Below are positions 1-64,000 of a stretch of DNA of 64,000 nucleotides, one piece after another. The first letter of the stretch is position 1. Every line of letters starts with the position of its first letter. Below the pieces are notes generated by a model that saw only the letters and a program-made list of their open reading frames with translations, did no database searches and had not been told where the DNA came from. The stretch lies in the NCBI RefSeq assembly GCF_001899645.1, contig NZ_MKVV01000093.1:1-64000 (forward strand), given 5' to 3'. The position numbers and the translations under genes are program-made. The DNA comes from Pseudonocardia sp. 73-21 (GTDB lineage: Bacteria; Actinomycetota; Actinomycetes; Mycobacteriales; Pseudonocardiaceae).

Positions 1-286
1 GGCACGAGTCAGGTCCGAACCCGTCGAGGTACTTGTCGAGCAGCTCGTCGACGGTCGCGTTGGTGCGTGGGGCCCGACGCTCCGCAACCTCCTGGAGGAG
101 GCGGGCGCGGATGGCCTCGGCCTCGTTCCACGCGTTGCGGCCGGCGGCGACCGTCTCGGTCAGGTAGTGCCGCTTGCCCGTGAACGGGTCGACGCCGGCG
201 TACACGCGCACACGAAGAGCCCCGCTCCGCAGCGTCTCGATTCCGCCGCGGGCGCGGGCCCGTCCCGTGCCTGGACGACCGGTCAC
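1..286 (-). CDS. Tyrosine recombinase/phage-type integrase, N-terminal part, truncated by window edge
   Basis: My own minus-strand translation from GTG at 286: VTGRPGTGRARARGGIETLRSGALRVRVYAGVDPFTGKRHYLTETVAAGRNAWNEAEAIRARLLQEVAERRAPRTNATVDELLDKYLDGF..., typical arm-binding plus SAM-like N-terminus of actinobacterial integrases. Not in ORF track because it runs off the edge. Confidence 0.8.
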   Translation of the reverse strand, partial: MTGRPGTGRARARGGIETLRSGALRVRVYAGVDPFTGKRHYLTETVAAGRNAWNEAEAIRARLLQEVAERRAPRTNATVDELLDKYLDGFGPDSC

Positions 287-378
287 GAGGGCACTGTAAC
301 CACGACTCGCACCACATGTGATGCCACGCGAGCTGACTCAGTGATCTTGCTGCCAGAGTTTCCCCTGGTCAGAGGTGG

Positions 379-449
379 AGCGGGCGACGGGAATCGAACC
401 CGCGTAGCTAGTTTGGAAGACTAGGGCTCTACCATTGAGCTACGCCCGC
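379..449 (-). tRNA. tRNA-Gly (anticodon TCC)
   Basis: Minus strand GCGGGCGTAGCTCAATGGTAGAGC...CTAGTCTTCCAAACTAG...GGGTTCGATTCCCGTCGCCCGC; acceptor, D, anticodon and T arms pair. Confidence 0.95.
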
Positions 450-711
450 ATGCCCCGGTCACCCGGTGCAGGGTTAGCCTACCGGACCCGCTGAACGCTC
501 CCGCCTCCCCGTGCGCATGCACCTCCGACAGTGGAGGCGGCGGATGTGGTGGGCCGTGCGTACCAGGCAGGTACCCACCGCGGACGGGACGGGCGCCACC
601 GCGACGGCGGAAGCCGGAACGGTCGCACACCCGCTCACGACCGCGGCCGTCCAGACCCCGACCAGCACGCCGCGCGTTCCGCGGACCGGCGCGGGCGGCA
701 CCTCGACCCCG

Positions 712-1102
712 CCCATGTGTCGCCGCTCCCTTCCGGGTTCGGGAACGCCAGGCGCGGCGGGCCGGCTTGGCCGACGGCCCCCTCGTGGATGTGCGTGGCC
801 GTGCGCGCGGGGCTCTGGAACGGCGGGTGACCCCGGGCAGGGTGATGTCGTAGCAGATGATGTCGTCGGTGCTGTTGATCCGGTAGTTGGACGTGCCGGT
901 GGCGCCGGGCTCGCCGGGCGTGGGGACGCTGTCGGCGTCGAGCACCAGGTCCGGCGTCCCCATGGCGGTGAACATGCTGGTGAACGGGGCGGGCTCGGCC
1001 ACTTCGGCGTTCGGGGTAGTCTGGGCGGACGCGGGCGGCGACGAGGCCGACGGTGGCCACCGTCAGGGCGGCCACGGCGATGCTGCGGGTCGTGCGGCGC
1101 AC
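712..1102 (-). pseudogene. CHRD-domain secreted protein, frameshifted
   Basis: Signal peptide MRRTTRSIAVAALTVATVGLVA and C-terminal HIHEGAVGQAGPPRLAFPNPEG in one frame; middle PAPFTSMFTAMGTPDLVLDADSVPTPGEPGATGTSNYRINSTDDIICYDITLPGVT in another frame. Confidence 0.65.
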
Positions 1103-1197
1103 GGAGATCCTCTCGAAGGTCCGGTATGTCCGTCTCTACGGGCACCGGGCCTTCCGCGTTCACATCTCGTTCGCGCCAGGCCCTAGACTGCGGCCGA

Positions 1198-1274
1198 CGG
1201 GGTGTAGCGCAGCTTGGTAGCGCACTCGCTTTGGGAGCGAGGGGCCGCCGGTTCAAATCCGGTCACCCCGACCA
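1198..1274 (+). tRNA. tRNA-Pro (anticodon TGG), CCA encoded
   Basis: CGGGGTGTAGCGCAGCTTGGTAGCGCACTCGCTTTGGGAGCGAGGGGCCGCCGGTTCAAATCCGGTCACCCCGACCA. Confidence 0.95.
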
Positions 1275-1297
1275 CGTGACGTCCCCGGACGTCGGGG

Positions 1298-1840
1298 TCA
1301 CTGGACCGTCTTGAAGTACTGCGCCGTGGTGCCGTTGCACGTCCACTGCTGCACCTTGGCCCCGTTGGCGGTGGAGTTCCCGCTGACGTCGAGGCACTTG
1401 CCGCTGTTCAGCGAGATCAACGGCAGGCTGTAGCCGATGTTGCCGCTGCCCCACCGCCAGAACTGGTTGCCGTCCTGCGAGCAGCCCACCACGTCCACCT
1501 GCGCCCCGTCGGAGAACGACGAGTTCCGCACCTCCATGCACAGGCCCCCGGGCGCCTTGCTGACGATCTGGAAGTAGGGGGCACCGGTGCTCGTCGTCCC
1601 GACCCGGTGGATGGCCCACCGCTGGTTGGCAGAGCCGAAGCACTGCCAGGTCTGGACGCGGGAGCCGTTGCCGCCGCCGTCCTCGGCCTTCACGTCGAGG
1701 CACTTGGTGCTGCCCAGACCGACCAGCTCGTAGTACGTGGGCGTGGCGGCCTGCGCGGGCGCCACGGCGAAACCGATCATGGCGGCCGCCGCCAGGCCTG
1801 CGGCGAGGGCGGTGCGGGCGATCTTCGTGGGGAGGGACAT
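1298..1840 (-). CDS. Secreted ricin-type beta-trefoil (RICIN) lectin domain protein
   Basis: Signal peptide MSLPTKIARTALAAGLAAAAMIGFAVAPAQA; repeated KCLDV...W and QW..Q motifs. Confidence 0.85.
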   Translation of the reverse strand: MSLPTKIARTALAAGLAAAAMIGFAVAPAQAATPTYYELVGLGSTKCLDVKAEDGGGNGSRVQTWQCFGSANQRWAIHRVGTTSTGAPYFQIVSKAPGGLCMEVRNSSFSDGAQVDVVGCSQDGNQFWRWGSGNIGYSLPLISLNSGKCLDVSGNSTANGAKVQQWTCNGTTAQYFKTVQ

Positions 1841-1959
1841 CGGAGGCTCCGATCGTGAGGCTGGGCACGCTGGCTGCGTGGGGACCAGCATCACGACCGG
1901 GGCGTGGTCGTGCGCTCGCGCCGGCGTCAGGGCTCCCTGCGTTACGGCGCAGGCTTTCC

Positions 1960-2820
1960 TTACCGTCCAGTGAGGACGGTCTGGCGCGGCACGAGCGCCG
2001 CGACGCCCAGCGCGAGCTCCATCACCACCCAGCCGGTCCAGCCGGGCAGGCCGGTGGTGGCGTTGTCGATCGGGTGGCCCGCCGCCGCGAGCACGATCGG
2101 CAGGCCGGCTGCGGCGTTGACGAAACCGTGGCCGATCGCGCAGGGCCAGACGCTGTCCGAGCGCAGCCGCAGCCAGCCGAGCAGGCTCCCGTCGCGACGC
2201 AGAAGCCGACCATCAGCAGCACCCGCAGCGGGGCCGGTTCGAGCGGGAAGCTGTAGCCGAGCAGCACGATCGGCGCGTGCCCCATACGACCCCGACCAGC
2301 AGGATCGCGGGCCAGCGCCCCAGCGGCAGCAGCCAGCCACGCCGCCCCACTCCTCGGCGAGCGCCGGGATCACGTTGATCCAGCCGACCACCAGGACCTC
2401 GGCGATCTGGATCAGCACGAGGGTCTGGACCGGGATGGCCGAGCGACCGCCCAGCACCTCCCGGAACGCGGAGAAGCTCACGAGATCCGCGTGGAAGACA
2501 CCGACGGCCGCGCCGAGCACCAGCGAGAGCCCGACCAGCACGATCGGCCCGAGCCACGCGAGCACCGCCCACGGGAGCCACGACCGGACCCCGCGCTCGG
2601 ACGTGACGCCGGTGAAGCGCAACGTGCCCGGGCGGCGGCGCAGCACCCCGACGACGGCCAGCGTGCCGAGCGTCGGCGCCAGCATCATCGCCACGAGGAT
2701 CACGCCGGCGCCGGGCGTACGCAGGCCGAGGCCGCTGAACCGCAGCGGCGAGGTGATCAGCCAGGCGGCGCCCGACGTGACGACCAGGAAGGTGACGACG
2801 GCCGGCGCGTCGACCCGCTC
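1960..2820 (-). pseudogene. CPBP-family intramembrane metalloprotease, multiply frameshifted
   Basis: Fragments in three frames: ...INVIPALAEEWG, RWPAILLVGVVWGTR, MGHAPIVLLGYSFPLEPAPLRVLLMVGFCVATGACSAG, LLGWLRLRSDSVWPCAIGHGFVNAAAGLPI. Confidence 0.7.
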
Positions 2821-2863
2821 GTGCGCGGAAATCCGGGCGGGAACACTCTGTTATCCGCGCACG
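2820..2863. repeat. Dispersed inverted-repeat element, copy 1
   Basis: CGTGCGCGGA-aatccgggcgggaacactctgtta-... with perfect 10-bp arms CGTGCGCGGA/TCCGCGCACG; reverse complement resembles 18276-18317. Confidence 0.6.
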
Positions 2864-2866
2864 GCT

Positions 2867-3499
2867 TCATCGTGCCGCCGCCTCGGGGTTGAGCACGAAC
2901 AGGCCCGCGACCTGGCCGTCGGCCGCGAACGCGACGCGGCCGGTCAGGTCGCCCGCCTCGAACGCCAGGGGCACGTCGACGACCGTGTGGTCGCCCTGCC
3001 GCCGCACGAACGGCTCGCCCGGCCCCTCGTAGGCGCCGACGGTGTCCACCACCGTGGCCCAGGTGTCCGCCAGTTTCGCGGCGGGCAGCGCCGCGGCCAT
3101 CGTCGCGTCGAACCGCCGGAACACCGCGTCCCACCCGCCCGCGGCGAGCGCTGTGAAGATCTCGACGGCCCCTGCATCGGCGCCGTCCAGTGTGGCCCGG
3201 TCCATCTGCTTCCCCGTCCTCGGATCGATCGGTCGTCCGAAGCGCTGGAACGCGGCCTGCCGCGTGGTGCCGAGGGCGTCACCGATCTGCTGCCATGTGC
3301 CGTCGGCCTCCCGGGCCGCGTCGACGGCGGCCGCGAGTACGCGGTCGGCCCGCCGGCGCACCTCCAGGGCGTCGTGGATCCGGGCGAACGCCGCGGCCTG
3401 CCCGTCACCGGGGAGGTCCGCGCCGGCGAGGTCGACGCCGGCGGCCAGCCCGCGCACCGCTCGGTCGAGATCGGCCACGGCGGCTTCGAAGGACGGCAC
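2867..3499 (-). CDS. DUF3887-like domain protein
   Basis: 210 aa ORF; N-terminal helical region with [21 protein letters not shown] followed by a DUF3887-like region ([30 protein letters not shown]). Confidence 0.6.
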
Positions 3500-3541
3500 G
3501 TGTCAAGGCTAGCTTTACAAGCAGTTCTGTCAAGCTCGGGT

Positions 3542-4714
3542 TTACAACCGGCGCGCGCGGCTCTCGAGGTAGTGCCGCTCGGGCAGGCTCGACGTCCCGC
3601 GCGCGGCCAGCCGGTAGGCGGCGCGCGCCGCGTCGAGGTCGCCGGCCCGCTCCAGCAGGTGTGCGCGGACGGCGTCGACGCGGTGGTGACCGCCGAGGTC
3701 GACGCCGTCCAGCTCGGCCAGCCCGGCGGACGGGCCGTGCACCATCGCCACGGCGACGGCGCGGTTCAACGTGACCATCGGGCCGGGGGTGAGGGACGCC
3801 AGGAGGTCGTAGAGCGCCAGGATCTGCGCCCAGTCGGTGTCCTGCGCCCGGCCCGCCTCGGCGTGCACGGCGGCGATCACGGCCTGCAACTGGTAGGGCC
3901 CGATCGGGGCGCGGGCCAACGTCGTGGTGATCAACGACGTGCCCTCGGCGATCATGACGGTGTCCCAGCGGGTGCGGTCCTGCTCCTCCAACGGGACGAG
4001 CGAGCCGTCGGCGAGGGTGCGCGCGGGGCGCCGCGCGTCGGTGAGCAGCATGAGCGCCAGCAGGCCGGCCACCTCGCCGTCCTCGGGCAGCGTGCGACGC
4101 AGCAGCCGGGCCAGACGGATCGCCTCCGCCGTCAGCTCCACCCGGTGCAGCGCCTCGCCGGAGCCGGCGGTGTAGCCCTCGTTGAAGATCAGGTAGAGCA
4201 CCTGGAGGACGGCGCCGACCGCGTCCGGCGAGGCCGCGAAGGCGACGCCCCGGATCCGCGCCTTGGCCCGGCTGATCCGCTGCGCGATCGTCGCCTCGGG
4301 CACGAGGTAGGCGCGGGCGATCTCGGCGGTGGTCAGGCCGCCGACCGCGCGCAGCGTCAGCGCCACCTGTGACGCGCGTGTGAGCGACGGGTGGCAGCAC
4401 AGCACGAGCAGCGTGAGGGTGTCGTCGGTGTCGGGGACCGGCGCCGCCTCGGGCCGGAAGGCCTCCTCGCGGCGACGGCGCGCCGTGTCGCTGCGCCACG
4501 TCTCCGTCCGCCGCCGGGACGCGACGGTGATCAACCAGGCGCGGGGGTTGTCGGGCACCCCGTTGCGCGGCCACTGCTGCGACGCGGCGAGCAGCGCCTC
4601 CTGCACCGCGTCCTCGCACTCGTCGAAGCCGCCGTGGTGGCGGACGACGGCGGCGAGCACCTGGGGCGCGAGCTCGCGCAGGAGACCATCGAGTTCCCCG
4701 CTGGACCGAGTCAT
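3542..4714 (-). CDS. ECF sigma factor, ECF42-like (YCII-associated)
   Basis: MTRSSGELDGLLRELAPQVLAAVVRHHGGFDECEDAVQEALLAASQQWP..., LTTAEIARAYLVPEATIAQRISRAKARI; immediately upstream YCII partner gene. Confidence 0.88.
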   Translation of the reverse strand: MTRSSGELDGLLRELAPQVLAAVVRHHGGFDECEDAVQEALLAASQQWPRNGVPDNPRAWLITVASRRRTETWRSDTARRRREEAFRPEAAPVPDTDDTLTLLVLCCHPSLTRASQVALTLRAVGGLTTAEIARAYLVPEATIAQRISRAKARIRGVAFAASPDAVGAVLQVLYLIFNEGYTAGSGEALHRVELTAEAIRLARLLRRTLPEDGEVAGLLALMLLTDARRPARTLADGSLVPLEEQDRTRWDTVMIAEGTSLITTTLARAPIGPYQLQAVIAAVHAEAGRAQDTDWAQILALYDLLASLTPGPMVTLNRAVAVAMVHGPSAGLAELDGVDLGGHHRVDAVRAHLLERAGDLDAARAAYRLAARGTSSLPERHYLESRARRL

Positions 4715-5082
4715 CCCTCGAACGCGGACAGGTCCATCAGCGGCCGCACCTCCACGACGCCGAACGACGCCTCGGGCACCTTCGCGGCGATCTCCACGGC
4801 GCGCTGCTGCGAGTCGCACTCCAGCAGGTAGAAGCCGGCCAGCTGTTCCTTGACCTCGGCGAACGGCCCGTCGGTGGTCATCGTGGCACCGTCGGCGACG
4901 CGCACCTGGACGGTGTGCTCCGGGTAGGCCAGCGGGCTGGAGACGATCTTCTCGCCGGTGGCGTCGAGCTCCTCGTCGAGCGCGCGGTAGGCGGCGAGGC
5001 CGGCGGCGCGCCGCTCGGCGGGCAGGCTCAGGAAGACCTCGCGCGAGGCGGGGTTGTCGTAGATCAGGACGAGAAACTTCAC
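4711..5082 (-). CDS. YCII/DGPF-family protein
   Basis: VKFLVLIYDNPAS...TMTTDGPFAEVKEQLAGFYLLECDSQQRAVEIAAKVPEASFGVVEVRPL. Confidence 0.88.
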   Translation of the reverse strand: MKFLVLIYDNPASREVFLSLPAERRAAGLAAYRALDEELDATGEKIVSSPLAYPEHTVQVRVADGATMTTDGPFAEVKEQLAGFYLLECDSQQRAVEIAAKVPEASFGVVEVRPLMDLSAFEG

Positions 5083-5162
5083 GATTCCTCCGCGGGGCAT
5101 GTCGAGAACGTCGATCCGGCTCCTACGTCTCCCCTGCCAGCACCGACACCGGAGGAGTCATC

Positions 5163-5546
5163 ATGGACCGCACCGCCTACATCAGCCTTCCCGTACGGGA
5201 TCTCGACGCCGCCACCGCGTTCTTCACCGCGCTCGGGTTCGCGTTCGACGCCCGGGTGCGGGACGAGAACACCGCGTGCCTGGTGCTCGGCACCGGCGCG
5301 CTGGTCATGCTGCAGAAGACGGCCTACTTCGAGCGGTTCACCGGCGGGCCCGTCGCCGACCCGTCGACGAAGGAGGTCTCCGTGGGGCTGAGCGCCGTGA
5401 GCCGCGAGGAGGTCGACGACCTGGTGGACCGCGCCGTCGCCGCGGGCGGCAAGGACGCCGGACGGCAGGACATGGGCGTCATGTACATGCGCGCGTTCCT
5501 CGACATCGACGGCCACCGCTGGTCGTTCCTGCACGTCGCGAACTGA
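5163..5546 (+). CDS. VOC family (glyoxalase-like) protein
   Basis: MDRTAYISLPVRDLDAATAFFTALGFAFDARV...DIDGHRWSFLHV. Confidence 0.85.
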   Translation: MDRTAYISLPVRDLDAATAFFTALGFAFDARVRDENTACLVLGTGALVMLQKTAYFERFTGGPVADPSTKEVSVGLSAVSREEVDDLVDRAVAAGGKDAGRQDMGVMYMRAFLDIDGHRWSFLHVAN

Positions 5547-5557
5547 GAGGGTGGGTC

Positions 5558-5926
5558 ATGCTCGAGCACTCGAAGGCGTTCAGCGGGTTCTCCGTGGACG
5601 ACATCGCCGCGGCCCGGACGTTCTACGCCGACACGCTGGGCCTGCGCGTCACGGAGGCCGAGGGACGGCTGACGCTGCACCTCGCGGGGGACCGCGACAC
5701 GATCGTCTACCCGAACTCCGCCCACGTCCCGGCCGCGTTCACGATCCTGAACTTCCCCGTGCCGGACGTCGACGCGGCGGTGGACGCGCTCACCGCCCGC
5801 GGCGTGGTGTTCACGGTGAACGACTACACCGACGAGCGGGGCGTGCAACGGACGTACGGGCCGCCGATCGCGTGGTTCACCGACCCGGCGGGCAACATCC
5901 TGTCGGTCATCCAGACGGGCGGGTGA
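5558..5926 (+). CDS. VOC family (glyoxalase-like) protein
   Basis: MLEHSKAFSGFSVDDIAAARTFYADTLGLRV...IAWFTDPAGNILSVIQ. Confidence 0.85.
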   Translation: MLEHSKAFSGFSVDDIAAARTFYADTLGLRVTEAEGRLTLHLAGDRDTIVYPNSAHVPAAFTILNFPVPDVDAAVDALTARGVVFTVNDYTDERGVQRTYGPPIAWFTDPAGNILSVIQTGG

Positions 5927-6383
5927 GCTCGCGCGCCACGGCCCTCCAGAACGGCACCGCCGCGAAGAAGACGCCGCCGAGCGCGATCACCCCGACCGCC
6001 GCGTCGACGCTCTTGCGGCCGTCGTTGGCCCAGTAGACGTCCTGGAGGTCGACGAGCAGGGCCGCCTCGTCGACGATCAGGGCCGAGCCGGTGCCGTAGG
6101 CGGCCGCCATGACGGGGCGGTCGCGCAGCGGGCCGGGGCGCAGGCCCACGCCCCCGACCAGCGCGAGCAGCAGGATCCCGATGTTGTAGTGGTGCAGGTG
6201 CCGCCCGCCCACGACCATGCCCCCGGCGGCGGGGCCGTGGCCGTCGTGCAGCCACGTGGTGACGGCGCGCGTGATGCCGAACGTGACCCCGAACCCCAGC
6301 CACGCAACGAGCGGCGGGCGCTCGGCCGGGCCGACGTGCTTGTCGTAGGCGGCGCGCAGCCGCGTGGTCAGGGGCGCCCGCAT
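5907..6383 (-). CDS. Integral membrane protein of unknown function
   Basis: 158 aa ORF, several hydrophobic segments, GMVVGGRHLHHYNIGILLLALVGG. Confidence 0.65.
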   Translation of the reverse strand: MRAPLTTRLRAAYDKHVGPAERPPLVAWLGFGVTFGITRAVTTWLHDGHGPAAGGMVVGGRHLHHYNIGILLLALVGGVGLRPGPLRDRPVMAAAYGTGSALIVDEAALLVDLQDVYWANDGRKSVDAAVGVIALGGVFFAAVPFWRAVARELTRPSG

Positions 6384-6392
6384 GCCGGGATC

Positions 6393-6683
6393 CTAGGACT
6401 CCAGCACGATCGCGCCGCCCTCCTCCCGCACGGCGTGAACCGTGATCTTCCCGCCCTCGGCGCAGGATCCGTCGGCGAAGGAGAACGCGCGGGCGTGCAG
6501 GGGACAGACGATCGACCTCGGGTCGAGCTGGCCGTCGGCGAGGGGGCCGCCGGCGTGCGGGCAGCGGGCCTGGGTGGCGCGCAGGGTGCCGTCGCGCAAC
6601 CGGAACACGGCCACCTGCTCGCCGTCGACCGCGAACGCCCGGCCCTCGCCGAGGGGGATGGCGTCGACCGGTCCCAGCCTCAT
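6393..6683 (-). CDS. nirD: Nitrite reductase small subunit (Rieske-type)
   Basis: CPHAGGPLADGQLD...CPLHARAFSFADG Rieske motif; 4-bp overlap with nirB. Confidence 0.85.
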   Translation of the reverse strand: MRLGPVDAIPLGEGRAFAVDGEQVAVFRLRDGTLRATQARCPHAGGPLADGQLDPRSIVCPLHARAFSFADGSCAEGGKITVHAVREEGGAIVLES

Positions 6684-9169
6684 GCCATCGCTCCGTTCGT
6701 CGAGGACGTGCCGTCGCGGACCGGCACGATCGGCAGCGGGATCAGCGGCAGGGCGTCGGAGAACTGGCCGGGGGTGGCGGGTGCGCGGCCCTCGGTCCAC
6801 GGGTCGACGTAGGCGTCGACGGCGGTCTGGATCCGTTCCTCGAGCCCGGCCACGAGGCCGTCGCGGTCGTCGACGAGCAGCGCCCGCAGCTCGTCGAGAC
6901 CCACCCGCGGCACGAAGTCGTAGGTGCGCTCCAGCCACTTCGCGTTCTCGCGGTAGTACTGCACGAAGACCCCGGTCAGCCGCACGGCCTCGTCCCGGCC
7001 GTCGACGGTGGCGAGCACGTCGCCCCGGCGGACCGACGCCCCGGCCGCGCCACCGATGTAGATCTCCCAGCGGTTGTCGCCGACCGCGACGATCCCGATG
7101 TCCTTCACCATCGACTCCGCGCAGTTGCGCGGGCAGCCCGACACGGCGAGCTTCATCTTCGCGGGGCTCTCCAGGCCGGAGAAGCGCTCCTCGATGTCGA
7201 CGCCGAGCTGGGTGGAGTCGCCGAGGCCGTAGCGGCAGAAGTCGGTGCCCACGCACGTCTTCACGGTGCGCATCGACTTGCCGTAGGCGTAGCCCGAGGG
7301 CATGTCGAGGTCCTCCCAGACGGCGGGCAGGTCCTCCTTGCGGACGCCGAGCAGGTCGATCCGCTGCCCGCCGGTCACCTTGATCACGGGGATCTGGAAC
7401 TTGTCGGCGACGTCGGCGATGCGACGCAGCTCGGCCGACGTCGTGACACCGCCGGCCATCCGCGGGACGACGGAGAACGTGCCGTCGCGCTGGATGTTGG
7501 CGTGCACGCGGTCGTTGATGAAGCGGGCGTCCTTCTCGTCGACGAACTCGCCGGCCCAGACGACCTTGAGCAGCGAGGCCAGGGGCATCTTGGACGGGGC
7601 GTGCTCGCCGTCGGGGGCCAGCGCGGCGAACACCTGCGACACCGAGCGGAGGCCCTGCGCACGCACCGCTTCGATCAGCTCGGCCTTGGGAAGGGGGATC
7701 GACGGCACGTACCAGCCCGCGCTCTCGTCGACCTCCACCTGCCCGTCGGCCGCCCACTCGACGATCTGCGTGACGAGCGACGTGCACGACCCGCAGCCCT
7801 TCCCCGCGCGGGTCGCGGCCATCACGCCGGTCACCGAGCGGGTCCCGTTCGCCACGCAGGAGACCAGCGCGCCCTTGCTGACACCGTTGCAGTTGCAGAC
7901 CTGCACCGCGTCGTCCATCTCGGCGGCACCCTCGGCCTCCGACGGCCCGGCGAGGGTGAACAGCAGCTCCACGCGCTCGTCGGGCAGCGGCAGGCCGCGG
8001 TCGAAGCTCTGCGTCAGGAACGCGACCTTCTCGACGTCGCCGAGCAGGGTGGCGCCGACCAGCTTGCCGTCGCGCACCACCACCGACTTGTAGACGCCGC
8101 GCCGGGGCTCGGAGAACCGCACGAACTCGTCGTCCTCGCGCTCGGGGCGCATGATCCCCATCGTGGCGACGTCCACGCCCGCGACCTTGAGCTTCGTGGC
8201 GTTGCGGGAGCCGTGGTAGGCGGCCTCGACGTCGGTGCCGGTGATGTGGTCGGCCAGCACGGCGGCCTGCTCCCACAGCGGCGCGACGAGTCCGTAGACC
8301 TGCCCGCGGTGCTGAGCGCACTCCCCGACGACGTAGATGTCGGGGTCGTCGACGCTCCGCATCTGGTCGTCGACGACGATCGCGCGCTCGACGGTGAGCC
8401 CGGAGACCACCCCGAGCCCGACGTTGGGGCGGATGCCGGCGGTGACCACGACCATGTCGGCGTCGATGGTGGAACCGTCGCCCAGCACCACGCCCGCCAC
8501 CGATCCCGTACTGCGCACCGCCGACGGCCGCTGCCCGGTGTGCACCTGGATCCCGAGCTTCGTCTCCAGGACGCGGCGCAGGATGGCGCCCGCCTCCTCG
8601 TCGAGCTGCTGGTTCATGAGCACCGGCCCGCCCTGCACGACGTGCACCGCGAGCCCGTGCTGCTGCAGCCCGTAGGCCGCCTCCAGCCCCAGCAGTCCGC
8701 CGCCGATGACGACGGCGGAGTGGTGGTCGCGGGCGTAGTCGAGCATCGCGGTGGTGTCGTCCATCGTGCGGAAGCCGAAGACGCCGGGGGTGAGCGTGCG
8801 GTCGTCGACCCACATGCCGTCCATCGGCGGGAAGAACGTGCGACTGCCCGTTGCGATGATCAGCTTGTCGTAGGACAGGACGGTGCCGTCGTCGGCGAAC
8901 ACCTTGCGCGCGAAGCGGTCCACCCGCACGACCCGGACGCCGGAGTGCAGGGTGATGTCGTTCTCGGCGTACCACTCGAGCGGGTTGAGGTAGATCTCGT
9001 CGCTGCCCTCACCGGCGAGGACGTGGCTGAGCATGATCCGGTTGTAGTTGCCGTAGGGCTCGTCGCCGAACATCGTGATCCGGAACTGCCCGCTCCCGCC
9101 GCGCGCCAGGATCTCCTCCACCGCGCGGGCCCCCGCCATGCCGTTGCCGATCACCACCAGGTCGTCCAC
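6680..9169 (-). CDS. nirB: Nitrite reductase large subunit
   Basis: 829 aa; FAD/NAD domains, CNCNGVSKG BFD-like motif, C-terminal sirohaem/4Fe4S motif TCVGTDFCRYGLGDS...VSGCPRNCAES. Confidence 0.95.
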   Translation of the reverse strand: MDDLVVIGNGMAGARAVEEILARGGSGQFRITMFGDEPYGNYNRIMLSHVLAGEGSDEIYLNPLEWYAENDITLHSGVRVVRVDRFARKVFADDGTVLSYDKLIIATGSRTFFPPMDGMWVDDRTLTPGVFGFRTMDDTTAMLDYARDHHSAVVIGGGLLGLEAAYGLQQHGLAVHVVQGGPVLMNQQLDEEAGAILRRVLETKLGIQVHTGQRPSAVRSTGSVAGVVLGDGSTIDADMVVVTAGIRPNVGLGVVSGLTVERAIVVDDQMRSVDDPDIYVVGECAQHRGQVYGLVAPLWEQAAVLADHITGTDVEAAYHGSRNATKLKVAGVDVATMGIMRPEREDDEFVRFSEPRRGVYKSVVVRDGKLVGATLLGDVEKVAFLTQSFDRGLPLPDERVELLFTLAGPSEAEGAAEMDDAVQVCNCNGVSKGALVSCVANGTRSVTGVMAATRAGKGCGSCTSLVTQIVEWAADGQVEVDESAGWYVPSIPLPKAELIEAVRAQGLRSVSQVFAALAPDGEHAPSKMPLASLLKVVWAGEFVDEKDARFINDRVHANIQRDGTFSVVPRMAGGVTTSAELRRIADVADKFQIPVIKVTGGQRIDLLGVRKEDLPAVWEDLDMPSGYAYGKSMRTVKTCVGTDFCRYGLGDSTQLGVDIEERFSGLESPAKMKLAVSGCPRNCAESMVKDIGIVAVGDNRWEIYIGGAAGASVRRGDVLATVDGRDEAVRLTGVFVQYYRENAKWLERTYDFVPRVGLDELRALLVDDRDGLVAGLEERIQTAVDAYVDPWTEGRAPATPGQFSDALPLIPLPIVPVRDGTSSTNGAMA

Positions 9170-9170
9170 G

Positions 9171-9518
9171 TCAGACCTCCACCAGTCCGAGATCGATCAC
9201 GATGGTGCCGGTCAGGCCCTCCCGCGCGGCGAGGTGCACCTCCAGCACCGAGCCGTCCTCCAGGTCCTCGACGACGGCCAGCGCGACGTGCGTGCTCGCG
9301 CGGGCGCCGATCGGGAAGTAGCGCATCGGCGCGCCGTCGCGGGCCAGCAGCACCGTGACCAGCTCGTCGGTGCCGTTGCCGCCGCGGAAGTACAGCGGCT
9401 GGGCCGTGACGCCCGGGGGCACCGTGTAGGTCAGGTCCGGGTGCAGCAGCACGGGCTTGTCCACGCCGGAGCCCTCGATCGGGAAGATCCCCTGCAGGAA
9501 CGCGGGTTTGCTGATCAT
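9171..9518 (-). CDS. Conserved hypothetical protein between nirB and nitrate reductase genes
   Basis: MISKPAFLQGIFPIEGSGVDKPVLLHPDLTYTVPPGVTAQPLYFRGGNGTDELVTVLLARDGAPMRYFPIGARASTHVALAVVEDLEDGSVLEVHLAAREGLTGTIVIDLGLVEV; overlaps the nitrate reductase stop. Confidence 0.75.
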   Translation of the reverse strand: MISKPAFLQGIFPIEGSGVDKPVLLHPDLTYTVPPGVTAQPLYFRGGNGTDELVTVLLARDGAPMRYFPIGARASTHVALAVVEDLEDGSVLEVHLAAREGLTGTIVIDLGLVEV

Positions 9519-11605
9519 CGGCGGTTCTCCTCGAGATCGGGGACGGTGGAACGCGCGCGGACGGGGGCCAGCGCGACGGCGCAGGACTTGAACTCCGGCA
9601 TCCGCGACGTCGGGTCCAGCCGCGCGCTGGTGAGGTCGTTGACCCGGGCCCAGTGGAAGGGCAGGAACACCGTGTCGGGGCGGATGCCGTCGGTCAGCCG
9701 GGCGGTGGCGACGACGCTGCCGCGGCGCGTGGTGAGCCGCAGCGCGTCCCCGTCGGCGACGCCGATCTCGGCCGCCAGCAGCGGGTGCAGCTCGGCGTAG
9801 GCGACGGGCTCGGCGGCGAGCAGCGTCTCGTTGCGCCGGGTCTGGGTGCCCGACTGGTAGTGCGTGCGCGAGCGCCCGGTCGTCAGCAGGTACGGGTAGC
9901 GGCGGTCCAGCCGCTCGGTGACGCTGCGGTGCGCGACGGCGACGAACCGCGCGCGCCCGTCGGGCGTCGGGAACGTGTCGGTGAACAGCCGCGGCGAACC
10001 GGGGTGGGTCTCGTCGGGGCAGGGCCAGAACAGCTCCTCGCCGGCGTCGAGGCGCTCCCAGCTGATGCCGCCGTAGTCGGCGACGCCGCCCGCGCTGGCC
10101 CGGCGCAGCTCGTCGTAGACCACTCGCGGGTCGGTCGGGAAGTGCTTCCCGCGGCCCAGGCGAGCGGCGAGCTCGTGCCAGATCTGCAGCTCCGAGCGCA
10201 CGCCCGGCGGCGGGTCCAGGACCCGACGACGGCGCACCACCCGTCCCTCCAGGTTCGTCAGCGTGCCCTCCTCCTCCGCGAACTGGGTGGTGGGCAGCAC
10301 GACGTCGGCCAGCCGGGCGGACTCGGAGAGGAAGAAGTCGGTGACCACCAGAAGGTCGAGCGCGCCCAGCCGTTCCGCGACGTGGCGGGCGTCGGGTGCC
10401 GACACCACCGGGTTCGACGCCGCGAGCAGCAGCACCCGCACCCCGCCGTCGGTGCCGAGGCGGTCGAGCAGCTCGTAGGCCGAGACGCCGGGCGCCGGAA
10501 GCTCGTCCGGGTCGATCCCCCACACGCCTGCGACGTGCGCGCGGGCGGCCGGGTCGGCGAGCGGCCGGTAGCCGGGGAGCTGGTCGGCCTTCTGCCCGTG
10601 CTCGCGGCCGCCCTGCCCGTTGCCCTGCCCGGTGACGGTGGCGACGCCGCTCCCCCGCCCCCGGCCGGGCAGGCCCAGCGCGAGGCCGAGGTTGATCCAC
10701 GCGGTGGCCGTCGCGGTGCCGTCGGCGTGCTGCTCGGCGCCGCGTGCGGTGAGGATCATGGCGTTCCGCGCCGTGGCCAGGTCGTGCACGGTGGCCGTCA
10801 GGTCGGCGACGGGGACGCCGGTGACGCGCTCGGTGCGGTCGGGCCAGTCGGCGCGCACCGACCGGCGCACGGCGTCCCAGCCGGTGGTGCGGCGCTCGAT
10901 GTAGTCGTGGTCGACGAGGCCGTCGCGGATCGCGATGTGCAGCATCCCGTTGGCCAGTGCGAGGTCGGTGCCGGGCACGGGCTGAAGGTGGCGGTGGGCC
11001 GGTTTCGCCGTCGCGGTCTCGCGGGGGTCCACGACGATGTGCCGGGCCCCGCGCTCGCGGCCGGCCTCGAACCACCGCATCGCGGGCGGCATCGTGTCGG
11101 CCGGGTTGCTGCCGACGAGCAGCACCACGTCGGCGTCGGCGACGTCGGACAGCGGGAAGGGCAGGCCGCGGTCGATGCCGAACGCGCGGTTGGCCGCCGC
11201 CGCGGCGGACGACATGCAGAACCGGCCGTTGTAGTCGATCATCGCGGTACGCAGCGCGACCCGGGCGAACTTGCCGAACTGGTAGGCCTTCTCGTTGGTC
11301 AGCCCGCCCCCGCCGAAGCAGCCGACGGCGTCGCGGCCGTGCGCGGCCTGGGCCCGGGTGATCGCCGCCGTCACGCGGTCGAGCGCGTCGTCCCAGGTCA
11401 CGGGGCGGAGCGGGAGGCCGGGGCGGTCGCGGGCCAGCGGGGTGGTGAGGCGCTCGGGATGGGTGATCAGCTCCGCCGCGCGGACGCCCTTCATGCACAG
11501 GCCGCCGCGGTTGACGGGGAAGTCCTCCCGCCCGGTCAGCTCCAGCGCCGGGGTGAGGTGGATGCCGCACTGCAGCGAGCAGTAGGGGCAGTGGGTGGCA
11601 GCCAT
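9515..11605 (-). CDS. Molybdopterin oxidoreductase, assimilatory nitrate reductase-like
   Basis: 696 aa; MAATHCPYCSLQCGIHL 4Fe4S motif, bis-MGD domains, adjacent to nirBD. Confidence 0.88.
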   Translation of the reverse strand: MAATHCPYCSLQCGIHLTPALELTGREDFPVNRGGLCMKGVRAAELITHPERLTTPLARDRPGLPLRPVTWDDALDRVTAAITRAQAAHGRDAVGCFGGGGLTNEKAYQFGKFARVALRTAMIDYNGRFCMSSAAAAANRAFGIDRGLPFPLSDVADADVVLLVGSNPADTMPPAMRWFEAGRERGARHIVVDPRETATAKPAHRHLQPVPGTDLALANGMLHIAIRDGLVDHDYIERRTTGWDAVRRSVRADWPDRTERVTGVPVADLTATVHDLATARNAMILTARGAEQHADGTATATAWINLGLALGLPGRGRGSGVATVTGQGNGQGGREHGQKADQLPGYRPLADPAARAHVAGVWGIDPDELPAPGVSAYELLDRLGTDGGVRVLLLAASNPVVSAPDARHVAERLGALDLLVVTDFFLSESARLADVVLPTTQFAEEEGTLTNLEGRVVRRRRVLDPPPGVRSELQIWHELAARLGRGKHFPTDPRVVYDELRRASAGGVADYGGISWERLDAGEELFWPCPDETHPGSPRLFTDTFPTPDGRARFVAVAHRSVTERLDRRYPYLLTTGRSRTHYQSGTQTRRNETLLAAEPVAYAELHPLLAAEIGVADGDALRLTTRRGSVVATARLTDGIRPDTVFLPFHWARVNDLTSARLDPTSRMPEFKSCAVALAPVRARSTVPDLEENRR

Positions 11606-11652
11606 CGCGGACCAGCGTCGGTGGGAAGCGTGACCGCCGGGTTGTCGGCCCG

Positions 11653-12204
11653 TTACGGTCGCGACCCGTCCGCCTCACGGTCGTCCGCGGCCGCCGTGAG
11701 GGTGCGGACGTGGGCGCGGACCGCGGCCGTGGTGCGCTCGACGTCGCCGGTGGCCAGGAGGTCGAGCAGGGCGCCGCGGAGCACGGCGAGGGACCCGGTG
11801 GCCCCGCCCAGCACGGCGAGCCAGTCCCGCACCGTGGCCTCGGCGAAGCCGGCCCACGGCCCGTCGGGTTCGACGAGCGAGCGGGCGTAGGACTCCACCC
11901 AGAGCGTCAGCAGCGCGCGGTGCTCCGGCGCCGAGAGCCAGTCCCAGATCCGGCCCACCGCAACCGGCCCGTGCCCGACGTCGGGCAGGACCGCGAGCTC
12001 GTCGGCCCTCGCCCGGCCGAGCAGGGCCCGGACGAGGCCGTCCTTGGACCCGAAGAGGTAGATCAGCACGCGCGGGCTGGAACCGATCGCCTCGGCCAGC
12101 GGGCGCAGCGACATCCCGGAGAGGCCGTGCCGCAGCACGTGGGCGTAGGCGAGGCCCAGCAGCTCCTCGCGCCGGGCCGACGGGGGTTGCGCGGGTTCGG
12201 TCAC
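11653..12204 (-). CDS. TetR/AcrR-family transcriptional regulator
   Basis: N-terminal HTH RREELLGLAYAHVLRHGLSGMSLRPLAEAIGSSPRVLIYLFGSKDGLVRALL. Confidence 0.85.
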   Translation of the reverse strand: MTEPAQPPSARREELLGLAYAHVLRHGLSGMSLRPLAEAIGSSPRVLIYLFGSKDGLVRALLGRARADELAVLPDVGHGPVAVGRIWDWLSAPEHRALLTLWVESYARSLVEPDGPWAGFAEATVRDWLAVLGGATGSLAVLRGALLDLLATGDVERTTAAVRAHVRTLTAAADDREADGSRP

Positions 12205-12248
12205 CGGGTCAGTATCACTGAAACACTCGTTTCAGTGGCGGAGGCATC

Positions 12249-12836
12249 GTGTCCGAAGTGGTGATCCGGCCGTTGGGACGACCCGGCGACCTGGGCTGGG
12301 TGGTGATGGCCCACGGCGAGCTCTACACCGGGGAGTTCGGGTGGGACGCGTCGTTCGAGACGCTGGTAGCGCGGATCGTGGCCGACCACGCCGGCCGCGA
12401 CGACGACGGGCGGGCGGGCGCCTGGATCGCCGAGCTCGACGGCCGCCGGGTGGGCTGCGTCTTCTGCACGCCTGCGGACCACCAGACCGCCCAGCTGCGG
12501 ATCCTGCTCGTGCACCCCGATGCGCGCGGTCACGGCCTGGGCCGCCGTCTGGTGGACACCTGCGTCGACTTCGCGCGGGACGCCGGCTACAGCGGCGTCC
12601 GGCTGTGGACCAACGACGTGCTCGCCGCCGCGCGGTGCATCTACCTCAACGCGGGCTTCCGGCTCGTCGGGGAGGAGCGCCACCACAGCTTCGGGGTGGA
12701 TCTGGTGGGCCAGGACTACGTACTGGACCTGCGGACCCGGGCCGCCCAGCGCACCGTCCAGACCGACAGCCCGACGAGCACCGCCACCAGCATTGCCGTG
12801 GACAGCCCCACCATCCCGTCGATCGGCAGCAGGTAG
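12249..12836 (+). CDS. GNAT family N-acetyltransferase
   Basis: LLVHPDARGHGLGRRLVDTCVDFARDAGYSGVRLWTND...AARCIYLNAGFRLVGEE; C-terminal tail after about 12733 looks non-native. Confidence 0.85.
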   Translation: MSEVVIRPLGRPGDLGWVVMAHGELYTGEFGWDASFETLVARIVADHAGRDDDGRAGAWIAELDGRRVGCVFCTPADHQTAQLRILLVHPDARGHGLGRRLVDTCVDFARDAGYSGVRLWTNDVLAAARCIYLNAGFRLVGEERHHSFGVDLVGQDYVLDLRTRAAQRTVQTDSPTSTATSIAVDSPTIPSIGSR

Positions 12837-13318
12837 ACCAGCGGGACGCGGATCGCCGCCTCGGCCAGCAGCCCCACACCCCACACCGTCGAGGTGAAGC
12901 GGTAGCCGCGCCGGACACCCTTGTCGGTGCGGTACTCCTCCCCGAGCTCCTCGGCCTCCGCGGGCGACCAGCCCTGCCGGGCCGCGAGCGTGAGCGGCCG
13001 GTCCCCGACCAGCACCGTGGCGAGGAAGGTGAGGCCCACCGCGCCCGTCACGAACGAGTCCTTGAGCAGCAGGAACCGCGGATCCCCGCTGACGAACGAC
13101 AGGATCAGCCCGAGCCCGAACACCACGAGCGTCACGGTGGCGAACAGGTCGAGGGAACGCCGGCGGGCCGCCACCCACACGATCCGCAGGGCGGCGACGA
13201 GCGTGGAGGCGAACAGCGCGACCCAGTCCGACGCGCCCAGCAGGTGCAGCACGTAGTAGGCCACCACGGGCGCGCCGACGTCGACGGCGAGGCCGCGGAG
13301 CAGCGTCACGACGTTCAT
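12716..13318 (-). CDS. VC0807-family-like integral membrane protein
   Basis: MNVVTLLRGLAVDVGAPVVAYYVLHLLGASDWVALFASTLVAALRIVWVAARRRSLDLFATVTLVVFGLGLILSFVSGDPRFLLLKDS; TGATG junction with the gene upstream. Confidence 0.7.
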   Translation of the reverse strand: MNVVTLLRGLAVDVGAPVVAYYVLHLLGASDWVALFASTLVAALRIVWVAARRRSLDLFATVTLVVFGLGLILSFVSGDPRFLLLKDSFVTGAVGLTFLATVLVGDRPLTLAARQGWSPAEAEELGEEYRTDKGVRRGYRFTSTVWGVGLLAEAAIRVPLVYLLPIDGMVGLSTAMLVAVLVGLSVWTVRWAARVRRSST

Positions 13319-14603
13319 CAGTCCTCGATCCAGGAGCCGTGGAAGCCCGCCGGCACCCCGCGGGGCAGTGTCACGGCCGCCACCGCCGGCCCGGCGAGGT
13401 CGGCTGGGTCGAGCACGAGCAGCTGTGACACGGAGCCGTCGCGCCGCGTGGTGATGGTGAGCAGCCAGCCGTCGTCCTCCGCGGTGCCGTCCTGCGCGGG
13501 CACGAACACGGCCTCGCCCGCGGCGGCGTCCAGCGGGTGGGTGTCCACGGTGCCGGTCGCGTCGTCGTACTCGACGATCGCAGCGATGCCTCGCGCCTCC
13601 GCGGCAGAAGGTGCGTCGGCGCCGTCGGAGACCGCGTGGAGGTAGCGCGACGCGCGGCCGACCAGCCGGTCGTCGAGCGTGGGGAACTCGACGGGACGGT
13701 CGTCGCGGGCGGTCTCGGTGACGGAGCCGGTGGCCGGGTCGAGCGTCCACCGGTGCAGGCGGGCCACACCGAGCGCCGCGGCGTCGGCGGCCGGAGTGGC
13801 CGGGGTGGCCGGGGTGGCGCCGCCCAGCCGCGACCACATCGCGACGGTGTCGGCGGCGGAGTAGCGGGCCCCGTCGAGGACGATCCGGCCCGGCGCGTCG
13901 GTGTGGGCGGAGCCCACGTGGAGGACGTAGCACGGGTCGATGCCCAACCAGCGCACGTGGCCGGGGCGGTCCAGTTCCATGATCCCGATGCGGGCCGCGC
14001 AGCCGTCGTCCCAGGCGTCGGGCATGCCCTGGCTGACCAGGTCGAACCGGAACGTCACGGGCAGGTCGAGGAACACCGCGTGCCGGTCGGTGATCGCGAA
14101 GTCGTGCGTCTTCGACGGCCCGGCGCCCGGGATCCCGGCGCTCACCACGAGCTCACCGCCGAGAGCCGGTGGTAGGTCAGGTGCGGCGCGATCGGTGAGT
14201 AGCCGAAGAAGCGCAGGTCCGGCCGCCGTGCTCGAGCACGTGGGTGTTGGCCGAGACGGCGGCCCGGTCGACGGTGCCGTCGGGGCGGACGAAGGGGTGC
14301 CCGGCCAGCTCGCCGCGCACCCAGCGGCGGTACCACTCCGCGCGGCCGTCGCGCAGCCGCACCGTCTTGCTGCCCCCCGAGGGGCCGCCATCCGATGGCC
14401 CGGCCGGGACAGGAGCCGTGATCATGGCCGGTGAACCAGTGCCCCGGGTCCGCCCCGGGGAGCGGGTTGGGCCCGTTGCGCAGGTAGCGGCCGGTGAGCT
14501 CGGGAGGCAGCGCGCCCTCGACTGGCAGGTCGACGGTGTCGATCTCGTCGGGGACGGGGGCGAGGTGGCCGGCGAGGCAGGTCGCCGCCGGGGGCGTGGT
14601 CAT
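13318..14603 (-). pseudogene. Carotenoid oxygenase (RPE65/CCD family), disrupted
   Basis: MTTPPAATCLAGHLAPVPDEIDTVDLPVEGALPPELTGRYLRNGPNPLPGADPGHWFTGH, then RLRDGRAEWYRRWVRGELAGHPF...SANTHVLEHGG in another frame, then DLRFFGYSPIAPHLTYHRLSA, then KTHDFAITDRHAVFLDLPVTFRFD in a third frame. Confidence 0.8.
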
Positions 14604-14628
14604 GGCCCGACAATGACCGGCGGTATTT

Positions 14629-14650
14629 AACATGTCAAGAATGACATGTT
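14629..14650. promoter_or_regulatory. Putative PadR operator between divergent genes
   Basis: Perfect 9-bp inverted repeat AACATGTCA-AGAA-TGACATGTT containing ATGT-N8-ACAT; another TGACATGT half-site follows. Confidence 0.7.
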
Positions 14651-14674
14651 GTCAGTGACATGTAACCTGGGTCC

Positions 14675-15208
14675 ATGTCGCTGTCCCACGCCCTGCTCGG
14701 CCTCCTCGCCGTCGCCCCCGCCAGCGGGTACGAGCTCACGAAGGAGTTCGAGCAGGAGATCGGCCGCTACGCCTGGCAGGCCGGGCACACCAGCATCTAC
14801 CCCGAGCTGGGCAAGCTCGCCGCGCGCGGGCTCGTGCACGTCACGCACGAGGGGGCGCGCGGCGCGAAGACCTACGACGTCACCGACGAGGGGCGCGAGG
14901 AGCTGCGGTCCTGGCTGCTGCAGCCACCGAACCCGACGGCCACGGTGCGCAACGAGCAGGTCCTGCGCATGTTCCTGCTCTCCGCGCTGGAGCCGGCCGA
15001 CCAGCGGTTGATGCTCACCCGCATCGCCGAGCACACCGGTCGGGCCGCCACCGAACTGCGCGCGGTGGTCGCCACCGAGACCCCCGGCGGTGGGCCGCGG
15101 GCCGGGTTCGGCCGGCTGGCGGGCGAGTTCGGCATCCGTCAGTACGAGGCCGTGCACGAGTGGGCGCTCTGGGCGCTGGACCACATCGCCGAGGACGGGC
15201 AGGCCTGA
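14675..15208 (+). CDS. PadR-family transcriptional regulator
   Basis: MSLSHALLGLLAVAPASGYELTKEFEQEIGRYAWQAGHTSIYPELGKLAARGLVHVTHEGARGAKTYDVTDEGREEL. Confidence 0.92.
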   Translation: MSLSHALLGLLAVAPASGYELTKEFEQEIGRYAWQAGHTSIYPELGKLAARGLVHVTHEGARGAKTYDVTDEGREELRSWLLQPPNPTATVRNEQVLRMFLLSALEPADQRLMLTRIAEHTGRAATELRAVVATETPGGGPRAGFGRLAGEFGIRQYEAVHEWALWALDHIAEDGQA

Positions 15209-15321
15209 CGGTCGAAGGGGTGCGCCCGATCGGAGCAACTTCGCTGTGCGCGCGAACCGTCACCCATCGTCAACTCGTAGAAGGGGAGGGTCGGGGCCCG
15301 CAGCGTCAGAGGAGACCGACC

Positions 15322-15534
15322 GTGGCGGATGATCTGTACACCGGGTGCGCCGAACAGTTGGCGGTGTCACCCGTGCTCGTGGAGGCACTCCTGCACGACC
15401 ACCACCCGGACGCCGAGGGATGGTGCAGCGGCCACTCCGCCCGCACGGAGCAGCATCCGTGCTCGATCCGGCGACTGGCCGAGATGGCGCGGAACTACGC
15501 CGCGGAGCGGCCTGCGGCGCGCCCCCAGATCTGA
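15322..15534 (+). CDS. Small hypothetical protein
   Basis: VADDLYTGCAEQLAVSPVLVEALLHDHHPDAEGWCSGHSARTEQHPCSIRRLAEMARNYAAERPAARPQI. Confidence 0.5.
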   Translation: MADDLYTGCAEQLAVSPVLVEALLHDHHPDAEGWCSGHSARTEQHPCSIRRLAEMARNYAAERPAARPQI

Positions 15535-15695
15535 CCGGGGCCCGGGATGGCCGTGTCCCAGCGGAGCCACTCGGCCATCGCGTGGCCGCAGTCCGGGCAG
15601 GGCATCTCGAACCCGGTGAGGTCTCCGCCCGCGAGCTCGGCGTCGACGCCACACCCCTGGCAGACCCACCAGCCGACCGTGCTTGTCGTCCTCAT
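15495..15695 (-). CDS. Small putative zinc-ribbon protein
   Basis: MRTTSTVGWWVCQGCGVDAELAGGDLTGFEMPCPDCGHAMAEW; two CxxC pairs. Confidence 0.45.
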   Translation of the reverse strand: MRTTSTVGWWVCQGCGVDAELAGGDLTGFEMPCPDCGHAMAEWLRWDTAIPGPGQIWGRAAGRSAA

Positions 15696-15791
15696 GGCAC
15701 CACGGTAAATCACACCCCTGTCATTTTCTCGTCGACGCTGGCGAGAAAACTGCGTCTCCCCTGCTTACGGCCGGTGTGCGACGCTCCAGGG

Positions 15792-16775
15792 ATGGGTGGT
15801 GACGCGGCGGGACCGGAACCGGATCCGTGGGCGCCGGGGACGGCGGACAATCCGTACACGAGCCCGGCCCGGCGGCTCGCCGAGGCGCAGCTCGCCGATC
15901 CCGACGCCACCTGGTCGATGGGCCCCGCCGGCGTCGCCGTGCGGTTCGGGCGCCATTCCGACGAGCCGGTCGTCCGCGGCCCGGGCACCGCCGTCACCGA
16001 CCGCGGCGGCATCCGGATCGTGCTGCCCGACGAGACCGTCGCCATCGCCTACGAGACGCCCTCGACCGTCGACCCCCTGCGCTGGGACCACGCCGTGGCG
16101 TTCTGCCTCCCGGCCCGGACAGCCGGTCGCACCGCCCGCGACGTCATCGGCGAGCTGGGACCCGACACCGGCGCCCTGCGGCCGGCGGACGCCACCGCCG
16201 TGCTGTTCGACCTGGGCGTGGCGGGGGACTTCGCCGAGCTCGCGGTCCGCACGTCCGACCCGTCCGCGCTGGCCGCCCTGCGTGCCGCGTGCGGCTCCAC
16301 CGCCACCGACGCCGCCGACGCCCTCACCCCCGTCGTGACCAGCGACGCCGTCGCGCGGGTGGCCCGGACCGTCGCGGGCCGCATCGAGGCGGGCACGCCG
16401 TTGCGCACCCCGCTCGCCGAGCTCAGGACCGGCCCCGCCCTCCCGGCCACCGCCCCGGTTCCCGACGGCTGGGTGCCGTGCGCCGTCCTCGTCCCCGCCC
16501 ACCCGGCCATGGACCGGACCGGTCGTCCGACCCCGTTCGACCACGAGAAGCACCAGGCCTTCCAGGCCCTGCTCGCCGCGCACGGCGACCCGGTGCTGGG
16601 CGTGCTCAAGGCCGACGTGATCCACCGGATCCGGAACGGCCTCGGGCCGGACGACGCGTGGCTGGCCCATCACCCGGGCGCTCCCGGCGCGGTGGCGGTC
16701 GCCGTCCGGCAGCTCGCGCTCACCGACGGCACGTCGGGGACGCTCACCACATGGCGTAGCCGCTTCGGCGTCTGA
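15792..16775 (+). CDS. Conserved hypothetical protein (DUF6925-like)
   Basis: 327 aa ORF from ATG; coherent non-biased protein sequence. Confidence 0.55.
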   Translation: MGGDAAGPEPDPWAPGTADNPYTSPARRLAEAQLADPDATWSMGPAGVAVRFGRHSDEPVVRGPGTAVTDRGGIRIVLPDETVAIAYETPSTVDPLRWDHAVAFCLPARTAGRTARDVIGELGPDTGALRPADATAVLFDLGVAGDFAELAVRTSDPSALAALRAACGSTATDAADALTPVVTSDAVARVARTVAGRIEAGTPLRTPLAELRTGPALPATAPVPDGWVPCAVLVPAHPAMDRTGRPTPFDHEKHQAFQALLAAHGDPVLGVLKADVIHRIRNGLGPDDAWLAHHPGAPGAVAVAVRQLALTDGTSGTLTTWRSRFGV

Positions 16776-17031
16776 GCCCGTTCCGACCGGCTGCCGTCCC
16801 TGGTGACCGAACAACGTGCACCACGCCCCGTAACGGCGGGCCGTCCCCGGGCGAGCAAGGGGGCGGGGGACAGGAGAGCGCTATCAGCGGCTCCGGTGAG
16901 GAGTCGTCCGGTCGTTGGGCCGCACTCACCGGGCGGTCAGCGCTCACCCCGCTCCCCGGCCGGTCACCCCCTCCTCGACCGGCCCCGGACCCACGCCGCC
17001 AGTGCCCGTCGGCGTGGGTCCGGCGCGGGCC

Positions 17032-17811
17032 TCAGATGTCGTCCACCAGATCGGCGATGGACGCCACCACGCGGTGCGGCCGATAGGGGAACCGCTCGAT
17101 CTCGTCGGCCGTCATGATCCCCGTCAGCACCAGCACCGTGCGCATGCCGGCCTCGAGGCCCGCGACGATGTCGGTGTCCATCCGGTCGCCGATCATCACC
17201 GTGGTCTCCGAGTGCGCCTGCAGCCGGTTGAGCGCCGCGCGCATCATCAGCGGGTTGGGCTTGCCCACGTAGTAGGGCTCCACGCCGGTGGCGCGCGTCA
17301 TCAGGGCGGCCACCGCGCCGGTGGCGGGCAGCACCCCGTCGGCGGACGGGCCCGTCGGGTCGGGGTTGGTGGCCACGAACCGCGCGCCCGTCCGGATCAG
17401 CCGGATCGCGGTGGTGACGGCCTCGAAGCTGTAGGTGCGGGTCTCCCCCAGCACCACGTAGTCCGGGGCGTTGTCGGTGAGGACGTAGCCGATCTCGTGC
17501 AACGCCGTGGTCAACCCCGCCTCCCCCACCACGTAGGCGCTGCCGTTGGGGCGCTGGTCGTCGAGGAAGGTGGCGGTGGCCAGCGCCGAGGTCCAGATCG
17601 CCTCCTCCGGCAGGTCGATGCCGCTGGTGCGGAGCCGGAACTGCAGGTCCCGCGGCGTGTAGATGGAGTTGTTGGTCAGGACGAGGAACGGTCGGCCGGT
17701 GTCGCGCAGCTTCGCGACGAAGGCGTCCGCGCCGGGGATCATCCGGCCCTCGTGGACGAGCACGCCGTCCATGTCGGTCATCCAGCACTCGATCGGCTTC
17801 GGCTCTGCCAC
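17032..17811 (-). CDS. HAD-IIA family hydrolase (NagD-like)
   Basis: [58 protein letters not shown]. Confidence 0.9.
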
Positions 17812-17839
17812 GCGGGGCACGATACGGAACGGTGGAGCC

Positions 17840-18259
17840 GTGGGCACATTCGTGCTGATCATCGTGGTGCTGGCCATCGCGGCCGGCGTCGTGTGGCTGG
17901 TCCGGCAGCACCGGGCCTGCAGCGCCCGGGAGCTCGACGACGCCCGCCACTGGGTGGAACGCCTCGGCGGCGCGGACGGCGATGGGCACGGACCCGCGGC
18001 CCGACCTGCCCCCGCTGTGGGGTCAGCAACAGGCCGGAGCCGTGACGGAGTCCCGTGACGTCGAGGTGGAGGGGCCCGCCTACAGCGCGTCCCCGACCCG
18101 TCGGGGCGCACGAGCCACCACCACCCGGGCGGGATGGTGGCGGGACAGCCGGTGCCGCGAGGCTGGTACTCGCAGCCGTGGTGGCGCCCGGCGCTGCTGT
18201 TCAGCACGATGCCGGGAGTGGCCGACGCCTACGCCGACGGGGGCGGGTTCGGGGACTGA
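17840..18259 (+). pseudogene. Small membrane-anchored protein, frameshifted with probable internal deletion
   Basis: [42 protein letters not shown] in frame 1, [38 protein letters not shown] in frame 2, [47 protein letters not shown] in frame 3. Confidence 0.6.
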
Positions 18260-18275
18260 GTGCGCCTGCGGCGCC

Positions 18276-18317
18276 CGTGCGTGGACAACAGTGTTCCCGC
18301 CCTGATTTCCGCGCACG
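18276..18317. repeat. Dispersed inverted-repeat element, copy 2
   Basis: CGTGCGTGGAcaacagtgttcccgccctgattTCCGCGCACG; aligns to reverse complement of copy 1. Confidence 0.6.
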
Positions 18318-18587
18318 ACCCCCGCTGGCCACGACGTCGCCACACATGACCGCCGCGCACGTCGCCAGGGGTCGGCGCGGACCGCACGGGAGCGCCCTCG
18401 CCGGGGCGAGAACGTGCGACGCGCGGTGATCTTCCGGTGTGCCGCCTCGCAGTGATCGCCGCCTGCCGTACCTTCCGGCCCTCCCCTCCCCGGGGCTCTG
18501 CCGTGCGGTGGATCGCGATCTTCCGGTGGTAACCGGGAGCACTGATGATCGGGGCACCGCTCGCGGTGCGGCGGCTCGCCTGATGGC

Positions 18588-18634
18588 GTGCCAGCAAAGT
18601 GGCTTTGCTGTCATCTGGTGCCAGCAAAGTGGCT
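18588..18634. repeat. Two direct repeats GTGCCAGCAAAGTGGCT, 30-bp period
   Basis: 18588-18604 and 18618-18634 identical 17-mers; first copy forms hairpin CAGCAAAG-TGG-CTTTGCTG. Confidence 0.75.
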
Positions 18635-19465
18635 CTACTGACGTTCGGTCCGGGCCACCGCCGGCTGGCACGTCGGGCACCAGAAGAGGTTGCGCGCCAG
18701 GTGCTTGTCGTGCGCGATCGGCGTACCGCAGACGATGCACGGCTCCCCCGTGCGCCGGTAGGCGTAGACCTTGCGGGCGCACAGCGCCCCCCGGTCCGCC
18801 GGCTTCAGGAGCGTCGGGTCGTGCTCGGGGCGCAACGTCTCGATCTTGCCCTGCCGGACGCCGTCCTGGAGCAGGTCGACGAGGTCGAGCCACAGCTCGT
18901 CCCACTGCTTGCGCCCCAAGGCCTTCCCCGGCAGCTGCGGGTCGAGGCCGTGGCGGAACAGCGCCTCCGCGCGGTAGACGTTGCCGACCCCGGCGATCAC
19001 CTTCTGGTCCATCAGCAGCGTCGCGAGCGGCGCGCGGGAGCGGGAGATGCGGGCCCAGGCGCGGTCGGGGTCGGCGTCCTTGCGCAGCGGGTCCTCCCCC
19101 AGCCGCGCGTGGATCGCCTCCGCCTCGTGGTCGGTGATCAGCTCGCACGCGGTGGGGCCGCGCAGGTCGGCGTAGTGCGTGGGCCCGACCATCCGCAGGC
19201 GCACCAGCCCCCGGGGCTCCGCGACGGGGTGCTTGACGTCGCTGAACTTGCCGTACAGGCCCAGGTGGATGTGCACCACCAGGTCGGGGCCGTAGTGGTG
19301 GAACAGGTGCTTGCCGTGCGCCTCGGCGCGCTCCAGCACCCGGCCGTCGACGATCTCGGCGCTGGTGGCGAAGCGCCCCTGCGGGCTCGACACCGCCACC
19401 TGCCTGTTCGCGTACCGGCGCTGGTGCTGCCGGGCGAGCCGGTGCAGGGTGTGGCCTTCGGGCAT
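18635..19465 (-). CDS. Fpg/Nei family DNA glycosylase
   Basis: MPEGHTLHRLARQHQ...QKVIAGVGNVYRAEALF...zinc finger VCGTPIAHDKHLARNLFWCPTCQ. Confidence 0.93.
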   Translation of the reverse strand: MPEGHTLHRLARQHQRRYANRQVAVSSPQGRFATSAEIVDGRVLERAEAHGKHLFHHYGPDLVVHIHLGLYGKFSDVKHPVAEPRGLVRLRMVGPTHYADLRGPTACELITDHEAEAIHARLGEDPLRKDADPDRAWARISRSRAPLATLLMDQKVIAGVGNVYRAEALFRHGLDPQLPGKALGRKQWDELWLDLVDLLQDGVRQGKIETLRPEHDPTLLKPADRGALCARKVYAYRRTGEPCIVCGTPIAHDKHLARNLFWCPTCQPAVARTERQ

Positions 19466-19502
19466 GGGATCAAGCCTGCCGTGTCCGGGCGGATCCCGCG
19501 CG

Positions 19503-19976
19503 TCAGGTCGCGGGGAGCGGGGGCGCCTCGTGGGTGGCCTCGTAGGCGTCGAGGATGTCAATGCGGCGCTGGTGGCGCGGCTCGTCGGAGAACGGGGTGG
19601 CGACGAACGCGGCGGCGATCTCCGCGGCCTCGTCGAGCGAGTGCATCCGCGCCCCGATGCCCACGACCTGCGCGTTGTTGTGCTGACGGCCGAGCGTGGC
19701 CGTCTCGACGCTCCACGCCAGCGCGCAGCGGATGCCGGGCACCTTGTTGGCGGCGATCTGCTCGCCGTTGCCCGAACCACCGATGACGATGCCGAGGCTG
19801 CCCGGGTCGGCCAGCACGGCCAGGCCCGTGGCGATGCAGAAGGGCGGGTAGTCGTCCTGGGCGTCGTAGACGGCGGGGCCGACGTCCACGACCTCGTGGC
19901 CCAGACTGGCCAGGTGGGTCAGCAGGTGGGTCTTGAGCTCGAAGCCGGCGTGGTCGGAACCGATGTGGACGCGCAC
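19503..19976 (-). CDS. rpiB: Ribose-5-phosphate isomerase B
   Basis: VRVHIGSDHAGFELKTHLLTHL...IVIGGSGNGEQIAANKVPGIRCALAWS...RQHNNAQVVGIGARM. Confidence 0.95.
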   Translation of the reverse strand: MRVHIGSDHAGFELKTHLLTHLASLGHEVVDVGPAVYDAQDDYPPFCIATGLAVLADPGSLGIVIGGSGNGEQIAANKVPGIRCALAWSVETATLGRQHNNAQVVGIGARMHSLDEAAEIAAAFVATPFSDEPRHQRRIDILDAYEATHEAPPLPAT

Positions 19977-20003
19977 GGGACGGAATCCTGCCCTACGCCG
20001 GAC

Positions 20004-20660
20004 GTGGCGGGGGTCAACGGGGTTCCCGACGGCTGGGTGGTGGCCCGGGTGCGACCCGGATCCGTGAGGTGGACGGTGTGCCCGGACGTCGCCGCCGTGC
20101 TGGTGGCGACGGCCGGCTGTGCCACGGTGGGCGTCGACATCCCGCTCGGGCTGCCCACCGGCGCCGCCCGCCGGGCCTGCGACGATCTCACCGCGCAGCG
20201 GCTGGGGCGGGCCCGGTCGTCGGTGTTCCCGGCGCCGCCGCGTGAGGTGCTGGGCGCGGCGTCCCACGCGGAGGCCTGCGCGGTGTCGGCGCGGCTGTGC
20301 GGTCGGAAGATCAGCCTGCAGTCGTTCCACATCGGCCCCAAGATCCTCGAGTGGGACGCCGTGGAACTGCCCGCGCACGTCGTCGAGGTGCACCCGGAGC
20401 TGGTGATGCGGGCGCTGGCCCCGGAGACGGACTTCGCGCCGAAGAAGTCGGCGCGCGGGGCGGGCCAGCGGATCGCGGCGCTCACACGGTGGGTGGACCC
20501 GGCGCTGGCGCTGGCCGATCTGCCGGACGGCGCCCGCCTCGACGACGTGCTCGACGCGCTCGCCGCGAGCTGGTCGGCGGCACGGTGGGCACGCGGGGAG
20601 GCCGAGGTCATCGGCGAGGAGGTCGACGACCGGGGCCGCCCGATGCGCGTGGTGCTGTAG
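20004..20660 (+). CDS. DUF429 domain protein
   Basis: VGVDIPLGLPTGAARRACDDLTAQRLGRARSSVFPAPPREVL...EVHPELVMRAL. Confidence 0.8.
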   Translation: MAGVNGVPDGWVVARVRPGSVRWTVCPDVAAVLVATAGCATVGVDIPLGLPTGAARRACDDLTAQRLGRARSSVFPAPPREVLGAASHAEACAVSARLCGRKISLQSFHIGPKILEWDAVELPAHVVEVHPELVMRALAPETDFAPKKSARGAGQRIAALTRWVDPALALADLPDGARLDDVLDALAASWSAARWARGEAEVIGEEVDDRGRPMRVVL

Positions 20661-20671
20661 GGGTCGTGCGG

Positions 20672-21244
20672 TTACTTGCGGCCGCCGCCCAGCAGGCCGC
20701 CCAGGAGGCTGCCGAGGTCGGGGCCGGCCTGCTGCGCCGCTCCCCCGCCGCCGCCCAGCACGCTGCCCAGCAGCCCGCCGAGCACGTCACCGATACCGCC
20801 GCCACCGGCCGCGGGAGCCGCCGGGGCCGCTGCCGCGCCACCGCCGCCCATGAGCTTCGAGGCCAGGTAGGACATGACGATCGGGGCGAGGATGGGCAGC
20901 AGCTTCTGGATCAGGTCCTGACCGCCGACGCCGCCGATGGCCCCGAGCTGGTTGACGACCTGGCCCTGGTTGGCGCCGAACACGTGGCCGACGATCTGCT
21001 GGCCCACGTTCGTGTCGACCTGGTTGAGGTCCACGCCACCGTTCACCAGCCCGCCGTCGTGCTGCTGCACGGCCTGCGCGAACGACGCGGCGCCGCCCGG
21101 GTCGGCGGTGTTGGCCTGGATGCCGCCGAGCAGCGCGGGCAGGGCCTGGCGCGTGGCCTGCTCGGCCGTCTGCGGGTCGACCCCGAGCTGGCCGGCCAGC
21201 TGCTGGAGCGGGATCTGGGACAGGATCTCGTCGACTGCACTCAT
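20672..21244 (-). CDS. DUF937 domain protein
   Basis: MSAVDEILSQIPLQQLAGQLGVDPQTAEQATRQALPALLGGIQANTADPGGAASFAQAVQQH; Gly-rich C-terminus. Confidence 0.85.
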   Translation of the reverse strand: MSAVDEILSQIPLQQLAGQLGVDPQTAEQATRQALPALLGGIQANTADPGGAASFAQAVQQHDGGLVNGGVDLNQVDTNVGQQIVGHVFGANQGQVVNQLGAIGGVGGQDLIQKLLPILAPIVMSYLASKLMGGGGAAAAPAAPAAGGGGIGDVLGGLLGSVLGGGGGAAQQAGPDLGSLLGGLLGGGRK

Positions 21245-21397
21245 CGTGGTGGACCTCTCTGCGGCCACCCCCTCGGTGGCGACGGGCGCAGCGTAGCGAT
21301 CCCCGGCGACGAGGTGATCAGCCGCGCTCCCCCGCGACCGTGCTCACCGCTCGCGGTGCGGGCTGCACCGGTGCAGGTCCCGCACCGGGGACGGCGA

Positions 21398-22630
21398 TCA
21401 CGGCTGCTCGGCACGCCCGGTGTCGGCCGACGGCACCGCGTCGGCCGTTCCCGCGTCGGCCGCTCCCGCACCGGTCGGACCTGCGCCGGCCTGGCCTGCG
21501 TCCACTGGTCCCGCGCCGGCCGGGGGCACGTCGTCCGCGGGGACCGGCCCGCCGGCCGCCTCCCCGGCACGCGCGTCGATCAGCTCGCCCAGGTAGCGCA
21601 GGACGACCGCCGCGGCGGCCGCGGCCGGCACCGAGAGGAAGGCGCCCGCGATGCCGTAGAGCGTGCTCCCGGCCGTGACGGCCAGCAGCACCACCGCCGA
21701 GTGCAACCCGAGGCTGCGGGCCTGCAGGATCGGCTGCAGCACGTTGCCCTCGATCTGCTGCACCGCGAGCACCACCACCAGGATGATGACGGCGGCGGTG
21801 AACCCGTTGCTGACCAGCGCCACCAGCACCGCGAGCGCGCCGGCCACGACGGCGCCGACGATCGGGATGAAGCCGCCGAGGAACGTCAGCACGGCCAGCG
21901 GCAGCGCCAGGGGCACCCCGACGATCAGCAGCCCGCCGCCGATGAGCACGGCGTCGACGAGGCTAACGATGGCCTGGGTGCGGATGAAGCTGCCCAGCGT
22001 CACCCAGATCCGGCGCAGCACCTCGGAGAGGTGCCCGCCCGCACCGTCGCCCGCCACCTTCCGCAGCCACGGCAGGAACCGTGGGCCGTCCTTGATGAAC
22101 AGGAACACGAGCACCAGCGCGAGCACGAACGTGACCAGGCCCGACGCGATGCCGGAGATCCCCGTCAGCACGCTCGTGGAGATGGTGGAGATGCTCCGCT
22201 GGATCTGCGTGGTGATCTGGGTGATCACGTCGTCGAGCTGGCTCTGGCCCAGGTTGAGCGGCGGGCCCTTGAGCCACTGCTGGATGGCCGTGACGGCCCC
22301 CGACACGCTCGCCGCGATCTGCGGGATCGCTCCCGACACCGACGCGCCGACCAGCGTGACCAGCCCGCCGACCACCACGAGCGCCCCGATCAGCGACGTC
22401 GCGGCGGCCAGCGCGGGCGGGAAGCGGTGGCGGCGCAGCCACGCCGTCGGCGGCCACAGGAGCGTCGCGATGATCACCGCGAGCAGCACCGGGAACACGA
22501 TCGACCACAGCTGCGCGATGAGCAGCCACAGCACCACGATGCCCGCGCCGGCCGCGATCAGCCGCAGGCTCCAGCGCGCCGTCCACGTCACGCCCTCCCC
22601 GATGGCGGTTCCCCGGCCCGTCCTCGTCAC
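21398..22630 (-). CDS. AI-2E family transporter (PerM-like)
   Basis: Multi-TM; WPPTAWLRRHRFPPALAAA...GGFIPIVGAVVAGALAVLVAL...QQIEGNVLQPILQ. Confidence 0.88.
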   Translation of the reverse strand: MTRTGRGTAIGEGVTWTARWSLRLIAAGAGIVVLWLLIAQLWSIVFPVLLAVIIATLLWPPTAWLRRHRFPPALAAATSLIGALVVVGGLVTLVGASVSGAIPQIAASVSGAVTAIQQWLKGPPLNLGQSQLDDVITQITTQIQRSISTISTSVLTGISGIASGLVTFVLALVLVFLFIKDGPRFLPWLRKVAGDGAGGHLSEVLRRIWVTLGSFIRTQAIVSLVDAVLIGGGLLIVGVPLALPLAVLTFLGGFIPIVGAVVAGALAVLVALVSNGFTAAVIILVVVLAVQQIEGNVLQPILQARSLGLHSAVVLLAVTAGSTLYGIAGAFLSVPAAAAAAVVLRYLGELIDARAGEAAGGPVPADDVPPAGAGPVDAGQAGAGPTGAGAADAGTADAVPSADTGRAEQP

Positions 22631-22737
22631 GGCGCCAGCATGCCGGTGGTGGCCGTGACGGGCGGAGGCGGGGACCGCACACCCGTCGCGGTGGCCGCAC
22701 ACGTGCCGGGAGGGGTGTACGGCGCGGGGCCGATCGG

Positions 22738-23964
22738 CTACCGGTCCGCTCCGGCAGACGGCAGCCACTCCTGCGCCGCAGCGACGAGCGCCCGGACGCC
22801 CGTCGCCAGCGTCGGTTCCACCACCGGCGCGAACAGGGGCGAGTGGTTGGACGGCAGGCTCGCCACCACGGCGACGAGCTCGTCACGGCTGGTGGCGCCG
22901 GCGAACGCGGCCGGGTCGGCCCCGCCCAGCAGCCAGTACACGCACGGGACCCCGGCCGCCGTGGCGAACAGCCCGACGTCCTCGCTGCCGGTGACCAGCC
23001 CCGGGTCGACGACCGGCCCGACGGCGCCCAGGGCCGCGGCGGTGCGCGCGGCGGCGTCCTCGTCGTTGACCAGCGGCGGGAACGTGTCGAGCACGGTGAT
23101 GTCGGGGTCCTCCGCCGCCCCGGACGCGGCCGCCTCGGCCCGCACGATGCGCTCGACGGCGGCGAGGACGCGCGTACGCACGGCCGGGTCGAAGCTGCGC
23201 ACGGTCAGCCCCAGCTCGGCGTCGTCGGGGATGATGTTCTCCTTCGTGCCCGCGCGCAGCGTGCCCACCGACAGCACGGCCGTCTCGGTGCCGCCCACCT
23301 CGCGGGCCACGATCGTCTGCAGCCGCATCACCGTGGCGGCGGCCATGACGATCGGGTCCACCGTGGTCTCCGGGCGGGAGCCGTGGCCGCCGGCACCGTG
23401 CAGCGTCACGCGGACGGTGTCGGATCCCGCGAACGCCGGGCCCGGCCGCACCGCGAGGACGCCTGCGGGCAGCGGCGCCACGTGCTGCCCGAGCACGACG
23501 TCGGGACGGCCGAAGCGCTCGAACAGCCCGTCGTCGATCATCGCCTGGGCGCCGCCGCCGACCTCCTCGGCCGGCTGGAACACCGCGAGCACCGTGCCCG
23601 ACCAGGTGTCCCGCCGCGCGAGCAGCGCCTCCACCGCGCCGAGCAGGCACGCGACGTGCACGTCGTGACCGCAGGCGTGGGCGACCGGCACCTCGTGGCC
23701 GTCGCGGTCGACGGCGCGGGCGGTGCTCGCGTACTCCAGACCGGTGCGCTCCAGCACCGGCAGCGCGTCCATGTCGGCGCGCAGCAGCACGGTGGGCCCG
23801 GCGCCGTTGCGGAGCACGCCGACCACGCCGGTGCCTCCGACGCCCGTGGTGGTCTCGACACCGAGGCTCCGCAGCCGGTCGGCGACGACGCCTGCAGTGC
23901 GCGTCTCCTGGAACGACAGCTCGGGATGGGAGTGCAGGTCGCGGTAGAGGTCGGCGAGGCTCAC
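22738..23964 (-). CDS. M20 family amidohydrolase
   Basis: MSLADLYRDLHSHPELSFQE...VAHACGHDVHVACLLGAVEAL...GTKENIIPDDAELGLTVRSF. Confidence 0.93.
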   Translation of the reverse strand: MSLADLYRDLHSHPELSFQETRTAGVVADRLRSLGVETTTGVGGTGVVGVLRNGAGPTVLLRADMDALPVLERTGLEYASTARAVDRDGHEVPVAHACGHDVHVACLLGAVEALLARRDTWSGTVLAVFQPAEEVGGGAQAMIDDGLFERFGRPDVVLGQHVAPLPAGVLAVRPGPAFAGSDTVRVTLHGAGGHGSRPETTVDPIVMAAATVMRLQTIVAREVGGTETAVLSVGTLRAGTKENIIPDDAELGLTVRSFDPAVRTRVLAAVERIVRAEAAASGAAEDPDITVLDTFPPLVNDEDAAARTAAALGAVGPVVDPGLVTGSEDVGLFATAAGVPCVYWLLGGADPAAFAGATSRDELVAVVASLPSNHSPLFAPVVEPTLATGVRALVAAAQEWLPSAGADR

Positions 23965-23983
23965 GCCGTCGACCGTAGCCGGA

Positions 23984-24628
23984 TCAGACGCCGACGAGCA
24001 GGCGAGCGCCGAACCACAGGCAGACGAGGGCGACGACCCAGAACAGCGCCGCCCAGACGACGCGCGGGATCCAGGTGGCGGCCGAGAGCTGGGCCGTGTC
24101 GCTCTTGTCGGCGCCGAGTCCCAGGTTCACCAACGAGCGGACGCCGCCCAGGAGCATCAGCCACACGAGTGCGACGGCCAGCACCGACTGCACCTGGGGC
24201 GAGCCCTCGACCGCGACGTAGCCGACCCCCGCCCCGGCCAGCAGCACGATCAACCCCGTGAACAGGCCCTGGGACTTCGCCCACGCCCCCAGCAACAGGA
24301 TGATCGCCACCCACAGCAGCGACCACGACTTCCCGGCCACCACCAGCGCCGCTCCGGCGAGGCCCGCCAGCGGTGGGGTGAGGTAGCCCGCGGCGAGGAC
24401 GAGCGGCAGCGTCACCCCCCATTTCAGGACGGCCGTGGTCGAACCGCCGCCCTTGCGCTCGTTCACGAGGAAGTGCTGCGGGTTGCGCCCGGAGAGCACG
24501 GCGACGACGAGGTGGCCGCCCTCGTGCGCGACGGTGACGAGCGATCCGACCCACGTGCTGGTGACGGGTACGGCCACCAGCGCCAGCACGACCACGCCGA
24601 TGACCAGCACGAACGGATCCCCCACCAC
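23984..24628 (-). CDS. M50-like membrane metallopeptidase
   Basis: VAHEGGHLVVAVLSGRNPQHFLVNERKGGGST; HEGGH zinc motif, multiple TMs. Confidence 0.8.
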   Translation of the reverse strand: MVGDPFVLVIGVVVLALVAVPVTSTWVGSLVTVAHEGGHLVVAVLSGRNPQHFLVNERKGGGSTTAVLKWGVTLPLVLAAGYLTPPLAGLAGAALVVAGKSWSLLWVAIILLLGAWAKSQGLFTGLIVLLAGAGVGYVAVEGSPQVQSVLAVALVWLMLLGGVRSLVNLGLGADKSDTAQLSAATWIPRVVWAALFWVVALVCLWFGARLLVGV

Positions 24629-24760
24629 GCGGCTAGTGTCGCAGGTCACACCAGCCGTCCGCTGGGCCGAACGGCCGCACCTTGACCTCCACCCGGCTTC
24701 AACTCCGAGACTGTCGGTGGCCCCCGGCACACTGGGAGCCGGCAGCGAGGGAGTTCGGAC

Positions 24761-26575
24761 ATGAGCATGGAGAGTGTGGCCTGGCACGCGATGTACCGCG
24801 CCGGCCACGGCCAACCGGAGAAGCGTTCCTTCTCCCGCGCCACGCTGCGCCGCATCGCGGCGTTCGCGCGCCCGCACCGGCGCCGGCTGGCGGCGTTCCT
24901 GCTGCTCAGCGTCGTGGGTGCGGTGCTGGCGGTGGCCACGCCGGTGCTGGCCGGGCGCGTCGTCGACGCGATCGTGGCGGGCGGGCCGGTGGGCACCGTG
25001 GTGGGCCTCGCCGTGCTCATCGCGGTCATCGCGATCGCCGAGAGCCTGGCGGGCATCGTGCAGCGCTGGCTCTCGTCCAACCTCGGCGAGGGGCTGATCC
25101 TCGACCTGCGCGCGGCCGTCTTCGACCACGTGCAGCGCCAGCCCGTCGCGTTCTTCACCCGCACCCGCACGGGAGCGCTGGTCAGCCGGCTCAACAACGA
25201 CGTCATCGGCGCGCAGCGCGCGTTCAGCGACACGCTCTCGGGCGTCGTCGGCAACGTCGTCACGCTGGTGCTCACGCTCGCGGTGATGCTCACGCTGTCG
25301 TGGCAGGTCACGGTGCTCGCGCTGATCCTGCTGCCGATCTTCGTGCTACCTGCGCGCCGGGTCGGGCGCCGGCTCGCCGCGCTGCAGCGGGAGAGCGCCG
25401 ACCACAACGCGGCCATGGGCAACCAGATGACCGAGCGGTTCTCCGCGCCCGGCGCCACGCTGGTCAAGCTGTTCGGGCGGCCCGCCGACGAGACCGCCGA
25501 GTTCGTCACGCGCGCCGCCCGCGTGCGCGACATCGGGGTGCGCACCGCCATGGTGCAGTGGGTCTTCGTCTCGGCGTTGACGCTGGTCTCGGCGCTGGCG
25601 CTGGCGCTGGTCTACGGCCTCGGCGGCTACCTCTCGCTCAACGGCGGGCTCAACGCGGGCGACGTCGTGTCGCTGTTCAGCTTCGAGCGCGTCTTCGAGA
25701 TCCTCGACCTGCCGCCGCTGATCGCCGAGCCCGCCGTCCCGGTCGCCCTGCCCGAGGGGCCGCTGTCGGTGGAGCTCGACGGCGTCCGGTTCGCCTATCC
25801 CTCGGCCGACAAGGTCTCGCTCGCGTCCCTGGAGGAGGTGGCCCAGCTCGACGCGCGGGGCGGCGAGGAGGTGCTCCACGACGTGTCGCTGCGGGCCGAG
25901 CCGGGTCAGCTGATCGCGCTGGTCGGGTCGTCGGGGGCGGGGAAGTCCACGATCGCCCAGCTGCTGCCGCGCCTCTACGACGTCGACGAGGGCTCGGTGC
26001 GCATCGGCGGGGTCGACGTCCGCGACCTGTCGTTCGACACGATCCGTGGCGCGCTCGGCCTCGTCACGCAGGACGGGCACCTGTTCCACGAGTCGCTGCG
26101 CTCCAACCTGCTGCTCGCCCAGCCCGAGGCGTCGGAGGAGGAGCTGTGGGACGCGCTGCGCCGTGCCCGGCTCGCCGACCTGGTGGCCACACTGCCCGAC
26201 GGCCTGGAGACGGTGGTCGGTGAGCGCGGGTACCGGCTGTCGGGCGGCGAGCGCCAGCGCCTGACGATCGCGCGCCTGCTGCTCGCGAAGCCGCGGGTGG
26301 TGGTGCTCGACGAGGCCACGGCCCACCTCGACTCCACGTCCGAGGCCGCGGTGCAGGAGGCCCTCGGGGAGGCGCTGGCCGGCCGCACGGCGCTGGTCAT
26401 CGCCCACCGCCTCTCCACCATCCGGGCCGCCGACCGCATCCTCGTGTTGGAGGCCGGGCGCGTGGTGGAGCAGGGCACACACGCCGAGCTGATGGCGAAG
26501 GACGGCCGGTACGCGGAGCTGCACCACACCCAGTTCGACCAGCCGGGCGAGGCGGCGCCGCTCCCGGTGGGCTGA
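24761..26575 (+). CDS. ABC transporter, fused permease/ATP-binding exporter
   Basis: Walker A VGSSGAGKST, signature YRLSGGERQRLTIARLLL, Walker B RVVVLDEATAHLDS, N-terminal TMD. Confidence 0.95.
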   Translation: MSMESVAWHAMYRAGHGQPEKRSFSRATLRRIAAFARPHRRRLAAFLLLSVVGAVLAVATPVLAGRVVDAIVAGGPVGTVVGLAVLIAVIAIAESLAGIVQRWLSSNLGEGLILDLRAAVFDHVQRQPVAFFTRTRTGALVSRLNNDVIGAQRAFSDTLSGVVGNVVTLVLTLAVMLTLSWQVTVLALILLPIFVLPARRVGRRLAALQRESADHNAAMGNQMTERFSAPGATLVKLFGRPADETAEFVTRAARVRDIGVRTAMVQWVFVSALTLVSALALALVYGLGGYLSLNGGLNAGDVVSLFSFERVFEILDLPPLIAEPAVPVALPEGPLSVELDGVRFAYPSADKVSLASLEEVAQLDARGGEEVLHDVSLRAEPGQLIALVGSSGAGKSTIAQLLPRLYDVDEGSVRIGGVDVRDLSFDTIRGALGLVTQDGHLFHESLRSNLLLAQPEASEEELWDALRRARLADLVATLPDGLETVVGERGYRLSGGERQRLTIARLLLAKPRVVVLDEATAHLDSTSEAAVQEALGEALAGRTALVIAHRLSTIRAADRILVLEAGRVVEQGTHAELMAKDGRYAELHHTQFDQPGEAAPLPVG

Positions 26576-26596
26576 CCCCCGACCTCGCAGCCCGCC

Positions 26597-26634
26597 GGTC
26601 ACGTCGCAGCCCGCCGGCGCGCTGCGACGTGACC
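26597..26634. terminator. Strong hairpin between convergent genes
   Basis: Perfect 14-bp stem GGTCACGTCGCAGC / GCTGCGACGTGACC with 10-nt loop. Confidence 0.65.
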
Positions 26635-27801
26635 ATCCGTGCTGCGACGTCCGGCGCAACCCGCCGGGCCGAACACGAAGCTCGGGGAGCGGCCCAGCGT
26701 CTGCGTCCGCACCGCCTCCAGCAGCTCCGTGTGCACCGCCGCCACCGCCGCCTCGTCCGTCCCGTCCAGCGGGGAGATCACCCGTAGCAGGAACCGCGCG
26801 TCGCGGTGCTCCACCGAGTCCGGCACGGCGGGCGGGCGGGCCAGCGCGCCACCGAGGTGGTTGAGCTGCACCACGCACATCATCGGCGCGTCGGGCCCGG
26901 CGATCTCCACCAGCGGCGCCGGGGAGTCGAGGCCGGCGAGCAGGGCGTTGGTGCCGGAGTAGGCGTGCGGCCACGGCGGGTCGTTGTAGATCGACGCCGA
27001 GTCGGTGAACGGCATCTCGGCGAGGGTGTCGAGCAGGCGCGGGGCCACGGCGCGCAGCGGTGCCACCAGCCGCTCGCCCTCCTCGGCGTCGCCGGTGTAG
27101 ACGATGCGGACGTGGGCGACGTAGCGGCCGCCGAGCGGCGCGGGCGCGGCCTCGGGGAACGGGACCAGCCCCACCGACGACGTCATGGCGTCGGGCACGG
27201 TGGCTGTCCAGTCGACGTAGGCGGCCAGGACGTCGCGCACGTGCTCGGCCGCGAAGTAGAGGCCGCCGCCGAAGATCCGCGCCACGGGGAACAGGCCGAT
27301 CTCCATGCCGGTCACCACCCCGACGCCGCGGCCGGCCCCGCGCAGCCGGCGGAACAGCTCGTTGCCCGCCGTGACGTGGTGCAGCTCGCCGTCGGGGGTC
27401 ACGACGTCGATGTCGCGGACGTGGTCGGTGGCCCAGCCGTACTGCCGCGACAGCAGGCCGAGCCCGCCGCCGAGCGTGTAACCGACCACCCCGACGCCCG
27501 GCGACGAGCCGCTCAGCGGAGCGAGCCCGTGCGCGCCGGCCGCCGTCACCACCGCGTCCCAGGTGGTGCCGGCCTGCACGCGCGCGGTGCCGGCCACCGG
27601 GTCGACCTCGACGCCGTCGAGCGCGGCGGTGGTGATCAGCACCCCGCCGTCGAGGGGTTCGGTGAGGCCGTGGCCGGTGGTCTGGACGTCGAAGGGCACG
27701 CCGTCGGCGGCGGCCCGGCGCACGGCGGCCGTCACGTCGTCGACGGAGGTGGCGGCGACCACGACGGACGGGCGGTGGCGGTAGGCGGTCTGGAAGCTCA
27801 T
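26599..27801 (-). CDS. FAD-binding (PCMH-type) oxidoreductase, C-terminus apparently truncated
   Basis: MSFQTAYRHRPSVVVAATSVDDVTAAVRRAAADGVPFDVQTTGHG...SPGVGVVGYTLGGGLGLLSRQYG; ORF ends inside hairpin region. Confidence 0.85.
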   Translation of the reverse strand: MSFQTAYRHRPSVVVAATSVDDVTAAVRRAAADGVPFDVQTTGHGLTEPLDGGVLITTAALDGVEVDPVAGTARVQAGTTWDAVVTAAGAHGLAPLSGSSPGVGVVGYTLGGGLGLLSRQYGWATDHVRDIDVVTPDGELHHVTAGNELFRRLRGAGRGVGVVTGMEIGLFPVARIFGGGLYFAAEHVRDVLAAYVDWTATVPDAMTSSVGLVPFPEAAPAPLGGRYVAHVRIVYTGDAEEGERLVAPLRAVAPRLLDTLAEMPFTDSASIYNDPPWPHAYSGTNALLAGLDSPAPLVEIAGPDAPMMCVVQLNHLGGALARPPAVPDSVEHRDARFLLRVISPLDGTDEAAVAAVHTELLEAVRTQTLGRSPSFVFGPAGCAGRRSTDGHVAARRRAAT

Positions 27802-27824
27802 GCCGACCACGGTAGGAACCGTTC

Positions 27825-27841
27825 CGGACAGTATCTGTCCG
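27825..27841. promoter_or_regulatory. Palindrome in divergent promoter of WYL regulator and FAD oxidoreductase
   Basis: CGGACAG-TAT-CTGTCCG perfect 7-bp arms. Confidence 0.55.
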
Positions 27842-27864
27842 CAGGACCGGGCATCCTGGTCCTC

Positions 27865-28860
27865 ATGGCGATGCCGGGCCGGATGCTCCAGCTGCTGTCG
27901 CTGCTGCAATCACGTCGTGAGTGGTCGGGGACCGAGCTGGCCCAACGGCTCCAGGTCACCGACCGCACGGTCCGCCGCGACGTCGACCGGCTGCGCGAGC
28001 TCGGTTACCCCGTCGACGGCACGACGGGCACCGCGGGCGGCTACCGCCTCGCCTCCGGGCGCAACCTGCCGCCGCTGCTGCTCGACGACGAGGAGGCCGT
28101 GGCCGTCGCGGTCGGGCTGACCGCCACCGCGGGCACGATCACGGGCATCGAGGAGACGGCCGTGCGCGCGCTCGCGAAGCTGCGCCAGGTCCTCCCGGCG
28201 CGGCTGCGGGCCCGGGTGGACGCCATGGCCGCGGCCACCACCGCGGTCGGCCCCGGCAGCCCGAACGGCGCGGACGCCGACGTGCTCGGCGTCCTGGCCA
28301 CGGCCTGCCGCGACCACGAGCTCGTCGCGTTCGCGTACTCCCGCCGCGACGGCTCGACGAGTCGGCGCCGGGTGGAGCCGCACCGGCTCGTCACCGGGTA
28401 CGGGCTCTGGTATCTCGTCGCGTTCGACCCCGAGCGGTCGGACTGGCGCACGTTCCGGGCCGATCGCATCACCGCGCCCGCGCCCACCCACGCCCGCTTC
28501 ACCCCCCGCGAGCCGCCGGCGGACGCCGCCGCGCAGGTCCGCCGCGCGATCGCCGAGGCGCCCTACCGCCACCGCGCGCGGGCCACGGTCGCCGCCCCGG
28601 TGGAGCATGTGCGGGCGAAGCTGCCCCGGCTGCTCCCGGCGCGGCTGCAGCCGGTGGACGAGCTCAGCTGCGTCGTCACGTTCGGCACGGACGAGGTGGG
28701 GTCGATCGTCACGGACCTGGCGGCACTGGGCGTGCCGTTCGTCCTCGACGAGGCCGACGACGAGCTGCGCGACCGGCTCCGCACGACCGGACGGTGGCTG
28801 CTCGACGCGGCTCCGCGCACCGCGCCCGGAACCACCGCCCCGGGGCGGCCGGCGCCGTAG
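27865..28860 (+). CDS. HTH/WYL-domain transcriptional regulator
   Basis: MAMPGRMLQLLSLLQSRREWSGTELAQRLQVTDRTVRRDVDRLRELGYPVDG...RRVEPHRLVTGYGLWYLVAFD. Confidence 0.93.
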   Translation: MAMPGRMLQLLSLLQSRREWSGTELAQRLQVTDRTVRRDVDRLRELGYPVDGTTGTAGGYRLASGRNLPPLLLDDEEAVAVAVGLTATAGTITGIEETAVRALAKLRQVLPARLRARVDAMAAATTAVGPGSPNGADADVLGVLATACRDHELVAFAYSRRDGSTSRRRVEPHRLVTGYGLWYLVAFDPERSDWRTFRADRITAPAPTHARFTPREPPADAAAQVRRAIAEAPYRHRARATVAAPVEHVRAKLPRLLPARLQPVDELSCVVTFGTDEVGSIVTDLAALGVPFVLDEADDELRDRLRTTGRWLLDAAPRTAPGTTAPGRPAP

Positions 28861-28882
28861 CGCGACGGCGGACGAGGCCGGG

Positions 28883-29902
28883 TCAGGCCTGCGCACCGAC
28901 GGGGGCGTCCAGCGCGCACTCGGCCGGCACCGGGATGTCGTAGAGACGCGCGGCGTTGAGACCGAGGATCTTCTTCTTGGTGGCGGTCGTGAGCTTCGCG
29001 TAGTCGGTGAACGCGTCGTCGTCGGGCATCTGCCAGTCGACGAAGCCCTCGACCTGCCACTTCGGCACCCAGATGTTGTAGTCCCCGCCGAAGAGCATCT
29101 TGTCCTCGCCGACCCAGAACAGCAGCTCGCCCATGACCTTCGCGAAGAACTTCGGGCGGGCGTGCATCAGGCCGCCGATGACCACCGAGAGGCCCGCGTA
29201 GACGTTGGGCTCCTGCACGGCCATGAAGCAGAAGTCCTCGATACGCGGCAGGCCCACGTGCTCGACGATGAAGTTGAGCTCCGGGAAGTCGGTGGCCGCG
29301 TGGTCGACATCGGCCACGTCGAACGCGTCCTTGTCGAGCGGCCAGATCGTGGGGCCCTTGTGGACGTGCACGTTCTTGATGCCCAGTTCCTGCGTGCGCT
29401 CCAGGAAGCGGTAGGCCTCGGGGTCGCTGAGCTTCCAGCCGCGGGACCCGTTGTTCCATTCCGCGGTGTAGAGCTTCACGCCCTTGGCGTCGTACCTCGC
29501 GGCCTCGGCCTCGAACGCCCTCATCCCGGCATCGCCGTCACGCGGATCCCAGCGGACGTTGACCGTGAGCTTGTCGGCCCACCGGTCCAGCAGTGCGCCG
29601 TTCTGCGCCGCGGTGTTGAAGCCCTCCTCGTACCACTCGGTGAGGTACGTGGACTGGAAGACGGTGTGGTCGACGTGGCCCTCGGTGAAGATGTCGCGCT
29701 CGAAGTCCTCGGGCGTGGGCCTGAGGAACTTCTCGTAGTCCCAGTGGGTCTCGGGCGGGCCGAGCTGGTGGTAGCCGTAGAAGCAGTCGATCCAGCCCTT
29801 CGCGTACTCCTCGGCCCCCTCGACCCAGTTCTCCCGACCGGCATTCCAGAAGTGACTGTGGGAGTCGACGATGAAGTACTTCTCGCCGTCCTTCTCGTAC
29901 AT
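28883..29902 (-). CDS. Amidohydrolase family (metal-dependent hydrolase of TIM-barrel fold)
   Basis: MYEKDGEKYFIVDSHSHFWNAGRENW...FIVEHVGLPRIEDFC...KMLFGGDYNIWVPKWQVEGFVDWQMPDD. Confidence 0.88.
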   Translation of the reverse strand: MYEKDGEKYFIVDSHSHFWNAGRENWVEGAEEYAKGWIDCFYGYHQLGPPETHWDYEKFLRPTPEDFERDIFTEGHVDHTVFQSTYLTEWYEEGFNTAAQNGALLDRWADKLTVNVRWDPRDGDAGMRAFEAEAARYDAKGVKLYTAEWNNGSRGWKLSDPEAYRFLERTQELGIKNVHVHKGPTIWPLDKDAFDVADVDHAATDFPELNFIVEHVGLPRIEDFCFMAVQEPNVYAGLSVVIGGLMHARPKFFAKVMGELLFWVGEDKMLFGGDYNIWVPKWQVEGFVDWQMPDDDAFTDYAKLTTATKKKILGLNAARLYDIPVPAECALDAPVGAQA

Positions 29903-29994
29903 GGGGACCCCTCGCATGGCCGTCGATCGCGTCACCGGCCCTCGGTGACGCGACCCATCACATGCGCCGGGCGCCTCGTCCACAAGCGGTGACA

Positions 29995-30011
29995 TTATCG
30001 CTGAGCGATAA
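29995..30011. promoter_or_regulatory. Palindrome upstream of amidohydrolase gene
   Basis: TTATCGC-TGA-GCGATAA perfect 7-bp arms. Confidence 0.55.
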
Positions 30012-30089
30012 AACGGATACACTGTTCAGAGCTCACCATCTCGCAGAACTGGCTCTGACCTGTGTATATGCGTGACAGCGCAGGCAATA

Positions 30090-30112
30090 CTTCAGATGTC
30101 TGATGTCTGAAG
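30090..30112. promoter_or_regulatory. Second palindrome in regulator-amidohydrolase intergenic region
   Basis: CTTCAGA-tgtctgatg-TCTGAAG; internal TCAGATGTCTGA. Confidence 0.45.
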
Positions 30113-30120
30113 AATCTTGC

Positions 30121-30840
30121 TCATGTCGAGCGGAAGAGATCGATGATGACGTCGAAGTTCTCGATGGTCGCCCGGGCCGCGGCCACCGCGTCGCCGGCGC
30201 TGATGGCGTCGTAGAGCGCCGAGTGCTCGTCGGCGGTGTCCGGGAGGGGCTCCTGGTCCACCAGCGCCGCGAGGGCGTGCGCCAACGGCTCCCGGAACTG
30301 GTCGAACAGCTCGAGCAGCAACAGGTTCCCGGTGATCGCGACGACACACCGGTGGAAGGCGGTGTCGGCCTCGACGAACGCCTCGGTCGGCCCCCCGACC
30401 GCCCGCTGCCGGCGGTCGAGGGCGTCCTTCAGGGTCCGCACGTCCTCCGGGCGCGCGTTCTCGGCCGCGAGACGCGCCGCTTCCACCTCCAGCGCACGCC
30501 GGACCTGGTACACCTCCACGATCCGGGCGCGCCGCACCAGCTGGGGAGTGCCCGCGTGGTGGTCGCGGGTCAGCCCGGTGGCGTCGGGCCGCGGCGGGTC
30601 GTCCGCGGCGTAGGTGCCGGCACCCTGGCGGACCACCAGCAACCCGTCCCGGACCAGCAGCTGTATGGCCTCCCGCAGCGACGACCGTCCGACGCCCAGG
30701 TCCCGGGCCAGTGCGGACTCGGCGGGCAACCGCTCGCCCGGGCGCCAGCGTCCGTAGGCGAGGTCGTCGCGCAGCGCGTTCTCCACCCGCTGCACCACGC
30801 TCTCGTGGCCGAGACGGCGCGGGGGCGGATCGGCGGTCAT
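30121..30840 (-). CDS. FadR/GntR-family transcriptional regulator
   Basis: GRWRPGERLPAESALARDLGVGRSSLREAIQLLVRDGLLVVRQGAGTYA plus FCD-like C-terminal helices. Confidence 0.92.
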   Translation of the reverse strand: MTADPPPRRLGHESVVQRVENALRDDLAYGRWRPGERLPAESALARDLGVGRSSLREAIQLLVRDGLLVVRQGAGTYAADDPPRPDATGLTRDHHAGTPQLVRRARIVEVYQVRRALEVEAARLAAENARPEDVRTLKDALDRRQRAVGGPTEAFVEADTAFHRCVVAITGNLLLLELFDQFREPLAHALAALVDQEPLPDTADEHSALYDAISAGDAVAAARATIENFDVIIDLFRST

Positions 30841-30870
30841 GGGCGCACAGGGTAGGCGGGCCTCTTCCGC

Positions 30871-32439
30871 TCAGCCCCGGGCGTCCGCGAGCACGGCCAT
30901 GGCGGCGTTCCGGCCGTTCACGCCGATCACACTGCCGCCGGGGTGGGTGGCCGCCCCGCACAGGTACAGGCCGGGCACGTCGGTGCGCGGGGCGAAACGG
31001 CGGTCCCACATCTGGTCGGGCAGGCAGTCGCCCTGGAAGATGTGGCCCCCGGTGAGCCCGATCCGGGCCTCGACGTCGAGCGGGCCGAGCACCTCGCGGC
31101 CGACGATGCAGTCCAGGACGTCCGGGGCGAAGCGGGCCACCTCGGCGAGCGCGGCGTCGCCGATCTCCTCGCGGCGGGTCTCCCACGTGCCCTCGGCCAG
31201 CTCGTAGGGCACGTACTGGGCGAAGACGCTCATGATGTGGCCGCCCGCGGGCGTCACCGACGGGTCGTAGTACGACGGGAAGTAGACCTCGGCCCACGAC
31301 GGCGACGGCCGGCCCGCGCACGCCCGCTCGAACGCGGCCTGGGTCGCGTCGATGCCCGTCGTGATCGTGACCATCGCGCGGTGGGGCAGGTTCGGCTCAG
31401 GTGCCGCGGGGAACGTCGGCAGCCTCGACAGCGCACAGTTGATCTTGACGACGGGGCTGGACGACCGCCAGTCGGCGACCCGCCGCGTCCACGCCGCCGG
31501 CACGTCGGACGTGCAGAGCGCGGTGGTGCGCCGAGGATCGGCGTTGGACACGACCGTCGTCGCGCGGACCAGCTCGCCCCCGGCCAGCCGCACGCCCACG
31601 CCGGGCTCGATCGCCGCCACCTCGACGCCGCAGGCCAGCACCGCGCCGTGCTCGACCGCCGCGTCGGCCAGCGCGAACGACACGCGTCCGGTGCCGCCGC
31701 GGACGTACCCCCAGCGGCCGTCGGCCAGGGTGCCCATGGAGTGCATCGCGTGCACGGCGGCGGTGCCGGGGTCGCGCGGCCCGGCCCACGTGCCGATCAC
31801 GCCCTGCCCGTGCAGCAGCGCGCGCAGCCGCTCGTCGCGCACGTGCTCCTCGACGACGTCGGCGATGGAGCGGTGCAGCAGCACCTCCAGTGCTTCGGGG
31901 TCGCCCTTCAGCAGCTCGGCGAGTTCGGCGCGATCCGGGCTCGGACCCACCCAGGTGTCGCGCGCCCGTGTGCGCAGAGCCTGGCGCAGCCGCTCGAACA
32001 GCGCCTCGTACGCCAGGTAACCCTCGACGTCGGACGGCGAGATCGCCGCGATCTCGGCCGCGGCCCGGTCGGCGTCCGCCCACGACGCCACCGACGTGCC
32101 GTCCTCGAACGGGCACCACAGGCTGGGGTCGAGCAGCACCACGTCGAAGCCGTGGCGCCTGAGGTCCAGCTCGGAGACGACGAGCGGGTGCAGCAGCCCG
32201 ACGACGTACGCGCACGGGCTGATCAGGTAGCCCGGGAACGGCTCCTCCAGCGTCGCGGCGCCACCGAGCTGCTCCCGCGCCTCCAGCACGAGCACCGAAC
32301 GGCCGGCGCGGGCGAGGTAGGCGGCGGCGGTCAACCCGTTGTGGCCGCCACCGACCACCACCACGTCCCACCGCCGCGCCGCGATCTCCGACACCGGCAT
32401 CGGCAGCCCGACCCGGCCCAGCGACTCCTGCACGCTCAT
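30871..32439 (-). CDS. Phytoene desaturase-like NAD(P)/FAD-dependent oxidoreductase
   Basis: WDVVVVGGGHNGLTAAAYLARAGRSVLVLEAREQLGGAATLEE...CGAATHPGGSVIGVNGRNAA. Confidence 0.9.
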   Translation of the reverse strand: MSVQESLGRVGLPMPVSEIAARRWDVVVVGGGHNGLTAAAYLARAGRSVLVLEAREQLGGAATLEEPFPGYLISPCAYVVGLLHPLVVSELDLRRHGFDVVLLDPSLWCPFEDGTSVASWADADRAAAEIAAISPSDVEGYLAYEALFERLRQALRTRARDTWVGPSPDRAELAELLKGDPEALEVLLHRSIADVVEEHVRDERLRALLHGQGVIGTWAGPRDPGTAAVHAMHSMGTLADGRWGYVRGGTGRVSFALADAAVEHGAVLACGVEVAAIEPGVGVRLAGGELVRATTVVSNADPRRTTALCTSDVPAAWTRRVADWRSSSPVVKINCALSRLPTFPAAPEPNLPHRAMVTITTGIDATQAAFERACAGRPSPSWAEVYFPSYYDPSVTPAGGHIMSVFAQYVPYELAEGTWETRREEIGDAALAEVARFAPDVLDCIVGREVLGPLDVEARIGLTGGHIFQGDCLPDQMWDRRFAPRTDVPGLYLCGAATHPGGSVIGVNGRNAAMAVLADARG

Positions 32440-32463
32440 GGCCGACGACGCTACCGTCGGCGG

Positions 32464-32772
32464 ATGATCGACGGACCCCGTGCGGAGCACCGGCAACGTG
32501 AACACCGGGTACGTCCGGAGTGGGGCGTCCAGGGCGTCGAGCTGCTGGCCCGGGAGTGCTCCGTCGCGGCGCACCTGCCCGACCGCTCCCCCGAGACCGA
32601 CCTGGCGGTCGCCCGGTTCGCGGCCGCCCGGGCGGGTCTGCGCGCGACGCTCGGAGCGCTGTCCTCGGGCCGCGAGCTGGTGGCCGACGTCGACCTGGCG
32701 GCGGCCCACGCCACCAGCACGGCGGTCCCCCGCCTCAGCGCCGGCGGCCTGACCGACGCGCCGGCGAGGTGA
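32464..32772 (+). CDS. Small hypothetical protein
   Basis: MIDGPRAEHRQREHRVRPEWGVQGVELLARECSVAAHLPDRSPETDLAVARFAAARAGLRATLGALSSGRELVADVDLAAAHATSTAVPRLSAGGLTDAPAR. Confidence 0.45.
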   Translation: MIDGPRAEHRQREHRVRPEWGVQGVELLARECSVAAHLPDRSPETDLAVARFAAARAGLRATLGALSSGRELVADVDLAAAHATSTAVPRLSAGGLTDAPAR

Positions 32773-32809
32773 CCGTGCCGACCCGCCGGGTTCGCCGGTC
32801 CGGCCCACG

Positions 32810-33589
32810 TTGAGCGAGGTGGACGGACGCTGGATGGAGATCGGCGACGGCGTGCTGGCCCGTCGCCACGCCGAGCTCGACCTCACCACCGGCCTCGTGA
32901 TCGGCTCCGAGCGGGCGCTCGTGATCGACACCCGCGGCGACGCCCGGCAGGGCGCCGAGCTCGCGACGGCCGTCCGGGCCCTGACGCCGCTGCCGCTGGT
33001 CGTCGCGATCACGCACGCCCACTTCGACCACTGCTTCGGCACGGCCGCGTTCCTCCCGGCACCGGTGCACGCGCTGCGCCGCTGCCGGGAGGTGCTGGAG
33101 GCGACGGCCGCGGCCCAGCGAGCGACGTGGGCCGCCCACTACCGCGGGTGCGGCGATCACGCGACGGCCGACGCCCTCGCCGCCACCGACCCACCCCTGC
33201 CCGACGCACCCGCGCCGACCGACCTCGACCTCGGCGGGCGCACCGCGACCCTGAGCCACCTCGGCCGCGGCCACACCGACCACGACCTGGTGGTGCACGT
33301 GCCCGACGCGGGCGTGGTGTTCGCGGGCGACCTCGTCGAGCAGGGCGCCCCTCCCGCGTTCGAGGACGCCGTGGTGGCCGACTGGCCCGCGACGCTGACG
33401 GCCGTGCTCGCGTCGGAGCCCCGCGTTGTGGTACCGGGCCACGGCGACCCGGTCGACGCGGCGTTCGTGGCGGAGCAGAGGGACCGGCTGGCCGAGGTGG
33501 CGGCCCTGCACGACGCCGTGACCAGCGGCGACCTGACGGCCGACGAGGCGGCGGCCCGCTCCCCCTACCCCGGCGTGCCCTGGCCCTGA
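32810..33589 (+). CDS. MBL-fold metallo-hydrolase
   Basis: AITHAHFDHCFGTAAF...LGRGHTDHDLVVHVPDAGVVFAGDLVE...VVVPGHGDPVD. Confidence 0.92.
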   Translation: MSEVDGRWMEIGDGVLARRHAELDLTTGLVIGSERALVIDTRGDARQGAELATAVRALTPLPLVVAITHAHFDHCFGTAAFLPAPVHALRRCREVLEATAAAQRATWAAHYRGCGDHATADALAATDPPLPDAPAPTDLDLGGRTATLSHLGRGHTDHDLVVHVPDAGVVFAGDLVEQGAPPAFEDAVVADWPATLTAVLASEPRVVVPGHGDPVDAAFVAEQRDRLAEVAALHDAVTSGDLTADEAAARSPYPGVPWP

Positions 33590-33621
33590 CCCACCCACGG
33601 GCCTGCGTAGTGTCGACGCCC

Positions 33622-34266
33622 GTGATCAGCGACGAGCTCCGCGACCTGAACGCCCCGACCTGGGATGCCGCCGTCGGCCACCGGTTCGTCGACGAGATCT
33701 GGCGCGGCGAGCTCGAACCCTCGGTCCTTCGCGCCTACCTCGTGCAGGACCACCAGTTCGTCGACGCGTTCATCGCCCTGATGGGGTCCGCCGTCGCCGG
33801 CGCCGGGCGGCCGGAGTCCCGGCTCGTGCACGCCCGCCAGCTCGGGCTGGTGGCCGGCCCCGAGAGCGACTTCTTCACCCGCGCCCTCGACGCCCTCGAC
33901 GTGCCGCTCACCGACCGCACCGACCCCGCGCTGGCCGGGCCCACCCGCGACTTCCTCGACCTGATGGACTCGGCCCGGAGCAGCGGCGACTACGCCGTCT
34001 GCGTCGCCGTGCTGCTCGTGGCCGAGTGGCTCTACCTCGACTGGGCCACCCGCCCCGACGCCGACGCCCCTGACGAGCCGGTCCAGCGGGAGTGGATCGA
34101 GCTGCACCGCGGGCCCGCGTTCGAGGCGTGGGTGGGCTTCCTGCGCGACGAGCTCGACTGGGTCGCCCCCCGGCTCGACGACGCCGGTCGCGACCGGGTC
34201 CGGAGCGCGTTCACCAGCGCCGTCGAGCTGGAGCTGGCGTTCTTCGACGCCGCCTACCCGCGCTGA
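33622..34266 (+). CDS. TenA-family protein
   Basis: LRAYLVQDHQFVDAFIALMGSAVAGA...VAVLLVAEWLYLDWATR. Confidence 0.85.
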   Translation: MISDELRDLNAPTWDAAVGHRFVDEIWRGELEPSVLRAYLVQDHQFVDAFIALMGSAVAGAGRPESRLVHARQLGLVAGPESDFFTRALDALDVPLTDRTDPALAGPTRDFLDLMDSARSSGDYAVCVAVLLVAEWLYLDWATRPDADAPDEPVQREWIELHRGPAFEAWVGFLRDELDWVAPRLDDAGRDRVRSAFTSAVELELAFFDAAYPR

Positions 34267-34405
34267 TCTGCCGACTCGCGCACCCGAAACCGCCGACTCG
34301 CGGTGTACGGGGGTGGTCCAGCGGGCACTCTCGTGGGGTGACCCCCCGACCCCGGGTGACCTCCGGGCAAACCGTCCGTGACAACCGCGACCTAGCGTCG
34401 TCGGT

Positions 34406-37018
<2,613 letters not shown>

Positions 37019-37019
37019 G

Positions 37020-37036
37020 ATGTACACTTCGTACAT
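37020..37036. promoter_or_regulatory. Palindrome at antitoxin start, candidate autoregulatory operator
   Basis: ATGTAC-ACTTC-GTACAT, overlapping both possible antitoxin start codons. Confidence 0.6.
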
Positions 37037-37313
37037 GTCTGACGATGTGCCGGAGCCCCTGACCATCTCGGAGGCCCGCGAGCAGCTGGCCTCGGTGATC
37101 GACCGTGCTCGTTCCGAGCACCGGCCCGTCTTCCTGTCCCGGCGTGGTCGCCGGGTGGCAGCGATCATCGACGCCGACGACCTCGACCGCCTGCTCGACC
37201 TTGCCGAGGACATGGCCGACGTCCGTGCCGCTGCCGCCGCCCGGGCCGAGATGGTCGAGACCGGAGCCACCCCGATCCCCTGGGACGAGGTCAAGGCCGA
37301 ACTCGGCCTGTGA
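37035..37313 (+). CDS. Phd/YefM-type antitoxin
   Basis: MSDDVPEPLTISEAREQLASVIDRARSEHRPVFLSRRGRRVAAIIDADDLDRLLDLAEDM; alternative start at 37020. Confidence 0.9.
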   Translation: MSDDVPEPLTISEAREQLASVIDRARSEHRPVFLSRRGRRVAAIIDADDLDRLLDLAEDMADVRAAAAARAEMVETGATPIPWDEVKAELGL

Positions 37314-37573
37314 CTTATCGAATCGCCGTTGCCCCCGCGGCGGCTCGTCAGCTCCGCAAGCTCGACCCTCCCGCGCGGCGCCGAGTGCAGGCCGCGATCG
37401 AGCTCCTGAGCACAGACCCCCGACCTCCGGCCGCCACCCAGCTCGTCGGTGGCGGGGGCGAATGGCGGGTTCGGACCGGCGACTACCGCATCGTCTATGA
37501 GATCGACGACGGCGTGCTGCTCGTACTCGTGGTAGCCGTCGGACACCGGCGGGACGTGTACCGGAACCGCTAG
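37310..37573 (+). CDS. RelE/ParE-superfamily toxin
   Basis: MTYRIAVAPAAARQLRKLDPPARRRVQAAIELLSTDPRPPAATQLVGGGGEWRVRTGDYRIVYEIDDGVLLVLVVAVGHRRDVYRNR; 4-bp overlap with antitoxin. Confidence 0.92.
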   Translation: MTYRIAVAPAAARQLRKLDPPARRRVQAAIELLSTDPRPPAATQLVGGGGEWRVRTGDYRIVYEIDDGVLLVLVVAVGHRRDVYRNR

Positions 37574-37589
37574 GCACTGAGCCACCATC

Positions 37590-37642
37590 CCGACGAACGG
37601 CGCTTTCGTCGGAACCTATGCGACGAGAGTGCCGTTCGTCGG
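37590..37642 (+). terminator. Long hairpin after toxin gene
   Basis: 22-bp stem (two G.T pairs) CCGACGAACGGCGCTTTCGTCG-gaacctatg-CGACGAGAGTGCCGTTCGTCGG. Confidence 0.75.
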
Positions 37643-37645
37643 CTG

Positions 37646-38289
37646 TCAGTGGGACGCGGCACAGGCCTCGATGAGGGGCATCGGGTCGACAGCGGCGTCG
37701 CCGGGCACGAACACCACCGTGTCGGCGCCCGCCTCCCCCAGGTCCCCGGCGACGTCGGCCACCACCTGCGGGCTCACCTCGGCGGGCTGGGCGTAGACCA
37801 CCACCCGGAACGGCTCCGTGCGCCCGGCCGCCGCCCGCGCCTCGGCGATGTCGGCGCACGACGCGCGCACCGCGTCGGCCGGCGTGCCCGTGTCGAGGAT
37901 GACGCCGTCGCCCCGCTCCGCGGCGAGCCTGATCGTCCTCGGCCCCCGGGCCCCGACCAGGACGGGCGGAACGACGGACGGCGGCCAGTCCAGCGTGACG
38001 TCCCGCAGCCGCACGTAGCTGCCGTCCACGTCGACGGTGCGGCCGTGCAGGAGGTGGCGATCTCCATCGCGGCCAGCACCGGGTTGCGCAGCGGTGCCGG
38101 GAGCAGCCCGATCGCGACCCGCAGGTTCTCCGTCCAGGCCAGGGCCGCGACGGCCGCGGTGAGCCTGCCCTCGGCGAAGCAGTCCTCGAACAGCCACAGC
38201 TCCACGGCACCCGTGGCCTCGGCGGCGAGCGCCACCTCACGCAGCCGCTCGGGCGGCGACTGCGGACGGAACACCACACCGACGTCCAT
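37646..38289 (-). pseudogene. LLM-class (luciferase-like) oxidoreductase with internal deletion and frameshift
   Basis: N-terminus MDVGVVFRPQSPPERLREVALAAEATGAVELWLFEDCFAEGRLTAAVAALAWTENLRVAIGLLPAPLRNPVLAAMEIAT joined out of frame to LHGRTVDVDGSYVRLRDVTLDWPPSVVPPVLVGARGPRTIRLAAERGDGVILDTGT. Confidence 0.8.
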
Positions 38290-38397
38290 GGGCCAACTCC
38301 ACCACCCGTGGTCACACGCTCGCAACGCCGGGCGGGTTGCGCTCGCGGGGCCCCGCGTCGTCCACTGCAGGTTCACGGCCAACGAGGAGGACCCTGC

Positions 38398-40179
38398 ATG
38401 TGCGGTATCGCCGGCGAGATGCGGTTCGACGGCGGCACCGCCGATGCGGAGGCCGTCGCCCGGATCACCGCCGCGATGCACCGCCGCGGCCCCGACGGCT
38501 CCGGCGTGCACGCCAGCGGCCCGATCGCGCTGGGCCACCGCCGTCTCAAGATCATCGATCTGTCGGAGCGCGGCGCGCAGCCGATGGTCGACCCCGAACT
38601 GGGGCTGACCACCGTGTTCAACGGCTGCATCTACAACTACCGCGAGCTGCGCGCGGAGCTGGAGGGCCACGGCTACCGCTTCTTCTCCGACTCCGACACC
38701 GAGGTGATCGGCAAGTCGTTCCACCGCTGGGGCGGCGACTGCGTGGACCACTTCCTCGGCATGTTCGCGTTCGCCGTGGCCGAGCGCGACACCGGCGTGC
38801 TGACGCTCGGGCGCGACCGCCTCGGCATCAAACCGCTCTACCTGACGGAAGGTGCGGGTCGCATCCGGTTCGCCTCCTCGCTGCCCGCGCTGCTGGAGGG
38901 CGGCGGGGTCGACACCTCGATCGACCCGATCGCCCTGCACCACTACATGACGTTCCACTCGGTCGTACCGGCCCCGCGCACGATCCTGACCGGGATCCGC
39001 AAGCTGCCGCCGGCCACGGTCCGCACGATCCAGCCGGACGGCCGCAGCGAGGAGCACGTCTACTGGCGTCCCCGGCACGTCCGCACGCCCGAGTACGCCG
39101 GCATGAGCGCGCAGGACTGGCGCGACGCGACGCTGGAGTCGCTGCGGGTGGCCGTGCGCCGCCGCATGGTCGCCGACGTGCCCGTGGGTGTGCTGCTGTC
39201 CGGCGGGCTGGACTCGTCGCTGGTGGTGGCCCTGCTCGCCGCCGAGGGCCAGGCGGGCCTCAAGACGTTCAGCGTCGGTTTCCACGCCGCGGCGGGCGAG
39301 TCGGGCGACGAGTTCCAGTACTCCGACATCGTGGCCGAGCACTTCGCCACCGACCACCAGCAGATCCTCGTCGACCCCGTGCGCATGCTGCCCGCCGTCG
39401 ACCACACGATCGCCGCCATGGCCGAGCCGATGGTCAGCCACGACTGCGTGGCGTTCCACCTGCTCAGCGAGGAGGTGGCCAGGTCGGTGACGGTCGTGCA
39501 GTCCGGGCAGGGCGCCGACGAGGTGCTCGCCGGCTACAGCTGGTACCCGCCGCTGGCCAGGGTGCCGCGGGTGCGCGGCGTGGCGGCCTACGCCGACGTC
39601 TTCACCGACCGGCCCCACTCCGACCTCGCGAGCATCCTCGAACCGGAGTGGCTGCTCGACCACGACCCCAGCCGCGCGTTCGTCGCCGAGCACTTCGCCA
39701 TGCCCGGCGCCGACACGACGTTGGACGCGGCGCTGCGCATCGACTCGACGGTCATGCTGGTCGACGACCCGGTGAAGCGCGTCGACAACATGACCATGGC
39801 CTGGGGCCTGGAGGCGCGCGTCCCGTTCCTGGACCACGAGTTCGTGGAGCTCGCCGCCGCCTGCCCGCCCGAGCTGAAGCTCGCCCACGGCGGCAAGGGG
39901 ATACTGAAGGAGGCTGCGCGCGGCGTGGTCCCGGATGCGATCATCGACCGGCCGAAGGGCTACTTCCCGGTGCCGGCCATCCGGCACCTCGAGGGCCCGT
40001 TCCTCGACCGGGTGCGCGACGCGGTCACCGACCCGGTCGCCAAGGCCCGGGGACTGGTCCGGCGCGACTGGCTGGACGCCATGCTGGCGGATCCGAACAC
40101 CAAGCGCACCAACCTGGGCTCGAACGCGTTGTGGCAGGTGGCACTGTTGGAGATGTGGTTGCAGGAGAGGGGTGTGTAG
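38398..40179 (+). CDS. Asparagine synthase-like glutamine amidotransferase (N-acetylglutaminylglutamine amidotransferase-like)
   Basis: MCGIAGEMRFDGG (Cys2 GATase), GVLLSGGLDSSLVVALLAAEG PP-loop motif, class-II amidotransferase architecture. Confidence 0.9.
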   Translation: MCGIAGEMRFDGGTADAEAVARITAAMHRRGPDGSGVHASGPIALGHRRLKIIDLSERGAQPMVDPELGLTTVFNGCIYNYRELRAELEGHGYRFFSDSDTEVIGKSFHRWGGDCVDHFLGMFAFAVAERDTGVLTLGRDRLGIKPLYLTEGAGRIRFASSLPALLEGGGVDTSIDPIALHHYMTFHSVVPAPRTILTGIRKLPPATVRTIQPDGRSEEHVYWRPRHVRTPEYAGMSAQDWRDATLESLRVAVRRRMVADVPVGVLLSGGLDSSLVVALLAAEGQAGLKTFSVGFHAAAGESGDEFQYSDIVAEHFATDHQQILVDPVRMLPAVDHTIAAMAEPMVSHDCVAFHLLSEEVARSVTVVQSGQGADEVLAGYSWYPPLARVPRVRGVAAYADVFTDRPHSDLASILEPEWLLDHDPSRAFVAEHFAMPGADTTLDAALRIDSTVMLVDDPVKRVDNMTMAWGLEARVPFLDHEFVELAAACPPELKLAHGGKGILKEAARGVVPDAIIDRPKGYFPVPAIRHLEGPFLDRVRDAVTDPVAKARGLVRRDWLDAMLADPNTKRTNLGSNALWQVALLEMWLQERGV

Positions 40180-42024
40180 ATGGAGGACTTCACCGAACGA
40201 CGCCTGGCCCGGATGGGCTCGCCGGAACTGTTCGCCCCCGCCTACAGCAACCCCGGGCCGTCGCCCGACAACTCCCTGCTCGCCTGGATCTCCGACCGCG
40301 ACGGCCGCCCCCGCGCGTGGATCGCGCCGCTGCCCGCCGACGGCTCCCCCGTCGTCGAGCCCGACACGCCGCTGGTCGACGACGCCGACGTGCAGGCCAT
40401 CAGCTGGTCGCCGGACGGCCAGTGGCTCGCGCTGCAGCTCGCCCCGGGCGGTGGCGAGCGCACCGAGGTGCGGCTGGTCAGCCCGGACGGCGCCGGCGTG
40501 CGCGACCTCGCCCCCGGCGCCGCGGCCGCCACGCTCGGCGTCTGGTCCCCGAGCGGCCACCTGATCGGCCTCACCGTGTTCCCCGAGGGCGCGGGCGACG
40601 GCCAGGCCTGCCTGTTCGACCTCCGCGACGGCACGTCCACCGTGCTCGCCGCCGGGCCCGCCGCCCGGGTCTGCGCCGTGAGCGGGGACGGGCGGCGCGC
40701 GGTGGTCCGGCTCGGCCGCCGCGGCGCCCGCAGCCTGGAGCTCGTGGACCTGCGCTCGGGCCGGCGCACCGAACTGATCCCCGGTGGGGAGTCGACCGTG
40801 GCCGATGCCCGGTTCGGTGTCACCGGCCGCCAGCTCTACGTCCACACCGACGCCGGTCGCGACCGCCCGGCGCTGCTCGCCGTCACGCTGCGGGGCACGT
40901 CGTCGGTGTCCACGGTGTTCACCATCGCCGAGCGCCCCGACGACGACCTCGACGCGGTCACGCTCGACCCCGCCGGCGCCCGCGCGGTGCTCGTCTGGAA
41001 CGTCGACGGGCGCAGCGAGACCGAGCTGCTCGACCTGCGCTCCGGCCTGCTGGAGCCGCTCGTGCAGCCCGAGGGCGAGGTCGTGACGGGCACGGCATTC
41101 ACCCGCGACGGCCGCGCGCTGCTCATCGCGGGCGAGGGCCCCACCGTCACGCCGCGGATCAGCCGCCTGGAGCTCGACGGCTACGCCGACCCCACCCCGC
41201 TGCTGCCCGCCGAGCCCGACGGCGGGGAGCAGCTCGTCGCGCCCACGCTGCACGACTTCCGCGCCGAGGACGGCCTGCGCCTGTCGGGCTGGCTGTTCCG
41301 GCCGCGCGGGGCGCTGGGCGCGCTGCCGACGCTGCTGTGGCTGCACGGCGGCCCGGAGGCGCAGGAGCGCCCGACGTTCCAGCCGCTGTTCCAGGCCCTG
41401 CTCGCCGCCGGCGTGGCCGTGTTCGCGCCGAACGTGCGCGGCTCGGGCGGTTACGGCCGCGAGTTCGCCGCGGCCGACGACCACGAGCGCCGGTTCGTCG
41501 CCATCACCGACGTGCGGGCGGCGGTGGAGTTCCTCACCTCGTCCGGGCTGGCCGACCCGGCGCGGATCGGCGTCTCGGGCCGCTCCTACGGCGGTTACCT
41601 GACGCTGGTGGCGCTGGCGTGGTTCCCCGAGCTGTTCGCCGTGGGCGTCGACGTCTGCGGGATCTCGGACTTCTCCACGTTCTACGCCCACACCGAGCCG
41701 TGGATCGCCGAGGCCGCCACCACGAAGTACGGCGACCCCCACGCCGACGCCGGCCTGCTGCACGAGCTCTCGCCGCTCTACCAGGCGGACCGCATCGTCG
41801 CCCCCTTGCTCGTGGTGCACGGTGGCAACGACACCAACGTGCCGCTCGTGGAGGCCGAGCAGATCGTGGACGCGCTGCGCGAGCGCGGGTCGTCGCCGGG
41901 GTTCCTGCTGTTCCCCGACGAGGGCCACGAGGTGCACGGCACCGAGAACCGGGCGGTGTTCGTGCGCGAGGTGGTGAGCTGGGTCAGCGCCCACCTCGTG
42001 GAGCTGGGCGAGCAGACGGCGTGA
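40180..42024 (+). CDS. S9 family (prolyl oligopeptidase-like) peptidase
   Basis: C-terminal alpha/beta hydrolase IGVSGRSYGGYLTLVALAWFPELF, WLHGGPEAQERP, VVHGGNDTNVPL; beta-propeller-like N-terminus; start abuts preceding stop. Confidence 0.92.
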   Translation: MEDFTERRLARMGSPELFAPAYSNPGPSPDNSLLAWISDRDGRPRAWIAPLPADGSPVVEPDTPLVDDADVQAISWSPDGQWLALQLAPGGGERTEVRLVSPDGAGVRDLAPGAAAATLGVWSPSGHLIGLTVFPEGAGDGQACLFDLRDGTSTVLAAGPAARVCAVSGDGRRAVVRLGRRGARSLELVDLRSGRRTELIPGGESTVADARFGVTGRQLYVHTDAGRDRPALLAVTLRGTSSVSTVFTIAERPDDDLDAVTLDPAGARAVLVWNVDGRSETELLDLRSGLLEPLVQPEGEVVTGTAFTRDGRALLIAGEGPTVTPRISRLELDGYADPTPLLPAEPDGGEQLVAPTLHDFRAEDGLRLSGWLFRPRGALGALPTLLWLHGGPEAQERPTFQPLFQALLAAGVAVFAPNVRGSGGYGREFAAADDHERRFVAITDVRAAVEFLTSSGLADPARIGVSGRSYGGYLTLVALAWFPELFAVGVDVCGISDFSTFYAHTEPWIAEAATTKYGDPHADAGLLHELSPLYQADRIVAPLLVVHGGNDTNVPLVEAEQIVDALRERGSSPGFLLFPDEGHEVHGTENRAVFVREVVSWVSAHLVELGEQTA

Positions 42025-42027
42025 CGG

Positions 42028-43533
42028 CTAGGAACGCTTGCTGAACGACTGCATGATCGTGCTGCCGTCGCCGGCCGTGCCCATCACGAACGTGTAGGGC
42101 TCGTTGGTGGTGGTGCCGTCGGTGCGGACGAACCGGATCGTGGCGTCGACGGTGTTCTCGCCCGTCTGCGTCGGGTTCTCGACGCTCACCGACCGCATGC
42201 CGCTGTAGAACCTGTCGAAACCGTCCCGTCCACCGGACGCGGCCTGCGCCTGGGGGCTGAGCAGCGCGAACGCGGCGTCGGGGTTGCCGGGCAGCAGCCC
42301 GTAGTAGTTCTGCACGAACGCCACCGGATCACCCACGGCCGCCGCCGGCGCGGACGTCGGCGCCGCTGTGGTGGTCGGCGCCGGCCTCGTGGTCGGGGCG
42401 GGGGTGGTGGTGGGGGCCGCCGCGGTCGTGGGAGCGGGCGCCGCCGAGGTGGCGGGCGGCTGGGCCACCGGCGTGGCCGCGCCCGACCCGTTGTTGCTCG
42501 CCAGCAGTGCGGCGGCGACGCCGCCGCCCACCAGCAGCAACGCGAGCACGGCGGCCAGGATCACCGGCACGCGGCGACGCCGGCGCGGTGGCGCCGCCAC
42601 GGGCTGCGCGTCGGTGACGGTGCCCGGGCCCGGATCGGCCTTCCGCGCGACGGCGACGGTGGGCATCGCCGCGAGGGTGGCGGTCGGGCCGGCGACGGCC
42701 TGCCCGTCCGCGACGGCCGCCAGCAGCTCGCGGGCCTCGGACGCCGACGGCCGGTCGTCGGGATCGACGGCCAGCAGCCGCATGATCACGCCGGTGAGCG
42801 GGCCGGCGTGCTCGGGCGGCTCCGGCTGCGCGGTGGCGACCTTGTGCAGCAGCGCGTAGGCGTTGTCGTCGAGCCCGAACGGCGGCACGCCCTCGACAGC
42901 GGCGTAGAGCGTGGCGCCGAGCGCGAAGATGTCGGACGCGGCCAGCGGCTCCCGGCCCTGCGCCACCTCCGGGGAGAGGAACGCGGGCGTGCCGGCGATG
43001 AGGCCGGTGCGGGTGAGCTGCACGTCGTCGACGGCGCGGGAGACCCCGAAGTCGGTGATCTTGACGCGGCCGTCGGGGGCGATCAGGACGTTGCCGGGCT
43101 TGACGTCGCGGTGCACGACGCCCGCGAGGTGGGCGGCGGCGAGGCCGTCGGCCACCTGGCGGCCGATGTCGGCCACCTCCAGCGGGGGCAGCGGGCCCTT
43201 CAGCTTGAGGACGGTGGCCAGCGAGTCGGACGGCAGGTACTCCATGACCAGCCACGGGCGGTCCTCGTGCACCACCACGTCGAACATGCTGATGACGTGG
43301 GCGTGCTGCAGCCGGGCGCCGATGCGGCCCTCGCGCAGGATCCGCTGGCGCGACTCCTCGATCGCCTCCGCGCTGGTGCCCGGCGTGACGGCCAGGAGCT
43401 CCTTCACCGCGACCGTGCGGTTGAGCAGCTCGTCGGTGGCCCGCCACACCGCACCCATCGCCCCGGCTCCGATGCGTTCCTGGATGCGGTAGCGGTCACC
43501 GATCCGGGTCGGGTTGCCCTCGGGCGCAGTCAT
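42028..43533 (-). CDS. Membrane Ser/Thr protein kinase (PknB-like)
   Basis: RYRIQERIGAGAMGAVWRATDELLNRTVAVKEL, GVVHRDVKPGNVLIAPDGRVKITDFGVSRA, TM near residue 310, Pro/Ala/Thr linker. Confidence 0.95.
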   Translation of the reverse strand: MTAPEGNPTRIGDRYRIQERIGAGAMGAVWRATDELLNRTVAVKELLAVTPGTSAEAIEESRQRILREGRIGARLQHAHVISMFDVVVHEDRPWLVMEYLPSDSLATVLKLKGPLPPLEVADIGRQVADGLAAAHLAGVVHRDVKPGNVLIAPDGRVKITDFGVSRAVDDVQLTRTGLIAGTPAFLSPEVAQGREPLAASDIFALGATLYAAVEGVPPFGLDDNAYALLHKVATAQPEPPEHAGPLTGVIMRLLAVDPDDRPSASEARELLAAVADGQAVAGPTATLAAMPTVAVARKADPGPGTVTDAQPVAAPPRRRRRVPVILAAVLALLLVGGGVAAALLASNNGSGAATPVAQPPATSAAPAPTTAAAPTTTPAPTTRPAPTTTAAPTSAPAAAVGDPVAFVQNYYGLLPGNPDAAFALLSPQAQAASGGRDGFDRFYSGMRSVSVENPTQTGENTVDATIRFVRTDGTTTNEPYTFVMGTAGDGSTIMQSFSKRS

Positions 43534-43626
43534 CGTCCTCCCTCGCTGCACACGTGCACTGCAGCGCGCACTCGTCACCCGAGAGGGTAGCGACCCGGGG
43601 GGAGTGCCGCCCGAACGCGGTCCCCC

Positions 43627-44531
<905 letters not shown>

Positions 44532-44541
44532 TTCGCACCCG

Positions 44542-45972
<1,431 letters not shown>

Positions 45973-45999
45973 GACCCCATCCCAACACACGACATCCTC

Positions 46000-46218
46000 A
46001 TGGGCGGGTTCGATCGTCCGGCCGAGGGCGCAGCGCCGGCGCGGCCCGGCCTGGTGGTGACGGCGGTGCTGTTCGTCCTGGGCATCGTGGCCACCACCGG
46101 CGCCGTTTTCTTCCTCGCCGACCAGGTCGTGCCCGGCTGGGCCTGCGTCGTGATCGTGCTGGTGACGGGCGCCGCGCTCGCGCTGGCGGTGCGCCGCTGG
46201 GCCGCCCGCGTGGCCTGA
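46000..46218 (+). CDS. Small two-TM membrane protein
   Basis: [72 protein letters not shown]. Confidence 0.6.
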
Positions 46219-46477
46219 CCCCGGCCTGGCCCCCGCCATACCCTCACCCCCGGCGCCGCCGCCCTGCTCACCTACGCCTGGCACGCGTTCCCGGAGAGCG
46301 CGGTGGTGCCGGTGCCGACCTCGGTCGACCTGGCGGGGAACGCGGTGTTCGCGGCGGCGACACCGCGCACGGCGCGGGAGCAGATCACAGCCCGGACGTG
46401 ACGTTGCGACGCCCGGGAGCGAGTACAGGTCATGGAGTGCACCCGTCCGGGTGCCGCCCGCGAACGGGGGAGCCCAG

Positions 46478-47755
46478 GTGACGGCAGGTACAGCCATCAG
46501 CAGCCACGATCTGTCGACGCCCGCGCCGACCCTGCAGTGCCGCCTCTGCGGATCGTCGGAGCTGCGGAGCTTCCTCGACCTCGGCGCCACCCCGCCGTGC
46601 GAGCTGTTCCTCACCGCCGAGGCGGCGGAGGGGCCCGAGGCGACGTTCCCGCTGCACGTCCGCGTGTGCGACACCTGCCTGCTCGTGCAGCTCCCTCCGC
46701 TGATCACACCGGAGGAGACGTTCACCGAATACGCCTACTTCTCCTCGTTCTCCACGTCGTGGGTCGGGCACGCGCGGCGGTTCGTCGACGCGTCCGTGGA
46801 GCGGCTCGGGCTCGGCGCCGACTCGTTCGTCGTCGAGGTGGCCAGCAACGACGGCTACCTGCTCCAGCACGTGGTCGAGCGCGGCATCCGCTGCCTGGGG
46901 GTCGAACCGTCGGTCAACGTGGGTGAGGCCGCCCGGGAGAAGGGCGTGCCGACGCTCACCGCGTTCCTCACCCCGGAGACGGGCGCGCAGGTGCGCGCCG
47001 AGCACGGCGCCGCCGACCTCGTCTGCCTCAACAACGTCTACGCCCACATCCCGGACGTGGTCGGGTTCACGAAGGGCCTGCGGGCGATGGTGGCCGACGA
47101 CGGGTGGGTGTCCATCGAGGTGCAGCACCTGCTGACGCTCGTGGAGCGCACCCAGTTCGACACCGTCTACCACGAGCACTTCCAGTACTACACGCTGCTC
47201 ACCGGGCAGCGGGCGCTCGCGTCCGGCGGCCTGACGCTGGTCGACGTCGAGCTGCTCGACACCCACGGCGGCTCGCTGCGCATGTGGGCCCGGCCGTCGG
47301 AGGTCGCCGGCGATCCCTCCGCGCGGGTGCGCGAGGTGCTCGCGGCCGAGGAGGCCGCCGGGCTGCACACGGCCGCGGGCCACGACGGCTTCGCGGAGGC
47401 GGTCTCCCGCGTCCGCGACGACCTGGTCGCCTTCCTCATCGAGGCGCGACGGGCGGGGAAGACGGTGGTCGGCTACGGGGCGCCGGGCAAGGGCAACACG
47501 CTGCTCAACTACTGCGGCATCCGCCCCGACCTGCTCGCCTACACCGTGGACCGCAACCCCTACAAGCACGGCCGGTTCACCCCGGGCACCCGCATCCCCG
47601 TCCTGCCCCCGGAGCAGATCGCCGCCGACCGTCCCGACTACGTGCTGATCCTGCCGTGGAACCTGCGTGACGAGCTGCTGGAGCAGCTGGCCTACGTGCA
47701 CGACTGGGGCGGGAAGCTCGTCCTGCCCATCCCCACCCTCGAGATCGTCGGCTGA
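46478..47755 (+). CDS. SAM-dependent C-methyltransferase (zinc-binding N-terminus, Methyltransf_13/14 architecture)
   Basis: [102 protein letters not shown]. Confidence 0.92.
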
Positions 47756-47768
47756 GAAGGACCTCATC

Positions 47769-48794
47769 GTGCGCGTACTGCTGACCGGCCACCAGGGCTA
47801 CCTGGGCACCGTCATGGCCCCCCTGCTCGCCGCGGCCGGACACGAGGTCACCGGCCTCGACAGCGGCCTGTTCGCCGACTGCGTCCTCGGCGGGCTCGAC
47901 GCCCCCGACGTGCCCGGCCTGACCACGGACCTGCGTGACGTCACGGTCGACCAGCTCCGCGGGTTCGACGCCGTGGTCCACATGGCCGCGCTGTCGAACG
48001 ACCCGCTGGGCTCGCTGGCCCCGGAGATCACCTTCGACATCAACCACCACGCGTCCACCCGGCTCGCGCGGCTGGCCAAGGAGGCGGGCGTCGCCCGCTT
48101 CGCCTACGCGTCGACGTGCTCGGTGTACGGCGCCCAGTCCGGCGACGACCTCGTGGCCGAGGACGCGCCGCTCAAGCCCGTCACGCCGTACGCGATCTCC
48201 AAGGTCCGGGTGGAGGACGACCTCGCCGACCTCGCCGACGCCGACTTCGTCCCGTTCTCGCTGCGCAACGCCACCGCGTTCGGGTTCTCACCGCGGCTGC
48301 GGGCCGACATCGTGCTCAACAACCTCGTCGGCCGGGCCCTGCTCACCGGGCGGGTCACGGTCCTGTCCGACGGCACGCCGTGGCGTCCCCTCGCCCACGC
48401 CGAGGACATCGCCGGGGCCGTTATCGCCGGTCTGGCCGCGCCCGGCGACGTGGTTCGGGCGCGGGCCTTCAACGTCGGCACCGAGAAGAACAACCGGACC
48501 GTGGCCGAGATCGCCGAGGCCGTGGTCCAGGCCGTCCCGGGATCGGTCCTCGAGATCACGGGCGAGGCCGGCAACGACCCGCGGTCCTACCGCGTGGACT
48601 TCTCGCGGGCCCGCAAGGAGCTCGACTTCGAGGCCGGCTGGACGATCGCCGACGGGGCGGCGCAGCTCGCCCGGGAGTACCGGGCTCGGGGGCTGACGCA
48701 GGAGGCGTTCGACAACCGCTTCACCCGGCTGGCCGTCCTGAACCGCCGCCAGGCCGAGGGCGAGCTGGACGGCAGCATGCGGGTGATCGGCTGA
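47769..48794 (+). CDS. NAD-dependent epimerase/dehydratase (extended SDR)
   Basis: VRVLLTGHQGYLGTVMAPLLAAAGHEVTGLDSG, YASTCSVYG, TPYAISKVRVE. Confidence 0.93.
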   Translation: MRVLLTGHQGYLGTVMAPLLAAAGHEVTGLDSGLFADCVLGGLDAPDVPGLTTDLRDVTVDQLRGFDAVVHMAALSNDPLGSLAPEITFDINHHASTRLARLAKEAGVARFAYASTCSVYGAQSGDDLVAEDAPLKPVTPYAISKVRVEDDLADLADADFVPFSLRNATAFGFSPRLRADIVLNNLVGRALLTGRVTVLSDGTPWRPLAHAEDIAGAVIAGLAAPGDVVRARAFNVGTEKNNRTVAEIAEAVVQAVPGSVLEITGEAGNDPRSYRVDFSRARKELDFEAGWTIADGAAQLAREYRARGLTQEAFDNRFTRLAVLNRRQAEGELDGSMRVIG

Positions 48795-48946
48795 GCGGGG
48801 CCTGCGCCTGCGCACCGACCGTTGGGCGCACCGATCCGGACGATCACGCCGCATCGGTACGACCACCGGGTGAGACCCGCGACGGCGGGCAACCGGCAGG
48901 CGCACCATCGGGGGACGAGAGCCCACCACGCAGAGAGGCGTCACCA

Positions 48947-49381
48947 ATGAAGATCGCCGACATCCTGGCCGGAAAGGGGTCCACGGTGCACTCCGTGCGC
49001 CCGTGGACCACCGTCGCCGCCGTCGTGGACCGGCTCGGCCAGGAGGGCGTCGGAGCCCTCCTGGTCCGGGACCTCGACGGCGCCATCTGCGGCATCGTCT
49101 CCGAGCGTGACGTGGTGCTGGCCCTGCGCGTCCACGGCGCAGCGGTGCTCACCATGGACGTCACGAAGGTCATGACCCGGCACGTGCGCACGTGCCGGCC
49201 CGACGAGAGCGTGGCCCACGCGATGGCGCAGATGACGGTGGGCCGCTACCGCCACCTGCCCGTGCTCGACCGCGGTGAGCTCGTCGGGCTCGTGAGCATC
49301 GGCGACCTGGTCAAGCACCGCCTCCACGAGATGGAGCTGGAGACGGGCATGCTGCGCGACCTGGCCATCGCGCGCTCCTGA
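48947..49381 (+). CDS. CBS-domain protein
   Basis: Two CBS repeats: GAICGIVSERDVVLAL and GELVGLVSIGDLVKHRL. Confidence 0.93.
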   Translation: MKIADILAGKGSTVHSVRPWTTVAAVVDRLGQEGVGALLVRDLDGAICGIVSERDVVLALRVHGAAVLTMDVTKVMTRHVRTCRPDESVAHAMAQMTVGRYRHLPVLDRGELVGLVSIGDLVKHRLHEMELETGMLRDLAIARS

Positions 49382-49390
49382 GCCGGCGGC

Positions 49391-50005
49391 TCAGTCGAAC
49401 TTCAGGTCCCCGGTGCGGGTGCGCTTGAGCTCGAAGAAGTCGGGGTAGCCGGCGAGCAGGCGACTGCCGTCGAAGACCTTCCCGGCGTCCTCCCCCTTGG
49501 GGATGGTGCTCAGCACCGGGCCGAAGAACGCGACGCCGTCGATGTGGATGGTGGGGGTGCCCACGTCCATCCCGACCGGGTCCATGCCGCGGTGGTGGCT
49601 GGCCTTGAGCTCCTCGTCGAAGTCGGTGCTGGTGGCGGCGTCGGCCAGCGACTCGGGCAGCCCCACCTCGGCCAGCGACTCCTTGACCACCACGTCGAAG
49701 TCCTTGTTGCCCTGGTTGTGGATCCGGGTGCCCATCGCCGTGTAGAGCGGCAGCAGCACGTCCGGGCCCTTCTCCTTCGCCGCGGCGATGGCCACGCGGA
49801 CCGGGCCCCAGGCCTTCTTCATCAGCTCGGCGTACTCGGCGGGGAGGTCGCGGCCCTCGTTGAGGACAGCGAGGCTCATCACGTGCCAGTCGACGTCGAC
49901 GTCGCGCACCTTCTCGACCTCGAGCATCCAGCGGGAGGTGATCCAGGCGAAGGGACACAGCGGGTCGAACCAGAAGTCGACGTGGGTCTTCTCGGAGCTC
50001 GTCAT
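49391..50005 (-). CDS. DsbA-family / mycothiol-dependent nitroreductase-like protein
   Basis: [45 protein letters not shown]...[24 protein letters not shown]. Confidence 0.88.
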
Positions 50006-50109
50006 GACACTGAGAACCGAGCGGCCCCCCGACGTGTTCCCTTCTCACGCGCACCGTGCATCCCATCGTGGTTGGATCGGGAACCTCTACGACGAAGGGT
50101 TTCTCTCGC

Positions 50110-52689
50110 ATGGCCCCGCCCAACCTGACCCGCACCGACGCCGAGAAGCGGGCCTCGCTGCTGCAGGTCTCCGACTACGTCGTGGACCTCGACCTCACCG
50201 ACGGTGGGGGCAAGCCGGGGGAGGCCACGTTCGCCTCCACCGCGGTCGTCACCTTCACGTGCAACGCCCCGGGCAGCGACAGCTGGATCGACTTCGTCGG
50301 GGCCCAGGTCGCCTCCGCCACGCTCAACGGCGTCGAGCTCGGCGTCTCCGGCTACCGCGAGGACGACGGCATCGCGCTGCCCTCGCTCGCCGCGGAGAAC
50401 GAGCTGCGCGTGGTGGCCACCGGCCGCTACATGAACACCGGTGAGGGCCTGCACCGCTTCGTCGACCCGGTCGACGGCGCCGTGTACCTGTACTCCCAGT
50501 TCGAGACGGCCGACGCCAAGCGCCTCTTCGCGTGCTTCGACCAGCCCGACCTCAAGGCCCGCTACCGGCTGACGGTCACCGCCCCGGCCGACTGGACCGT
50601 CGTGTCCAACGCCGCCATCGAGAACAGCACCGAGGGTCCGGGCGGCTCGCAGACCCACCACTTCGCCACCAGCGAGGTCTTCTCCACCTACCTCGTGGCG
50701 CTGGTCGCGGGCCCGTACGCCTCGTGGCAGGACGAGTACACCGACGAGGGCGGCACCATCCCGCTCGGGATCTTCTGCCGCGCCTCGCTGGCCCCGCACA
50801 TGGACCACGAGCGGCTGTTCACCGAGACCAAGCAGGGCTTCGGCTTCTACCACCGCAACTTCGGCGTGCGGTACCCGTTCGGCAAGTACGACCAGCTCTT
50901 CGTTCCCGAGTTCAACGCGGGCGCGATGGAGAACGTCGGCGCCGTGACGTTCCTCGAGGACTACGTCTTCCGCTCCCGCGTCACCCGCTCGCTCTACGAG
51001 CGCCGCGCCGAGACCGTGCTGCACGAGATGGCGCACATGTGGTTCGGCGACCTCGTCACCATGCGGTGGTGGGACGACCTGTGGCTCAACGAGTCGTTCG
51101 CGACGTGGGCCAGCGTCATCTGCCAGGCCGAGGCCACGGAGTACAAGGAAGCCTGGACGACGTTCGCGAACGTCGAGAAGAGCTGGGCATACCGCCAGGA
51201 CCAGCTCCCGTCCACGCACCCGATCGCGGCCGACATCCCGGACCTGCAGGCCGTGGAGGTCAACTTCGACGGCATCACCTACGCCAAGGGCGCGAGCGTG
51301 CTCAAGCAGCTCGTGGCCTACGTGGGGCTGGACGCGTTCCTGGCCGGGCTGCGCAGCTACTTCACCGCGCACGCCTGGGGCAACGCCACGTTCTCCGACC
51401 TGCTCGGGGCGCTGGAGAAGTCCTCGGGCCGCGACCTGTCGGGCTGGGGCGCGCAGTGGCTCAAGACCACCGGCCTCAACCTGCTGCGCCCGTCGTTCGA
51501 GGTGGACGCGAACGGCGCCTTCACCCGCTTCGACGTCGTGCAGGGCGGCGCGCGGCCCGGTGCCGGTGAGCTGCGCACGCACCGCATCGCGGTCGGCGTC
51601 TACGACGACGTGGACGGCAAGATCGTGCGGACGCACCGCGTCGAGGTCGACGTCGAGGGCGAGCGCACGGCCGTCCCGGAGCTGGTCGGCGTGCCGCAGG
51701 GCACGCTCGTGCTGGTCAACGACGACGACCTCACCTACTGCGCGCTGCGCCTGGACGCCGGCTCGCTCACCACGCTCATCGACCGCATCGGCGACATCGC
51801 CGAGCCGCTGCCGCGCACGCTGTGCTGGTCGGCGGCCTGGGAGATGACGCGCGAGGCCGAGCTCAAGGCCCGGGACTTCGCCACGCTCGTGGCCGGCGGC
51901 TTCGGCGCCGAGTCCGAGATCGGCGTCGTGCAGCGGCTGCTGCTGCAGGCCCAGACGGCCATCGCCTCCTACGCCGACGACCAGTGGGCCGCGGAGAAGG
52001 GCTGGCCGCTGCTGACCGACCAGCTCCGCTTCCGCCTCGACACGGCTCCTGCCGGCTCCGACGCGCAGCTCGCGGTGGTCAACTCGCTGACGGGCAGCGT
52101 GCTGCCGACGCCGGTGCTGGAGCGGTTCAAGGTCTGGCTGCTCGACCCCGGTCTCGGTGGCGGGGAGGTCCCGGAGGGGCTGACGATCGACACCGACCTG
52201 CGCTGGCGGCTGCTGCACGCGCTCGTCGCACACGGCGCCGCGTCGGAGACCCAGATCGACGAGGAGCTCCAGCGCGACCCCACCTCCACCGGCCAGCGGA
52301 TGGCCGAGCGCGCCCGCGCGCTCATCCCCACCGCCGAGGCCAAGGAGACGGCCTGGATGCGCGCCGTGCACGACGACGACATCCCCAACGCCGTGCAGGA
52401 GTCGATCATCTCCGGCTTCGCCCACCCGGCGCAGCGCGGCCTGCTCGGCGGCTACGTCGAGCGCTACTTCGCCGAGGTGGCCGAGGTGTGGGAGCGGCGC
52501 ACGAGCGAGCGGGCGCAGTCCGTGGTGATCGGGCTGTTCCCGTCGCACGCGGTGGAGAAGTCCACCGTCGACGCCGCCGACGCCTGGCTGGCCGACGAGT
52601 CGCACCCGCCGGCGCTGCGCCGGCTGGTCACCGAGGGCCGGGCCGGGATCGTCCGGGCCCTCGCGGCCCGGGAGTTCGACCGCTCCTGA
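50110..52689 (+). CDS. pepN: Aminopeptidase N (M1)
   Basis: GAMENVGAVTFLEDYVF, HEMAHMWFGDLVTMRWWDDLWLNESFATW. Confidence 0.96.
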   Translation: MAPPNLTRTDAEKRASLLQVSDYVVDLDLTDGGGKPGEATFASTAVVTFTCNAPGSDSWIDFVGAQVASATLNGVELGVSGYREDDGIALPSLAAENELRVVATGRYMNTGEGLHRFVDPVDGAVYLYSQFETADAKRLFACFDQPDLKARYRLTVTAPADWTVVSNAAIENSTEGPGGSQTHHFATSEVFSTYLVALVAGPYASWQDEYTDEGGTIPLGIFCRASLAPHMDHERLFTETKQGFGFYHRNFGVRYPFGKYDQLFVPEFNAGAMENVGAVTFLEDYVFRSRVTRSLYERRAETVLHEMAHMWFGDLVTMRWWDDLWLNESFATWASVICQAEATEYKEAWTTFANVEKSWAYRQDQLPSTHPIAADIPDLQAVEVNFDGITYAKGASVLKQLVAYVGLDAFLAGLRSYFTAHAWGNATFSDLLGALEKSSGRDLSGWGAQWLKTTGLNLLRPSFEVDANGAFTRFDVVQGGARPGAGELRTHRIAVGVYDDVDGKIVRTHRVEVDVEGERTAVPELVGVPQGTLVLVNDDDLTYCALRLDAGSLTTLIDRIGDIAEPLPRTLCWSAAWEMTREAELKARDFATLVAGGFGAESEIGVVQRLLLQAQTAIASYADDQWAAEKGWPLLTDQLRFRLDTAPAGSDAQLAVVNSLTGSVLPTPVLERFKVWLLDPGLGGGEVPEGLTIDTDLRWRLLHALVAHGAASETQIDEELQRDPTSTGQRMAERARALIPTAEAKETAWMRAVHDDDIPNAVQESIISGFAHPAQRGLLGGYVERYFAEVAEVWERRTSERAQSVVIGLFPSHAVEKSTVDAADAWLADESHPPALRRLVTEGRAGIVRALAAREFDRS

Positions 52690-52693
52690 CCGT

Positions 52694-52723
52694 GGAGCGG
52701 GGTGGGTGCCACCACCCCGCTCC
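52694..52723 (+). terminator. Hairpin 4 bp after pepN stop
   Basis: Perfect 12-bp stem GGAGCGGGGTGG / CCACCCCGCTCC, 6-nt loop. Confidence 0.7.
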
Positions 52724-52797
52724 CGGTGTTCCTAGCAGTACTTTGTTAGGTGTGTCGCTCCCGCTGATCCGGTGGCTCGTGTGATCTTGTTTGGGTC

Positions 52798-53105
52798 GTG
52801 ACGCCGGAGGAGATGAGCCAGGTCAGGCTGCGGTTGGAGGCGTTTGCCGCGGAGATGCTCGGCGGGCTGGCCCGGTCGGATCAGCGGGCGAAGGGCGCGT
52901 TGTACCTGCGTGGGCTGTTGCTGGATGGCAAGCGGAAGTCGAGCAGCCGATGGCCGCGCGGCTGGTGTCGAGCACCAGCAGTTGCAGCAGTTCGTCACGT
53001 CCTCGACCTGGGACTACGGCGAGGTCCGCGGGCGGGTGGCCCGGTGGGCGCAGGAGTTCATCGACCCGCGCGCCTACGTCATCGACGACACCGGGTTCCC
53101 GAAGG
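52798..53105 (+). pseudogene. IS701-type transposase remnant, frameshifted and truncated
   Basis: VTPEEMSQVRLRLEAFAAEMLGGLARSDQRAKGALYLRGLLLDGKRKS / VEQPMAARL / GVEHQQLQQFVTSSTWDYGEVRGRVARWAQEFIDPRAYVIDDTGFPKG in three frames. Confidence 0.85.
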
Positions 53106-53279
53106 GTCGGCGAAGGGCAGTTCCAGCATCGGCGTGCGCTGGCCGGCGGCCAGGCTGGCCCCCACCACCACCATGTAGACGGCACAGGCCGAGGTGGCGA
53201 CGTAGGCGAGGCGACGCACCCTTCTGCTCCGACGACGCGTCCCGTCGACGAAGACCGGGCTCGTTGCGACGTCGTTCAT
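53106..53279 (-). pseudogene. N-terminal fragment of a membrane protein gene, cut off at IS701 remnant
   Basis: MNDVATSPVFVDGTRRRSRRVRRLAYVATSACAVYMVVVGASLAAGQRTPMLELPFADP then sequence becomes IS-derived; ATGA overlap with upstream gene. Confidence 0.7.
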
Positions 53280-54319
53280 GATCCATCCTGTGTGTGCTGG
53301 TGCGCAGCCGGGGCGCGGACGGCGTCCCGGACGGTCTCGGTGAAGGCGAACGGGGCCTGCTCGACCCCGCTGCAGTCGAAGGTCGCGGCGGCGGCGCCGG
53401 GGCAGTTCCCGTTGTCGCGCGCCAGGGACCAGAAGCGGACGTCGCGCAGCCCGCGTGCGGACGCCGCGGCCGCCACGGCGCGGGCGTCGGCGAGCGTCGT
53501 GACCGGGCCGGTGTCGGTGCGCCCGATCATCAGGGTGATGCCGAGCGACGGGGCGACCCCGGACGGGCCCGGCGCGGGCCGGAGGGCACGGAGCTGGCCC
53601 GACGTGGCGTCGACGGCGTCGGTCATCGCCCGGGCCCAGCTGTCGCGGAACGGGAAGTTCATGACCATCGCGTTGACGCCGAACCGCAGCCCGGCGGCGT
53701 CGGCGGCGCGCACGAGGTCCAGCGCCGGTGCCTCCAGCCCGGCCTGCGGCCCCGTGACCCGCAGCGTCAGCGTGATGTCGGTGCCGCGTGCGTCCTGCAG
53801 CCGCCGCAGCGACTGCACGACGGTGCCGGTGGGGATGCTCGCCTCGACGTCCACGTCGAGGTGGGTCGAGCCGGTGGCGTCGAGCAGCGCCCCGTACGCG
53901 GCCGCCGGCTCCCCGGACGTCGCGCAGGTGGTCTCCAGGTAGGGACCGTCCGCTCCGCCGGTGGCCACGGCGACCCGGCCGCCGCGGCCGCGCAGCGCGT
54001 CGATCTCCGCGAGCAGCCCGGGATCCGTCAGCGACCGCGTCCCTCCCCACGACGGCGTGCAGGCCCCGTCGGTGGCGAGAGCGAAGGCCAGGACCACGTC
54101 GGTGACACCGGTGGCCCGGGCCATCTCGACGAGCGGGGTGGGCCCCAGCGAGACGTCGACGTACGGCACGACCGCCGTGGTGGACGGGGCGGCAGCGGGA
54201 GCGGTCGCGTCCCCGCCCGGCCGCCCGGCGCAGCCCGCCGAGATCAGGAGCCCCAGCGCCGCCACGAGGGCACCGGGACGTGCGGGGGGCCGCCGTCGTC
54301 CCGGCCGGGCGCGCATCAT
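53276..54319 (-). CDS. Secreted lipoprotein with GH18 chitinase-like fold
   Basis: Lipobox LLISAGC; LDVDVEASIPTG, VTDVVLAFALATDGACTPSWGG, MVMNFPFRDSWARAMTDAVDATSGQL. Confidence 0.8.
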   Translation of the reverse strand: MMRARPGRRRPPARPGALVAALGLLISAGCAGRPGGDATAPAAAPSTTAVVPYVDVSLGPTPLVEMARATGVTDVVLAFALATDGACTPSWGGTRSLTDPGLLAEIDALRGRGGRVAVATGGADGPYLETTCATSGEPAAAYGALLDATGSTHLDVDVEASIPTGTVVQSLRRLQDARGTDITLTLRVTGPQAGLEAPALDLVRAADAAGLRFGVNAMVMNFPFRDSWARAMTDAVDATSGQLRALRPAPGPSGVAPSLGITLMIGRTDTGPVTTLADARAVAAAASARGLRDVRFWSLARDNGNCPGAAAATFDCSGVEQAPFAFTETVRDAVRAPAAHQHTQDGS

Positions 54320-54477
54320 CGCGTGGACTCCATCGTCAGGTCCGAATGGTCGCGGCGCGCTCCGTCATCCGGGCGCCGTACCCGAGCCTTCGGGAAGGGT
54401 CTCCGGCGCGTTACCGACAGAACGGACAGAACGGGCGCCGCCATCAGTTGTGACGATCGCCGATCGACGACGCTGCC

Positions 54478-54885
54478 CGGCGCCGGCTCGCGGTACTGGC
54501 GATCGTGGGGCCCGGGGTCACGGGCGTGGCCACCACGCTGCTCAAGCCCGCGCTCGGGCGCACCATCGGTCAGGGCTACGCGTTCCCCAGCGGCCACACC
54601 GGCGGCGCCACGGCGCTCGGACTGGTGGCCGCGTTGCTGCTGGTCAGCCTGGTGCGGCCGGGCCGCGCGGGCGGGCTGACGATGCTGGCCGTCGGCGCAT
54701 CGGTGGCCGGCGGATGCGTGGGCGCGGCCATGGTGGCCGCCGACGCCCACTACCCCACCGACATCGTCGGCGGCTACTGCACCGCCGTGGTGGTCGTGCT
54801 GGGCGGTGCGCTGGTGCTGGACGCCCTCAGCTGGCGAGGCCGATCCGGCGTGCGGCGCGGCGGAGCGGACCGCCCACGGGCCTGA
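54478..54885 (+). pseudogene. PAP2-family phosphatase, N-terminally truncated
   Basis: KPALGRTIGQGYAFPSGHTGGATALGLVAALLL...ADAHYPTDIVGGYCTAVVVVLGG; no room for N-terminal TMs before adjacent gene. Confidence 0.65.
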
Positions 54886-55150
54886 AGTCGGCGCAGCCCT
54901 CGGCGCCACAGGCGCCGCAGTCGTGGCCGGGCCGGTAGTGGTCGTGGGCGGCGCGGGGGTGCCCGCACGTGCACGGCTCGACGACGGTGGGCGGCGGCGT
55001 GGACGGGCGGTGGTCGTCGGGTCGGCGCTGGGCCGGGACGAGCGCGTCGACGTCCGGGAGGGCCGGCAGGCCGGTGGGCGGGGTCAGGACGGCCGAACCC
55101 GGCGAGGTCGGCCTGCCCCTCCGGGGCGTGCCTGGAACCGACTCCCCCAT
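54827..55150 (-). CDS. Hypothetical Cys-rich protein
   Basis: CTCGHPRAAHDHYRPGHDCGACGAEGCADFRPV; ATG at 55150. Confidence 0.6.
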   Translation of the reverse strand: MGESVPGTPRRGRPTSPGSAVLTPPTGLPALPDVDALVPAQRRPDDHRPSTPPPTVVEPCTCGHPRAAHDHYRPGHDCGACGAEGCADFRPVGGPLRRAARRIGLAS

Positions 55151-55274
55151 GTGGGTCTCCTTGCCGTTCGATCCATCCGGTGGCTCCCGGGAGCCGATGG
55201 TGCACACTATGCGACAAGATCCCCGCCTGGGAATCACCAACCTTGATGAAAGTCGACAGGACGGCGACGTTCCG

Positions 55275-56729
55275 TCACCGACTGGCGGGGGCGGTGAGTG
55301 GCGCGGCGGCCGGCACCCGCACGGCGGCCACGCATCCGCGGGGATCGGTGACGGTGGAGAGCCGCAACGAGCCGCCCTCACGGGCCAGCAGCTCGCCGGA
55401 GATGTAGAGCCCGAGCCCCGACCCGCCCGCCGACTCGTCGCGCACCCCGCGGCCGAGCACGGCACCCGGCTCCAGGTCCGGCGGCAGGCCCGGCCCCTCG
55501 TCGCGCACCTCGACCACCACGTCGGCCTCGTCGTGACGGGCGGTGACGTGCACCTGCGCCCCGGGGGCGTGCCGGTCGCAGTTGGCGAGCAGGTTGGTGA
55601 CCACCTGGGCGAGCACGGCCGGGTCGCCCCGGGCGCGCAGCCCCGGCTCGATCTCCAGGGTGAGCGCGGTGTCCCGGAGCGCCGCGAGGCCCTCCAGCAC
55701 GGGGCCCACCAGGTAGTCGTCGACCGCCTGCGCGGTCTCGTCGCCGTCGAGGATGCGGTGCAGGCGGCTGAGCTCGGCCAGCACGGCGTGCTTGAGCCGC
55801 TCGTGGTCCTGGCCGCCGTCGGCGCTGAGCAGGTGCGTGATGCCGGCCAGCCCGGCGAGGCCGTTGCGGAGCTCGTGGCTGCGCTCGGCGGCGAGCTCGC
55901 CGGCGCGTTCCATGTGCAGGGCCGCGGTGGCGAGCTCCTCCTGCTGCTGCCAGAACTCCGAGCGCTGCGTGGCCATCGAGCGCTGGACGATCTGCGCGAC
56001 GCCGATCAGCACGATGGCGAGCCCCACCAGCCGCAGCGCCGCGAAGACCAGGTTGGTGGTGGAGCTGGGCGCGCCGGTGGAGACCCGGTAGAGCTGCGCG
56101 ACGGCCAGCACGATGAGGCCCAGGCCGAGCCGCAGCCACGGGTTGCACTGGCGGCGGACGCCCTCCACGACGTAGGCGACGGCCACCGCGCTCCAGCCGA
56201 CCAGCACCACGACGGTGAGCAGCGGCCCCTCGACGAGCCCCCGCAGACCCGGTGTGTCGGGCAGGTCCAGCGCGGCGAACGCCGCGAGCCCGCCCACGAC
56301 CATCACGACCCACCCGCCCCACGAGCCCGTGGACCGCGGCGGCCGGATCGAGGCCAGCAGCAGCACGAGCGCGGTGACGTAGGCGACGAGGCGCGACGCG
56401 CGGTGGGCGATGTCCATGTCGGTGGCGGCCATCGTCGTCCACGGCAGCACGATCACGCAGTAGAGGACCAGGGCCGAGGAGATCCAGGCGAGCCGGGGTT
56501 CGTCGATCAGCCGGGACGCGACGAGCGCGAGGATCGCCGACCCCGCCCCCACCGCGGCGGCGGTGAGCGTCAGGATCTCGAAGGTGGCCTGGCCGGGCAG
56601 CGCGGCGAGCACCGTGTCGGCCTTCAGGAGGACACCGACCACCAGGCAGAGCGCAGCGACGATCAGGATGTCGACGAGGAGCCGGGACGACCAGCGCAGC
56701 GCGCGCCGGTGTACGACACTGTCGGTCAC
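55275..56729 (-). CDS. Membrane sensor histidine kinase
   Basis: Multiple TMs; H-box ERSHELRNGLAGLAG; N/G boxes QVVTNLLANCDRHAPGAQVHV...VEVRDEGPGLPPD...GSGLGLYISGELLAREGGSL. Confidence 0.93.
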   Translation of the reverse strand: MTDSVVHRRALRWSSRLLVDILIVAALCLVVGVLLKADTVLAALPGQATFEILTLTAAAVGAGSAILALVASRLIDEPRLAWISSALVLYCVIVLPWTTMAATDMDIAHRASRLVAYVTALVLLLASIRPPRSTGSWGGWVVMVVGGLAAFAALDLPDTPGLRGLVEGPLLTVVVLVGWSAVAVAYVVEGVRRQCNPWLRLGLGLIVLAVAQLYRVSTGAPSSTTNLVFAALRLVGLAIVLIGVAQIVQRSMATQRSEFWQQQEELATAALHMERAGELAAERSHELRNGLAGLAGITHLLSADGGQDHERLKHAVLAELSRLHRILDGDETAQAVDDYLVGPVLEGLAALRDTALTLEIEPGLRARGDPAVLAQVVTNLLANCDRHAPGAQVHVTARHDEADVVVEVRDEGPGLPPDLEPGAVLGRGVRDESAGGSGLGLYISGELLAREGGSLRLSTVTDPRGCVAAVRVPAAAPLTAPASR

Positions 56730-56837
56730 CTCGTCACACCTCCGCGTGGATATCGTCCGGCCGGGAGACGTGCATCGTAGTGCCCGGACGGTGACATTCG
56801 CGCCCGCAGTGGCCCGATCGGCCGGATGCGTCCTCTG

Positions 56838-57512
56838 TCAGCGTCCGCTTGCCCGGCGGTACAGCGCCACCGCCTCGAGCTGCGAGCTGACCTCCAGCTT
56901 CACGAGGATCGCCCGGATCTGGGTGCGCACGGTGGCGAGCGAGACCACGAACCGCTCCGCCACCGCCTGCGCGCGGTGCCCCTGGGCCAGCTCCGCGAGC
57001 ACCTCCCGCTCGCGCTGGGTGAGCTTGTCGAGCCGGGCCCTCAGCTCGGAACGGGCCGTTGTCTGCTCGTGGTAGGTGTCGATGAGCTGCTGCCGGCGCT
57101 CCGGCGCCATCACCGGGCGCCCCTGCGCCGCCGCCCGCACCGAGCGCAGCAGGGCCGGCAGCGGCGCGTTCTTGGGCACCCAGGCCAGCGCCCCGTCGGC
57201 GAGGGCTCCCCCGATGCGGACCCGGTCGGAGCTGCCGGACAGCACCAGCACCCGCCAGCCCGCGTCGATCAGCGGGGCGACGAGGTGCACACCGTCGAGC
57301 ATCCGGCCGTCGCGGTCGCGGCCCAGGTCGAGGTCGAGCAGGACGAGGCCGGGGTCGAGGCGGCGGACGTCGGCGAGGATGCCCTCCTCACCACCCGCGT
57401 TACCGCGCCAGTCGGCCCGCAGCCCCTCGGAGCGCAGGCTCAGCATCAGCGAGGTCCCGACGAGCTCGTGGTCGTCGATGATCAGGACGTGGTCGTGAGT
57501 GGAGATGGTCAT
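56838..57512 (-). CDS. LuxR/NarL-family response regulator
   Basis: VLIIDDHELVGTSLMLSL...VLLDLDLG...LTQREREVLAELAQGHRAQAVAERFVVSLATVRTQIRAILVKL. Confidence 0.93.
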   Translation of the reverse strand: MTISTHDHVLIIDDHELVGTSLMLSLRSEGLRADWRGNAGGEEGILADVRRLDPGLVLLDLDLGRDRDGRMLDGVHLVAPLIDAGWRVLVLSGSSDRVRIGGALADGALAWVPKNAPLPALLRSVRAAAQGRPVMAPERRQQLIDTYHEQTTARSELRARLDKLTQREREVLAELAQGHRAQAVAERFVVSLATVRTQIRAILVKLEVSSQLEAVALYRRASGR

Positions 57513-57592
57513 CCGCATCCGGACTGTCGGTGGTGCCGTCGTCGTCACTGTCTCACCCAACGATTCGGCTCCGCAGCCGGTGCGGTTCGACG

Positions 57593-57809
57593 TCAGGGGC
57601 TCGCGGCCGGCGTGGGCGTCGGCGTGGGGGTGACCGTGGGGCCGATCGACGCGGCCTGCGGGCTCGTGGAGGCCGTGGTCGTCGGCGCCACCGTCGTCGT
57701 CGGCGCGGCGGTCGTGGTGGTGTGTCGAGGTTCTCCACCGCATCACGAGCGCGATGCCGACCAGGGCCGTGACGAGGAAGTCGGCGACCTCCGCCTGCTG
57801 GTGGAGCAA
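57593..57809 (-). pseudogene. Small membrane protein with Thr/Pro-rich tail, apparently frameshifted
   Basis: MLHQQAEVADFLVTALVGIALVMRW in one frame; HTTTTAAPTTTVAPTTTASTSPQAASIGPTVTPTPTPTPAASP* in another. Confidence 0.4.
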
Positions 57810-57869
57810 CGCGAAGGTGACGGGAGGCGGACCGGACGCCCGACACCGGGCGGACGTCGGGCTGATGGG

Positions 57870-58976
57870 TTACCCCTTCAGGCCTAATCCAGCGTCGATC
57901 CAACTACCCCCCGTTACCTCGATCTGCGGTAGTTGTCGCCTGACCTCTGACAACAGGTCGGACACGAAGAGCAGAACGACGTCGGGGCGGGCGTCGACGA
58001 GATCCACCGGGGCGATCACGGGGATGGTCGTGCCGGGCATGCGACAGCCCTGCTTGGCGGGCGAGGCGTCGGCGACGCCGAGCAGCAGGCCGTCCTGCAG
58101 CCCGGCGAGGTAGAGCAGCGCCACCGCACGGGACGCCGCGGAGTACCCGTACACGCGGGCACCGCGGGCACGGGCGTCGGCGGTGAGGGTGCGCAGTGCG
58201 GCGCTGGAGACGTCCACGCACTCCTGGAGCGTCGCCACCACCCCGGCGTCGAGCACGCCATCGGCGGTCTCCGAGGCCACCAGCTCCGTGACGGACGTGT
58301 CGGGGAGACCGCCGCGGCGGGCCGCGACCAGCACGGTGCCGCCGTAGAGCGGGAAGCTCCATGCGTGGGTGACGGTGAACCCGTGCCGCGCGAGCATCGT
58401 CTGCAGCGCGGGCACCGAATAATAGGCGTAGTGGCCGAGGCGCACGGCGTTCCACTGCTGCTCACGCAGGATCGCGGCGAGGCTGTGGAACTGGAACAGC
58501 AGCGTTCCCCCGGGAGCCAGCGCGTCGACGAGCGCGGCGAGGGCCGCGGCCTGGTCGGTGGCGTGCATGAGGCCGAAGGACCCGTCGACGACCACGTCGG
58601 CGGGTGTGCCCGGCTCAGCCCGCCGCAGCCCGAGCGCCTCGAGCTCCGACCACCACGAGCCCCCGTGCGGGGTGTGCCCCTCGGTGACGGTGGCGCCGAC
58701 CGGCAGGAACCCGGCGGCGTGCGCGGCCACGACGGCGTCGTGCCGCTGCTCGGTGAGCGCAGCCGGTTCGAGCCCCTCGGGCTGGTCGGGCAGGTCGGCG
58801 TCGTCGGCGAGCTGGGCGAGGCCGCACCCGGCGCAGAGCCACAGCCGTAGCGGGAACACGGGGTCGGGCGCCGGGTCGTGCAGCGGCGGGAAGTACTCGC
58901 ACGCCGGCTGCTCCCCCAGGTCGAGCACGATCTCGCCGGAGGTGGACCGGCACCACCGGCACCGCAGCTGCGCCAT
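57870..58976 (-). CDS. SAM-dependent C-methyltransferase (Methyltransf_13/14 architecture), second paralogue
   Basis: MAQLRCRWCRSTSGEIVLDLGEQPACEYFPP...FQFHSLAAILREQQWNAVRLGHYAYYSVPALQTMLARHGFTV...VYGYSAASRAVALLYLAGL. Confidence 0.9.
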   Translation of the reverse strand: MAQLRCRWCRSTSGEIVLDLGEQPACEYFPPLHDPAPDPVFPLRLWLCAGCGLAQLADDADLPDQPEGLEPAALTEQRHDAVVAAHAAGFLPVGATVTEGHTPHGGSWWSELEALGLRRAEPGTPADVVVDGSFGLMHATDQAAALAALVDALAPGGTLLFQFHSLAAILREQQWNAVRLGHYAYYSVPALQTMLARHGFTVTHAWSFPLYGGTVLVAARRGGLPDTSVTELVASETADGVLDAGVVATLQECVDVSSAALRTLTADARARGARVYGYSAASRAVALLYLAGLQDGLLLGVADASPAKQGCRMPGTTIPVIAPVDLVDARPDVVLLFVSDLLSEVRRQLPQIEVTGGSWIDAGLGLKG

Positions 58977-58991
58977 AACGAATCCCCTCGG

Positions 58992-59606
58992 ATGGTCGAT
59001 AACCCGGACATGGAAGCACGCACGATGTCGCTGGCCGGGGTCCTGGTGTTCCTCCCGCAGGCCCACCACGACGAGCGGGGCTTCTTCACCCGCACGTTCG
59101 ACGCCGTGATCGCGCGCGAGCACGGGCTGCGCCCGGAGGAGTTCGTGCAGGACAGTCAGTCCCGGTCCCACCGCGGCACGGTCCGGGGGATGCACGGCCG
59201 CGGCGGGCGGGGCGAGTCGAAGCTGGTGCGCTGCGCCCGCGGTGCCGTCCACGACGTGCTGGTGGACGCGCGCCCGTCGTCTCCCACGTTCGGGCGGCAG
59301 ATGAGCATCACGCTCGACGACGAGTCGTTCGCCCACCTGTTCGTGCCGCCGGGCGTCCTGCACGGTTTCCAGGCGCTCACCGATGAGGCCGACGTCTGCT
59401 ACCGGATCGACCGTGAGCACGCCCCCGGCGAGGACCTGTCGGTGCGGTACGACGACCCCGACCTGGCCATCGCGTGGCCGCAGCCGGTCACCCTGGTGAG
59501 CGCGAGGGACCGGGCCGCGGGCTCCTGGGCCGGGCTCACGGAGGAGCTCCTCAGTGCAGGCGACGCCGCCCGCCGGCCTGGTCGGCCAGCATCCGCAGGC
59601 CGCTGA
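58992..59606 (+). CDS. dTDP-4-dehydrorhamnose 3,5-epimerase-like (RmlC fold)
   Basis: FLPQAHHDERGFFTRTFDAVIAREHGLRPEEFVQDSQSRSHRGTVRGMHGRGGRGESKLVRCARGAVHDVLVDARPSSPTFG; start may be 59010. Confidence 0.9.
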   Translation: MVDNPDMEARTMSLAGVLVFLPQAHHDERGFFTRTFDAVIAREHGLRPEEFVQDSQSRSHRGTVRGMHGRGGRGESKLVRCARGAVHDVLVDARPSSPTFGRQMSITLDDESFAHLFVPPGVLHGFQALTDEADVCYRIDREHAPGEDLSVRYDDPDLAIAWPQPVTLVSARDRAAGSWAGLTEELLSAGDAARRPGRPASAGR

Positions 59607-60063
59607 GCAGCCCGCCCAGGATGTCGCTCTCCTTGAAGGAGGCGACCATGCTCATCACCGCGAGCTTCGCGCCGCGGTCGGGCAGCCGCAGCCGCGCCTC
59701 GGGCCCGGTGACCACCTCGACCACGCGTTGCTCGGGGCTGACCGCCACCAGCACCGCCTCGGTGGTGCCCTCCAGCTCGCCGTGCAGCTCCGCCGCACGG
59801 GCGGTCGCGTCCGCACCCAGGTCACCCAGGTACACGCTGAAGCGCAGCCCGGTCTCCCGGCTTGCCATGGTCAGCGCCTCGTCGAGGCGGCTGAGCTGCA
59901 CCGGGCTGAACGGGTGGTCGGCGTGGGTGGGGTCCTTGTAGACCTCCGCCGCCGACACCCGCCCCGACGCCGTGACGACCGCGCCGTCGGGCAGGTCGGC
60001 GGGGTCGATGGTCGCTACCTCGGAACCGTGCTCACCAGCTGCCACGGGCACCTCCTCGTTCAC
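59551..60063 (-). CDS. DUF5130-family protein
   Basis: VSAAEVYKDPTHADHPFSPVQLSRLDEALTMASRETGLRFSVYLGDLG. Confidence 0.8.
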   Translation of the reverse strand: MNEEVPVAAGEHGSEVATIDPADLPDGAVVTASGRVSAAEVYKDPTHADHPFSPVQLSRLDEALTMASRETGLRFSVYLGDLGADATARAAELHGELEGTTEAVLVAVSPEQRVVEVVTGPEARLRLPDRGAKLAVMSMVASFKESDILGGLLSGLRMLADQAGGRRRLH

Positions 60064-60265
60064 CGGACACCGGGTGGCTGTCCACGGCCGCCAGATGCGC
60101 GCCCTCGGGGTTGGCCGTCCACCACAGGGGCTCGAAGGTCCAGGGCTGTCCCACCCGGTACCGCGGCCTGCGCGCCAGGCGCGGGGCGGCGGCGAGGAAC
60201 GCGATGATCAGGTACAACCCGACCGTCGGCACCACGAAGACCAGAATCGTCTGGAGCACGCTCAC
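60032..60265 (-). CDS. Small membrane protein, CtaJ-like (aa3 oxidase-associated) candidate
   Basis: VLQTILVFVVPTVGLYLIIAFLAAAPRLARRPRYRVGQPWTFEPLWWTANPEGAHL. Confidence 0.6.
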   Translation of the reverse strand: MSVLQTILVFVVPTVGLYLIIAFLAAAPRLARRPRYRVGQPWTFEPLWWTANPEGAHLAAVDSHPVSGERGGARGSW

Positions 60266-60671
60266 GACGGAGAACCTATCCGACCGGAACGTCACAGCAG
60301 GCGGCAGGTCGGCGGACATGGATCACAGTCGGCCGGGTCATCGGAGCTACCGGGCCTGCTGTAGCCCGAGTTCTCGGTTGACCAGCGACCTCGCCGAGGC
60401 GTTCAACCGGGTCGCGGCGCCGCCGTCCAGCTGGTTGATCCTCAACCCGACCCGACAAGCGGCGGAAGCTACCGCCAGAACCAGCACGCCGACGGCGTCA
60501 CCATCCCCACCTTCAGGACGGCGCCAGCCAAGCTGACAGCCGCCACTCCAAGGTCGATCCGCGGCCCTCACGAATGACCAGGGGTAACAGGGCGGCCACC
60601 AGTGCCGAGTCCGACCCGTGTAGCGGGTTCGGCGCTGCGGCCGCGCCCCATCTGGTTCTCGGGAGGGGATC

Positions 60672-61586
60672 ATGGTCAACGTCCACGTCGATCCGGTGTT
60701 CGACGATGAGGAACGCCGGCACCGGATCTTCTCCGGTGATGTGATCGTCTACACCGGCGTCCCCGCTGTGGCCGACTTCGCGAACTTCACCCGATCGCTG
60801 ATCAGTGAGCTCTTCGCACCCGAGGACCCGGTCACCATCCACCGCTCCCGGACACCCAGACAGCTGGCCGACGACCTGATCGAGTTCAAGCCCCGGTTCA
60901 TCCACCATCCGGAGTCGATCGCCCATGTCCGGCGCATCACGACGGCGTTGGGCGCCGACCCCGGCAGCATCCATGCCGATGTGCCCAAGCTGCGGACGGC
61001 GTTTCCGGACGGTGGGCTCAACACCGGCATTGCCTACGCGTTCCAGGCTCATCGCGATACCTGGTACGGGGCACCACCACAGCAGATCAACTGGTGGATG
61101 CCGGTCTGGCCAGCCGCCGCCGAGAACGTCATGGAGTTCTATCCGCGCTGGTTCGGCACGGCGATCGAGAACAACAGCTCGGACTACAACTATTACGTGG
61201 CCAACACCTGGCGGAGTCGGATCAAGGACTTCAGCGGCGCCAGCGACGTCCGGGTCCATCCCGCTCCTGTTCACGGACTGCCCGCCGACGAGCCACGGCT
61301 GTGCCTGGTGCCGCCGGTCGGCGGCATCATGCTGTTCTCCGGCGACCAGCTCCACGCGTCGATCCCGAACCGCACCCCGGCCACGCGTTACAGCATCGAC
61401 TTCCGGACGGTGAACGTGACCGACGTGCGCGAGGGTCGCGCGGCGCCGCGGGCCGACGTCGAATGCGTCGGCACGGCACTGCGGGACTTCCGCAGGCTCA
61501 GTGACGGCGCGGAGTTCAGCGAGGACGACGTCGCCCCCTACGACACCGCGGGCGCGCAGGGCGTCAAGGTGTTCACGCCCAGCTGA
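60672..61586 (+). CDS. 2OG-Fe(II) oxygenase-like (phytanoyl-CoA dioxygenase-type) protein
   Basis: AFQAHRDTWYGAPPQQINWWMPV (HxD), GGIMLFSGDQLHASIPN (distal His), TRYSIDFR (2OG-binding Arg). Confidence 0.7.
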   Translation: MVNVHVDPVFDDEERRHRIFSGDVIVYTGVPAVADFANFTRSLISELFAPEDPVTIHRSRTPRQLADDLIEFKPRFIHHPESIAHVRRITTALGADPGSIHADVPKLRTAFPDGGLNTGIAYAFQAHRDTWYGAPPQQINWWMPVWPAAAENVMEFYPRWFGTAIENNSSDYNYYVANTWRSRIKDFSGASDVRVHPAPVHGLPADEPRLCLVPPVGGIMLFSGDQLHASIPNRTPATRYSIDFRTVNVTDVREGRAAPRADVECVGTALRDFRRLSDGAEFSEDDVAPYDTAGAQGVKVFTPS

Positions 61587-61675
61587 ACCGGCTCGGCACG
61601 TGAACCCTGACGTACGAGACAGGCGGTCTCCGACGTTCGGCTAACGGTCGTCGGAGCAGGACCGACTCCGCAGGG

Positions 61676-62821
61676 GTGAGGACACCTCGCTCTACGGACA
61701 GCTCTACGGGCACCGTGATCGTCTCGCCGATCGACCGCCTGTCCACCGCCCATCTGGACGACTGGATCGCGTGCCGCGACGCCGACCCGGCGTTCGACAG
61801 CCCGTACTTCCACCCGGGCTTCGCCACTGCGGTGCACCGCACGGGGCACGAGGTCCAGGTGGCGGTCGAGGTGGACGCTGGCGGGCGCGGGCGGGCGTTC
61901 CTCCCGGTGCACCGGCGAGGTTCCCTGGCCACGCCGGTCGGATCACCCGCCGCCGACTTCCAGGGCCCGGTCCGCGCGTCGGACGCCACAGTCGCGTTGA
62001 CAGGGCTCATGGTGGCGCTGCGGGTGCAACGACTCGCCTTCGATCACGTCCCGGCCACCGCGAACGGGTTCGCACCCTGGACCCGGACCACGTGCCCCTC
62101 ACCGTTCATGGACGTCAGCGGCGGGATGGACGGGTACCTCTCGCGAGCGTCCCGCAGCGGTCGGGACAACATGGGCCAGGCGCGACGGCGAACCCGCAAG
62201 GCGGAACGTGACCTGGGCGCGGTGGAGTTCCACGCCGACTCCGACGACCCCGCTCTCCTCGACCGTGTGATCGACCTCAAGCGCGGCCAGTACGCCGCCA
62301 CCGGAGCCAAGGACTACTTCACCGACCCCCGTCACGTCCGCCTTCTGCACGAACTCCTGAGCACCCGCGAGGAGGGGTTCCGCGGATCGCTCTCGGCCGT
62401 GTTCGCCGGCGGGCAGCTGGTGGCCGCTCATTTCGGGCTGCGTAGTGCAGGCGTCCTGCATTGGTGGTTCCCCGTCTACGAGCCGGACCTCTCGGCATTC
62501 GCCCCGGGCTGGATACTGCTACGAGAGCTGGTGACCGCAGCACCGGAACTCGGGCTGGTGCGGATCGACCTCGGCCGCGGCACCGACGAGTACAAGCGGC
62601 GTGCCATGACCGGTGCCACCGACGTGGCTCAGGGCACGGTCACCGTCGGTGCGACGTCACGCGCGGTGCAGCGGGTCCGGTCGGCGGCGATCACCGGTGT
62701 GCGGAACTCCCCCGCGGCCCCGGCGTTGCGACAGGGCATCCGACTTCTGCGCCAGCTCCGCTCGACCGGTGGGCAGACCTCCGCCCGCTCCGGGGCCCGG
62801 CAATCGTTCCGGACCATTTGA
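61676..62821 (+). CDS. GNAT/FemAB-like (CelD/BcsL-type) acyltransferase
   Basis: SRSGRDNMGQARRRTRKAERDLGAVEFHADSDDPALLDRVIDLKRGQYAATGAKDYF...DLGRGTDEYKRRAM. Confidence 0.85.
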   Translation: MRTPRSTDSSTGTVIVSPIDRLSTAHLDDWIACRDADPAFDSPYFHPGFATAVHRTGHEVQVAVEVDAGGRGRAFLPVHRRGSLATPVGSPAADFQGPVRASDATVALTGLMVALRVQRLAFDHVPATANGFAPWTRTTCPSPFMDVSGGMDGYLSRASRSGRDNMGQARRRTRKAERDLGAVEFHADSDDPALLDRVIDLKRGQYAATGAKDYFTDPRHVRLLHELLSTREEGFRGSLSAVFAGGQLVAAHFGLRSAGVLHWWFPVYEPDLSAFAPGWILLRELVTAAPELGLVRIDLGRGTDEYKRRAMTGATDVAQGTVTVGATSRAVQRVRSAAITGVRNSPAAPALRQGIRLLRQLRSTGGQTSARSGARQSFRTI

Positions 62822-62936
62822 CTCCTCACTCGGTACCGACCCGGCGAGACTATCGCTCCATATGAGAAGAGAACGACGTAACGACCGAATCGGTACTGGC
62901 GAATCACAGACAAGGCAGGTGGGAGGCAAGGTAGGC

Positions 62937-63638
62937 ATGAACGAGGGAACGGTGCTGGTGCTGAACTGGCACGGCATCGGCGATCCTCCGCGGGATCTGG
63001 ATCCGGGCGAAGCACGGACCTGGGTGCCGACGGCATCGTTCGAGAGCGTCCTCGATGCGGTCGCGGACCGATCCGACGTCATGATCACATTCGACGACGG
63101 CAACGTCTCCGACGTCGAAATCGCTCTGCCGCTGTTGCTGGAGCGCAACCTGTCGGCACAGTTCTTCCTGCCGGCCGGGCTCATCGGGGAGCCTGGCAGG
63201 CTCGACGAGTCCGGGATCCGGAAACTGACCGGCACCGGCATGACCATCGGCTCTCACGGATGGGCCCACCGCGACTGGCGGCGCCTGCGGCCGGTGGAGG
63301 TGAAGGACGAGTACGAGCGCGCCCCCGAGGAGCTCGGGCGCATCACCGACCAGCGGATCGACATCGTCGCCATTCCGTTCGGGTCCTACGACCGGGACGT
63401 GATCGGCCGCCTGCGTGACCAGGACGTGCGCCGCGTCTACACGAGCGACGGCGGCCGGACCGATCCGCAGCAGTGGCTTCAGAGCCGCTTCAGCGTGCGT
63501 AGGGACACCACGGCGGAGGATATTCGGGCCATGCTGGCGCACCGGCCCGCCCCGCGGGAGCGGATGCGCCGGGCGGCCGTCATGTGGGCCAAGCGAAACC
63601 GGCCGACTTCCGGGATGGGTGGATTTGCGCGGGAGTAA
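62937..63638 (+). CDS. Polysaccharide deacetylase (NodB-like)
   Basis: VLNWHGIGDPP...VMITFDDGNVSDVEIALPLLLERNLSAQFFLPAGLIGE...TIGSHGWAHRDWRRL. Confidence 0.9.
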   Translation: MNEGTVLVLNWHGIGDPPRDLDPGEARTWVPTASFESVLDAVADRSDVMITFDDGNVSDVEIALPLLLERNLSAQFFLPAGLIGEPGRLDESGIRKLTGTGMTIGSHGWAHRDWRRLRPVEVKDEYERAPEELGRITDQRIDIVAIPFGSYDRDVIGRLRDQDVRRVYTSDGGRTDPQQWLQSRFSVRRDTTAEDIRAMLAHRPAPRERMRRAAVMWAKRNRPTSGMGGFARE

Positions 63639-63670
63639 CGACCCTGCGCGATCGAACGAGTAGTTCGAGC

Positions 63671-64000
63671 GTGAACCGGTCCACGTCCGCCATTGCTGTG
63701 GTGATCGTTACCTACAACAGCGCAGGTCAACTCGGCACTGTTCTGGATTCGTTGTCCGCGGGTTGCGACGGCGTCGATCTCGTCGACGTCGTCGTCGCCG
63801 ACAACCTCTCGACCGACGACACGGTCGACGTCGCGAAACAGCCCCGCGACATTCCGGTCCGCGTGGTGCAGCTCGGTCGCAATGCCGGCTACGCGGCAGG
63901 AGTGAACGCGGCGGTCGCGTCCCTCACCGCTCACGTGGACGCGTACCTGCTCCTCAACCCGGACATCACCATGCACCCGAGGTCTGCCGTGCCCCTCGCA
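63671..64000 (+). CDS. Family 2 glycosyltransferase, N-terminal part, runs off window
   Basis: My translation from GTG: VNRSTSAIAVVIVTYNSAGQLGTVLDSLSAGCDGVDLVDVVVADNLSTDDTVDVA...VQLGRNAGYAAGVNAAVASLTAHVDAYLLLNPDITMHPRSAVPLA; not in ORF track. Confidence 0.92.
   Translation, partial: MNRSTSAIAVVIVTYNSAGQLGTVLDSLSAGCDGVDLVDVVVADNLSTDDTVDVAKQPRDIPVRVVQLGRNAGYAAGVNAAVASLTAHVDAYLLLNPDITMHPRSAVPLA

Follow-up and report, generated by a model that had tools for sequence, protein, structure and literature searches.

The T4SS-type ICEs and IMEs of Actinobacteria with MOBF relaxases combine a tyrosine integrase at a tRNA 3' end with a MobF relaxase and a VirD4-like coupling protein, show tandem insertion, and carry toxin-antitoxin genes (Ghinet et al. 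2011, PMC3218068; PMC5704250). AICEs also target tRNA 3' ends (PMC3218068), the classical ones using an integrase, an excisionase, a rolling-circle Rep, and a single FtsK-like dsDNA translocase. The CIMEs, cis-mobilizable elements related to ICESt1, are att-bounded segments without integrase found in tandem with other elements (PMC5704250). In the IntTn916 subgroup of integrases, the arm-binding domain consists of three strands followed by a helix, and arm sites are repeated near the core (PMC8138268).

The window analyzed here is a stretch of 64,000 nucleotides, bases 1-64000 of contig C93 in a 7.09-Mb draft genome of Pseudonocardia. In our joint explanation of the data, the start of the window is very probably the right-hand (tRNA-side) end of a mobilizable element in integrated form, for which IME is the best label. 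The locus has in common with the T4SS-type elements the integrase at a tRNA 3' end, the relaxase, the coupling protein, tandem insertion, and toxin-antitoxin genes. Unlike T4SS-type ICEs, the element has no detected VirB4-type pore gene and possesses NUDIX, GntR, and DUF2637 genes, as AICEs typically do; unlike ICEs and IMEs of this type, a toxin-antitoxin pair lies just within the distal end in several genomes. The integrase, excisionase, GntR, NUDIX, and DUF2637 genes and the tRNA target are shared with AICEs of the pSAM2 type, but a relaxase and a coupling protein replace Rep and the FtsK-like TraB.

Integrase, tRNA-Gly, and attachment core

An open reading frame on the minus strand (2-286, GTG start at 286) leaves C93 at its left edge. 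Since the window starts at base 1 of C93, the frame is cut by the end of the contig and not by the edge of the window. Alone, the 95-aa fragment had no usable family match, a direct domain search giving no NCBIfam match and only a weak, spurious, sub-threshold Pfam match to GlgE. Nevertheless, DNA 17-469 is 94% identical to that of another genome (G082) that has an intact integrase gene, and the fragment can thus be identified as an integrase. The G082 protein is complete (601 aa), with a phage integrase domain (PF00589, 56.8 bits) and a GntR tail (PF00392); the catalytic domain is therefore seen in the 94%-identical orthologue, the window holding only the N-terminus. This 5' part of the tyrosine integrase gene (17-286, minus strand, 90 codons) encodes a predicted N-terminal arm-binding domain, as judged from the identity to G082 and from a structure model. 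The named relatives of the integrase are for the most part from Pseudonocardia species. Bases 1-16 fall outside the match to G082, which begins at base 17, and an error at the contig end or in the assembly may explain the mismatch. The integrase of this genome may also be broken, the remainder of the gene being absent from the assembly. C38:567-1571 was considered as the missing half, as it begins at residue 96, but it is a separate pseudogene with 49% identity. It is one of two more decayed integrases of the same family (L119, near the end of C38), the other being found at tRNA-Arg(CCT) on C31 (L044, 59-616).

The integrase N-terminus faces the 3' end of tRNA-Gly(TCC), as the initial annotation had proposed; the arrangement was confirmed by ARAGORN, the open frame, and the identity to G082. 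ARAGORN places the tRNA on the minus strand, as annotated, at 376-449, the annotation having given 379-449. The gap of about 90 bp between integrase and tRNA was found again in many loci, so the arrangement is not due to chance. The 3' half of the tRNA lies within a 58-bp attachment core (362-419), identical over 58/58 bp to C32:18800-18857. This agrees with the initial annotation, which had predicted a core in the tRNA 3' half and had named beforehand a repeat of the tRNA 3' end as the feature to search for. Four such copies were found on three other contigs: the one in C32, two in C85 (3173-3230, 98%, and 5904-5957, 96%), and one in C84 (6223-6257, 97% over 35 bp). Among these five core places, only C93 has a complete tRNA.

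Between species, the right side of the tRNA is better conserved than the left, which is not conserved, in line with the expected lack of synteny on that side. The conserved chromosomal right flank spans 732-1274 (congener DNA matches 732-1280) and includes a tRNA-Pro(TGG) gene (1198-1274) that is close to tRNA-Gly in many congeners. On the left, no gene was common to many species, and a MerR gene to the left of the array was found in three genomes only.

Probable distal end and class of the element

In window orientation, C32 presents the core copy, an arm site, a small antitoxin-like gene, a PIN-type (VapC-like) gene, low-GC cargo, a MobF relaxase (1,443 aa), a VirD4-like coupling protein (634 aa), a DUF2637 protein, and an excisionase. 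These are followed by an NsdA-like regulator, NUDIX and GntR genes, and more low-GC cargo with a TIR-like gene. The GC content of the cargo is about 51-58%, versus about 67-77% in the backbone. The relaxase matched TrwC (PF08751, 197.8 bits) and exceeded the cut-off of the NCBIfam MobF model; the coupling protein matched T4SS-DNA_transf (73.9 bits) and TraG-D_C; the excisionase domain was above its cut-off, and GntR and DUF2637 were matched too. Gene calls other than these named matches come from a simple script. The cargo of C32 also encodes a 969-aa membrane protein without any family match (L043, 4849-7758, minus strand). In five genomes (L043, 8348-8545; L112, 11819-12345; L201; L199; L193), a PIN-type toxin-antitoxin pair is located some 220-300 bp inside the distal core, all with the antitoxin-like gene and most with the PIN gene alongside.

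Comparison of the sequences suggests that C93 and C32 belong to a single element of about 19 kb or more, each holding one of its ends. Because of the assembly gap between them, this join is based on a relative and on sequence matches. The integrase is linked to the C32 module mainly by the gene order on a single contig of P. bannensis (L109: tRNA, integrase, GntR, NUDIX, HTH regulator, Xis) together with a single contig of G082 (L203) whose integrase, NUDIX, HTH, and Xis genes are 94%, 93%, 95%, and 95.5% identical, respectively. The integrase could instead be an isolated remnant, C32 being the end of another element at the same site. Truncated or decayed integrases do occur at the inner att copies of G075, G066, G061, and G074 and at the tRNA copy of G032, and bases 1-16 diverge from the integrase sequence. 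However, C93 and C32 have in common the arm variant CACATGTGATGCCA and the identical 58-bp core, and in G082 a single contig carries both parts, which makes this alternative quite improbable. Relaxase and integrase of this family are found together in the same genomes, often near each other, and the complete chromosome of G080 carries a full element of 33 kb, bounded by two core copies, that includes an integrase, a MobF relaxase, a coupling protein, and a cargo of sulfur-compound genes.

In G082, the cargo beside the integrase (L203, 2043-8668) includes an OLD/GajA-like ATPase-nuclease, a trypsin-like protein, and two unknown genes. A HicAB-hydrolase junction in this genome was considered as a site-specific exchange and rejected, as no core remnant was detected there. 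The tRNA-Gly(TCC) gene is complete on each of two G082 contigs (C109 and C516; L188 and L189), which suggests that this assembly contains two strains or a duplication.

Taking the C93-C32 element as one, it shows two features of an IME: a site-specific integrase accompanied by an att site at either end (cores are present in C93 and in C32, and G080 shows the complete arrangement) and its own relaxase (TrwC/MobF in C32). Neither C32 nor the G080 gene list contained a VirB4 gene, the window's own element having a sequence gap, and self-transfer is accordingly doubtful. In the whole genome, apart from the remaining C32-C93 gap, PF03135 was absent and the sole PF12846 match was on C80. An ICE with a distant or unrecognized pore is a possible alternative label. 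The C80 match is a VirB4-like AAA_10 gene (C80:61760-62746), about 12 kb from an integrase (74590-75129) at tRNA-Gly(CCC); judging from these genes, C80 may hold a second conjugative element, a candidate helper.

The initial annotation had proposed the boundary of an integrative element, pointing to AICEs and temperate phages, and had called for a search for excisionase, replication, or transfer genes. The boundary was borne out, and C32 indeed carries excisionase and transfer genes along with its core copy. A classical AICE would account for the integrase, excisionase, GntR, NUDIX, and DUF2637 genes and for the tRNA target, and the same tRNA holds a second integrase type in other species. Against this, the motor is of the T4SS-DNA_transf/TraG-D_C type in both C32 and G080 and the processing enzyme of C32 is a TrwC/MobF relaxase, whereas FtsK_SpoIIIE and Rep domains (RepSA, RepAM, and Prim-Pol) were absent from the scanned C32 proteins, with the gap remaining. 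The AICE label fails because the motor and the relaxase are of the single-strand type, and we regard it as very unlikely. Phages too integrate at tRNA 3' ends, with the integrase gene adjoining att. A prophage boundary is nonetheless extremely unlikely, given the conjugation genes in C32 and in the complete G080 element and the lack of phage structural genes among the scanned proteins. On the whole, the initial interpretation is supported, with an IME in place of an AICE.

In the mechanism that we propose for such an IME, the integrase would recombine attP with the tRNA 3' half, the tRNA being restored. Its N-terminal beta-sheet domain would grip heptamer arm sites, its catalytic domain would work on the core, and the excisionase would tip the balance toward excision. 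A single strand would be handed over by the relaxase and the coupling protein to a mating pore that is produced elsewhere. These putative functions are assigned from gene families.

A probable hot spot with tandem arrays and remnants

The element lies to the left of the tRNA, as had been predicted, but the locus is probably composed of several tandem insertions or remnants instead of a single element. Among the 60 Pseudonocardia genomes drawn (rows counted by hand), the tRNA pattern was matched in 57, and 22 had at least two core copies. In G075, four core copies are spread across 100 kb; three integrase genes accompany them, and the two inner ones are truncated. C85 (L040) carries an integrase-free segment of 2.7 kb between two cores (3173-5957), with a HicA-like gene (under the Pfam cut-off) and partner genes. 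The arm site of this segment, GTGTCAC, differs from that of C93 and C32, which suggests that it comes from another integrase lineage. Unlike CIMEs, some core-to-core segments are only about 1.2 kb long and hold a single toxin-antitoxin pair, PIN-type in G009 and HicAB-like in G083. Such att-bounded remnants would result if elements inserted repeatedly at one tRNA and then decayed, and the small segments fit the description of decayed cis-mobilizable elements (PMC5704250). The locus is best read as a hot spot in which tandem arrays occur along with remnants that lack an integrase.

Other genes were observed at these sites. In G032 (contig C7, L101), Type I-E CRISPR-Cas genes (7396-14507; Cas3, Cas8e, and Cas7e matched) sit between two tRNA-Gly cores 15.3 kb apart, together with a decayed integrase. 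An unrelated integrase type, with its C-terminus toward the tRNA, occupies the same tRNA-Gly(TCC) in five loci (L102, L103, L106, L113, and L114); in G065, G066, and G067, this type sits with a RepSA-like gene (identified by eye only).

Arm-type sites and a putative recognition code

A predicted proximal arm-type site, GCACCAC-N5-ATGCCAC, composed of two heptamers 12 bp apart, lies between the integrase and the tRNA (309-327, plus strand). A near-identical distal site is present in C32, about 137 bp inside the distal core. With a strict test allowing at most one mismatch, which leaves out the diverged pair of the window, a heptamer pair with the exact 12-bp spacing was found between integrase and tRNA in 30/37 loci of the family, compared with 1-9 for other spacings and a mean of 2.9 (maximum, 7) in shuffled sequences. 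In seven elements with both ends, proximal and distal heptamers agree in 13-14 of 14 letters, versus a mean of 10.5/14 for unmatched pairs, and only 4 of 5,040 re-pairings do as well as the true pairing. These figures are only supportive, since the elements were picked because both sites were found and the ends are on separate contigs in G033, G028, and the window's genome.

The heptamer pairs might be an operator for autoregulation of the integrase and not arm sites for recombination, as they lie directly upstream of its gene and some integrases have a GntR-type tail. We consider this unlikely: the same site is also present some 137 bp within the distal core, well away from the integrase gene, tail-less integrases (C44 and L133) obey the rule described below, and the predicting residues are located in the N-terminal domain. 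The arm-site and operator roles could also coexist.

The rule was first noticed in the locus table, where base 4 of the heptamer tracks the residue that follows G-x-I. Among 72 unique N-termini, 63 integrases, many of them related, have a heptamer pair in the expected place: 43 combine Glu with C, 15 Asp with T, 3 Gly with G, 1 Leu with C, and 1 Thr with C, and base 4 is alike in both heptamer copies across the 63. All loci outside the discovery table with Glu, Asp, or Gly agree with the rule, some of them being close relatives or copies of table members. The predicting residue holds all 1.05 bits of base 4, the next-best column holding 0.62. A tree built on the catalytic domain shows 11 changes of base 4, 13 of the residue, and 13 of the joint label; every base change thus coincides with a residue change. 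Base 2 follows residue 41 more loosely (0.94 of 1.20 bits), and positions 5-6 (CA) are fixed by the search pattern. It is probable that residue 17, numbered as in the window's integrase, sets base 4 (Glu-C, Asp-T, and Gly-G) and that residue 41 largely sets base 2 (Tyr-C and Arg-G), with a matched label at both ends, so that cross-reaction in tandem arrays could be limited.

The model of the N-terminal domain (mean pLDDT, 74) has strands at residues 15-18, 24-32, and 39-46 and a helix at 52-70, the same order as in the IntTn916 subgroup. Residues 17 and 41 are both on predicted strands, and we infer a direct contact between residue and base. Relative to that subgroup (PMC8138268), the domain sequence matches Pfam Arm-DNA-bind_4 weakly (best E value, 0.06), and covariation of residue and base is not described in the literature found. 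Foldseek returned nothing significant with the model, a sequence search of the PDB gave no match for the domain, and no published residue-base code was found in the open literature searched.

An integrase beside a tRNA is routine, and the element is of a known kind; less expected is how cleanly one integrase residue pairs with one base of the DNA site in this family. The useful part is a large natural set of integrases and arm sites showing which residues pick which bases. The locus also shows defense and toxin-antitoxin genes building up at one tRNA in an environmental genus. If true, the code would offer a rule for how tyrosine integrases choose their arm sites, would pair the ends of elements across contigs, and would predict which resident integrases act on which remnants.
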